In this document: positions 1 to 64,000 of the stretch, one piece after another
How positions within the stretch are numbered: position 1 is the first letter of the stretch
Layout: every line of letters begins with the position of its first letter
Source: Fennellomyces sp. T-0311
Lineage: Eukaryota > Mucoromycota > Mucoromycetes > Mucorales > Lichtheimiaceae
Assembly (NCBI GenBank): GCA_025266875.1
Contig: JALLLT010000008.1
Span: 868,001 to 932,000 of the forward strand
Reading direction: 5' to 3'
DNA length: 64,000 nt
Translations under genes and position numbers: made by a program
Notes under the pieces: generated by a model
Told to the model about the DNA's origin: nothing
Seen by the model: the letters and a program-made list of their open reading frames with translations, nothing else
The model's database searches: none

Positions 1-540
1 TTGGCCGACATCTAATAGCGCGTGGATATCAATTAATCAGCATGATCTGAAACCTTCTCACCGTGGATACCTTACCTTGGCTGCAAGTGTCTCCATACGC
101 TCCTTTTCTTCCTGGATCTTTTTGCGTTCCAAAGTGATCGCCCGCTTTCTCTATAATAGGGAATTAGTCCCTCTGCCGAATCCACTGCCGAATCCACTGC
201 CGAAGATCCACTTGCATCTTTTTCTGCCTGTTTGTCGTCTTTCATCTGCTTTTCGAGCGCCTTTACCGCCTGTTTTTTTGACCGTTCCTCGCTGCGTTTG
301 GCCCACGAATTTCGAAGTGTCTTGGCCTTTTGTGAGCGTACCGTTGCTGTCTTTTGCAGTTTCCACGATTTGCCTGATTGCAAAATAATAATAGAAGTTT
401 TGAGCATTGTGATCCGCTCTTTCATGATCGAGGCCTGCAACTCCAATTGTACCTGATACACGTCGATTGACGCTGTCCACCACACCTCCTACAGCGATCT
501 TGGAATCGATTTTGGCTGTGCTTGGCAGTGTGTCGTTCAT
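1..540 (-). CDS. CGR1: CGR1-like rRNA-processing protein (3' end cut by window edge)
   Basis: Small, highly charged coiled-coil protein of the Cgr1/CCDC86 family, which in yeast acts in nucleolar 60S pre-rRNA processing. The start ATG is at 540. A first short exon (540-453) joins across a GT-AG intron (452-374) so that arginine-rich residues run into SGKSWKLQKTATVRSQKAK, the family signature. The second exon continues with SEERSKKQAVKALEKQMKD, a typical basic/acidic helix. A second short intron, ending at a TATTATAG acceptor near 166, restores the frame into ITLERKKIQEEKERMETLAAK. That exon ends with a donor at 75, and a last exon begins at about 10 with Met-Ser-Ala, matching the family's LAAKM-A continuation, before the window ends. 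The donor of the second intron is ambiguous because it lies in an 18-bp direct repeat. Family assignment is by remembered motif; position near the window edge prevents checking the C-terminus. Confidence 0.8.
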
Positions 541-1836
541 TATAAAATTTAAGGTTTTACAAAAAGGTTCAAAAAAAAAAGTGTAAGGGTGGCTTCCCAG
601 CGAAAGGCGGACTGAGAAGTGTGTCTGTAGTTTTCTTCCCACCAATGATATCCACAATTGCCTTTCTGGGCAATGCATAAACGAACAGTAACCTCGCGTG
701 GCGGGTATGCTACTCCTTGTTGTCTCAGCTGTGGAAGGGTCGTTTATGCTATAAAAAGAATAGGATAGTGCTTATTGCACAGGCTACATTGCAAGTGATG
801 ACTTTTTGCAACTGGTATTTCCTGCTTTCAAATAAAACACTGCCTTTTTGTTACGTATACATAATGTAAACAGCATGCATTATAGAAAGGCACTCGCTTT
901 CATCGCCTCCATCGCTTTTAATTAGCGGGCTGCTTATTTCCACCACTGCATACTTCTTATCACCCCTCTGCACCTTGATCTGGCCTTGTATGTTCAAAGA
1001 TTGTCGTCGCTAAATTGGATTGTCGTTACCTATTTCAATGGCATCATGCTATAAGTGAATACGTAAAAGATACACAAGAGTAATCGAGTTTCGTATCCCA
1101 AGTACAAAGTATCTCCGAGAGACGGCCTGGACCAGTGATACATCGTAAGTTTTTTTTATATTATCGGACCTAGCTATGGCGCCCGGGCCATGACTTTTCG
1201 TCATTTTTCGTCAGTATACGACGGAAAAAAAGGAAAGACGGTAACTCAAACAAAGGAGTCTAACGCAGCTATGAGAATCTGAAAGCGGGGCAGATTGCTT
1301 CCATACAGCCGTTCGCATCTCGGATGCACTTTCTCCGGTAGCGAGTGGTTCTACAGTAGCTCCTTCCCTCGCGTCTTTTTTGTATTCGCAGAACATTACA
1401 CATGACGCTAAGGCACTGACGGTCATGTTGTTTGCTTCGTCAGATTGACGCAACACAGCCATCAGCTGCCCCATACTCTGGCTCACAATGTATCAGGATT
1501 ACGCTCTACACGATAACCTTACTACTAATTCCCGCTGTCAAGTCACACGTCGATGCTTTTGTGTACAATATTCATCCATCATCACCAAACACAGCAAGCT
1601 TCAGTGTGCCAGTTGTTAATAGTGAATATTAGCCTCTTTCCGGAAAAGTACTCTGTTGTACTATCAAGACATTCTCTCTGATGACTTCCCCAAACGAATC
1701 GAGCCATATCATCAGTCAGCTGGTGGCCGCGAAATGCAGTTACATAAAAAGCTAAACTATTATATAATAAAGAATTGGAGGTGATATCGTCAAATCACAC
1801 CTCATCCATGTTCTATTATATTCAGCCAGAGACTAT
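541..1836. other. Intergenic region, no supported gene
   Basis: AT-rich DNA between the CGR1-like start and the left end of the CACTA element. The first 200 bases presumably hold the CGR1 promoter. Short open frames at 1211-1486 and 1432-1632 lack recognisable domains. Nothing else identified. Confidence 0.5.
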
Positions 1837-2111
1837 CACAGTGGGAAAATTTTCTGGTTCATCTCCGTTTTCCTGGTATAGTCCGGTAGAATATGGTGAT
1901 TAGGCAGTATAATATGGTTATCCCCGGTTCGAACCACACTTTACGGAGAAATACTGAAATATACGGGGGTTCACCAGCACTTTTCGGTGAAGCCGGGTTT
2001 TTTTATGTTCTCCGTAATTAATGGTGCTTTTCCGTAAATACTGGTTCACTTTACGGAGAGAAACGCTGAAATACCGAGAATAACCGATTTTATCTAGTAA
2101 CGTTTCATCGT
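1837..2111. repeat. Left terminal and subterminal region of the CACTA element
   Basis: Holds the left 12-bp terminal repeat followed by iterated short motifs: TTTACGGAGA occurs twice (about 1940 and 2053), with related TCCGTAA boxes in inverted orientation between them, plus a CCCCGGTTCG motif shared inverted with the right end. Subterminal repeat arrays of this kind are the transposase-binding regions of plant CACTA elements; that role is inferred here. Confidence 0.7.
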
Positions 2112-5100
2112 TCAAATTTCTTTTATTTTTCCTAGAACTGTGCTAGCTTGTAGCATATTCTCATATACATAATAGAATCTATTTTTTACAGTTGGTGAAG
2201 CCAGTACTCCTACGGCGCAATCGATACACGCGGCATCGCAAACATATAAACGACCTGCAGATCCAAAAGTGCCATTACCGTACGGATATCCAAATGGAGA
2301 CATCGTTGTTTTGGTCGCAATTCGCACGAGACATAGAACTCTTTCATCGGCTACGTATAATTAAGCAATAAGTTCGGTCTTGATTGTCGGCAAAACCAAT
2401 TTCATTATGTAACATGCCACTTACCACCATATCTGTGAGAGAAAAAGAGTATAGTCTCTCCAAAATACGTTTTTTTCTCATCCACTCCAGTCACATTGGC
2501 ATAGTGTGCATACTTATCCACAGACAACGTTAACTTCACATATGTTCCAAATCTTTTAGTACCAAGCGGCAAGCGGCAATCATACGTCGCATCGCGAGAA
2601 TAGAGTCGCTTTCCGACGTCGATGTTGTTACAAAGTTTAGGTAGATTGGCTGTCTGTAAATGTCGTACTCGTGCCCAAAAATTTCTGAGGTAGAGCATAA
2701 GATCAATCTTCGGGTACTGGTCGATTGACATTGGCCCTAAATGGGGTCCCCAAATCTCTGGTGCACCTGGATAGGAATCGGCATAGATAGCAGCTCTCGG
2801 CTTAGGGATTTTTGATCGTTGTGCTGACGTGTTATCGACCCTATCCAGATATCTCTGTGCTGCTATTGAAATCAGCTTATTCCCAGCATTTACTCCTGGT
2901 GCTTGAGTGGATTTGATTTTGCGATCAAACACACCGACAGCCCTTTCCATGCATCTGGTTCCATATCCTCGTAAAGGCCCAAGCTGACGCAGTACTTCTG
3001 GGATGTGCCGCAAATAATGGAAGTTCACAGTATATAGGTGAACAGGAAGGTTTACGCGTGCGAATTCATGCCAGGTTTTGATATACCTATTGCTCATGTG
3101 TAAGCATACCACTCAAAACGTCCATGCTAATAGTTCTCTTACGCGTCAATTCGATCTATTGTCTCAGTTGTTTGCTTCCATGATAAGGAAAGCGTACACG
3201 CCTTAATAAGTTCAACTAATGCCCGAATTGCTGCTTTGCTACATATTCCATCATGCTGAAGCTGATCAATGACAATGGTAGGGATGACATATAAAAGCAT
3301 GTCGATGTAGTCTACCGCACGTGTTTCTCGCGTTCGTGTCAGGATATCTACATATTGACAAGACACATTGGAGATAGAGAAATATGAGCTTTACTGTATG
3401 GATAAAGCAGAGAAAACACACCTGTGATCCTCCCTTCAAACGTTGCCGGCCATGTTGACATTGATATCTTAATAGCCGCACTAACTGAAGCTTGCTGCGA
3501 TTTTGACATAAGATATGGTGCAGTTAGAATAGGATTGCTGATCATTGCCCATATTAAGGGTCCTAAATTGCAGCCAAAGATATGCATTTCATCGAGACCA
3601 AAAGACAATGGACCATGGAAGGAGTCAAGTTGAGCGAATGGGGAGGGTGACTTAATGTTATGGGACTATAATCGGATATGACGATGCATTATTATAGACG
3701 TATTAGAACGAAGCTCACATGCTATTAATGGAGGTAACTTACTATATCACCATACTTGTAATGATCTTTTGTTCTCAGGGGATCGAGATCTTTGCTACCA
3801 GGATAATAACGGCCATATCCCGGTCGCATCTTTCCGTTATTATTCTTTCCAGTCCTCCGGCGATTGAGTGAATTGGCGCTTTCTGATCGAACGGATTTGA
3901 TCAAACAAATTCGGCATCCATACGTCGATTGGTGACCACCGTGATGTGCAAGCGATGCAGTTCCAGGTATATCACCAGTAGCCAGAATCAAGTGCGCTTT
4001 GAAAGATCTCATTACATCATCATCGCATAGAACATCCATTCCAACAGTTTCCAATGCCCGTAACTCATTCAGCAAAGGCGCAAGAAAGGAGTCCAAGTTG
4101 CCACCTTTGGATGTCGTTGGAATAATACACACCTGGATCATATTTTCATCATGATATCTGAGAATCTTGATTAGGAACTAGTAAGTTAAGCATCTGGCTC
4201 AAGGAATATCACTTACCGTTGCTGCGGGTCGAAGTTTAAAACAATCAGATGTACAATTGTCATCGACACTGTGCTGTGGATGAAAGGTTGAAATCCATCC
4301 ACATATAAAACCAGGCCAATATCATGGAGCCCCCATTCTTGTGCGCAATCCAGAGCCTTGCCATCGAATATGTCGCTGATCACATCTGCATGACGCATAG
4401 TACTTGCCGGCCGTAATTTTTTTCTTGTTGCCTCGTTCGCGATTATTGACGCAAGTTGATCAGAAAGAGGCAAGTACTGCATACTAGCGTACGCCTTCTT
4501 TTGTGCAGGATCGCTGTATCTTGCTTTTCGGCAGTTTGCATTGGGGCAGTTGAACTCATCATCGTTCATAAATAGATGACACCCGCTTATACAAATATCA
4601 AAATTTTGCTTCGATACTGGATACAGTGACGTGAGAAGATTCTGGGTGAGGTGTGGCGAAAGGACAGTGATGAATTCTTGACATGGATTGGTTACATCTA
4701 ACGATAGCTGGTAAAAACTACCCGATTGACATGTATATGGATATGTAAGCTTACCGAATTTACTGCGAAGTGACATCGCACTGTTGATATATTTTACTAG
4801 TTGCTCATATGCTGCACGTGTTATGTTGAAGTCTTCAATAATCTTCAGTAGATCCAAGCTGAGCAACTCCGACGATGAGAGGCGCGGAACTTCGCCGTAG
4901 ACGTACACTTCTTTCCGCTCAGCACCATTACCCAAGTCGATTGCTGCGCTTGTCTGATTTTCGTTGTCGGATGTGCGCACTGTCGGATCTTCTTGACCAT
5001 CATCAAACGCGCAAATGTACCTGGCTGGATCATCATAATCAGTCCCGAAGTCGTAGTCATCATTTTGGTAACCGTCGTCGAGGTAACTTCCTTCATTGTT

Positions 5101-5382
5101 GTTATCACTGATTGTTGTTCTGGCATTTACGTTCGGCTCCTGCGTAGATCGACGTTTCGATACTCTATCACCGCCAGTACTCATGGTACGTTTTCTTGCA
5201 CTCGAATTCGACTGACTTTGGTAGACCGTGTTGGAAGCTTCTACGCGTTCACGCGTTTCCGTTCGGTTCTCCGCGACTTTCGCGTACTTCTTTTGGAAGC
5301 AGCTGATTTGATGGGCCTTTAACCTTTTCTTAGTAAAAGAACCACAGCAATAGCGACACTTCTGCATCTTAAAGTAGAGCAC
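2112..5382 (-). CDS. Tnp2-like CACTA transposase, six exons, intact
   Basis: DDE transposase of the CACTA element. Reading the minus strand, exons 5382-4217, 4157-3743, 3650-3422, 3347-3143, 3086-2425 and 2350-2112 join at GT-AG introns to 2916 nt, an uninterrupted frame of 971 residues. The N-terminus has a C2HC zinc-finger-like motif (CRYCCGSF...KAHQISC). The DDE core shows the Tnp2 landmarks: an Asp in LYVDGFQPFIHS, then IIPTTSKGGNLDSFLAPL, an Asp in ILATGDIPGTASLAHHGG followed by a conserved Cys-x-x-Cys-like CRICLI segment, and GLDEMHIFG as the third acidic site. The C-terminal part (YTVNFHYLRHIPEVL...FDRKIKS) resembles the domain that follows the core in such transposases. Residues 20-130 are low-complexity and acidic. 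It is transcribed away from the second element gene. Fungal Plavaka-like or KDZ-related elements are the main alternative label. Confidence 0.85.
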
Positions 5383-5570
5383 AAAAGTAGGGATTGATCA
5401 AGACAACTTTTTTTTATTTATAGTATAATGAGCTCCACCGCCGCAGCATCGAGAGAAGGTAAGTTTACCATCTGAGACCATATTAACCGCCCACCGCCGC
5501 AGCATTCTCAGCACGGTAAGTAGCCCCGCGCAAGCATTCTGTTAAGGTTAGTACTCCACCGCCGCAGCAT
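5383..5570. promoter_or_regulatory. Bidirectional spacer with three 15-bp CCACCGCCGCAGCAT repeats
   Basis: The 188 bp between the two divergent element genes contain CCACCGCCGCAGCAT at 5435-5449, 5491-5505 and 5556-5570; the last copy abuts the ATG at 5571. The copies are 56 and 65 bp apart. AGCATTCT also occurs without the GC-rich part near 5532. Each copy except the last is followed within about 15 bp by a GGTAAG or GGTTAG splice-donor-like string. These could be binding sites for an element protein or parts of an alternatively spliced leader; both are inferences. Confidence 0.6.
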
Positions 5571-6530
5571 ATGTCTTCATCTTTTCCATCTTCCCAAGTT
5601 TTGCGTACCTCAATCATCATCATGCCTCCAAAGAATATTAAGAAGCCCAGTATCAAAGAAGATATTGCAGAACTACAACGTCAGGTGAAGGCTGTTAATG
5701 AGGATGTCCAGTTAATTTACGGGATGGTCAACGGAATGGAGCTTACGATGAAGGCGATGCTGGAAGCGCAAGAAAAGCACTACGAAGAGATGAAAGCAAT
5801 GGCCAGCGAGTACTTTGAAAAATCAAGATCGGCCATGACCGTGGATGTGACCAGTGCCTCGAGCTCGGCCTCTGAGAACAGCCATCAAAGAAAAATTATA
5901 CCAGCACCTCGCATTACCCAAGAAATCGACACGGAAGAGAGAAGCTTCAGTATAAGAGTTGTCAAGGACCATATTCTACAATATGTCATCAAGGCGGCCA
6001 ATGATGAACTTACTGACAGTGAAGCAGAGGCACTTTACCAGACGATGCGCGGTGAGCTCAACACTGCACTAGATGCACTTGAGTCTCGAGTCAAGAAAGA
6101 GATCCTCGGTGAGATGTATGAAGAGGATCAATACGCGTATGAAGATGTTGCGGGCGTGGATGAATCTGATGTCGATATGAAAGGTTATACCTGGGGTTCA
6201 AAACGCTTGGCGAAGCATCGCAGAATTGCGATTGCCACTTTCGAGGCTGCGGTATTGGAGGCGACCGGAATTGACTTTTCCATATGCGAGAAGCACTGGG
6301 CTTCGTCACACATGTTGGAAGAGACATGGAACAACCGGTGCAAACCAAAGCCAACGCCAGCCAACAAGCGTAAGCCTGGTAAGCAGAGCGTCGAGAAGGA
6401 CCAACTGGTTCAAAAGCGTATGCGGTTCGTTGAAGACGAAGGAGAAGATGAAGAAGAGGACGAAGGCGAAGATGAAGAAGAAGAGGACGAGTATGAAGAC
6501 GAGGAGTATACCAAGGACGATGATGAATAG
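5571..6530 (+). CDS. Second gene of the CACTA element: acidic coiled-coil protein, unknown family
   Basis: Single-exon protein of 319 residues, transcribed divergently from the transposase and wholly inside the terminal repeats. An alternative start is the methionine of MPPKNIKKPS at 5622. Residues about 30-85 form a heptad-like helix (DIAELQRQVKAVNEDVQLIY). The middle is a charged globular region with WGSKRLAKHRRIAIATFE, and a basic patch (KPKPTPANKRKPGKQS) precedes a C-terminal tail of almost pure Glu/Asp from residue about 280. I do not recognise the family. By position it is analogous to the TnpA-type accessory protein of plant En/Spm elements, which binds subterminal repeats; that is inference from context, not from similarity. 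Confidence 0.75.
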   Translation: MSSSFPSSQVLRTSIIIMPPKNIKKPSIKEDIAELQRQVKAVNEDVQLIYGMVNGMELTMKAMLEAQEKHYEEMKAMASEYFEKSRSAMTVDVTSASSSASENSHQRKIIPAPRITQEIDTEERSFSIRVVKDHILQYVIKAANDELTDSEAEALYQTMRGELNTALDALESRVKKEILGEMYEEDQYAYEDVAGVDESDVDMKGYTWGSKRLAKHRRIAIATFEAAVLEATGIDFSICEKHWASSHMLEETWNNRCKPKPTPANKRKPGKQSVEKDQLVQKRMRFVEDEGEDEEEDEGEDEEEEDEYEDEEYTKDDDE

Positions 6531-6900
6531 CCTGAATATCTCGGGGTACTGTTTAAAACGCAAGATTTATAATATATCAATAACCTGTTTGCTCTTGTAA
6601 CAAAGAATACACTATGAATAGCACATAAATCTTGTAAGCATATGAAATAAATATCTTTATCGCAAGAACGCTTCGGTAAACTCTCCATATTGGCTCTGTA
6701 CTCTATACGTAATACACGGTTCATATCGGTTCTGCCCACGTAGACCACCGCACGGTTCCTATCAGTTATAACCGGTACGGTTTTTTCTGGTTTTTCCCTG
6801 TTCAGTTCTGTTCAGGTAAAATGTCCGAATCTACATAATTTTTACCGAACCGGGGCAAACCAGTTTGAACCACGAATCACCGCCATTATTTCCCACTGTG
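6531..6900. repeat. Right terminal and subterminal region of the CACTA element
   Basis: Ends with the right terminal repeat TTTCCCACTGTG at 6889-6900. Between 6715 and 6790 the motif CGGTTC and its complement recur several times (cggttcatatcggttc, cacggttcc, aaccggtacgg), forming an irregular subterminal array. AATCACC at 6875-6881 mirrors GGTGATT at 1895-1901 on the left side. Confidence 0.65.
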
Positions 6901-7006
6901 TATCGTTAAAGTGGAACTTCTTCAACATCATATCAATCACTGAGTGTCAGGTATAAATTGGACTATATGTGTCGAATTTTGCAATACTCACCGAAGAATT
7001 GACAAA

Positions 7007-7386
7007 GAGCCCGTTCGGGTAACCAAAAAAATGCATTCTGGGGCAAAATACATTTTGGTTGTGTTCGGGGTGCCATTTCAAAAAGTCATTACGGGAGCCA
7101 AAATGCATTTTGAGGAAAAGTAGGTCTGAGCTGCTTTTTTGAAAAAAGTCATTTTGCAACATTTCCCACATTTACACCACCCATAAAAAATATTCTAATA
7201 TAATACTCGTCGGCTCAAAATAAAGCGATACAATGATAAGCAACGATCTATAGCTATTATTTCAAATAAAATGCATTTAGAAAATGTCGATCGAGAATTA
7301 TCTCGAAGCAATGACTGGCAACTTTTTGAGAGTGTCGGTTTGCCAAAAATGCAATCTGTGAATGAATTCTGCATCCGAACGGGCTC
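7007..7386. mobile_element. MITE-like element with GAGCCCGTTCGG ends
   Basis: About 380 bp bounded by GAGCCCGTTCGG at 7007-7018 and its exact complement at 7375-7386. Flanking bases are CAAAG/AAAG-like on both sides, so the duplication is either AAA with 12-bp ends or CAAAG with 11-bp ends. No coding capacity. The interior is rich in AAAATGCATTTT-type palindromes. It lies about 105 bp from the right end of the CACTA element and does not share its terminal sequence, so it belongs to another family. Confidence 0.7.
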
Positions 7387-7540
7387 AAAGTGTCGTAATT
7401 AAAAGCTTTTGGTGTATCTTACTCAGAACTCTGGCCCTTGTTCTGAAAGGTTGACATGCCTACTTCAAAAGCTGACATACCTCATAGCTTCAACGCGGTC
7501 GTCAATAACCTATTCTTTTCAATAAAGCATTTTTTTTATC

Positions 7541-7700
7541 TGCCAGTCGAGTGATGTCGAAATCTGTTTTGATCGTGGTACAGTTTATGTTTGTAATATG
7601 TTACACGAATCTCCTAAAGCGTATGTCGCAGTTGCACTGCAAGGAGATATTGGAGATAACGGGGACATTTTCAATGATAGTACAGTAGCTATGAAAATCA
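7541..7700 (+). pseudogene. Fragment of a TPR/F-box-type gene
   Basis: This stretch closely matches, base for base over roughly 150 nt, the complement of 13090-13250, which lies downstream of a recognisable F-box in the decayed gene at 13070-14170. Shared stretches include cgagtgatgtcgaaatctg and tatgtcgcagttg. The translated piece (VEICFDRGTVYVCNMLH) has an equivalent in the other copy (VEICFDCDTLYTCTMLH). It is thus a relic of the same gene family's post-F-box region. No F-box or LRR remains here. Confidence 0.55.
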
Positions 7701-7746
7701 CTATTTCTATAATAGTACTTTATTTCCTGCTATGTATATACAAGGG

Positions 7747-7900
7747 AGGTAATAAAGATCAGGTAACAAATGAAAGAGAGAAACGAGGTAACAAATTTTG
7801 TTACCTGGTTTGTTACCTGGTTTGTTACCGCTATGTTACCTGGCTTGTTGCCGCTTTGATCTTTAAGGTAACAAATTCTGTTACCTCGTTTGCTACCGCC
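7747..7900. repeat. Cluster of direct and inverted GGTAAC(AAA) boxes
   Basis: About ten exact or near copies of AGGTAACAAA or its complement TTTGTTACCT in 154 bp. Two or three direct copies are followed by a run of five or six inverted copies at roughly 10-13-bp spacing, then one direct and two inverted copies. The strand can fold into several alternative hairpins. A 111-codon open frame runs across it but is explained by the repeat composition. Confidence 0.75.
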
Positions 7901-8300
7901 TGTTGTATTCACACACCATTTTCACATAGGTAAGCGGTTGTTCATGATGATTTGAATCATTAGAAATACGTCCCATCACGGCTATAAGTTGTATCGCTCT
8001 ACAAGGTATTCCAATATGAAAATCTCTACATAGAGAATCTGTCAAACCAATACTTTTTAATCGTTCATCGATATTTCTGCTGATTTTCCGATATATGTTC
8101 CTTGAACATAATCCCGGTAAACGTATAGCATACCTTGGGGCGGGTACATTTTATTTTTAACAAAACTCTTAATAAAAAGATGATTTATACCGTAGCTACG
8201 TAATATTGATGACAATGTCACTTGTATCTTTATTTAGATAGTAAAACTACCATTGTGAGGTTGGATGTTGAGGAGTAGGAGGGCGGGCGATAAGCTGTAA

Positions 8301-8630
8301 GTCCAAAAAGCTGTCATAGACCGAGGCTACAACGTCTTGTATTTGTCAGCTTGGTCTTCATTTTTGAATCCGATTGATGAGTCTTGGTCAAAGCTGAAAG
8401 CAAATGTAAATCGGGAGGCATTAGACTCTAATGATATCTTGGCAAGTCGTAGTAAGGAGACTTTGTTACACCAGAGGACTGCAAAGGATGGATATCGCCA
8501 ATATTTTGTATATAGTTGTCATCGTTATTGCCGTGTGAGCTATTTCATCAAAGCAACAGGAAAATTTCGGCTAAAGGAAATGTTACTTTTTATAGGCCAT
8601 CAACAGGTATCAAGTACAGATATTTATTAA
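8301..8630 (+). pseudogene. C-terminal fragment of a Tc1/IS630-type DDE transposase
   Basis: The frame contains IDRGYNVLYLSAWSSFLNP followed by IDESWSKLKANVNREAL, the C-terminal DDE_3 signature (Leu-x-x-Tyr-Ser-Pro-x-Leu-Asn-Pro-Ile-Glu-x-x-Trp-Ser) of Tc1/mariner and IS630-like transposases; here the Pro-Tyr-Ser-Pro part has become Ala-Trp-Ser-Ser. A stop lies at 8298-8300 and no upstream catalytic core was found, so only the last domain survives. No terminal repeats were identified around it. Confidence 0.7.
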
Positions 8631-9274
8631 GCCCTAATTTTGGTTATGTTATACGATTTTGTTTCTCTTAGTAATAAAAACGAACAATTTCCTTGGATGC
8701 TAAAATACGACTGTCAGTACGATGATATGCTATGATTTACTCTACGCTTCAATTTAAGTGAGTCTACAAGCATATCGTATCTTCACGTGGGTTTCAACCG
8801 TATTTCCAATCCATGTCAATTACGGGTATAAGGCTCACTTAGGACTATTCTCGCTTCCAAGCTTGTTATCGCTAATCAACATACCAATTGGTCGAGTAGC
8901 CATTGCTTTAATGGCATGTGCGGATATGTATTCTCAGCCACATACAGTGTATATGTAAGTACATGAGTAAGAGCGGGAAAAAACTTCCTTTCAATGATCA
9001 ACTATTATTCTATATTGCTATCATCGCCCTTCGTTTAGGAGTGGATAATAAGTGCTCAGCTTACGATACTCAATGCCAGCACCAGCCTGGATTAGACGTA
9101 GTGATTATGCGTTAGGCACGTTTCATGTGCAAAGAAGCACCGTTTGACAGCATCGTTAATATGATAGGCTACCACACCCCACAGGTGCTGACAGCGGAGA
9201 TTCCATGAGCGGCCAGTGCAGACCGTAAGATCGAGGTTGTTCTTCCACCTGGTTTTCTCGTGCCTGAACGAACA
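8631..9274. other. Intergenic region upstream of ADA3
   Basis: No supported gene. Presumably contains the ADA3 promoter and 5' leader. The open frames at 8758-9115 lack family features. Confidence 0.4.
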
Positions 9275-11341
9275 ATGAGTACTGAATCACCACGAAGCTA
9301 TCGTCCTCCTACGCATTTGTCAATGACGTTGCCTCAATACAAACAATTTCTTAATCCACCCAATCTTACTTCTTCACCATTGCGAGACATTCCCGAACCA
9401 CACGATCTATTTCATATTAAAGAAGACCTCGAGAACATGGCCAATGAACCTGAAACGCGCGCAAAAAGCTTACAACGAGATCTTGAACATTTAATCGAAA
9501 ACGTCAAAATACATGACCAAGGTATCGTTCTTTCTACTTTTGCTTTGCATTTACTCTCTTTAAGCCGTTTCTTCTTTCGCTTTTGACATCTTTTCAACTC
9601 TTTCTAGAACAACCGAAACGAGCCATTACTGGAGGCAAAAACATGAGCGTTGTCATGGAAAGAATACGTAAACAAGAACGGGCATCATTAGTTGCAGGTA
9701 ATCAGGTTCTCGAGGTAAAACCGGACACGAGTTCTGACTGCGTATATTGCAGATGATTCTCAAGAGAACAACGGTTTGCGTCATAATGCATCGAGAGTCT
9801 CCAAAAATCAATTGGAGCGTCAAGCGTATGTATCCTTTTGTTTCTAGACATCGCATGATTAAAATAATGATTATCGTAGTGCGCTTGAAACCCTCAAGAA
9901 GAGGAGGCGGCGAGACGATACGGATGATGAACAAGGTTAGATACAACTCATGCACATGTCCACCGACAAATAGCTCATATCATGCAGTCGTATCCATCCA
10001 CAATCCCAAAGCAAAAAGCGCCTCGCCTTCACTGGATGAAAACAAGTTTTCAAATTATCAACAAGTAAGAAGCTCACTCTTTCACATATCCGTTGTATAC
10101 TTACGCAACAGCAACTCGTGAAGGAACTTCGAAAAAAGAAGACATCGTCAGATCCAATACCGAATGGAAAACGACGACAGCAGCAATACCCGTACGAACA
10201 TCAAACGAAAAAACAAAAGAACATTTCCATGGTGGATGATGACTTGGATTTTGTTCGAGTCAAACCCCAAAACCAAGTTCCCATAGTCAACTTTTGGACT
10301 GCAATGGAGCCTTATTTTAGACCTCTGACTGAAGACGATCGCGCTTATCTTTTGGAGAAGGTAACACGCTTACCGACATCGGCGTTGGATACGAAAGCTG
10401 ATGTGTGAAAAACAGCACGACAATGATCGCAAGATGTATGAGATACCTCCACTTGGAAAGTATTATCACGACGCATGGGCAGAGGAGGAAAGGGTATCGC
10501 TTGGGGACGACGTGTCAAATCGTCGTTCTCGATATCCAGCTTCAGTGACGGATGAGTACAGTACGAGTACACTTCGCGATACGGCAGGCAATACGTTGCT
10601 AGAACGATTAATGAGCAGTTTGGTGCCTGAAAGCTTCGATATGAATGATATGTCAGCCGATGACAACGACGACGACGACGACGACGATTCGCCCATGTCA
10701 ACAGACGATGAAGATAAAGTTATCACCGAAGTTGAGGTGGTGAACACGGATCACATCACGGAAGACCCCGATACAACTGGGCTGGAGGAACGGTTGAAGC
10801 GAGAATTGCAATATATTGGATTGCTTGATGACGAGGATGACGAGGACGACGAGGTAAAATGGTTTGAGTAAGTGGGAAAGCATGGATAAATAACAGGAGA
10901 AACTAGATGGATTGGCATGCGCGAGAGGACGACGAAATATCGGCGCACTTGCGGCGGTTAGGGCGCGAACTTGAGGAACAAATTAAAGTGAACGAGTTTA
11001 GAAAGGGACGTTTGCTCCAGGTTGTGGATACCCAATTACAATACGATCAATACCGACAATTGCTGGACGTGCTAGACGTACAAGTGGAGCAGAGTTACTT
11101 GAAACGATTCGTAAGTGGATGATGAATTATTACACGAACGACGACGCTAACACGTTGTGTGCAGCGTGTACAAAAGGCCAAGAAGCGCAAATCCGGGTCG
11201 GCGCCCAAGGCTGCATTGTCTGAGCACACGATCCAAGCCATGGACAAACGAACAAAATGTGTCACCCATTTTGGAGCCATTTTCAAGGACAAAAACCTCG
11301 TTTTACCCACCAAATCCATCTACGACGAGGACTCCATCTAA
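9275..11341 (+). CDS. ADA3: SAGA histone acetyltransferase adaptor Ada3/Ngg1
   Basis: Ada3 links the Gcn5 acetyltransferase and Ada2 in the nuclear SAGA/ADA coactivator. The start chosen is ATG 9275 (MSTESPRSYRPP), because the upstream in-frame codon is only GTG. About nine exons join at short GT-AG introns (for example at about 9522-9612, 9696-9752, 10067-10117, 10361-10426, 10854-10908, 11110-11163). The C-terminal Ada3 domain is clear: DLDFVRVKPQNQVPIVNFW with PYFRPLTEDDRAYL, then MYEIPPLGKYYHDAWAEEE, LLERLMSSLVPE, an acidic stretch, EDDEISAHLRRLGRELEEQ, and QLLDVLDVQVEQSYLKRF. It ends THFGAIFKDKNLVLPTKSI. The N-terminal half is basic and weakly conserved, as usual. The acceptor of the intron before the PPLG motif has two in-frame options. 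Assignment is secure; exact splice sites are estimates. Confidence 0.88.
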
Positions 11342-13069
11342 TATTTTATTCCCATCTACTTTCTCGTGTACAAAAAAGTTTTCTTTTTACCAGCATTTAC
11401 TCATCAGACTAGGACATAATTGCGATCATTTGTTTAAAGCATCTCATTCGCCTTTATAGTCATCATTTGAGTGTGAAACAATTCGAAGCGTCACCTCTTG
11501 ATCCATACAAAGGATGGGCCTCTGATTGAAAACTATTTTGAAAACATTGTCTTCCCTTTTGGAAAAACTTCAAGTAATACAAGTGTCATCAATGGCTAAT
11601 CAAGAGTGTTCCTCGAATCGTTTCGCGTCAAAAGGAGAGTCGTCCGTGATTCACTTGTGCCTCAGTTCTCTGTTCAATTGCCATCACGAATCCATCAGGC
11701 TACCAGAATCCTCAGTGAGTTTGTCTTCAACGGCTAGTGAAAATCACCGACGTAGAACTCTCCAAAAGACGCGAGTTTGACTGTTGGGTGTGCAACCGAT
11801 TTTACCCACTGCTCGAATTTCAGACTCCATTGGCTGGTGAAAGAGCCAAGTAGGAGAGCATCGTTTCTTTCGTGTCTCTTTAAACAGGAATATTCATTGC
11901 AAATGCACCGGCTGGCTGTATATTTTCATCACTTTTTGTGAGGGGAGAGTCGTGTGCACACTGAGCAGATGTTTTTTTCGAATCATATTAGATAAGCTCT
12001 CCAACAAGTGACCAGAGTTTTGAAATACCTGACTCAGAGGTTGGTGTTCGCTACAAATTTAGAAAAAGCTGGACCATCCCGCCGCTCGTAGTTAAAGGGA
12101 ACTCCCCTTCCAAGACTACGCCCTGCAAAGTCGATACATTAGCTACGACATCAAATATCTCGTCCATTTTCGCCGCACAATAGGCCATTTCTATGTATGT
12201 AGGAGCTTTAAAGGGACTGATGATCAAGGGCTATATGGTATTCGAGATACTGAAAAAAGACTACCACATGAGTGAAAATTGCATATTGTTTCGTCGCGAA
12301 GATAAGGCATATCCATTAGCGAGGTAAAGAAGACGCCTTGCACAGACTTCAAAAGACCTTTTTAACATAGGAGAATATCGCAGGGAATTCGATGTGCTAT
12401 CTCGCCCATGTCAAAACGCAAATTTTTCGAATGGGTATATGGGATATTCATCACATACATCCAAAAAGCGGCTATATCAGCAGCACTGCTACTTACTACA
12501 TTGAAATCTAGAGCCTCCAGAGCCTCCTTGTTGTCTGACAGTACAGACCCTAAGTTTTGTACCTGCTAGGCATTGTCGAGACCATTAAAAAAACAAGACA
12601 TGAGTTGCAGTTCTTGCTGAGAATAGTAAGACGCACGCATGTCTATTAAGTGATTGGGAAGTGTGGACCATAAAAAGAGCCTTGAGATCGGGATAATGCT
12701 GATTGATAAAAGAGAGAAATCGTATGTAAAAGGACTATGAATATGACTGTGGTATAACCGTGGAGATCGCTCAATGAGTCAATCTAGGATGACTAGGTCA
12801 GCTTAACCATCGTTGACCCTGGGTTCTTTCAAATCCTACGAGGATTGATTATGATTTGACGATGAAAGGGAAATATACCAACAGAATCACTGTGTTTAAG
12901 GTAAAGTTTCTTCAATTTGGGATATTAGCAGAATGAGGTCTAGAGGGATCGAAGTGATTTGATCCATCTTCATCTCTTCGTTCTATTCATCTACGTCATG
13001 CTTCACAACAACTTTCTGCTCAGTCAACTGTCTCCCCAGAACAGAGATATGAGTCATGTAATGCTCTAT
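11342..13069. other. Gene-poor stretch downstream of ADA3
   Basis: No intact gene. Only short frames occur (for example 11526-11780, 84 codons, no recognisable domain). Part of it may be the eroded leucine-rich 3' half of the minus-strand F-box relic at 13070-14170, but I could not establish protein similarity. Confidence 0.4.
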
Positions 13070-14170
13070 TTTATTTAGGATCGAATCAATGTATCATGGT
13101 ATAAAGCGTTACATTATTGTTGAAATATCCCCGATATCATCTTGCAGTTCAACTGCGACATACTCTTTGATAGATTGGTGTAGCATAGTGCAAGTGTAAA
13201 GTGTATCACAATCAAAACAGATTTCGACATCACTCGATTGGCTGATAAAAAAAAACTTTATCGAAAAATAACTTATCAGCAACCGTGTCAGTTACAGTGG
13301 TCTCAAAGCCGACAGATAATAAATATACTAATAGCTAACTTTTGTACAAATGTGAGTGAGTATCTGGACGCCATACTGACTATATTGACCTTCGATTGGA
13401 CGGTAGATAATGCAAGAGAAAGATCCGTCATGAAGACGCTGGCGGACTGAAATAAAGAGGTTGATACACACCATGAGTTCCTATCATCCATACCAGCACC
13501 TTGCTGAAATTTTGGACACAATAATATCAAATTGTGCCAGCTTTTTGATACAGTGGTACATGTTATAATATCGTTAAAACGTTGTTTACGGCGCTCGTAA
13601 CCCACGAAAGCGAAGATACGAGAGTTGATTTCAGTAAGGAGCTTGAAGATAAAATCTATCTTTGCTTCCATAAATTGTCTAACATTCTCCCGTCTGTTGT
13701 ATAATATGGATCCTTTCGATAGCATAACTGATTGTAGACCTTGTTCAAGGACGTCTACCGCTGATTCGTAGTAATCTTGTACACCGTGCAGTGAACCCTC
13801 TTTTTTTTGGTTACGTGGATGGAACGTCCAAAACCAGGGAAAAAGAGACGTAAAGTAGATATTAAGTCGGGCGGATCGTATGCTCAAATCGAAGAATAAC
13901 GTGAGGGATCCACTGTAGAGATCGCCAGGAATAAATTAACTTTGCAATAAGCTACTCCTAGTCTCGATCGCCCTTGAAGCTTCTTCAATTGTGTTGGTGA
14001 GATATCCATTTCATACCAACGGCAGTGGCGCGAGCAGTATACATGTATGGTTGTAACATAACCTTGGAGATCGTCAAGATTTACTTTTAAATGTTGGCGG
14101 ACACTTTCGCCGAAATTCCCAGTTCCTTTCTGAACTTAATAATAGGGCTTAATCAATAGCTCTATAAAGA
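13070..14170 (-). pseudogene. Decayed TPR/F-box gene, copy 1
   Basis: Reading the minus strand, a TPR-like part appears in shifted frames near 14150-13930 (NTIEEASRAIETRS in one frame, GSLHGVQDYYESAVDVLEQ further on). The F-box follows: KIDFIFKLLTEINSRIFAF and NDIITCTTVSKSWHNLI, then a post-F-box region matching the fragment at 7541-7700. The F-box segment itself is open from 13887 to 13303, but the upstream TPR part needs frame changes and the downstream LRR part is not readable, so it is a relic. It is paralogous to the copy at 17743-18359, which shares the ASSAIQT-type TPR end and the KIDFI-K-EI-SRIF F-box start. Confidence 0.7.
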
Positions 14171-15193
14171 TAGAAATTATCATACCGTAAGCACTGGGTC
14201 CGTAAACCAACAGATGTCATTGTAAACATAGAGACTCTCGACGGCAAAGTATAACGTCCTCCACAGGTACGCTGACCTGAAGTCCTCGCTGCTTATCCGT
14301 ACATCCCCACCGTTTCCGCCTCGGCTTCGGACTTGGGGCTCCCGGACACTCAACTCTTTTTGACGTTGTGGGGTCAGGCGCATGGCTTTTCCTCCAAGCC
14401 AGGCATTAACCGATCATATTTTCTTCTGGGTTCCCTTTAGCCTGTTAGCCTACCGAATGAGGTTGGATGTCAGTAAATCCACAGAAAAGTTGGGTTGTCA
14501 ATTTGACAAAGAGGGCCAGAAAGCCAAGGAAGGCCGCAACACCAATGCATACAACCTCATTCCTTTGGAATCAGTTGCTGAAGCATCTACAAATCTAAGA
14601 AATCGATGAACGCAAGAACCATAAACCCACTTACTATCTTGCTGAAAGTCTGGGCCTTAATCCTTGAGAGAAGCACGCCACCGGCTGCCATGGAGAGCAG
14701 TCTGTGGATAACATACTTTTTTCAGGAACCTTGCTTTTCATTTATCTATCTTGCTGTAATTCATATTAGATAGAAGCATCAATTCCTATGTAAACTCCCG
14801 CCTTAACTTCACTTCAATGATTCCATACCCACATCGATTCTCAATAGTGCTTCAGCTGTTCAAGTATGTTGTTATTGTGCTTCACACATGAACTTTAACA
14901 ATATATGAGCATAGTAGTTAACACTACCAAAATCATATGTTTATTACGAAAAGGTTGCTTTGGGCTAGCATAATGGATTGACAGTGATTGGGTGATTTCC
15001 AAGCAAACGAAGAGCAGTTCGACGGAGCCTAAAGACAAGTAAAAGGACATTGACACGTACATATTAAGGTTAGACTGCTGGCATTCTTCATTTAGATCCA
15101 AAATTCCAAATAAGTTTATAGCAAGTAAACATATAGCACACCAGATATTGACTTCCATTTGCAAGCGCTAAGAAGTGATAGTCATGTATTTTT
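14171..15193. other. Intergenic region within the F-box cluster
   Basis: No supported gene. Frames at 14180-14383 (minus), 14382-14609 (plus) and 14895-15164 (minus) are open but lack motifs. The first of these ends in a possible splice donor leading into the TPR/F-box relic and might be its eroded 5' exon. Confidence 0.35.
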
Positions 15194-17033
15194 TCAGAAT
15201 CTCTTAAATGATACCCAGATCATCTCTCGTTGCGTAAACGCCAAAGAACCGCCATTTACTTTGTAACCTTGTGTTTTTTTCTTTAAAAAAGTATGTGGGT
15301 CCTCTCCGTCCGTCCCATTGATAGTGATTGGGCCAAGATAAACATCTTTTAGTCTGGTAGGGCCATCGAGCAATTTGAGTACGACTAATGCGTCAACTTC
15401 TGGCACTGGTGTGTCGTTGGGAGGCATCGCTCCGACATGAAACGTATGTAAAGTGGGTAAACTACCAACCGCCGAAAGAAGACACCCAGAAATGCATCTA
15501 ATATAACACAAACGGAGAGATCGAATGGATGTTTTGCCAAGTTGCGTAACAAATTGAATTAGACCATTGTCTGTGTAAACATCGCCGAGGCATAGAAATA
15601 TTATAGACAGCTGCTCGAGCGTCGACAGGTGCGTGATCGCTTCTAAGAGCATGTCGTCGATCGAGTGTAATCTGTCAAGAGTGATGTGGCTGATCTTGGA
15701 CTCTTGCATCACCAGGTTTTGGAACGAGGCTTGATTGTAGGACAGCGCAAGGCATGAAAGTTCGAGTCGTTTCAGCTGCTTCAGCTTCTTCAATACTGAC
15801 AAGTCAAGTTGGCTTTTTCCGCCATTTTTCAATACAAGGTGCTCCAACATAGGACATTCGGGAACCGCAGCATCCCAGGGTGTAGATGATTTTTTAGGCG
15901 CATGAAGAACTAGCATGCGGAGCCGAGGAAAGTGGGACTGGCCGATCAACGAAGCCGATCCTGGAAGATACTCAATTGCAAGGAATTCCAGCGTGGCAGC
16001 GTTGCGCAAGAGGTGCGGCTCGATTTGATTTGGTCCGAGTCCCTCCTCCTCACATATAATGAAGCTACGTAATCCCGAGCAAACGCTTTCGTCCCGATGG
16101 ATCAATGTCTGTGATATTGATCGATAATCTGAAAACAATTGCCTGCCATTTGTTTCCAGCCAGATCAGTTTCGGACACCACGAAAAAACATCATCAAGAT
16201 TGTTTGCAGGAGCCGAATTTCGGTGCATGATGACATACGGAAACGTGAATCGTTGCACATAGGCGAGATACTGAAGGTTAGGGCTGTTTTTGAGAACAAG
16301 TTCAAGCGGCAGCCTAAAGTCGATAGGAATATCCATATACAAATGCGTCAGACGGATGAGTTGCGGTAGAATTGGCTGATGCTGCGTTTCAAGTCGATAG
16401 AGCCAAACACCTCCCCGTAGATGAAATTTGACAAGGTTTGGGAAAGTGTAAAAAGTGTCAAAAAGATCCATATTGGCGTATGGATCATTAATAATGAGCT
16501 GCGTTAGGTCGTTGCCACCAAGCTTCTTTATCGAGGTCAAGAGCAACTTTTTTCGCGCCGCTGATATGTTATTCGGAATTTGCACCTCTATTTATCTTAT
16601 TACTAATCGTTTTCGGTTGGGCAAGGTGTAAAGACATACCTAACGAATCGATCTCTCTAAACTGGCAGTCGACAAGCATCTGTATGATAGAGCCTAGTCT
16701 GTGGTAATCATAGTCACCAAGTTCAATACTCTTGGTGTAGTCCCGAACACAACGCTCCCATCGTGAATTGCCTTTAGGAAAGGTTCTTGTAGAGACCTTT
16801 AACTCCTTCCATACGCTTTGCAGATACTGCGGGACTGTCAGGTACCAGGAACGGCACACAGCCATGCAGGTCAAACAATCTTGCTGATTCAGGTAGGATG
16901 CAATCTCGACAATGATCTCAGTAGGCAGTGGATGGAGGAATCGTGTTGTTTCTCGTCCATTGAAATCGTTGATAGCATTTTGTACAAGTGAATTGGCGGC
17001 GGTTTCAGCTTGGATTTGGCGACGTGTCTTCAT
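15194..17033 (-). CDS. F-box/leucine-rich-repeat protein, intact
   Basis: Probable substrate receptor of an SCF ubiquitin ligase. Two exons (17033-16640 and 16587-15194) join at a 52-nt GT-AG intron to 1788 nt, 595 residues. The F-box lies at residues about 34-75: LHPLPTEIIVEIASYLNQ, DCLTCMAVCRSWY, then PQYLQSVWKEL. The rest is a leucine-rich array with repeated units such as FPNLVKFHLRGG, LPQLIRLTHLYMD, LKQLKRLELSCLAL and ISHITLDRLHSIDD. The end is KVNGGSLAFTQREMIWVSF. The pseudogene at 48978-53460 is a close relative. F-box/LRR genes of this kind are numerous and fast-evolving in Mucorales, and substrates cannot be predicted. The neighbours on both sides are decayed TPR/F-box genes of a different subfamily. 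Confidence 0.85.
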
Positions 17034-17742
17034 GAAAAATCAGCTGCGGACGAACCTTTACATTGTTTGAGCGCCCCTGCCCAAGTAAGATAAGGGTTAT
17101 ACGTGTTACGTACCACAAGGCACCATCCGTGTAAAGTGATTTGGTTTGGTGTCTACTTGATACATCAGTTCCTTCTCATTTACAGTGTCTTCATTCAAAA
17201 GACGTGCAAGAATGTCGGATCAACATCGTTCTCTCGTGAATCATTCAGTGCGGCGCAATTTCACCTAGCGACAAACGATAGCGAGCGGTGAATCCAACAC
17301 ACAGATGAAGGAGCTTAACTACAAAAGAAGACCCATCAATTGAAGAAGCCGGATGAGTTAAAGCAAAGGGTTCAGGGCTTTATCAGCAAGTCACCAGAAA
17401 TAGCAGGATTCTACCTTACTTTGGGCGATGTTCGTCTGAAAACGGTAACGCAATTTGGAAGGAGCATTGGAAGCTTACAGACAAGCGCTCTCTTCGGTAC
17501 ATTCAAGACAAGCTAAGCATGCCCATTTGTCTAAGAAATGCCGGAAATTTCAGCTACAACTACTCAGATGAACTTCCGCCTCTTTCATGGTTCCAATGAT
17601 GCTAAGCAGGACGGTGCTCTCGCCCCATGTTATGTACATTTTACCGCAAACCAATCATATACATGATAATATGAATTTTATTTGCACGCACAAAAATAAT
17701 AGTGATAGTCATAGACTCTTCAAAGTCTTGTTGTCCGCCACA
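17034..17742. other. Intergenic region upstream of the F-box/LRR gene
   Basis: About 700 bp with no supported gene. The proximal part presumably contains the promoter of the minus-strand F-box/LRR gene. Confidence 0.4.
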
Positions 17743-18359
17743 TCAGCGACTTTCCAAGGCTTTTGACATGGCTACACACGCTATAATATTGTTGAGAAAT
17801 TCGCCGTCAGCACGCTCATGATGGCTCAAGTAAACAAAGATGCGAGAGACGATTTCAGACGAGGTTTTGGAGATAAAGTCGATTTTGGCTTCCATGGATC
17901 GTTTTGCCTCCTCTCGTTCGTCGTACAGTACAGACCAGTCGATCTGGAAGGGTTGCTTCCAGATCATACTCAAGAACATCAATAGCATATTTGTAGCGTC
18001 CTTGTGCGCCATACAGATCGCCGGTCGGTAACAACATACCCCCCTATTTAAATGGGCTTCGTCTGGATCGCGCTTGAAGCTTCGTCGATTCCATTAGCGA
18101 GTTTTCCTTTTTTACAGAAGGCAGTGGCGCGAGGAGTACATATGGTTGCAGATAGTTCTTGGATGTCGTTCAGTATTGTTTCTGAATGAAGGATCTCGTC
18201 CCCGCCAATGCTTTCAGAGTTGATTTGGCTGTCGCCTTGTAAATCGCTTCCATTACATCTTAAAGACACTTTTGCCGAGATTGACACTTTCAAAGGATTG
18301 CTTGAAGGTTCCATTGACGATGGCCGTTTAGTCATTGGGAAAGAAGCGTGCCTTAACAT
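17743..18359 (-). pseudogene. Decayed TPR/F-box gene, copy 2
   Basis: The minus strand shows a TPR-like segment (LNDIQELSATICTPRATAF, CKKGKLANGIDEASSAIQT) at about 18200-18050, then GDLYGAQGRYKYAIDVLEY in another frame, and finally an F-box-like segment in a third frame (KIDFISKTSSEIVSRIFVY, LNNIIACVAMSKALESR) ending at a stop at 17743. The conserved Trp after SK is lost, and no leucine-rich part follows. At least one frameshift (near 17950) and early termination make this a relic. Same family as 13070-14170. Confidence 0.7.
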
Positions 18360-18579
18360 GACTTACATTCATATTACCATTGAGAGCTTGATATATGCGC
18401 GCGTGCAGGGACAGCTTTGGGTATATGCTTGCCAATGTTGCACAAACATGAATCGGGAAGACGTTCACTTTGACGAAATGCTGGTAGACAAACAAAGCAG
18501 GTTGGAATATATACTCTAATGATCTTTGTATTTTTTTGGTATTAACACATAAGAAAACCAATAATATAACTCTAAACTA

Positions 18580-21895
<3,316 letters not shown>

Positions 21896-24800
21896 GAGAA
21901 AGAGGAAAAGAGGACGCGGTGAAAGGCTGTCAGTCTAGCCGGTTATCTAGCGATTGAAAGGCCGATATTCCGTTTACGATTATAGGCGTCTTACGTGGAA
22001 ACACGTATAGGGAGGAGGTAATCGGATTGGAGGAAGAAAGCAAGAGAAAAGGCCGAGACAAGCCAAGTACCACGAATTCTTATACGCCTGGAAAATACTA
22101 CGAAACAAGTAAAATTGTCTAAAAAACCGTAAAGTGCAGCAGTAAGGATGCGCAACACTGGCCATATTTACCCGACCTATGGATGTGGTAGCACTTGATT
22201 CGATCAAACCGAATTCCTGCTCAGCCCTATTCATTCTCCCTTTCCCCTACGCAGCTCACGGCTCTGTCTTTCAAGTGGTATGCCCCATCATCTGCTTGAT
22301 TTTGATACAGCAGCGGGCTGAATTGTCTCTCCATCCCATCTATCATCTTGCCATTTTGCCGTGTTTGCGTGGTCTCCGCAGATCACCGCCATTGTAAGGC
22401 GGCGATTGGTTGTGTGACAAATAAATTTTCAGGGCGTGCTCAGAGCAATGCATTATGCTGAATTGCTTGTCCAATTCCAGATCCTGCGCACCTGCAGCTC
22501 TTATTCTCACAGGGCATAAATAGCCACTTGCCTTACTTGTCTAGCCTGAATTTTCGGTATTGGCCTCTCTCCCTACTTGGCGAATCGATCGACACTCAGC
22601 TTGTTTAATATTAATCAGTCCACCAGTTGCCAAATGCAAGTCATATGGCGAAAATGATGGTGCTACGGCATCTCGCTGTAGTGTGTAGCTAACAACGAAT
22701 ACTAATGGCTATTTCTGCATTGTTTACAATAAAAGTCGCTCAGATTAAAATAGAAGCTGACTTGGCGAAACGAATACTATACCAGGCAATCCAAAGCTTC
22801 CGATTGTTCGAGAAGTGGCAAATATAGAAAGTACGTAGATCACTTTTTTTTGCTGCGCATGGAAATAGGGCTTGGGATGTGCCACAAACCTTGATCGTAT
22901 ATAGATTTCTTCGATGGTACAATGCTGCTATATCGTGACATAGCCACGAATTAAGTACAAAAGGCCTAGACTATAAAACATTGTATGAAAAAAACAATAA
23001 TATGGCTACGGAATACCGCGCCACCTTTGATTTCTGTAAGAAGCGTTTGTCTATTATTAAACAAGTGTCTAAAATTAAAGCGGCAACTGTGCACAAGTGC
23101 GAACGCGTATACATTTCTTTCATGGAAGGAAAACTCAGCGTTATGGTTCTGTTTTAGGCCAAACTCGAATATTAGGCATTGATTTGGCGTGTCCCAGCAT
23201 CCGCACAGAATCGTCGAAGATTTTGATATGAGCTATACTTACCATTCATCCGTCTCGCTGACCATTTGGGAAGTCACTGGTAGATACGTACAAGCTGCAG
23301 CGCGAACGATCACTTTTGTGAGTATTAAGGTGCGTACGTACGCTCGTATTTTGGCTTGTTGCCCAATAGTATGTCAACTTTAGAATGTGGTGGTTATGTA
23401 TTTAGGATAACATTGGTACGTATATAAGATATCATACTACGTATCTATCCAGAATGTCGTGCTCTTTACCATTGATACTAGTTCTGTATCCTACAGTAGC
23501 ACAACTACGCATGCGCATATTCATCTTTTTTAGCATGCCAGGCACCCATTCATCCTTTCAACATCCCAACTAATGTGAATTTGTCCTTTTTATTGAGATA
23601 AATGCCCGTCTTCAGCGAAAATGGCGCCGAAGACGAGCGGGGACGATTTGAAAAAGCTACGCAGGTCATCGTGGAAGGTACGCACGGGCGACACGCGCCG
23701 CGGACGATTTGAAAAAGCTACACAGGCTTTGGAAAAAGTGTTGGCCTGTGTGGCAATAAGGATATGCGAAAGGTAGGCAAGTTGACCTATATCTGCATAT
23801 TAACATCGACATACTGTGTGACTTTGACGAAAAAATAGCTTACCTCAAAAGTAAACGTGGGCAACAGCCACGGCAACTATTTTGACATTAGGTATGAACA
23901 ATGGAGACATGGTGAGGTGGTTCATGAGGTGCATTGTGAGAAGCACCTGAACAAGGTGAAAACCAGTCGCCGAATGTTTTCCTTTAAATAGTGTGACGAT
24001 TTGGGCTGGTGTTACGACAGAACCATTTGCCATTGGAAGTGAGTTCTATTTTGGTAAGTATCGCGTGCCGTAACCTACAAACTTTATTTCACTGTGCGAT
24101 TCCAGAAGCCAAGCCTAAAGAGCATACATATGCGATACAAATGGAACCACAAAGAATTGTACCTTTTGGCCGCTTAATACTAAATCGATTGATAAAAGTC
24201 ATTTAATATCTTCGACTTTGACTTTTCCTTTCTCTTTGACATACGCTCATGAGGCTAATTGTCGTGGAGTGTTCCACAGGGTTGAGTTGGTTTCGGAAAG
24301 AATCGATTCTGACTGGATCGAGAACCCAAGAACCGGGAACTGAGAACTAGGCTTCTTATTAATCCATCCTTTGGTTATGACAGTTGGGAGAGTCCTGCAC
24401 ATAACCAAGACCCAAGCGAAAATGTTGTCACCGAAATACGTAGGAACAAGTAAAAAAAATCTTTGATCAAGTAATTTAGCGCAATTCTGAATGAGACTGA
24501 TGCTCTTACTGGAGCAAGTATTGACGACTTGGAAACCGGTGGCCAATGTGTCTGTTTACCGTTTTGGTCAATTATTCTGATGACTAGTCTTTACACCCTT
24601 GCAGAAACGACGACTACACAACCAATAAGTGATATCAAATGTGATAAATTTAGCCACGTAATCGTGCTGTCTTTAACAGCTAACCTTATCAGATATTGGC
24701 AGTAACCACGACGAAAAACCGGCGGAATAGGAAGAACTTCCCGCTGGAGAGCGTGGAAACGTCTCGAAAGACTTGCACACTGTGACTATATCGTACGGCT

Positions 24801-26259
24801 ATACACGGAGCTCTTACTACATTATATGATTACGTATGTTGCTCACTCATACCTATCGGGTGGACCATTAGAATATCACGGCCCATTTGGCAGAGACTAA
24901 CTACTAGACTTTTTATTCGGGGCAGCACACAATCAATATTGGCGCACACTCTTTTACAATACCGTAATACTCTGATAGCGCTTGTAGTTTATATTTTGCG
25001 CAATGGGGAGCAGGTACGAAAGCTGCAAAATATTAACGATCCCACTACGTATACAACTTCTGTTAATCATCGAGTGAGACCAGATGAGATCTCCCGTTTA
25101 TAGTACTGTTAGGTATATACGTACTCTTATGCACAAATTTGTGAGGGAGGTTGCGATAAGCTGCCATACAAGCGACTTGCTTGCGCTTCGAAGACCTTAA
25201 ATGATATGTAGCGTGTCAATACATAAAATGAGAAGGATCGAACGACATGTGTATCGGTTGTAAGCTTACAGGCAACAGTGAACAAGCGCGCTTTATAAAG
25301 TTTGAATTTCTATTACACTGAGTAGCTCAATTGCTGGTATAGACAGTACGTTTTCAATAGCACATTCAATTGCGAACTATCGCTCCTTGTTGACGACGAT
25401 GTGTTTACCGTATGCAAAGTAATATATTCGTGACTGCAGGATTTGTAATGATTGTCTTGGATACAAGATCCTTACCCTGTCGCATTGTTGAACATGTCAT
25501 TTAACTGGAGTGGAAACTCCGGTCGGACGAAGGCCAGCAGTCTTGTGCAAAGAGTGTGCACCAGATGGCCTGGTTATGGCAAAGCGACAAGACGAGAGTT
25601 AGATCCTGTCAAGCATATTCGTGGAAGAATCAAATATAGACTAATCCCGCATATCAGATTCTCACATGTTCTTCGCGGGTCGAGAAGTCTTTTTAAAGAG
25701 GAGAAACTGTATCTTAATTTTATTCTAAGAAGACACGCATCTCTACTGAGTCTAATTAACTTTGCCTTATCACACGATTCTACAAATGATAGCGGTATTC
25801 CAATACTATGTTATGGAATGTTTGAGCTATGCTGAGCTTCATGTCAACCTTTTTTCTTAGTTGCCGCGCAGAATGATAAGGTGTTACAAAGTATGGAAAA
25901 CAATTAGGAAGCTGGTGATGACACTTTAAAAATACTGCCGGAAAAGAATTTCGGGCCGCTGATCAGTGCCCAGAGAATTCCATACGAAGTAGAAGTTAAC
26001 TTTCTGATAAATATATATATATAATAAGGTGTGCGGCATCAGTATCCGGAACAAAGAAGCAGCACAGGTTTATTGATTGTGGTAGTTATCTTAATGAAAT
26101 ATGGTATATATTCAGAGAATTGAAGTCATCAGTGGATGTGCACAGCGACTTCGGCAAAAACTGTCACTGTTTCCCAATAAGGGAACTATTTGGAGGGATG
26201 GCAAGTTTGTTGTGGCTCACATCCGGACAACTTGACCACGATCGAAAGAAAAAGATCAT
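21896..26259. other. Gene-poor 4.4-kb region
   Basis: No gene could be supported. The first part is the probable promoter of the SERCA gene. Frames such as 21980-22234, 24247-24546 and 25452-25835 show no domains. Two minus-strand frames at 23845-24033 and 24247-24546 share a weak A-T-G-F-x-x-V motif but no more. A short duplicated segment at 23641-23726 is listed separately. The region could hold eroded transposons that cannot be identified by eye. Confidence 0.4.
23641..23726 (+). repeat. Direct repeat GGACGATTTGAAAAAGCTAC, possible exon relic
   Basis: GGACGATTTGAAAAAGCTAC-CAGG occurs at 23641-23664 and again at about 23702-23725, 61 bp apart and hence in different frames. The first copy sits in a frame opening with ATG at 23602 (MPVFSENGAEDERGRFEKA), the second in one reading RGRFEKATQALEKVLA. 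Both look coding in character, which could mean a duplicated exon start of an unknown or decayed gene. Confidence 0.4.
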
Positions 26260-26940
26260 TTATTGTGGTTTCTGTACGACGAGCGGCTGTAGCGCCTCAT
26301 CTTCTTTGTACACTCGCTCAACCGGCACCCAAAGGCACTCAGGGTCAGGTGTATTTTCCAACCGCGACCGCATTTCCTCGACATAGGGAGTGATATCTTC
26401 AATCGACACAATCCATTCAGATGCGTAGCGACGCAATGTTTCGCCACGGAGACCCAACTGTATGGCCCGTCGTTCGAGCCGTTGGAACTGAATATTCGGA
26501 ATATAATCCGGATCCCACTGTCTCCTTATTTGACTTGCTTTCTTGATCTTTTCATAATTCTCTTTGGTTCCGTGTAACTCCTCGATAAACCGACTGCCCA
26601 CAGCATTGGCGACGATGCTGTTGAATGCCTCGCGTTTGATGCGCACAGCAAGTGTTCGTTCTTGCCGAGGCTTGGTGTTCCATCCACAACGATATTGCAT
26701 CCACGCAAAACTCGTCTTGATCCACGACATGCGATCGAAACTGAAATTGCTTCCGCCAAACTGCTGATGTTCTACGGCATACGCAGCAATAGCAGGCGAA
26801 TACGCTTGATAAACCACAATGGAGTCGTCGTCAAAGTTGGCGAGGATGGGGCGGCCTTTGCTGGGTAGGTTTTGAGCCAGCCGGTTGGTGTATGGTTCGA
26901 GCTTTAATGTTTTTGGGATGTTGTGGGGACGTGCAGCCAT
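26260..26940 (-). CDS. DUF4291 domain protein
   Basis: Single-exon protein of 226 residues spanning one DUF4291 domain, a family found in bacteria and fungi with no established biochemical function. Landmarks are DDDSIVVYQAYSPAIAAYAV, then RMSWIKTSFAWMQYRCGW, KPRQERTLAVRIKREAF, the QWDPD motif, RRAIQLGLRGETLRRY and the diagnostic EWIVSIEDITPYV near the end. The length agrees with the family. Start ATG 26940 (MAARPHNIPKTLK) is the only good candidate. It stands alone between a gene-poor region and an F-box/LRR gene on the same strand. It is probably intracellular, since no signal or membrane segment is seen. Confidence 0.9.
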   Translation of the reverse strand: MAARPHNIPKTLKLEPYTNRLAQNLPSKGRPILANFDDDSIVVYQAYSPAIAAYAVEHQQFGGSNFSFDRMSWIKTSFAWMQYRCGWNTKPRQERTLAVRIKREAFNSIVANAVGSRFIEELHGTKENYEKIKKASQIRRQWDPDYIPNIQFQRLERRAIQLGLRGETLRRYASEWIVSIEDITPYVEEMRSRLENTPDPECLWVPVERVYKEDEALQPLVVQKPQ

Positions 26941-27103
26941 GACTTTTAAGGGAAAAAGTGTAATAAACGAAAGGGAATGCTGCAGCAGAGTGTCCCTTTA
27001 TAAAAGCAATGCTGCGGCTGTCTGTACTCCCTGTCAATTAAGCTCTTTGTGACGCAAAGTGAGGCGCAGCACTGAACACGGCTTTTATGAAACAGCAAGG
27101 TAT

Positions 27104-28309
27104 TTACAAAAGATTGGTATGCAAGAATTGGTTGATAGCGGTGTAGGTGGTAATGATGTTTTGATCCACATGGTCAACGTCGGGATGATTGACTTCCTGC
27201 TGCACGCCAGCCGTCTCCGGGGTCTGTAGCATTATTGGTTGGGGCAGCGGGTCAGGGTATGTTCGGATCAGCTCGATATCTGACTCATTAAAGTGATCGA
27301 TCTGTGTTTGTCTCAGAAGCTCACTCTGTCTACACGGCACTTCTGGAAACTGGAACTTGCGCAGCCCGCACGCTTTGAGACCGATCATCTGGAGCTTGCT
27401 TGCACGAATGAGCCGACGCACGCCTGCCATGGTGACTGACTCACAGAAAGAAATGTCGAGATAGACGAGGCGGGGTAGGTAGTGCTGGACGGCATCTAAT
27501 GTGGCATCAGTAATCCCACAAGCCATCAAAGTCAAGTACTCCAATCGCGGGTGCGTCGTGATGAATCGAATGGCCGCCGTGTCTCCTATCTCGTTGCATC
27601 CTGTCACCGAGAACGACTCCAGTTCGGGCATAACGATCCTGGATCGATCATCCTTAGACAGGGCGACCAGAAAATCGTTCATCATGGCATTCTTATCGCT
27701 GCACACAATATCCAAATGTCGCAACCGCCGAAATGCTCGCATATCGTACGCTGTGTCTTCCACGTTGATCCATTTGCAACCAGACAAGTCAAGATATTCA
27801 AGGGGACAATCAGCAAACGGCAGCAAGGATATGGACTGCAGCTTGCGGCAGTGATCGAACGTTAATTTCCGCAACTGTTTGCAGCGGCCGAGATGATGTG
27901 CAGAGCGATAGGTAATGTCGGCATGTTGCAAGTACAACACTTGGAGTTGGTTGCAGTGCTTTGACAACTGGCTGATGCTCTTGTCCGTCAGGTAATCCGA
28001 GTGATGTATCGTGAAATCTTCGAGTTGCGGAATGTGTGGCAACAGTAACAGACAATCGTCATCGTCAAAGCCTTCCCACGCAACTTTGAACTGACGCACC
28101 CAACTTCCTACAGGCTTCTTGCTAGCTCTCACGCATCTGACGAATTGTTTGAAACGCTGATGATTGTGAATCAACGGTGCTCGCCAAAGATGTGGCATGG
28201 CGGCAGCATTGAACCGACGATTGACGAAGATGCATTGATATAGATCGGGTTGTGGCAGTGTCTGTAACGTCAGCCCGAGGATTTCTGGCGGCAGGTCGCG
28301 CAGTTTCAT
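27104..28309 (-). CDS. F-box/LRR protein (FBXL/Grr1-like), intronless
   Basis: Protein of 401 residues with an N-terminal F-box at residues about 3-45 (LRDLPPEILGLTLQTLPQP, DLYQCIFVNRRFNAAAMPH, LWRAP), followed by cysteine-type leucine-rich repeats: LEDFTIHHSDYLTDKSISQL, LQVLYLQHADITY, LRKLTFDHCRKL, LEYLDLSGCKWI, LESFSVTGCNEIGD, LEYLTLMACGITD and LVYLDISFCESVT. This is the regular FBXL (Grr1/Fbl2-like) pattern, distinct from the irregular LRR of the gene at 15194. It should serve as an SCF ubiquitin-ligase receptor; its substrate is unknown. The final 60 residues are non-repetitive. The ATG at 28309 immediately precedes the F-box. Confidence 0.88.
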   Translation of the reverse strand: MKLRDLPPEILGLTLQTLPQPDLYQCIFVNRRFNAAAMPHLWRAPLIHNHQRFKQFVRCVRASKKPVGSWVRQFKVAWEGFDDDDCLLLLPHIPQLEDFTIHHSDYLTDKSISQLSKHCNQLQVLYLQHADITYRSAHHLGRCKQLRKLTFDHCRKLQSISLLPFADCPLEYLDLSGCKWINVEDTAYDMRAFRRLRHLDIVCSDKNAMMNDFLVALSKDDRSRIVMPELESFSVTGCNEIGDTAAIRFITTHPRLEYLTLMACGITDATLDAVQHYLPRLVYLDISFCESVTMAGVRRLIRASKLQMIGLKACGLRKFQFPEVPCRQSELLRQTQIDHFNESDIELIRTYPDPLPQPIMLQTPETAGVQQEVNHPDVDHVDQNIITTYTAINQFLHTNLL

Positions 28310-29299
28310 GCTGGGCTCTATATATGCTGTGTTACTCTGTGAAAGGGGAGTGGAAAAAGCAGCCTGGAATTAAAAAGCTCGTACTTTTTTTTTTGAAACG
28401 CAGAACTGAAACATAGTGCGTGTCGGCATTGATTACGCTTTGTACGGAGACAGTGCAGTCGGCATGACTGGTAATGGTATTACGACTGGACGGAAAAGAA
28501 GTATATTCGGTAGCTAACTATCGAAGAGATCACTAGCAAGATAACGTGCGTAAGCGCTAAATGGCCGTTAGCAGGGAAACACAAAGCCAAAGTTACTTGC
28601 TTAAAGTGGCAGTACTGATCCCCTGCGCCTGGAGCAATAAGGGTTGGCTTTATGCTTGTCTTTGCGTGTATCGCTTAGCGACTATAGGAGATCGATTAAA
28701 CTAACTTTGCTCTCATCCTGCTACTCCTACGTTGCGGTGATATGGCCAAATTACGCTGATCTCTATACGATTAAACCCTCGCATGGTACCAATCACAGCA
28801 ATCCGATTTTGACATATCGTACTGTTCAACTAGAAACAGAGGGTTTCCAAAACGGGTATGCCGAACGACGTATTAGGATAAGAAGATGCATGATGAAATG
28901 AATTAGATATCAAAGACAGCAGCAAGGATGTGGTAACAACAGCATTCGCTGCAGGATCTGATCGGCATTGAGCATACAGTGTTCCATTTTCCATAGAGTA
29001 AAATAAAATAAAATACAAACGATTGCTGAAAATGAATTCGCGTCAAAACTAGGCAAAGCCCGCGTTCAATCGTACCTCTCTTCCTCTTCCGTGTATCTCT
29101 CTCCGTTTGAACATGTAAGTTAGAGAGCCGAATTGCCAGAATGGACGATCTGTTGACAGCAACAATCCCCATGACAACAGACTAACTATGTACGCATACA
29201 TTGACAACTTTTTTCCAATCTCCCATTGTAGACTCTAGTTCCTCGTTGCAGCTTTTGAAGAAAAAAAGAGTTTCACTCTCCAGGAACTAACGCTGAACC
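28310..29299. other. Intergenic region between divergent F-box and RFC1 genes
   Basis: About 1 kb shared upstream DNA of a minus-strand and a plus-strand gene. Contains poly-T/A tracts near 28390 and 29260 but no recognisable gene. Frames at 28644-28901 and 28830-29172 are judged spurious. Confidence 0.4.
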
Positions 29300-32200
29300 A
29301 TGACCAAAAGCCAGGCGGATATATCTGACTCTGAACAAACTATGTAAGGTTTCACCATTTTTCTTTAAAGTTTGCGAGCTTTTTTTTCTTTTTTTGACAC
29401 CATCTTTTTTAGAGAAGGACAAACATGCATAGAGAACACGTTGGACTTTTCAATGGGTCAGATTATCGCAGATCCCCCAGAGAGGAAAAAGCGTCGCCTA
29501 CCAAAGAACGCACAAGACACACCAGAAAAATCGACCAAGACGGATGCTTCCGCAACTACCGAGAAGCCTCGTAAGAAAACTTCCAAGAAAGCAATCGCTG
29601 TAGAATATACGGCTGAGGAACAGAGTGATGCATCGCCATCCACAAAGATTCGCAGAAAGTCGACAAAAAAGCATAACACCGCAGAATCGAACGCCGAAGA
29701 AGAGACTGGCACTACAATAACGAAAACGACGCGTAAAAAGTCAACAAAAAAAGCGACAGAAGAGACTGTCGAAGTAACTCCCAAGCGAACTCGCGGAAAG
29801 TCCACCAAAAAGGCAACGGGCGATCAGTCACCTGAAAACTCGCAAACGGAGCCGACCGACACTACCGTTGAAGCCGCAAGAGCTCCCAAAGGGACGCGTA
29901 TAAAATCAACTAGAAAGGCAGCTGCTGATGACCCTCAACCAGAGACAACCAAGGATGAATCCAGTTCTGAAGTCGAGGATGTTGAACCAAAGGCCGCTCA
30001 CAAAAAGAAACGCAAGTCCACTAGAAAGGCAGCTGCTGAAGATCCTCAGCCAGAGACGACCAAGGATGAATCTAGTCCTGAAGCAGAGAATGTCGATCCA
30101 AAAGAGACTCCCAAAAAGAAACGCAAATCCACCAGAAAGGCAGCTGCTGATGATCTTCAGCCAAAGACAACCAAGGATGAATCTAATCCTGAAGCAGAGA
30201 GTGTCGATCCAAAAGAAACTCACAAAAAGAAACGCAAATCCACCAGAAAGGCAGCTGCTGTTGATCCTCAACCAGAGACGGCCAAGGATGGATCTAGTCC
30301 TGAAGCAGAGAATGTCGATCCAAAAGAAACTCCCAAAAAGAAACGCAAGTCCACTAGAAAGACTGCTGCTGATGATCCTCAACCAGAGACGGCCAAGGAT
30401 GGATCTAGTCCTGAAGCAGAGAATGTCGATCCAAAAGAAACTCCCAAAAAGAAACGCAAGTCCACTAGAAAGACTGCTGCTGATGATCCTCAACCAGAGA
30501 CGGCCAAGGATGGATCTAGTCCTGAAGCAGAGAATGTCGATCCAAAAGAAACTCCCAAAAAGAAACGCAAGTCCACTAGAAAGACTGCTGCTGATGATCC
30601 TCAACCAGAGACGGCCAAGGATGGATCTAGTCTTGAAGCAGAGAGTGTCGATCCAAAAGAAACTCCCAAAAAGAAACGCAAGTCCACTAGAAAGGCAGCT
30701 GCTGATGATCCTCAGCCAAAGACAACCAAGGATGAATCTAATCCTGAAGCAGAGAGTGTCGATCCAAAAGAAACTCACAAAAAGAAACGCAAATCCACCA
30801 GAAAGGCAGCTGCTGTTGATCCTCAACCAGAGACGGCCAAGGATGGATCTAGTCTTGAAGCAGAGAACGTCGATCCGAAAGCAATCCTCAAGAAGAGGCA
30901 CAAGTCTACAAAAAAGACGACCATCAAAATGGCAGAGAAACATCCACCTGAAGATTCCCAGCCATCGGCATCAATCACGGAAGTTACAGATGAAGTCGTG
31001 TCAGCAACAGTTCCCAAAAAGGTTCGTAGAAAACCCGCGAAAGTAGCAACAACGGAAGGATCTGGGGATGCAACTGATTCTTCAAAACCGAAGAGGAAGT
31101 CCACTCGAAAATCCAAGGCCGAAAAGGCTAGGTAATGTCTTTCTCTCTCTTGTCCTGTTTCGAATACATGAGCATAACAAACAGTTGTGTACAGCGAAAA
31201 CACAAAGACGCTGGATACTTACTTTATCCAACCAAAAAAACTTGATGTGGACGAAAATGTACACTCTGGCCCAGAAGAACGTGAATTACAGTCTGAATCC
31301 AATCATCTCGGACATACAAACCACGCATTAGTACCGGTAGACCCAGTAGATCTACGATCTGTCGATCAGCAAACAACAACCCCCAAACCACAGCAAGCCC
31401 TGGATAATCAACCTCTCTCTAAATCAAACCAAAAGGATGACACACCCGAACAAACTCCGGATAGGTACAAAAAAAAAAGTAACTGCAAGTTATGCAATCC
31501 TAACACACTTGAAAAATAGTCCAGCAGTTGATCCTCTAGTAATTCAGCAATCTGTTGCAGCACAAAATACCAATGAAAACTCTCCCTCCGATTTACCTGA
31601 AGTTGATATGGAGCCCAACATTGCCAAGGCAAGAACCAATGTAGTGGCTGCTCCTCCGCAAAGACCTCCCATCCCGCAAAAATTCTCCTCACCTCCCATA
31701 TGGGTCAACAAACACTCTCCGTCGCACATTTCCATGGTTGCAGGCAACCGTGGTGCGATCGATCAATTGGATGCGTGGCTTAAGAATTGGTATGATATTG
31801 TTATAGACTTTGTTTCCAAAAGCAACTTATATTCCTTTAGGCATACGAATGTCAGTGCTAATGGAAAGGCTACCGCAAAAAAAAGAGGCCGTGCAATAGG
31901 CGACTATAAATCTGCGCTGATAAGTGGTCCACCCGGTATCGGAAAAACTACGGTTGCGCACCTGATTGCCAAGAGCAACGGTTACAGTGCTATCGAATAC
32001 AATGCAAGTGATGTCCGCAGCAGAAAATTAATACAGGTACGCTCTTTTTCTTTCAATATATGAGACTGCTAATGTCTATTCAAGGACAAAATTAGCCATA
32101 TGGTGGATAATCGGACAATGACTGAATTTTACCAAGCTTATGCATCCAAAGAGGTAACTAGTCTCTCAGGTGACAACTGTATTATATTAATTTTTCCAAC

Positions 32201-33917
32201 CGCGTATAGTTTGATAAAAAGAAGGTTGTGTTGATTATGGATGAAGTTGATGGCATGTCCACTGGTGACCATGGTGGCGCACAAGAGCTTATTGCTCTGA
32301 TCCGAATAACCAAGGTCCCCATCATCTGTATTTGTAACGACATACAATCCAAAAAGGTTCAATCGTTAAAAAACATTTGCCTGGACACACGCTTCGTAAA
32401 GTACGGTATATTGTGGGATATACGCAAGAGTGAAATTAACCAATCAATAGCAAATTCACGGTAAAGGAAACCCAAAGTGTTGTGCAAATGGTCATGCAGA
32501 TTGCCGAACGGTAAGCTGAAGCAAATGGGTTCTTTGTGGTCACACATACTGATAACTGGACAGGGAGAATTTTCACATCAGTGAATCCACGCTGAGGAGC
32601 GTAATGAGGTCATCGCATAACGACATAAGAAATACCATCAACATGCTTCAAGTGCAAAACCTATTGCGCGATGGACTTGAGTACGAAGAAGCCCAATCCA
32701 TGTAAGTTAACGTCGGTTGTGATAGACATATGTTAACAGGATATAACAGAATTGACAGGCAACGGAAGGATCGCGAAATGAACATTTTTGAGATCGTCAA
32801 TATCCTTTTCAGTGATACCACATGGGAAAGAAAGACATTGGAGGAGATAGCTGATCTATGTTACCAGGAGCAACACTTGGCTCCTGAAATGGTTTTTGTA
32901 AGTTCCATATCTAGGCGATCAAGCAAGACAACTGATCACTTTATTTTTCCTTTGTAGGAAAATTATTTGAAATTTAAACCTAGCAAAGCGGAGACCGTGA
33001 AAGTGGAGGCACATGGTGAAAAAGTGGATACGGGATTGAAACTCGCCGCAGAGGCAGCAGAATCTATTGCAGATGGTGATCTAATGGAGTCGATGATGTA
33101 TAGCAGGTAAGTTGGACGTCGAAATTGGTGGACCCTTTTATACTAAAATCAAGGAAATAGTCACCGTCATATGAATGATCCACTGCTACCTGCTGCTCGT
33201 TACATGTTTGGTTCTGTACGACCAGCTGCGCTTTTGCATGGAAAATCACCTGGATACAGGCTGGGTTTCCCAGTGTAAGTTTTTTTAAACGTATGTATGT
33301 TTTTATTTTATCGAGATAGTTAAAATATTTCTCTGCGTAGATCACTTGGTAAAGGCAGTACAGCCATGAAGTGTGCGCATCAAGTAACAGAGTTACGAAA
33401 TAACATGCGCTTGACAACATATGCCACTCGACATGAAATACGAAGAGAGTATATTCCAACGCTTAATGATCGGATATCGAGTACCTTGATGGAGGTAGGT
33501 ATCAACTATACATAAAAAAATGGTATTAAGTATCTTCTTGATATAGAAACGGTATGATGACGCTATTGACATCATGGATACATATTACCTGAATCGCATG
33601 AGCCTCGATATATTGAACGACTTTGATCTATCGCTCGACCCTGGTAACAAGCCCATGATGAAAGTACCGGCAAGTACGAAGCGTGCATTCACGCTCAAGT
33701 GAGTAACCAAGCTTAAATGGTTCTGTTGATCCGCTACTTACCTATTGTTGATAGGTACAACAAACTACCTCATCCTATTGGTATGGCGCCAAAGGATGGT
33801 ACTGATATAATCAAGAAAAAGACATCTTCTCTGTATGCGACCAACTATTTAGGCGAAGAACTAGCTTTGGATGGTCTATCTGACGAAGACGCTGAATACC
33901 ATTTCGATGTTGTTTAA
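29300..33917 (+). CDS. RFC1: Replication factor C subunit 1 (clamp-loader large subunit), repeat-rich N-terminus
   Basis: Large subunit of the RFC complex that loads PCNA on primer-template DNA. A short first exon (MTKSQADISDSEQT) joins across an intron ending near 29413 to a long Lys/Glu-rich exon holding nine 37-residue repeats. The next exon begins ENTKTLDTYFIQPKKLD, a PIP-box-like motif. The AAA+ module follows: PPIWVNKHSPSHISMVAG, Walker A SGPPGIGKTT, EYNASDVRSRKLI, Walker B LIMDEVDGM, sensor CICNDIQSKKVQSLKN and DTRF. The collar and RFC1 C-terminal domain are recognisable (QENYLKFKP-like, AAESIADGDLMES, RAFTLKYNKLPHPIGM), spread over about ten exons with introns such as 31489-31519, 32036-32085 and 33097-33157. 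No BRCT domain was found between the repeats and the AAA+ core, where RFC1 normally carries one. Confidence 0.9.
29891..30889 (+). repeat. Nine tandem 111-bp repeats in the RFC1 coding region
   Basis: Nine in-frame units of 37 residues, each starting with a KKKRKSTRKAAA-type basic block, passing through DPQPETTKD, and ending in an acidic EAENVDPKET segment. Units 5-6 are identical in protein, and units 3-4 closely match units 8-9, so larger blocks have been copied as well. Since 111 is a multiple of three, long open frames appear on other frames and on the opposite strand (29906-30943); these are by-products. Similar KKSTKK blocks at lower regularity precede the array. Confidence 0.92.
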
Positions 33918-34097
33918 ACAGACTGTTATACCAGCCAACCTTTTGACGGAACATAAAAGGATACTGCACTACCACTTACATATATCAATTCGTAATTCAA
34001 CGTATTAATCTTGTACAAACAATATAAACTTCGTCTAAGATTTGGAGACTTGTAATTTGCTCAAAGTTTTAAACCTGCTTTATTCAATATAGTGATG

Positions 34098-35844
34098 CTA
34101 CGACTTTACGAGTGCATTTTCTCGTTTGCGTATTCGGACAACAGTGTCTTTGGGCGACATGAAGAGCCCATCATCATGAAAATTGTCGAGATCTGGGTAC
34201 ACAGACTCGTTATCTTGACCGATTGGTGGTTTGATATCGCAATTAACCAACAATTGCACCAGAATTGTAAATATTTGGACTTCAGCCTGAAAATATTGTT
34301 AGATCTTTTTTTTCTTTATCTTGATGAAACAAGCAACATACCAAGTATGCACCTGGACATATTCGTTTTTAATAACTATCAGCAATTTGAAGTTTTGTAC
34401 TGTGCAACTTTTGTGGTACATACCTTCCCCATCCGAATATATAAAGGCCTTGCTCCTGTGCATTGGCATGAGCTGACGCAGACATTGTTTTCAAGTTGTT
34501 CAAGAATCGATCAGGATCAAACTTTTCAGGCTCGTTGTATACGTCGGGATTGTTATGCATCGAGATCATATTGCTCATAATAGTTGTCCCTTTGGGTATA
34601 TGGTAGCCGCGGCATGTTACTATACACAATGCAAAGCCAATTTTCATCAGATATAGATTTGTCCTGTGCTTTCATAATATCATGAGCTTACCATCGCTCG
34701 TGGATTCATGTAATAAGCCAATAGTGTCAACTGGTCGATAACAAATACATTCTTTTTGTATGGATATCAAATGTGGAAGATGAGTGCGATCGTCAAACGT
34801 TGACAGTCGCTTGTGTAATGCGACGAATTCGTCGATCTCGCTTTGTATCACTTTTTGAGCATCACTTTGACAGCACAATATTATTACACTCCAGGCAAGA
34901 GCAAATGTAACCAGGGGTGTTCCTGCGGTAACAATGTCGACTATGTGAAGTAATTAGGGTGAGTATCAAAGCAGAAAGTCAAAAGTCACATCAATGCATA
35001 CTCATGGTCACTATTAGCTCAATCTCGTCTGCACCATCCAGATGCTGTATTTTTTTATGAGGCATCCAGTACTACTCTCGAGCCCTTCCTCAACCAATCG
35101 TCCATACAAAGAGTAAAGTTTTTCCGAGACGAATCGAGCCTTTTGTGGTCGGAAAAACATGTAGTCCAATATCGAAAACACAGGAAGAAACGTTTTCATG
35201 TCCATTTCAAAGCTGGCATGAACTGGGCCTTCAGGATTGACAGCTATTAGTTCTTTGAACAGCGGATCGTCAATGGAGGATAAGCTTTTTCCAACACAAA
35301 CAATCAGCAGAACATTCATGACGGCGAGCTCAACGTGCTTCAGTATATCGATCTGGTTGTCAGGTGTATTCAGCATGTTCTCCAAGAAAGTACCCATTTC
35401 TCGTTCAATCACGTTCCGTATTGCTGATCTATTTTTTGATCCAACCTAATGAAGTACTAAGTTAACTAGTTACATTTGTGCTGTATGCTTCATAAAACCA
35501 TTAATTAATTTATTCCACTCGCTGGAAGAGTTACAAAACGAGATACCTCGACCTTGTGTGGCATATTCATGAAAAAAGGTTTCGAATGGTCGATTTGCTG
35601 TAGTGCTGCCGTTGACAGATAATAGTTCGTGCGCAAAGTGCGGGTCGCTAATCAAAAGCCATCGCTGAACACCAATATAGACATACATAACAAAATCGAC
35701 GTCTTTGTACTAGACACGCTATGTTTCCAAGTACATGTATCATTACCATGCACAGGTAATACTCCTTTGTGTTTCGACGGAACTCTAGTACGAGCGAATG
35801 TATCACAGTACATTTCACTCAATGCAATGCAACGTAAATTGTGA
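34098..35844 (-). pseudogene. Cytochrome P450 (Mucorales CYP509-like), recently inactivated
   Basis: Most of a P450 can be read on the minus strand: YIGVQRWLLISDPHFAHELL (substrate-access region), VIEREMGTFLENMLNTPD, an I-helix VTAGTPLVTFALAW (canonical A/G-G-x-T-T), the K-helix E-x-x-R region as KECICYRPVDTIG (Glu present, Arg shifted to CYRP), HIPKGTTIMSNMISMH, PEKFDPDRFLNN and FGWGR-ICPGAYL around the haem Cys. The C-terminus to ENALVKS is open. Lesions: a one-base frame change in a seven-A run near 35050 (before HLDGADEIELIV), and the intron inside the haem motif ends in CG instead of AG at 34364-34365, so the haem-binding loop cannot be spliced correctly. The N-terminal membrane segment is unreadable. 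Subfamily is a guess from remembered Mucorales P450s. Confidence 0.8.
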
Positions 35845-36199
35845 ACGTCACCGTACTATACTGCACTTTTATTTCGGCCTTTAATTTAGCTGTGTGATTG
35901 TTCAGAAAAAGCATGCATAAAAGTTACATCCTTCTAACTTCAACAATTTGGAAAGTTACTTCCTTTACAGTTATATGCTGCTCAGGTTTCACTTGTCGAA
36001 TTGGTCACTATTTTTGAAATTTTTGCTTTCCACAATTTACGCAAAGCTGTCGCTACTTTGCAAATTAAACCGGCTCCAGTGTTACATATCAGATCCTCAT
36101 GATGCATACACAAAGTACCGGAGCTGATGACCTTGGTACTGAGCAACATGCGAATCGGAGTTAATCTGTATAAGCTGTGCAGAAAAATCAGACAGTGTA

Positions 36200-36460
36200 G
36201 TTACAAGTTTAAATAGTGGTTTTACTTAATGGCGTCTTTGGTGAACACTCGCATAGCTTTCAGCTTTCCACTCTCGCCTATTCCGTTTAAAGAATTAGAA
36301 ATAAAAGAATCCGCTCTCTTCCGACTTCACTTTATATTCCCATCAATAAGTTGTTTTCATTTCCAGTTCTTTAAATAGAACAGACGAGAGCAGAAAGCTG
36401 AGATCAACGAGCGTTCGCCAAAAACTTATCAAATAAAGCCTCTATTTGAACCTGTAGCGA
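36200..36460. repeat. Long imperfect inverted repeat (fold-back element)
   Basis: Arms of roughly 100 bp (about 36200-36307 and 36353-36458) are reverse complements at about 70-75% identity, separated by a loop of about 45 bp. Matched strings include cagctttc with ctctcg on the left and, complemented, CAGCTTTC with CTCTCG on the right, then TTTAAAGAA on both. It has no coding capacity. A MITE/fold-back transposon or a hairpin-RNA source are the two obvious readings. Confidence 0.65.
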
Positions 36461-36759
36461 TAAATCATATTCTATCAAGTATTGATGTCAATCGCTGCAG
36501 AAACTAAGACTCGTGTTACAGAGGTTTAGAAGCATACTATTTCAAATCGTCAGAGATGGTGACTTATAACATACAGTTCCAAGTTCTGTATAAGCATAAA
36601 CGAGAAGTCCAACCAAAATCGTACGACGAATGTTTCAGCTGTATATTCAAATAAAGAATAAAATAAAACAAAGCAGTACATTTACAATTCTTATGCCATA
36701 TTAGTACATAGAAAATATTTTTCTATAACCTTAACGGCACATATGATCATGCTTCCCGG

Positions 36760-38304
36760 TTATTGATCTTTAATTCCAGCATTGAATACGCGATTTAGGA
36801 AGATCCGATTAAACCTTGAGCCATTTCCACGCGACATCACTTGGACATGGTTAGAGATACCATCGTTCCAGCCCGTATCGGTTCGATCCCATTCACGCGT
36901 ATTATAGCATGCCATTCCCATTGTAAAACCCCCTCTAGTCTCTACATGAAGGTCGAGATATCCATATTCCCAATGCTGGTCAAACTCGCGGTCGTCTAGG
37001 TCAAGCAATAGAAAGCTTGTGTATGCATGTAGCTAATCATTAAATAAATGAGCACGTAGCTGCATTATAGCGTAAGTAAATAGACATACGCAGGCAAAAA
37101 GTCTATCTGGTAAACATTAAGACATAAGTCAAATGTCCATTTCAGAAATGCATTGCAAAATACAGAAATGGGAGTCTTGAGAGGCGCGATGTACTCCTTA
37201 TACTCTTGGAAAGTGATAATATCATTCTCTGCGCCTAAGTTGCTGAAAAATGATTAGCAAGAGTAGGTCTACGTTACATGTATTAATTATACACCTTTTA
37301 CATTTTAGTGGATTTACAACAATGTGAACAGGGGCTTGCTTGCCTTGTTCGATATGGTCCAACCGTTTACAGTATCCTTTCAGGAGAAGCTGAAAACCTT
37401 TGGATGCTTCCAAAATAGTATCAGCCGCTTCAGGATCAGCGTAAAAGTTAAACTCACTCAACGGAGTGACATTTCCTGGACTATCCACAGCGCTAGCAAA
37501 AAAAAGGTGAAGTTATTGAATTACTTTAGTGTTTATTGCCAAGCTTCTTTTATCTCTCATACCTTCCCATAATTACAACACGTTTGACGCGACTAAATGT
37601 AACAGGATCCCGTTGAAATGCCAAAGCTACGTTAGTTAGTGGAGCAATCGCCAGGATGCTAACTGATAATGGTCACGCTTCCTGCAGCTGGAATAATATT
37701 TCGTCTGCAGCATCGCGATCGGTTGCTCTAAATGCACGGCAGTGATCTGTATCTTCTGACGGGCTGTGCACAAGCTGAGCCTCCCAATCGATAGGTGCAG
37801 TAAGTTCTCCCTATGCCCATACGAGTGTCACTTTTTAGTAAATCAGCTGGTTTTCGACATCACTGATTACCCTCTTACATTTTGATGAATTCCTCCTAGA
37901 CCGTCTATACCGTGAGCGTGGATGGCAGTTGTGACGTTTGATTTGGACAATGGCGTACCACCTGATTTTCAATGACTTTAGTAACTTGCTATCGTTTGTT
38001 GCTGCTGTATGACATACCTATTGCCAACACCGGTAAACGATCCAGGGGGAGCTTTGCCCCAAGCATTTTCCGTTCCTCTTGGAGGACGTTCAACAAAGTC
38101 ATAATATTCCGCTTAATATTGTCTAGCGGGGCGTTTCCAGGAGTCAAGGTAATGGCACGTACGTGTACCTTCGGTGATGAAAATAGGAAAAGTAGTGCAA
38201 GAGCATCATCAACGCCCTAGGATATTGTCAAACGTTGTAGATGATGTGAGCTTTTGTAAACTAACCGGATCGGCATCGACTATAACTGACTCTTGTTCAA
38301 CCGT
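36760..38304 (-). pseudogene. Inosine-uridine-type nucleoside hydrolase, inactivated
   Basis: Members of this family cleave the N-glycosidic bond of ribonucleosides, using a Ca2+ bound by an N-terminal Asp cluster. Minus-strand exons give VIVDADP-GVDDALALLFLF (canonical DxDPGxDDA), [78 protein letters not shown] and a C-terminal EYIAPLKTP region ending at GIKDQ. Lesions: the place of the start codon reads ACG at 38302-38304 directly after an in-frame stop, and the frame [17 protein letters not shown] around 37670 has an in-frame TGA with the remains of an SVTII motif in another frame, suggesting a short deletion. Introns and most residues are preserved, so loss is recent. Confidence 0.78.
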
Positions 38305-39740
38305 TTAATAAGGATAAGAAAACCAAATGGAGAGAAAAAGTTACGTTTATCGGGTGTATTATGTGCAATGTGTAGTTATATGCAAAAATAAAGCTGTAGT
38401 TAAACCTAATATAGAAAGCTTGCCAAATGTATAATTTTGCATAACCGGGGTACATCTCTTTTTGGAGACTCCTGGCACCCCTGTTGTTATTTTCCGTTCG
38501 TTGAAGTTTCTACAATGTCCTATAGTTTGAATGGTATATGTTTCATTAAGAAATATATAGCCCTGTATATGAATTAGTCACATAGGAGGTAGATGACAAA
38601 TTTGCATTACGTGCATCACTTCATGTCTCAGAAAATGAACTGGCTAGTGAGTTTAATAAAGTGATGCTTCGTCAGTAATTGCTCTGAAATTCACTGTTGA
38701 TGTGTCGAAGTGTTAATTCGGGTTATTGTTCAGCTAATTATGTAGCATGTTTCATAAATTAAAAGCATGCTGAAAGCTAAGACGCAATTCAAACGATATA
38801 AAGGCAAGCTATTTTGAAAAATGTAAAAGTAAAACGACATATCAAACAAAATGGACATCATTTAGACATAACGTTTGGCGGAGCTCATCCTTATCAACAC
38901 TCAGAACATCATTGTCAGCTTTCCTGCATCCTAAGGTGACATAACCAGTACTCTTGCATCAGTCATGCTAATAAATAGCACGTTAAACGTTTGACATGAG
39001 AAGGAAATGAATTAAAGCGTAGCAATTAGTATTTGCTTATCTATGAAATTTGCCAAGGCAGCAAAGTAACCTTTTGATACGCACAATCCTTGCTTGTCGT
39101 TTCTGCCATGGTATTGCTGGAGGAAAAGACAGGGCGAGCGCGAATTTTTGGATTCCAGCTAGATACAAGAATATATTCCGCAACACTCTGAAACACCTTC
39201 ACCTATCAGTATATCTATACATTCCTATCCTTCTTTTTCATCTGGTACAGCTGCTAACTGACCAGAAATAAAGAGGCTAGTGCCTGAGATACTACTACCA
39301 GTGAGCGAACTAGCATATGTTCATATGAAATGACGCCGTATAAGCGTTCCTGGCGGGGGCTTCGGGTGATATTTACTGGCAACAAAGTTAATGAAGTTGA
39401 CAAGAAGATGATTTCTTGCAAATAAAAGCAACCTTTGCACTGATTAACTTATAAGAGCAAAAATACCGTTTTTAAGCTACTCGAACTTGCTGTGCAGGAA
39501 AGGAATATGTTGGTACATATTTACGTATGACTCTCTCCTCATGGGACACTTCTAGCTGGAGAGATAAAGGACAAACATGGCTCCGGGACCAATAGCTTTG
39601 AAAGACCCGTGTAGCGTTATAGCCTCATGAGCGCGGATATCCTGTGATAAAAGTTGCATAATCCACAAGCGTGATTAATGCGAGTTTTCGCGTGTAATTT
39701 TGTACAGTTCATCCCTCACCTCCGCCAACACACACGCACA
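38305..39740. other. Intergenic region upstream of Ku70
   Basis: No supported gene in 1.4 kb. The part nearest 39740 is the presumed promoter of the Ku70 gene. A 73-codon frame at 39050-39271 has no domain features. Confidence 0.4.
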
Positions 39741-42490
39741 ATGTCACAATCGTTCCCTAGCCAATTCGAGGAAGACGATCCAACACTTACTGATGATCTT
39801 CAAGTAATCGTTTTTCAATCGAGCACAGTTGAGTTACTGACGATGGCCTTAGACGTTCTTCAACAGCCAGGATCGGATCTTGTTTCTGATTGACTGCGGA
39901 CAAGACATGTACCAAGCTGACGAGAATGGCAAGATTCCCAACAAAGTGGCTTTCGATTGCGCGACGTCTGTCTACCTCAACAAGGTGTTTAGCAGTGAAA
40001 CGGACGAGTCGGGCATTGTTCTGTTTGGCACGGTATGTGGTTTTTTTTAGGTTTCAAAGCAACTTGACATTGATATCCAGTGAATAGGCGAGTCAGAACA
40101 ATGTTGCGGGCCATGATCATGTGTATGTGCTTCAGGATTTGGATGTGCCGAGTGCTGCCAGGATCAAGGAAACAGAAGCCTTTGGATCAGGTACTTGTAC
40201 TGGAAACTGGTCCACGCAGCAGCTTGATTAATTTCGTTGTGATATGCAGACGGGCGGCGCGATGTCAAGTCCGAGTTTGGCGTGGCCACTGAGCCCTTTC
40301 CTCTTGGCAACGTCTTTTGGACGTGCATGGATCTTTTCGCCGAAAGCGTCCGAAAGAAGCGCGGCACTCGACGTATATTCTTGATCACTGACCAGGATAA
40401 TCCTCATGCTGATAACCCCAGTTTGCGGAGCGCCGCAATCCAGAGGGCAAAGGTTAGCATTTCATGGAATATACTTGCTGAACAGTGAGCTTAGGCATAT
40501 CGTATTGCAGGATCTGACCGAAGTTGGTATCCAAATCGAACTTTTTGGCTTGAACCGAGAGGGCCATTTCTTTGATGAGAGTCTTTTCTACAGCGTACGT
40601 CATGTGCTTGTTTCAAAAAAGATGTTTATGCCTATTAACCTTGCATGTTTCTTGACAGGAAATCCTCTCTGCTTATCGCCCAAAGGATAGCGACGATGAA
40701 ATAGAAGGCGGTGAGATCAGAGCTTCCAAGGGAATTTCCAATAACCTGGACGAGCTTCTCGAACGAGTGCGGCGCAGGCGAGCCAAGAAACGATCCGCTT
40801 TCCGCATCCCTCTGCGTCTGGCGGAAGGATTGGAAATCGGCGTTCGAGGGTAAAATTATGATGTCATTGTTGCGCGTCCGTTTGGCAGACTAACAAGCGG
40901 CCATAGCTACAACACCATCATTGAGCAAGGCAAAGGAAGCCACACATGGGTGTTTACTGGTGCTGAACAGTTCCAAGAAGTCGAGTCAACTACAACGTAC
41001 AAATGCGCGGTATATCAAAGCTGTTACCGTGTGCTTGTTGGTTACTGATAACGGTGAGCAGGATACAGAACAAATGCTTCTCCCTTCTGAAATCAAGTCG
41101 TACTGGCCTGTGGCTGGAGGTCAATCGGTGTTTAACAAGGATGAACGGACCAAAATCAGTGGTGGCAGCGATCCATGTAAGTCTGCGTAGTGGATGCGCT
41201 TGGCCCTCTGACTAATTGTTATCTCAGGTATCAAACTGCTCGGATTCATGGATCGAAAAGCACTCAAGGAATATCATACCATGGCGCATTCGGTGTTTAT
41301 CTACCCTGATGAATCGGTGAGTTGACGAAAACATGATGGGAACGCGTGGTTCTTTCCACTGATCGTCAAGACTAGGCGTACGAGGGCTCCACGCGTACGT
41401 TTGCGGCCTTGTTGGATAGCATGTTGGAGCAAAAGCGCATCGGCATTTGCGTGTTCACACCCAGATCGAATGGAAGCACTCTTATTGCTGCCATGATCCC
41501 CCAAGTAAGCAAAGTGCACAAAAACACGTAGCAACGGTATGGCATGCTAAACCATATGCAGAAAGAGTCCAAGGATGACAACGGGGTCCAGAAGCAGGCG
41601 CCAGGCATTTTCCTTATCAGACTGCCTTATGCCGACGATATACGTGACATGCCACCGGCAACGACGGCACGAGGTAAGGCGATATCAGGGCGATCTATTG
41701 GGGGTCAGGCTGACATAGAAACTGTGATACATAGCCACTGATGATCAGGTCGAGGCTGCCCACCGACTGTTGCGAAGTTTATATTTGGATAAACGCTATG
41801 ACCCGTCAGCTTACGAGAATCCATGTATGTTTTTTTATGCTGTGTGACAGGTTGGGCCCATCGCCGCTGATCAATTGATGCTTTACCTACACAGCTTTGC
41901 AGTTGCACTATGCTGTGCTACAATCCCTGGCTCTCGATAAGAAGGAGGAGGTTGAGGGCGTGGCCGACGAGACTCTGCCCAAGCCAGCAGTGATTAACGA
42001 GGTAATTGGGACAATGGATCGACAAGCATCGTACTGAGACATAGGGCTGCAGCGTATCAAAGACAGTGTGCCTGAACTGGAGGCTCTTTTAGCCGCGGAT
42101 CCGGACGCGGTGGACGGACCCAGTACTAGCCGAAAACGGAAGGTAAGAAGAAGCACGATTGGACCCTAGTTTGTGACACAAGATCAACATGATAATATTT
42201 GCCACGTTGATTCTGTATAGCAAGAGTCGGACGAATCAGCGCAGAAAAGAGTCCGACGAACAACGGCCATTGCTGGCTCCAAGTCCATCGAGGAGTGTTA
42301 CAAAGACGAGACACTGGATCATGTAGGTGTGCGCTGCCGAAAAAGGGTATGTGACTTGCTAAGCCCCTCTGATTAGTGCACGGTGCCGATGCTTAAGGAA
42401 TGGCTCAAGGCTCAAGGAGCGTATCCCAAGAGTCGGAAGGCAGACTTGATAGCTCAGGTGTGCGATATTCTGGATAAGAGACCCTCCTAG
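39741..42490 (+). CDS. KU70: Ku70, DNA-end-binding subunit for non-homologous end joining
   Basis: With Ku80 forms the ring that binds broken DNA ends in the nucleus; also acts at telomeres. Start ATG 39741 (MSQSFPSQFEEDDPTL). About a dozen exons with introns of 45-75 nt. N-terminal von Willebrand A-like domain: ILFLIDCGQDMYQ, TDESGIVLFGT, HVYVLQDLDVPSAARI, RRIFLITDQDNPHAD and IQIELFGL. Ku beta-barrel core: KKRSAFRIPLRLAEGLEIGV, LLPSEIKSYWPVAGGQSVF, CIKLLGFMDRKALKEYHTM, FAALLDSMLEQKRIGICVF, LIRLPYADDIRDMP. The Ku arm (HYAVLQSLALDKKEEVEG) follows, then a basic linker (SRKRK...QKRVRRT) and a C-terminal SAP DNA-binding domain (TVPMLKEWLKAQGAYPKS, KADLIAQVCDIL). All expected domains are present and I saw no break. 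Confidence 0.92.
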
Positions 42491-42613
42491 GACGGAGCTT
42501 ATGTAATGGTTTCATACAGAGTTTTTTACCGGCTCATCCGAAACATATAAATATCTGTGCTCTGTTGCTCCGAACTTCGCTGTTTCTTTTTTGTATTTCA
42601 TTTCCTTTTCTAT

Positions 42614-43960
42614 ATGCTCAGAGACGACGCCTCCATCGAGTTCCACATTGACCCGGCCTTTACTGGCATCATGCGTGGATTCGCTGACGATGAATCGGAG
42701 GGCTGCACTCTGACAGGCACCTGCGTGGTGCGTGTCCATCGCCCTATGAAAGTACGTCGTCTGGTTGTTTGGTTCGAAGGGCGAACCAAGGTGAATTTGC
42801 GCGGTACCGGTGCCATGGGAATTTCCTCGACGGAGCTGATGGAAGCTCGCTCGCTCTACTACAAGAGCCTGCAACATGTGGGTGGCGACGGGCATCTCCA
42901 ACCACTCGACGTTGGCACATACACATACCCGTTCTCGTTCGAATTGCCGGCAACGCTGCCCGCTAGTTTCCGAAGCAAGTACGGTGTGATTCGCTATCGC
43001 CTGCAATGCGCCATTTTCAGGCCCACTTTCTCATCGGACATCCATTCTTGTCGCGAGGTTACCTTGCGACGGTCGCTTATGGGAGATCACTTGACATCTG
43101 CCACAGCAGCTGATATGATGGATACAGTATCTGGTGTTAATCACGCGGAACAGATACATTACTCGGCAACGGCAACAAGTATGACTTATCGCGAAGGCGG
43201 TTTAGTCAAATTGAATCTCAACGTCCATCTGGGCCGTCCAGAAACGCAGTCAGTTCGATCAGTGACGTGTGGTTTGCGCGAAATCGCCCGTTATCGCACC
43301 ACAGGCGAACGTTCGTTGACTTGCCAATCATCAACCAAGACAGACGAAGTGTATCCGTTGGGTTGGAGTACCTTTTACCCTTCGCGATCGCCCGATTACT
43401 GTGCCGCTGATCCGCACGATTACAATGCGGTGTTTCGACTCTGCCCGAGAGTCAATGCGGACAATGAAACTCGGTTGCTCGATGTCAAACATGCCGTGAT
43501 TGTCAACATTATGGTCGAAGAACGTCACGAAGATAAGAAACTTACGCCACAGCAAATTGAACACGCCTTTTCGACAGCGGCTGCTGCCACCTCCAATACC
43601 GCGCCGACGCCCCCTGCTTCTCAACCAGCAACCCCTCCAGTACTCAGCCGCACGTCTTCCTCGTCTTCCATTTCCTCCATTTTCTCCTTGCGCCAAAGCG
43701 GAAGCAAGAGCAACGCCTCTTCACGGCGATCGTCCATCAGCGGCATTACGCCGTCCACACCCTCTCGCCGCGACCAACCTCACCTCACACTATGCACTTT
43801 GGAGATCCCGGTGCTGGTCACATCTCGCGAACATATCTGGGATGGGGCCATGCCGAGTCCACCAGCTTACAACACCGCAGAAGCGCCGCCCAGCTATTTC
43901 CAGACTCTGGAACAGCTTCCGGCTGTCCCGATCTATCCAGAAGCTCAAGCAGCATCGTAA
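42614..43960 (+). CDS. Alpha-arrestin (ART-like adaptor) with two PY motifs
   Basis: Single-exon protein of 448 residues. Arrestin N-like domain at about 5-150 (FHIDPAFTGIMRGFADDESE, VVRVHRPMKVRRLVVWFEGR, YTYPFSFELPATLPASF, GVIRYRLQC) and arrestin C-like domain at about 195-310. A Ser/Thr-rich tail contains an SRTSSSSSISSIFS stretch and ends with PPAY and PPSY, the motifs that bind WW domains of Rsp5/Nedd4 ubiquitin ligases. Such proteins direct ubiquitination and endocytosis of plasma-membrane transporters; the cargo here is unknown. The ATG at 42614 is the first in frame and leads straight into the arrestin fold; an upstream open stretch to 42557 lacks an ATG. Only 123 bp separate it from the Ku70 stop codon. 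Confidence 0.9.
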   Translation: MLRDDASIEFHIDPAFTGIMRGFADDESEGCTLTGTCVVRVHRPMKVRRLVVWFEGRTKVNLRGTGAMGISSTELMEARSLYYKSLQHVGGDGHLQPLDVGTYTYPFSFELPATLPASFRSKYGVIRYRLQCAIFRPTFSSDIHSCREVTLRRSLMGDHLTSATAADMMDTVSGVNHAEQIHYSATATSMTYREGGLVKLNLNVHLGRPETQSVRSVTCGLREIARYRTTGERSLTCQSSTKTDEVYPLGWSTFYPSRSPDYCAADPHDYNAVFRLCPRVNADNETRLLDVKHAVIVNIMVEERHEDKKLTPQQIEHAFSTAAAATSNTAPTPPASQPATPPVLSRTSSSSSISSIFSLRQSGSKSNASSRRSSISGITPSTPSRRDQPHLTLCTLEIPVLVTSREHIWDGAMPSPPAYNTAEAPPSYFQTLEQLPAVPIYPEAQAAS

Positions 43961-45506
43961 ATTCTATCATCCTTCCTTTTTGTGTACATATGCCTCCCTC
44001 ATACCATACCTACCACTCACCCATTTATCTCCTACTATCGTATTCATTCTCATATCTTACATTATGATTAATACATTATATTATACTGATTCTTCCCGTT
44101 ATTGTCTTTTTTTAAATTTTGACATCTCCCGCGTCTTCCCGCGATTTAATCTTGCACGTGCGCATCCTTAGCGCCCTGCATGCGTCCTGTGTGCCACCAC
44201 TGCAATTACTAATCGTGTGTCAAATCCTGTTTTATTTCTATTTAAGGCGTAACCGCAATGTAGTTTAAAAAAAGAAGCTCGATTTTAATATATCACGTCA
44301 TCGCAGAGATAGAGAGAACCTATCGATATTGTTGATAACACATATTTAATAGCTATTTGTGGTGGCGGTGATCGCTCATTTGCTTTCGGCAAATTGTTCA
44401 TGCAGTCCATCGTATCCCTCGACACGCACATTTCCGATACCGCTTATTTTAGAGTATTTTCTTTTTCCTTTATCAGGTTTCTTATTCTATAAAACACCCT
44501 TATCAAGCCAGTTAAACATTTCCTTGTTTGGAATCTCATTACGACATCCGGCCATTACCTTTTGTGGTCACTACTCACCTATTTCAACTTGTCGACTTTC
44601 TATCGACGTACCTGGCAATCTGCAAGAAAACAGTTTATATTTTTCTACTTTCTAACAATTGAGATAGATATTGTAATGCGACTGTCAATAGTACCTAACC
44701 ATACGAGTTTTTTGTATCCATGGAGCTAGGGCGGTCTATTGATATTGCTATCTGTACGCAACATAACACTTTTTATTATAGTTAAGCAAGTTTAGCTCAC
44801 CGGATTTACATGCGTTGCTTTTGCTTATCGGACAGAAAAGAATACCCTCGGGTATGACGCCTAAAGAATTCTCAGTCCATGTAAGCTACGCTCTCAAGCT
44901 CTTTGCCAGATCTACTGGTACGATGTAGCACATTGACTGTTGAAGATGCTTGAGATTTTCATTCGGTACAAGTTTATCCGCTAATTGGCATACATCATGA
45001 TATGAGGACATCTGAAAGCACCTATTAATCTGTATCACTCGCAAATTTGCTATACCTGCTATTGTAGCAAGTACGTATATCGTCTGTTATCTCCTTGCAT
45101 GTACTTATTGAAACTTCTTTTAGGGTTGATTATCGACTAAGCCTGAGTCATGCTTGAGAAGGTTGATAAGACCACCACATGACTAAAAGTTGGATACTTT
45201 GAAGACGTGAATCTGGTGCAGCTGGATCGCATAGCAAAAAAGTTGTCTGGGACGCGACTGCTGATATTCAAATGGACCGTTTCTAGCCAAGGACACTGCT
45301 GCTAAAATTTGGATATCCCGGTATCTTCTGATGATGGCATCTCGTCGAAAACGACGTGTAAATCATTCAGGTATAATCTCTTCTCTCTCTATAAATTAAA
45401 CGTACACTTATATACATTGGCAAGCTTTTGCAGTGGTTATACTTCTTATAAACTGCTATGTCCATGCTCACTGCTCCTACCCTTTTACACGCAACAATAG
45501 CCTATT
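43961..45506. other. Intergenic region, no supported gene
   Basis: 1.5 kb AT-rich DNA downstream of the arrestin gene. Open frames at 44359-44655 and 45309-45500 have no recognisable features. Poly-T and pyrimidine-rich tracts near 44040-44110 are compatible with the arrestin 3' end. Confidence 0.4.
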
Positions 45507-47560
45507 TTAATTTATTTCATTAATTTTGCGCTTGCGCGCTGCTGGTGGTGGTGCAAACGTGGTTAGTACGGGTGGTAGTGTGATTCTGTTCTCTCCTTCT
45601 TGGCTTCGATAGGCCTTCTTTGCCTTCAACTGTGGCTTTCCCTTTGGCTTGTTTTTGTAGCCCTCGAGAAGTGTATATGTACTTTTAACAATCAACTATA
45701 TTTTCTTATGTATGAGAGAATCCAAATTGGTCTTCGTAGCATAGTACATACCTTTGCTTGGAGGACAAGCGTTAACATAGGTACAACTTGTGACTACTGA
45801 TGATACTTTTAGGGGAATCTCGTACTCTTCGGTTTCTTGAACACGGCAGACATATCCACCAGGACAATCCATGAAGCTGGCTTTCATTTTTCGTGCTGTA
45901 CTTTTTGAGAATCGAGTGCATTATCTTAAGAAAGCTAAATAATACATACCAATGTAATGGAAGCAAACAATTCTCAGGTTGCGAATTACTGTTGCATCAT
46001 TGTCAGCTTCACTTGCCAGTCGATCCAGAAGATCTTTCATTGTTTTTGGGCTGTGGAGACAAGTCTCCACAATTTCTTTCTTCGTGGGAATAACGTCTGT
46101 TGACTTGCCCACTTCTGAACACCCAAATTCGAAGCCACTCCGCAAAAGCAATAGGTCGGGATGACTCACACTCTTCTTCTTATCGATACTGTCTTTACCA
46201 CTGATACTGCGATCACCATTTATATGCAAGGAGGAAGCAAGACAAGTACGGTCTCTTTAAAGCAGAATAGGTTAATAAATATATTAGTTCAAGGTACCAT
46301 GTCAGGCAGCTCAACTTTGAATTCCACCACCGAAGACTATAAATGAAAAGTGCAAAGCTTACCTTCCAGCAGTGGCTTCAGCGTTGTCAAAACAACAATC
46401 AAAGATTGACCAAAACGTTGATATCAGGTCGATTTCACTTGCGATTGGCATCAATTTACCAATCACATCATACTTATAGTAGGAACGGAGTTGTTCCAAC
46501 GATGATCGTACACAGTGTAGATCAAACTGTGTACGAAAATCATACGACCCAAATCCTTGAACGGTATCCGCGAGCAGGTCTAGAATTTCCCCATCGTCTA
46601 GACCATCTACGGCCAGTTTCTCCAGAGCCGAAAACCACTCCCCAACTTTGTCGTAGACATTGGGTAGCTCAAAGTTATTATTCATCACCACCTCGTCATA
46701 TTCCTCCTCGTTGAATCGTGACTTCCAAGCTGGGTCGTCGATATATAAGATAAAGGAATGGACGGGGCTGCAATTGTTAAGTATTATATCTATATATTAT
46801 AATCACTGAAGACACTTACTGTTCATTAGGAAGGGTGGCACCATAGTCGTACATTATATCCTCGACATAACGACCCGTTTTCAGCATCCATTTCTTTTTG
46901 TCGTGAAACTTTTGAAATCGATCTTCGTTTTCAACCCTTGCAGTTGCAGTCAGGGGGAAAGAATCGATTTTTGACGCCTATATGTAATAAGTAAGTGAGT
47001 CATATTTGCCAACTACAACGGTACATACAGCAGAGGTTGAGGAAGGTGTTGAGGTGCCGGTTCTAGAGTTGTTGCCGGTCGAAGACGATGCTTCGAAATG
47101 CGAAGGACTATCATCTATGTACTTTGTCAGAAATCCAAATCATTTATGAAAAGACAGTGTTCATCCATACTTGTGGGGCCTTCTGTAGCGATACGTCGCA
47201 AAATTGCAATCTCTAACTCACTAAGATTGACTTTTCTATGGGCCGTGTTCTATAATTAAACGTGAGATATCAGCGTTAAATTATATAAGTAGAGAAAAAT
47301 GAGAATGTACTTACAGGATCCACCCTCAGTTTTCTTAGAACGTCTCCGAAAGAGTTAGATCAGTAGGTATGAAGATCTTTGCAATCGGAAAGGCACGTGT
47401 TTTTCACGATAAAATCACGATTGTCGGTAATGAATTGATGAAAGGCGATGGGATCATCGCTTTCGATCTGTTCCTGTATGTATTTTTTAATAACGTCGGC
47501 CCAGCAAAATGTATACAAAGTTTGATCGCTTACGTCTCCATGGAATCACTGCCGTTTTAC
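45507..47560 (-). pseudogene. Multi-exon gene of unrecognised family, with in-frame stops
   Basis: Several minus-strand exons read continuously: WADVIKKYIQEQIESDDP and FIVKNTCLSDCKDLHTY, VNLSELEIAILRRIATEG, KKWMLKTGRYVEDIMYDYG, HPVHSFILYIDDPAWKS, WFSALEKLAVDGLDDGEIL, KSVSHPDLLLLRSGFEFG with CSEVGKS, TMKDLLDRLASEADND, and FMDCPGGYVCRVQETEEYEI, with GT-AG introns of 45-75 nt between them. I do not know the family. The PD...E-x-x-K arrangement in HPDLLLL...SEVGK faintly recalls PD-(D/E)xK nucleases, but the spacing is not canonical. An in-frame TGA after KDLHTY (about 47372), an in-frame TAG at 45696-45698 before STYTLLEGYKNKPKGK, and the lack of an ATG upstream of the first exon argue for a recently broken gene. 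Confidence 0.55.
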
Positions 47561-47679
47561 ATGAACAAATAAACGTTTGATAGCCAGACGATTAGAAGCT
47601 TGGATCGTTTGGTTTTAAAAAGCATTCGTTTTATTATGCATGCTTGGTGGCTAGTAAAGCAAAAATCGATTAGTTACTT

Positions 47680-48600
47680 TTTAAAAAAATGTTCGGAGGT
47701 TGGTTACAAACCTTGCATTAATTTTCAGTTTCAAGAGAACCATCATCTTCTTCAACAACTGCTCCAGAATGGGCAGCGTTTCGCTGATGCTCATCACCAT
47801 AATATTTGCGTTGAATGACCGTCTTTCTCCATAGAGATAAGAGGTCGTTCGAATACGCTGCAGCAAACAGGCGGTACAGTCGATGTGCGCTTCATACTGA
47901 CATTATCTTCTTCTTGGACATTGCGCTTTGCCTTTGACTGACCAGATGGTTGTATTCTCTTCAACTAGCTCAGCCCTGAAATAGTTGTACTCCTTATAAA
48001 CTGCAAAGGTACCAAACATTACCAACATTGGCTTATGCACAGTTTGGTTGACGACCGTGTCTGGGACATAATACGTCCGTCTGGGGTGATGGTCTAAGTA
48101 ACAGTACGACTTATCAAAATATACTTCCGGTTGGATAGGCCGCTCATTACGATTCAGATTGCTCAAGCGTCTTTCCAGATATGTCTTCCTGTGGTTGACG
48201 ATGGCTTCGCTATCATGAAGAAGGTGTTGTCTTTTTTTGACATCCTATAATGAAGTCCAGCAACCTTCAAATCCTCTTTTATAAGCGAGAGAGATGGCAC
48301 ATCAAATCCTTGATCCTCGAGGTGCATGCGGATACGCTTTGCTGCGACTGGCTGACCGGTCTTGGCGCATTCTACCATGAAATTTCGAATTTCATTGACA
48401 TACTCATTCGAGAGTACCTTCCGCAGGCGACCTAGCTACTTACTTTCATCTGGCAAATTCATGTCATTAGAAAGAGTAATAATTCTTCCTGCAGTCATGC
48501 CTCCAATGCCAAAGAGGTCCTGCAACACCTTGCGCGGGGAGTCGTCGATATTTGAAGTTTCCGAGTCTTCTGTGCTCATTTACGTATCGATGAGCGATAA
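47680..48600 (-). pseudogene. IS630/Tc1-like transposase relic
   Basis: From an ATG near 48574 (MSTEDSETSNIDDSPRKV) the minus strand reads a helix-turn-helix region (RKVLSNEYVNEIRNFMVE, AAKRIRMHLEDQGFDVPS, IKEDLKVAGLHYRMSKK), then RKTYLERRLSNLNRN and a DDE-start-like segment, PEVYFDKSYCYLDHHPRRTY, where IS630-type Mucorales transposases have D-E-S-[FY]-C. The glutamate following the first Asp is Lys here. Lesions are an in-frame TAG near 48437 and a one-base frame change in a seven-A run at about 48231-48237. The remainder of the catalytic domain is not readable; the open stretch 47681-47866 may be a distorted continuation. Confidence 0.55.
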
Positions 48601-49138
48601 TAAATGAAGTCCATTCATTTCTTGTAATGCGCGCTTGAGTGTGTCTTAGTTGGGTGATGCCATTGTATGCAACGAGGCGTGTCAAGGAACACAAAAATCG
48701 CAGTCTTGACGTAGAAAAATGACATCACGAGGAAGCTCTATTAATAGGCACTTTTTGCACCCAAAATTTGTATACAATGACTTAACTCGCCTAGTTGAGG
48801 TACGTACGCCATGCCAAGCAAAAAATATCGACCCACTGCAGTGAGAACTATGGAATTGGTTTGTCCAACAAGTTGAAGGGCAGCGCAATTGTGGCCTTCG
48901 CGGGATAAGCCATTCAATTACACCAGTGCTTCGGTTGCTATGATGTATATTGATTCAAAATAAATACTGGGTGTATATTAAAGTTCAATATTTGTTAACG
49001 ATACCTTAGTCCTTCCAGTTATATACATCGAGTCGATATCCGCTATGTATCCTTGCACCTTTCCCTTAAAAAGTTTGTGGAATTCATCACTATGGGTACC
49101 TGTTGCCATGACTCCAGCAAGTCAAATATCCTTTAAGC

Positions 49139-49390
49139 GGGTGCGGTCTTTTTTTGTGGGATTTTCCAGCTTTTTTGTGTGCTTTGCCACAAATATTTTA
49201 TAGGACTTTTTCAAGGTCCGTCGCCCTGTATATTTTGTATTATAAATTTTTGGGTGGAATATTTTTGTGGGATTCTTTTTTATGGGATTTCGTTAAAGAG
49301 GATTTTTTTGTGGGACATTTTTATGGGAGAACTCATATAACGGTGCTTTTTGTGGGATTTATTTTATAAGACTGTTCTTAATGGCCCATT
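49139..49390. repeat. Subterminal array of TTTTTGTGGGA(TT) units in the MULE
   Basis: The T-run plus GTGGGA core of the terminal repeat recurs about seven times, exact or degenerate, in 250 bp (for example near 49154, 49263, 49281, 49305, 49322 and 49348), at irregular spacing and in the same orientation. The right end has only the terminal copy. Probable multiple transposase-binding sites, inferred by analogy with other DNA transposons. Confidence 0.7.
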
Positions 49391-49710
49391 TTAACATGGA
49401 TTTCGTCATTACATCTAAACTGCCCCTTTTCTACTTTATCGCCTAGGTTTTCTTACACACTGCACACAGAACTTACACACTGTAATTTACCAGAAAGCAC
49501 ACACAAAAAACGAAAGGGAATGCACTTACAAGCTATGCATAAAAGATTGAATGCACTTACTATACTGCAATACTCATCTGTTTCGATTATGAGGTGTTCT
49601 TGTATAGTTTTGTATTTAAGTATATTTTTGATTCTATTATCATGATACGTTAATAACCGGAAAACATAGATGCTAATACTGTACCTTCACAAATTGTCCA
49701 ATATTACCAT

Positions 49711-50939
49711 TTAAGTTCTACACACAGGTGCATAGAGATCATACCATCCTAGAGGTAGATTTAGGTCCTTGTTGAATTGATAGTACCCTGGATAGATCGG
49801 TGGCCACTGTATCTTTGTGATTGCTTCTTCATCCAGTACGATTGCGCGGAAATGGAAGGCAGACAGATACAGAACAATCGGGCTTTGGGGTGACGGAGGT
49901 GGTTCTTGTAAGTGTGGCAAGTATGTCATCTGGGAATCGTCGCTATAGATTACTACTGGCCGATTGTATGCCTCTGCAAGAAGACGTGGGCAATCCAACG
50001 TTTCAAAGTAGTTGTTGGAAAAGACACCCACACCTTCTGTTTGATGGCTAAGCATTCTGAGTAAATCGTCGTACTCTACGCGAAGTCCGTATCTGTAGAA
50101 CTCGCTATGCTTTTTTAAAATCGCATCCATGCACACCTTCACGAGTGGCCATTCTTGTTCGGTCCCATTCAGGACAACAGATGCTGCACGCCATCCACAA
50201 TGCCCATCAGCCTTTGGATCGTACATACCAAGCACAGCTGCTTGATCAAGGTTGAACTTCGTCATGACACCACCAGGAACAGGTCTCAAGTCCAGTCGTG
50301 CGATTGTCCACTCATTAACTCTTTTCTTTCTAAATTTCGTTATTATATAGTTAGTAGATATAGTAACATAAACCTGATACCGTATATGTTTCCCTCCAAT
50401 CTTACTTTGCTTGGGCATCACCTTCGTTCTGCTTTCTTTTTCTCGACTGACGCTCCAAAGCCTCTTTCTTCTTCTGTTGCTTCAACAGGTCTCTTCCCTG
50501 GGCCAGCTTTTCAGTAAGCTTTCGCCGCCTTTCTGATGACTGTTGCTTCCGCATTTCTTCATTCGCTCTATCCCCTTCCTTTCCTCCCTTCTTCTTCTCC
50601 TCTTCCTCTTCCTCTTCCTCTTCCTCTTCCTCTTCCTCTTCCTCTTCCTCTTCCTCGCTCCTCTTCCTCTCCTCTTCCTCACTCTTCATCCGCCCATCTT
50701 CCCCACTCTTCCTCTTCCCAGCTCCCTCACTCTTCTTCTTTCCGCCTCTCTCCCTCTCCTTTTCTTCCTCCTTGTTCTTGCCATCGCCACCTACAAAAGT
50801 AGTATAATTTAATATGACATATTAAGAACACTGTAATTTTCCATTGAACCTGTTGCGAGCAATTCTTTCGTAGTGTCAGGGGCGCGGCCATCGTTGACGA
50901 ATTTTGGCTTAAGGTTACGCTTTTTGCTAATGAACGCAT
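49711..50939 (-). CDS. Acidic coiled-coil protein with C-terminal OTU-type protease-like domain (MULE accessory)
   Basis: The minus strand reads AFISKKRNLKPKFVNDGRAP, then across a GT-AG intron (about 50854-50793) GGDGKNKEEEKERERGGKKK, a run of about 22 Glu from a TTCCTC microsatellite, and a basic coiled coil (RRRKLTEKLAQGRDLLKQQ). A second intron (about 50409-50336) joins QAK to KKRVNEWTIARLDLRP and an OTU-like domain: GMYDPKADGHCGWRAASVVL (the Asp-x-x-Cys motif of OTU cysteine proteases), NNYFETLDCPRLLAEAYNRP, VVIYSDDSQMTYLP and a late LSAFHFRAIV that would supply the catalytic His. It may be part of one gene with the transposase through a splice from the C-GT donor before YRYIG-like residues near 51030; the simple reading has a frame break between them. 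OTU domains remove ubiquitin in cells; the role within a transposon is unknown. Confidence 0.7.
50597..50657. repeat. (TCCTCT)n microsatellite encoding a poly-Glu run
   Basis: About nine uninterrupted TTCCTC hexamers, flanked by degenerate copies, inside the acidic part of the OTU-protein gene. On the minus strand it codes for glutamate throughout. Length variation would change the run without breaking the frame. Confidence 0.85.
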
Positions 50940-50978
50940 CTGTGGTTAGAACTAGGTCACATATACAGAGTTCAATAA

Positions 50979-52490
50979 TTACATTCGTGGCTTCATCTTG
51001 TCGTTAATCTTGGCGCCAATATCGATACGCTGAAAAAAGCTCCCGGTACACTGGAGATAGCTGAATATCTGCTTCAGTGTGTCGATGATTGGCTTTTTCT
51101 GCTGCACTATGCGATATAGGTCGCGATGGAAAGCCTCCACTCCATTAGTAGTGCGGGTGGAGTTTTCTTGTAGCTCCTCTTTCAGTATCCCCTTCGATTG
51201 GAATATCATTGCCGCCACTCCAGATTGCGTCCACCATTTTAGCCAGCGTTCAGAGTTCGGGAAATCGATGCGCATTTGCTGAACGGCTAACTCGAAGCTC
51301 TTCTCGCCACGGGAGTTGTACATCATACTGGCTAAGTCTTCGAAATCCGTCTCTCTTCCTGGCGCTACCACAGCATGATTGCTAGCAAGTCTTTGGACAG
51401 ACTGACACCAGTGGTGATAGCAGCCTTTCAGCAATGATTGAGGATCAATTTTACTGAAAGGGAATGTCTGCTGAAAAGCCAAGAGGAAACCATCGCGTTG
51501 AGCAAGCGAAAAGTCCATCACCAAACCAGAGAAATTTGCATCAATCTCGTCGTCATGGTATCCAATGGCAAAATCGAATGCCTTGAAGAATGCCTTAAAA
51601 TATGCTGCGAAATGAGTACTCGACAGACCATCCAATACTGCTTGGAAGATGACCGCATACTGGTCAAGTTCTTGGAAGTACATGTTTGTAGTGCACAAGT
51701 AATATCCACCAGGGAAACAGTCATAAGTAACATCCGTGAGTATGGGGTTATTCTTGAGGTCGACACGCGAAGCAATATCTGGATTACAGAAAGCAATGCA
51801 GAATTGTTGAGGCAATATATCCGCTTGTTGGATAAATCCAGGATACTCATTAGCAAGATCACCGAGTGTCAACGAGGCTAGCTCCAAAGCAGGTTTCCCT
51901 GAAGGTAGCATGTTGTTCTTCACCAGATAATTTCGTCTGTAGCGCTTGATACGTGCCTTGTGGTGGAGGTTGGGATCAATGAGTCGGATAGGGCGACTTG
52001 GATTCTGCGGGCGAATGACACTGGTGCCAACCAACAATCCTTGTGCTGTATCGGCTGGACACTCCAGAACACGTTCCTCCACCTTCTTCAAAGTTTCGAT
52101 CGGGTCGTGGAGTGGTACAAATTCGCCATGAGTATGAATGCCCGTATGCTTCATTTTGCCGCCATTGCCAGTGAACTTCATGTTCACTCTTGCACCGCAC
52201 GTAATGTGAATTAACTCGGATTTCTCGGGGCAAAAAGTGCAGCCTGCTTCGATTTGCTTGCGAATATTCGCCATGGTAGATCCTGGTCTCACCAGTTTGC
52301 CACAGCCGACCTTCGTGCACTGGACAGCACCTAAGCAAGATTTGGTGACGCTGATTCCACCAATGATCTTGTCGTAGCTTCTCTGGGTAAGCTGCCAACC
52401 AATATCCATGTCGTACACAGGTACTCCATCCTCGATATTGAGCTGGATCGTTTGGATTCTATCACCATTCGGAAAACGCGTAAATGACAT
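50979..52490 (-). CDS. MULE transposase with GCM/WRKY-type zinc finger
   Basis: Open frame of 503 residues from ATG 52490 (MSFTRFPNGDRIQTIQL). An N-terminal zinc-binding region (residues about 45-120: KSCLGAVQCTKVGCGKLVRP, CTFCPEKSELIHITCGARV, KHTGIHTHGE) has the Cys/His spacing of GCM/FLYWCH/WRKY-type fingers used for DNA binding by many MULE transposases. The catalytic core follows: first Asp in ILTDVTYDCFPGGYY, second in GLVMDFSLAQRDGFLLAF, a C-x-x-H-like GCYHHWCQSV segment, and the third acidic site in NGVEAFHRDLYRI. It lacks internal stops and lies inside intact terminal repeats, so it is a candidate autonomous element. The finger class (GCM versus WRKY-like) cannot be settled by eye. 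Confidence 0.85.
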   Translation of the reverse strand: MSFTRFPNGDRIQTIQLNIEDGVPVYDMDIGWQLTQRSYDKIIGGISVTKSCLGAVQCTKVGCGKLVRPGSTMANIRKQIEAGCTFCPEKSELIHITCGARVNMKFTGNGGKMKHTGIHTHGEFVPLHDPIETLKKVEERVLECPADTAQGLLVGTSVIRPQNPSRPIRLIDPNLHHKARIKRYRRNYLVKNNMLPSGKPALELASLTLGDLANEYPGFIQQADILPQQFCIAFCNPDIASRVDLKNNPILTDVTYDCFPGGYYLCTTNMYFQELDQYAVIFQAVLDGLSSTHFAAYFKAFFKAFDFAIGYHDDEIDANFSGLVMDFSLAQRDGFLLAFQQTFPFSKIDPQSLLKGCYHHWCQSVQRLASNHAVVAPGRETDFEDLASMMYNSRGEKSFELAVQQMRIDFPNSERWLKWWTQSGVAAMIFQSKGILKEELQENSTRTTNGVEAFHRDLYRIVQQKKPIIDTLKQIFSYLQCTGSFFQRIDIGAKINDKMKPRM

Positions 52491-53460
52491 ATCGCAGTAA
52501 AATAGCTATGATATTTGCATGACAGTGTTCCTGGCTCATCTGATAATTGAGACTGCTTTTCCTCAGGAACACGAAATTACATTCCGCAGAAGTCCCACAA
52601 AAAAACTCGCACCCCCTTTAAGCTGGTGGAGACTTTGAGCAATTTGAGTATATCGGATGCGGGTAAGCTGGTGAGCGAGGCTGACTCAACATGAAACTTG
52701 CGTAGAGTGGATACATCACCCAGTGCTGAGAGAAGAAGCTTAGTGAGTAGCAAATCCAACGAGACCGTTATTCTTGTAGTAATCGTCGAATCGACATCGA
52801 ATTGACAGAAGCTCAAGTGTTGACAAGCGAATGATTGCTTCTGGAATTATATCGTTGACTCAGTGTGTTCGACTAAGAGTAATATGATAGATTTTGGATT
52901 CCTGTATTGCCAGATTTTGAGTGGGTCATAGTGTCAAGCCCAAAAGCTCAAGTTGTTTCCGCTGCTTCGATTCCATCCGAAGTGATGCGCCAAATTAGAT
53001 TCCTTCTTCGCCTTGCAACCCAAGTTGTTCTGGCATAGGGTATCCAGGAATCACAGTATTCCACTGTATAGGTAGCAGTTAGTAGTGGTTGTATAAAGGA
53101 ATCATCATCTTTAGAATCTGGATACAAAGTCGAGTAGCTGACGCATCAGCGACGATTATCCCATGCTATACTGGATAGCAAGAAATTCTAACGGAGTGAC
53201 GCTGGGCAAGAGATATGTCTCGACTTGGTTCGATCCATACCCCATCCTTTTCATATACACTGACGCACGTGATTCCGAGCAAATCCGCTCATTGCGCTTG
53301 AGCCAGTGGACCACCATTCGCTCCCAGCGAGATCAGTTTTGGGTGCCACGAAATACAATTGTCTCTATCATGCCGTACGAACGTTGCATCTCATGTAAGC
53401 TTGGTTGGTGTGTGGTTGAATCCAAGTGGGGGGGGGGGGCAGCACTCGACTCAAGCTTGG

Positions 53461-53812
53461 CTCTGTATAGATAAGCACCGTGACACTTTGTTCTGATGGT
53501 TTAGTATCAGGATACTGTGATCATCGGCAGGAGGGGAGAAACAGAGTGGAATGCACTCCAAAGATCACAAGAGCAGGAGAGTTAAAGTTCATAAGCAAGT
53601 AGACGGGAAGAGCCTAGAAGAACACGGTGTAGGGTTACCCAAAACTGGGATACAGCGCCGAACACGTCCAAGGGAGCGGAGGCAAAGATCGGTGCGCGGA
53701 CGGTTGCGCGCGCCGGTGCCGAGCAGGCCTCGGAGTGGCTGACAGACTCAGGAACGTATATAAGCGCCGACCTTCCATATATTTTTTGGACTCTTTGAAC
53801 ACAGCCTTCATC
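53461..53812. other. Promoter-side region of ERG2
   Basis: No gene supported. The last 130 bp are GC-rich for this window (gcgcgcgccggtgccgagc near 53706) and TATA-like tatataagcgc occurs near 53757, about 55 bp before the ERG2 ATG, a plausible core promoter. Confidence 0.5.
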
Positions 53813-54556
53813 ATGACTGCAACCAAGGATGCCAAAAGTGCTTCATCCAAGTGGCCAAAGATCTTTTTCTTCCTGACACTTTTCGTCGCCATTCTTGCCG
53901 GTCTGGACTCGATCAAGGAACGCTTCTACATTTTCGACCAAGAAGTGTTGAAGCGTGTGGCCCAGGAAAACATTGCCAAACATCCAGGCGACACGAGAGA
54001 GCTCATGGCCAACATTGCTGCTGATCTTGAAAAGGAATACCCTGGTCATATCGAGTTGAAGGAAGAATGGGTGTTCAACAATGCCGGTGGTGCCATGGGT
54101 TCCATGTGGATCATCCACGGCTCGCTGACCGAGTACGTGATTTTCTTTGGCACCCCCATTGGTACTGAGGGCCATACCGGTCGTTTCTTTGCCGACGATT
54201 ACTTTATCATCCTGGAAGGTGAACAGTGGGCGCACACCGCCGGCGAGTTGGAGCGTCATGTAAGTTAACTTGGGGTTAATCAGATGAAGTGCGGGGAAGG
54301 GTTTCTTACTTTAATGGATGGATTTTAGGTCTACAAGCCCGGTGAGATGCACCATTTGCCCCGCGGCAACTGCCAGCAGTACAAGATCCCCGAACACGCT
54401 TGGGCTTTGGAGTACGCTCGCGGTTGGATCCCATTGATGCTTCCATTCGGTTTCGCCGACAGCTTGTTCTCCACCGTCGACTACCTCAGCATCGTCAACC
54501 AAGTCCGTCTCTACGGCAAATCTGTCATTTCTGAATTGCTTTCCGGCAAGATCTAA
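53813..54556 (+). CDS. ERG2: C-8 sterol isomerase Erg2 (ergosterol biosynthesis)
   Basis: ER-membrane enzyme that shifts the sterol B-ring double bond from C-8 to C-7 (fecosterol to episterol); it is homologous to the mammalian sigma-1 receptor. Exons 53813-54259 and 54329-54556 join at a 69-nt GT-AG intron to 675 nt, 224 residues, essentially the yeast length. An N-terminal membrane segment (KIFFFLTLFVAILAGLDSI) is followed by the family landmarks EWVFNNAGGAMGSMWIIHGS, EYVIFFGTPIGTEGHTGRF, DYFIILEGEQWAH, YKPGEMHHLPRG and YARGWIPLMLPFGFADSLF. The starting ATG gives the expected short cytosolic leader. Morpholine fungicides target this enzyme in fungi (established knowledge). Confidence 0.95.
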
Positions 54557-55584
54557 ATACGCCTTATTCCCGTTGGAAGCTAATATTCCCAATGGCTCCG
54601 TAATAATAATTTATAATACATCCATCTGCTGCCATGGATACAGCGTTTATCGACTGGAAGCAGATGTAATAAAGTAATAGTCCTTTTTGTCTTTTGCTGT
54701 TCAGAAACGTAAAGATCGAAACTCTCTGAGTTACATGGATCGTGATACAAGGAACCGGCCCGAACGAAATCGGATTGGCTGAGCGTTGTGCCTGACTCTC
54801 TCCCATGGTGGCCGATCAGTAGTTGCAAAAGCAGCCACCAATACGCATGCAATATGCACACACACACACGCAGACCATGCAAGCCACTCTTTCGCGCCAT
54901 TGTAAGCAGGCTTGTTGTCAGAGGCTGCGGGAATAGTATTCCACCGGGACCGGGCGGGCACGCAATTAAAGATAGCATGATCTATGTGAAGTTTATAGCG
55001 GAAGGACACCTACTTTATTGGGCACAGAATTCATGTCGGATTTCGATATGCATAAAGTTGCAGCAACGGTGTCTTTGCGCATTACACAGAATCATATGCT
55101 TGCATCTTAATTAACAACAATCACACGCTGATAACCGAGCTACGTGAAGCTTTCATAGATAAATAAACGCCCATGTGATCTGGGGAAAAGCGTTGATCCG
55201 TCAAAAGAAAGAGAGAGAGAAAAAAAGCAGGCCACATTCGAACACATCGGACACTTACTTTTTGTCCGCATTACATAAGAGGCATACGCAACATGATCTC
55301 ATACTGGTCACACAGGTTAGCGACGCATTGGGAGAGTGAGAGAGATGGCCACGAGCGAAACAGATGAGAATTCGATACGCGATCTTGACGCGGACATCCG
55401 TAGTTGTTGGAGGATAATGCCAGCAAACACAGTGGGCAATGTAACACACTGTCCCCAAACGTGTCTTACCGTTCAAAACACCCAACAACGGATCTTTTTA
55501 TGCGGAGTTTGTGCTTCCCCGCCTTTTTATACGAGTCCGGTGAGATCCGAGTAGGATATTCTTTCTCACGAATCTAGTTTGCAA
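54557..55584. other. Intergenic region with CA microsatellite
   Basis: About 1 kb without a supported gene. Contains a short (CA)n tract near 54857 and a purine-rich tract near 55206. The right-hand part presumably holds the promoter of the gene at 55585. Confidence 0.4.
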
Positions 55585-56925
55585 ATGGAAGCGATCGATG
55601 AATTTCGAGGAGAAAACATTGCTCGCTCGCTAGCCTACACTGTGCTCGAATACCGACAGCAACACAAATTCTCGTCCCTGGCAGAAATTGGCAGTAACCT
55701 TTTATGTCAACGGCTACGCTTTCTTGGACCCAACAACTCGAACGAGGACCCAGACGAATGGAATCATGTTGTTCAATGGCAGCAAGACGATTGTCCTCAA
55801 GTGATTGAAAAGCTGTGGTCGGGCAATGACCAAGACAAATTATACCAAAACCCGGTTTATTACAAACGGCTCGACGCCGAAACGTTGCACTGTATGGTTG
55901 AATTCGCCTATCAGCACAAGACCCATTATGCCGTTGTCATGGCTCTGGAGGATGGCAACGGAGATATTTCCGAGCTAAAGTACCAAAACACAAAAAGCTT
56001 TGGTGAGCTCGAATGGCAAGTGATCAAGCGCACCTGGCCAGATTCCCTGGAGCAGGCGGAGCGGGAGTTTGTGAGCAAGATTGCACATCCGCCCCAAGTA
56101 GCATTATCTTCCCCAAGCCCTGAGGTGAGTACTGTGTGTGGGGTAAACAGGGAGCGTTTCGAACAATCGTTTGCCTTACACGTTAAACCTCCTGAACAGG
56201 CCCGGTCACAGACCCGAGAAGCAGCGCCAGACGGCTACTGGGGAGACTGGTCATCAGACGAAGAGGAGGACCGCCCGATGCAAATCAAGCCACGAATAAA
56301 CGGCGATAGAAAGCCTCACAGCGATAGAGAAGACTCCGATGACGACTATTATGCTCGGTGGAGTCAGAATCCAGGCACACTGACGCCAGGCATCGGCGAG
56401 GAACCTGTGGAAAAGCCAATTGTTCAGAATGGTGTGGGTGCACGCATGCTGCAACCGTATACGGCGTTTCAGGATCTCGACCCGCAATACAAAGAGATTG
56501 AGAAGCTTGAAATTCAAGAAGAATACGACAATTCGTTCAACCCCTTGTTCACCGTCCCCAGCGTACCTGATCTCATGGATGCCCATCAAACAGCCCTCGC
56601 CGAACTCACTCAAATGCTCCACGACTCGCTGCCAGGTGGTCAAAAGAAGGCTCCCGGGCCATCGAAGAAAATCGATCCAATGCCAAAAATCGTTCGATCA
56701 CGGCAAGGCAGCTCGCATCACGTGCCTGGCGCTTTTCCTGATCGAGACACGACGGGCGCACGGACCACGACGTCGAACAAGCGCGAATCGTATGGACACG
56801 AAGCCGGACGCATGTTATTAGAAAAGAGCTTGAGGGCATTAGTGAATGTCAGCAAGATGCTCGGTTTCAAGACAGATGAACTGCTGGACATTGCAGAAAG
56901 AGTGATCAAAGAAGAAAGTTCATAG
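55585..56925 (+). CDS. Unrecognised fungal protein with acidic middle region
   Basis: Open frame from ATG 55585 (MEAIDEFRGENIARSLAYTV), 446 residues as read. I do not recognise the family. The N-terminal 170 residues look globular and helical (VLEYRQQHKFSSLAEIG, RLDAETLHCMVEFAYQHK); the middle is disordered and acidic with YWGDWSSDEEEDRP and SDDDYYARWSQNP; the C-terminal 40 residues form an amphipathic helix (LLEKSLRALVNVSKMLGFKT). The stretch 56126-56200 begins GTGAGT, ends in a CCTGAACAG acceptor and is 75 nt, so it is likely an in-frame intron and the spliced protein would have about 421 residues. No signal peptide or membrane segment. A nuclear or scaffold role is possible but not supported. 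Confidence 0.75.
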   Translation: MEAIDEFRGENIARSLAYTVLEYRQQHKFSSLAEIGSNLLCQRLRFLGPNNSNEDPDEWNHVVQWQQDDCPQVIEKLWSGNDQDKLYQNPVYYKRLDAETLHCMVEFAYQHKTHYAVVMALEDGNGDISELKYQNTKSFGELEWQVIKRTWPDSLEQAEREFVSKIAHPPQVALSSPSPEVSTVCGVNRERFEQSFALHVKPPEQARSQTREAAPDGYWGDWSSDEEEDRPMQIKPRINGDRKPHSDREDSDDDYYARWSQNPGTLTPGIGEEPVEKPIVQNGVGARMLQPYTAFQDLDPQYKEIEKLEIQEEYDNSFNPLFTVPSVPDLMDAHQTALAELTQMLHDSLPGGQKKAPGPSKKIDPMPKIVRSRQGSSHHVPGAFPDRDTTGARTTTSNKRESYGHEAGRMLLEKSLRALVNVSKMLGFKTDELLDIAERVIKEESS

Positions 56926-57050
56926 TATATTTCGTTTTAGCGAGTCTGTCGTAGTCGCTGTGCGGCGTTTTCTTTTCTTTTCTTTTTTCCTTTTTATCTA
57001 TGCGTTTATACATACAGAGCAGTTGCGTAGACTTCACCCTTTTTTTTAAC

Positions 57051-59082
57051 TTAGTAAATCCATTTTAAGCTCTTGGTCTCTTCGCTCTCCATGACTTGTG
57101 TCTTGCGAGCAAGCACATCCAAAACCTTGTTCTTGACGCCCTGCTTGCCTTTGCGTTCGCGGAGGAAGTATTCGACAACCTCGTTGCTGCTCAGCGCATA
57201 GTTGCCGACATCGGCAGCCTCGCCCGTGACGACACGCTTCACATCGTCCTCAGAAGGCAACATGTACTTGCGGTGGGGATACTGCTTGTAATCTTTGGTG
57301 GTGAGCAACTCCAATCGAGCGGGCGATGGGGCATCAAAATATTCCTCCTTGATCTTGTCGGCATTCACGTCATTGAGAGCCGAAGGCTTCCAGTTCGGCT
57401 TGCTGCGGGTGACAAGGGTAGAGTTGACACCTTCAGTAAAGTCGTGACCCTCCTATGAGACAAATGCGCATTAGCGAATCATTATAATAAACGAGATGAA
57501 TTTGAACCACGAACCAAGAACTTTTGAACCAAATGGTATTCCATCTTGAAGCACTGGCCGAGAGTGAGGGTGGAACCCATGCGGAGTTGCTGCAAGGTGA
57601 TCTTGAGTGAAGTGGGAGAAACACCCTTCAAGAGCTTCAGAGTCTCCTGTCCCCACTCGGAATCTTCCTTTTCCACGGCAGCAACGATTTCCTCCACAGT
57701 GTCGTACTTGAAGCATCTGCAATTTGTTTCTGTTAAATAACCACCGTTGCCATACCACTTTGAAGCCATCCTTTGTACCTGTCAATAGCAGCACGAATCT
57801 CACCACCCAATGAGAAGTCGGCTTCTTGATCCATCTCGGCAGAGAACTCCTCAATGGCAGTGTTAATGACATCGTGTGTGGGGTTGTCGATTTCAGAAAG
57901 TCGCGCTTCGAGAGCAGCGATACGCGACGAAGGGACGTAGTGGGTGGCAACACCAGCATAGCTAAAATAACCCACTTAGTAACCCATACTTCTATTCTTC
58001 TTTCTCTTACAACCAACTTACAAGACATCCGAAGCCTTCAAACGCTTGCCAGTCAAACCAAGGTAGATACCCAACTGACCATCCAAGCGTGGCAAGAAGA
58101 AACTGCCAGCGACATCAGGCAAGAAACCGATGCCAGTTTCGGGCATAGCGAACAAGGTCTTTTCTGTGGCAATACGGAAAGGTGCATGAACCGACAAACC
58201 AACACCGCCACCCACTAAAACAGAATTAGATCCAAACCAAAGTAGTCCAAAAAAAAACTTACTCGTGATGCCATCCATGATGGCAACGTAAGGCGTATCC
58301 AGGTTACCGATAAGATGATCCAACTGGTATTCGACCTCAAAGAACTTCATTGCCTCCTTGTTCTTGCCCTCACCAGCCAAATCGACCACGGCTAATCGCG
58401 TATTAGTTAAAAAAACATGGGACGAAACGGTAACACAATCCAAACTTTACTTTTCACGTCACCACCAGCGCAGAAGCCCTTTCCTCCGCTGCTCTTGAGC
58501 AAGATGATTTTGGCCAAGTCAGACTTTTCCCACGCCTATGCAGTTTTACGTCAGGTCTCCTTATCCATAAACGAACCAAAATAGACAACTCACCTGAAGT
58601 TCAGGAGTAATGAGTTCAACCATGTTCAAGTTCAAAGCATTGAGTTTCTTGGGTCGGTTCAAGACGATTTCTCGGACACCAACGTTCTTTACTGTAAGAA
58701 CTTCTTCCTATCGTTTTTTTTTGTATCAGGTTGGAACAGAAGAAAAAAAACACACACGCTCTTTTGTGTCAACTATGTTTATTTTTCTTACCTGGACGAC
58801 GCCAGCAGTTGAAGCAGTTGTAGACATCTATATTTCGTGTATACGAGTCAGTACTTCTGGCTCCATAGTGGACATGGCTTCTCCAATGTTGCAATTAACC
58901 TGATTTCTAGGCTGAGCTAACCAATTGTTCATGACTGACAGGCGTTTGTTGGCTACTGCAGTTCGGTTTCGCATAGGTGTCATTGCCAGGTTACGGGTTC
59001 CAGAGGAAGCGGTGCGGATAGCGTTTAAACGAGTAGCGGTTCGTGTGGAACGTTGAAGCTGAAGACCGACGCGTCGAAACAT
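57051..59082 (-). CDS. 3-hydroxyisobutyryl-CoA hydrolase, mitochondrial
   Basis: Crotonase-fold enzyme of valine degradation that releases 3-hydroxyisobutyrate from its CoA ester (EC 3.1.2.4). Nine exons on the minus strand (about 59082-58900, 58827-58792, 58707-58594, 58535-58451, 58391-58263, 58214-58022, 57961-57779, 57716-57515, 57452-57051) give about 508 residues. An Arg/Ser/Thr-rich presequence ([20 protein letters not shown]) suggests mitochondrial import. Family motifs: [66 protein letters not shown] with the catalytic Glu and Asp, [15 protein letters not shown] and THYVPSSRI. The C-terminal part ([27 protein letters not shown]) separates it from plain enoyl-CoA hydratases. The second exon itself begins with ATG, allowing a shorter form without presequence. 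Confidence 0.93.
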
Positions 59083-59603
59083 ATGCAAAAAGGATTACGA
59101 GAAAAGAAAAAAATATTGGTAATTTCTGCCGCATCGTATTTGTACGAGCTACGAGTCACTTTCAACTTCAGTTACTTAAAGAGGTAGATTTTTCCAAGGG
59201 ATCACGTCCGACCTGAGCTTGCGCCGATACAGTACTTATTCCTCCACAGCTTCATCAGTTCATGTTGAATCGTCGCAAGTGCTGTTTGAGAGAGAACTCA
59301 AACGAATCGGCCATTGCTGCCATAGAAACTCACTGGTCCAAGATAGCTTTGTAATAAAGCTCAATGACAACGTGATCTCGGCCTCAGCGTTCGCTGCAAA
59401 TGCACGCATCTATCCACGTGGCGGCAATGCTACGTACAACACCAAAGCGCAAGCGTACTCTACATACTCCAAAAGCCTCGCAACAATGCTTGGCATAACT
59501 AAGGACAAAACGTATACTTTTGTTTCTACAATCTAAAATAAAAAGTGTATGTACATTTTCTTTTTTCAGAATCATGCAAAGTTATGTATAAATAGCTACT
59601 ATA
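59083..59603. other. Intergenic region between hydrolase start and GH9 end
   Basis: Holds the upstream region of the hydrolase gene. A 105-codon open stretch at 59219-59536 on the plus strand has no ATG start and no recognisable domain; left unannotated. Confidence 0.4.

Positions 59604-64000
<4,397 letters not shown>

Follow-up and report, generated by a model that had tools for sequence, protein, structure and literature searches.

Does an OTU-like protease domain encoded inside a transposon belong to the transposase, and what would it do there? The question is raised by a window of 64,000 nucleotides from the fungus Fennellomyces sp. T-0311 (Mucorales, Lichtheimiaceae; contig JALLLT010000008.1, forward-strand positions 868,001 to 932,000), drawn from an assembly of 45.6 Mb in 182 contigs. 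A first-pass annotation of this window had described a complete Mutator-like element (MULE) that carries an OTU protease-like gene as unusual cargo. Here we lean towards the reading that the element is a recently active, autonomous-looking MULE with one spliced transposase-OTU gene, whose OTU domain would be an active deubiquitinase, or a protease for a ubiquitin-like tag, that works in cis. A single cysteine change in one protein would make the role of such proteases in transposition testable here, in a compact (3.5 kb), natural and young element of which six nearly identical copies exist and whose transposase-OTU gene looks intact.

The Element and Its Copies

The element is a complete MULE of 3476 bp at positions 49139-52614. 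Its ends are GGGTGCGGTCTTTTTTTGTGGGA on the left (49139-49161, plus strand; the downstream end of the gene) and GGGTGCGAGTTTTTTTGTGGGA on the right (52593-52614, minus strand; the upstream end of the gene). Both start with GGGTGCG and form imperfect terminal inverted repeats of 22-23 bp, paired with small gaps, which is short for MULEs, whose inverted repeats are often long. Directly outside the ends, CCTTTAAGC is found as an exact 9-bp target-site duplication at 49130-49138 and 52615-52623. The first-pass annotation had placed this complete element and its duplication to the nucleotide, and the same ends recur in six copies at six sites. In MULEs the target-site duplication is usually 9 bp long, with a range of about 8-11, and the duplications of this family agree with that rule: four of the six young copies, including the window copy, have exactly 9 bp, whereas copy L005 has 8 bp (TTATATCG) and copy L006 has 10 bp (GTGCTGGCTC).

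Six copies of the box TTTTT[GA]TGGGA are located on the plus strand in the left 220 bp of the element (49151-49357), with one more at the right end. In other words, seven of the eight matches in the window (at most one mismatch) are inside the element; shuffled sequence contains 1.75 matches on average, and none of 100 shuffles reached eight. These boxes may be binding sites of the transposase. As for the insertion site, the joined flanks carry only frames of 49, 75, and 79 aa that span it, and a 72-aa piece of one of these frames had no match in a Pfam scan; we therefore claim no disruption of a gene.

A DNA search of the Fennellomyces sp. T-0311 genome returned 23 matches to the element. Six full-length copies are 99-100% identical, with 0-10 substitutions per pair, and two older copies, designated C108 and C174, were matched in pieces at 96-99% identity per piece and differ from the window copy by 65 and 63 substitutions, respectively. 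Among the other 13 matches, four are relatives with 65-67% identity in the transposase part, and nine share an end region only. Because near-identical copies with the same ends are found at six different sites, each with a duplication, recent transposition is indicated, and the element is young and probably still mobile.

A Probable Single Spliced Gene

The gene is located on the minus strand and most likely consists of four exons (52490-50983, 50926-50850, 50790-50406, and 50329-49711) that encode 862 residues and a stop codon. The frame of the first exon is that of a 503-aa transposase open reading frame, and it reads on through three short predicted GT-AG introns of 56 nt (50927-50982), 59 nt (50791-50849), and 76 nt (50330-50405). 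The predicted 862-residue protein is arranged as a GCM-type DNA-binding domain at the N-terminus and an IS256/MULE-like core, both encoded by exon 1, followed by a charged linker from exon 3 and a C-terminal OTU domain from exon 4, which was recognized by its motif and predicted fold. The short exon 2 reads FVNDGRAPDTTK and represents a conserved transposase tail, which is present at the same position in two proteins of Circinella minor, INT45_011161 and INT45_006780 (P0003 and P0006). The coding regions had been described as intact at first pass, and the spliced four-exon frame is indeed open in seven of the eight family copies, including that of the window; the C174 copy is broken. It should be mentioned that the length differences of exon 3 among the copies are multiples of three, and that the C108 frame stays open with an intron 3 of 200 nt, compared with 76 nt in the window, so that the extra sequence is contained in the intron. 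A candidate intron between the linker and the OTU domain, with an ambiguous choice of acceptor, is also present in five diverged elements and in the C108 copy, which makes six of the seven further loci tried; L048 is the one locus without such a candidate.

The linker was described at first pass as an acidic coiled coil. A charged linker is present, but a conserved coiled coil is rejected, because its Glu tract is encoded in part by a variable microsatellite, (GAGGAA)9 at 50603-50656 in the window; the longest Glu run in the eight copies is 20, 22, 14, 12, 10, 10, 6, and 4 residues.

Could the OTU frame instead encode a second, separately expressed helper protein, comparable to MURB beside MURA? 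For the C108 copy, NCBI models a separate protein of 198 aa (P0002), which consists of the linker and a partial OTU domain, and a predicted intron does precede the OTU domain. However, this model stops before the catalytic His even though the C108 frame itself continues open, no stop codon interrupts the joined exons, and exon 2 reads as a transposase tail. The two Circinella proteins (801 and 824 aa; 57% and 53% identity to the window transposase) have the same domain order and are annotated as single proteins, named “OTU domain-containing protein” in UniRef; the P0003 model is without the His region, unlike the window protein. The annotators thus disagree on the fusion. In our judgment a separate helper is unlikely, and the predicted splicing most likely yields one gene in which the OTU domain is the transposase's own C-terminal part.

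The Transposase Part

The predicted structure of the transposase is weak overall (pLDDT 66, pTM 0.37). The Foldseek matches of this low-confidence model at E<=0.001 were three PDB chains: the ISCth4 transposase, a member of the IS256 family, accounts for two (best E-value 4.9e-4), and a DNA-bound GCM domain for the third (5.7e-4). An alignment and the DDE motif offer D253, D326, and E452 as candidate catalytic residues. Five of 13 protein matches to the transposase were scanned with Pfam: the relative P0008 matches the GCM profile with an E-value of 4.4e-7, and P0014, at 23.8 bits, stays just short of the cut-off of 25. The Pfam MULE domain PF10551 has no match at E<=1 in the window transposase, which is a profile threshold and not by itself defining, whereas the other MULE lineage of this genome does match it. 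As predicted from these features, the protein falls among the DDE transposases related to IS256/Mutator. The transposase was the sole query that reached other genera in the protein searches, and the named organisms among its 13 matches all belong to the Mucorales.

The OTU Domain and Its Possible Function

The predicted structure of the exon-4 domain matches OTU proteases, and the fold matches of this part, among the matches listed, are OTU. The catalytic-like residues on the minus strand are D at 50206-50208, C at 50197-50199, and H at 49852-49854. In sequence, the D-G-x-C motif aligns with OTUD5, and it is present in all 16 OTU frames compared. Fold and motif support a domain of the deubiquitinase type, and the OTU assignment made at first pass stands, with the D-G-x-C and His positions kept. 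The domain is also retained among the copies: since it is present in all eight and its frame is open in seven, loss or decay of the OTU part is not the rule among full-length copies. The Pfam OTU profile PF02338 has no match to it at E<=1, two of six paralogues reach only E-values of 0.087 and 0.21, below the cut-off, and the single PF02338 match at E<=0.001 in the whole genome is located elsewhere, on C124; these OTU domains are thus nearly invisible to the profile. As a protein query, the window OTU domain matched only the OTU protein of its own family (P0001) and the C108 model P0002, and the OTU region of P0006 matched only itself. There was no Pfam match to Ulp1 in the four element frames scanned.

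Proteases in general are known to have inactive relatives that bind and do not cut, and the OTU domain might likewise bind ubiquitin or a partner protein without cutting, and so hold the transposase at ubiquitinated chromatin or at sites of repair. The residue two positions after the His varies (HFR in the window; HFN, HYY, and HFV elsewhere), so that no Asp or Asn is conserved at this position and the third catalytic residue is uncertain, as a non-cutting domain would allow. The objection to this view is that D40, G, C43, and H158 are invariant in seven diverse paralogues that are otherwise only 23-35% identical to the window OTU domain, and we consider it rather improbable. We infer that the domain is active as a deubiquitinase or as a protease for a ubiquitin-like tag.

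An active domain of this kind would remove ubiquitin, or a ubiquitin-like tag, in cis during the transposition cycle. The most likely substrate would be the transposase itself; alternatively, the domain could act at the excision or insertion complex, on proteins of the host's chromatin or repair machinery. The transposase would thereby persist long enough to act. It is plausible that the OTU domain would protect the transposase from degradation, as the first-pass annotation had suggested.

OTU Domains beside MULE Transposases throughout the Genome

The pattern across the genome holds more interest than the element alone. Three protein queries for OTU-like sequences (75, 80, and 84 matches) were merged into 94 loci, and 47 matches to the GCM-type transposase were merged into 38 loci. 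PF10551 has at least 150 matches, which we divided into strong and weak ones after the 86th, where the profile coverage changes; a few of the late matches are fragments of other kinds. A MULE-type transposase precedes 77 of the 94 OTU-like loci, and the remaining 17 are without a detected transposase, so the notion of the OTU domain as rare cargo is rejected. The “unusual cargo” of the first-pass annotation is best read as a C-terminal part of the transposase that is common beside the MULE transposases of this genome.

Of the 86 strongest PF10551 matches (the best 86 of at least 150), 54 are followed downstream on their own strand by an OTU locus no more than 4.5 kb away; chance alone would give about 0.4 of 86. 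In 50 of these 54 cases, the distance is 1.25-1.85 kb. Among the weaker matches listed, one of 64 has an OTU locus downstream; this lone case (C131:90861) is a partial match and may belong with the strong type. Around the 86 strong matches, an OTU locus is located upstream four times and on the other strand five times. Of the GCM-type loci, 22 of 38 have an OTU locus downstream (15 of the 20 longer than 1.2 kb), and none of the 38 has one upstream or on the other strand. Counting against our reading, no OTU locus in reach was found for 32 of the 86 strong PF10551 matches and for 16 of the 38 GCM-type loci (for 5 among the 20 above 1.2 kb in length), sets from which truncated elements and contig ends were not separated.

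Purifying selection on the OTU domain across elements is clear from codon comparison between two related families, each with a PF10551 transposase upstream: the OTU frames L049 (C143) and L052 (C79) give a dS of 0.66, a dN of 0.19, and a ratio of 0.29 over 211 codons. Three of the 17 loci for which no transposase was detected (L044, L045, and L046) are related to L049 and give ratios of 0.32, 0.29, and 0.28 against the L052 family. Within families, OTU pairs range from 0.20 to 0.79 on few changes, and one pair has no synonymous change; between the window and C112, the synonymous sites are saturated and yield no ratio. Between the window and C108, the OTU part has three synonymous and seven nonsynonymous changes (ratio 0.66, P 0.39 against neutrality), and the transposase exon has 11 and 13 (ratio 0.32, P 0.007). 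Between the window and the broken C174 copy, the OTU part has nine and eight (ratio 0.24). The dN/dS check proposed at first pass therefore has two outcomes: constraint is clear between the L049 and L052 families, whereas between the window and C108 the ratio is not distinguishable from neutrality, so that selection on the OTU part is not evident for the window family alone.

If the OTU domain were functionless captured cargo, carried along by recent amplification, then a ratio not distinguishable from neutrality in the comparison with C108 would be natural. Contrary to it, however, diverged families and another genus show the same arrangement, two families at a dS of 0.66 show constraint, and the D-G-x-C motif is kept in every frame compared; we disfavour this reading and give it very little credence. 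Hardly credible, too, is the first-pass idea of a conflict in which the OTU domain opposes a ubiquitin response of the host to the transposon, mediated by F-box (SCF) proteins: the genome is rich in F-box genes (at least 150 matches; 549 first-look candidates), but large families of such genes are nothing unusual in some fungi and plants, and beyond this count no physical, evolutionary, or expression link was found that ties F-box proteins to the OTU domain.

Possible Exchange of the OTU Module

A tree of 16 OTU sequences was built from 12 further elements, the window, C112, and the two Circinella proteins. The OTU domains of the window, C112, and Circinella form one group (support 100/99). 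The element C123 has a transposase of the GCM type (E-value 1e-71 to that of the window; none of 11 PF10551-type transposase pieces matched), whereas its OTU domain falls with those of the PF10551-type elements C96, C13, and C131, with support of 83/84, which is not strong. The best match of this OTU domain is that of C96, at 142 bits, compared with 37 bits for the window OTU domain. A tree in which the five GCM-type OTU domains, grouped by transposase type, are held together was rejected (AU p 0.008), a p-value that flatters because the likeness of C123 was already evident beforehand from the search scores. The OTU domains of C100 and C111 lean the same way in the searches, with E-values of 5e-24 and 1.6e-20 with a PF10551-type query, and of 1.1e-7 and 2.0e-6 with the window query. 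The end branches of the tree are long (median 0.79).

These sequence comparisons are a lead, hinting at an exchange of OTU domains between transposase lineages or at repeated acquisition. Only tentatively do we speculate that MULE transposition in the Mucorales includes a deubiquitinase module as a working part, one that has been swapped between transposase lineages. If so, these transposons would depend on the removal of ubiquitin, from the transposase or from its target, in order to move.

Comparison with Known Systems

MULEs with zinc fingers of the WRKY-GCM1 type exist, such as Phantom and the FAR1-like elements, and in these a zinc-finger DNA-binding domain precedes the DDE core, as in the Fennellomyces element. 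Two other memberships were considered. The element is not a Pack-MULE, a type that holds captured gene fragments, is without a transposase of its own and relies on one in trans, since its transposase frame is open. Nor does it belong to Ginger1, given its 9-bp duplication and a transposase model that resembles ISCth4 and GCM.

Proteases for ubiquitin or SUMO accompany unrelated transposase superfamilies: Ulp1 in plant MULEs, OTU or Ulp1 in Ginger1, and OTU or VTD in Helentrons. According to the available passages of PMC2528002, the KI-MULEs or Ulp1 MULEs of melon, rice, and grapevine carry a ubiquitin-like-tag protease next to the transposase, in MULE lineages that are only distantly related, several of them in grapevine, with 9-nt duplications; some MULEs are without terminal inverted repeats. 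In the Ulp1 elements, the Ulp1 sequence follows the transposase frame and may point in either direction, whereas the protease-type domain of the Fennellomyces element is OTU. The transposases of Ginger1 have a C-terminal OTU or Ulp1 domain, and from this Bao and colleagues proposed that the ubiquitin pathway takes part in transposition; the accessible part of that paper (PMC2836005) also names Mutator elements as carriers of Ulp1 and Helitrons as carriers of OTU. Ginger1 differs from our element in its transposase of the Gypsy-integrase type and its CCGG/CCGT-specific duplications.

OTU genes in Helentrons are described in the available text of PMC4067079 and mentioned in that of PMC6431247. 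In the passages at hand, PMC9741609 characterises VTD deubiquitinases encoded by Helitrons, a class other than OTU, states that the OTU domains of transposons are untested, and suggests that proteins needed in transposition are protected from the proteasome. Helentrons and Helitrons are rolling-circle elements with a RepHel protein, and what they have in common with the Fennellomyces element is a deubiquitinase-type domain. As far as the excerpts extend, PMC5295586 reports OTU enrichment in Puccinia with no transposon context, PMC7928374 mentions MULEs in the Mucorales with no OTU domain, and a text search of PMC6416283 had no match. No report of an OTU domain in Mutator-like elements was found in the open-access literature, as represented by titles, the starts of abstracts, and passages; the subscription literature is outside this scope, and no priority is claimed. 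By analogy, the Fennellomyces element is the MULE counterpart, with an OTU domain, of the known pairings of transposons with proteases.

Surroundings of the insertion

Adjoining the MULE in the window is a broken remnant on the minus strand (window 47869-48705), which in tblastn pieces shares 59-81% identity with a minus-strand frame (L054:1-1356) that itself adjoins another OTU-MULE and has a Pfam DDE_3 match (E 5.7e-10). The remnant is likely to be a degraded Tc1/mariner-type element. As for host genes, the MULE insertion lies about 1 kb from an ERG2/Sigma-1 receptor-like gene (window 53633-54265, plus strand; Pfam PF04622, E 8.4e-53). An F-box-like domain match on the minus strand at window 16833-16928 (C161:884833-884928 on the window's contig; E 4.5e-9) is one of at least 150 such matches genome-wide.

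OTU-like loci and transposases elsewhere in the genome

In the older copy of the window's MULE family on contig C108, predicted intron 3, between the linker and OTU exons, is longer by about 124 bp, and the frame is otherwise open. Among the 94 OTU-like loci found in the genome, 17 have no MULE transposase detected within 4.5 kb upstream. Such loci could be fragments, elements that have been interrupted, or genes that have been domesticated. The weaker PF10551 matches form a large group (64 of the 150 matches listed) with similar scores, mostly spanning profile positions 3-96 to 3-98, and only one of the 64, among the matches listed, has an OTU locus nearby; this group probably represents a different, abundant element type. 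The element at C123:66900-69560 (L057) has the transposase of a GCM-type MULE, but its OTU domain is similar to the ones carried by PF10551-type elements.
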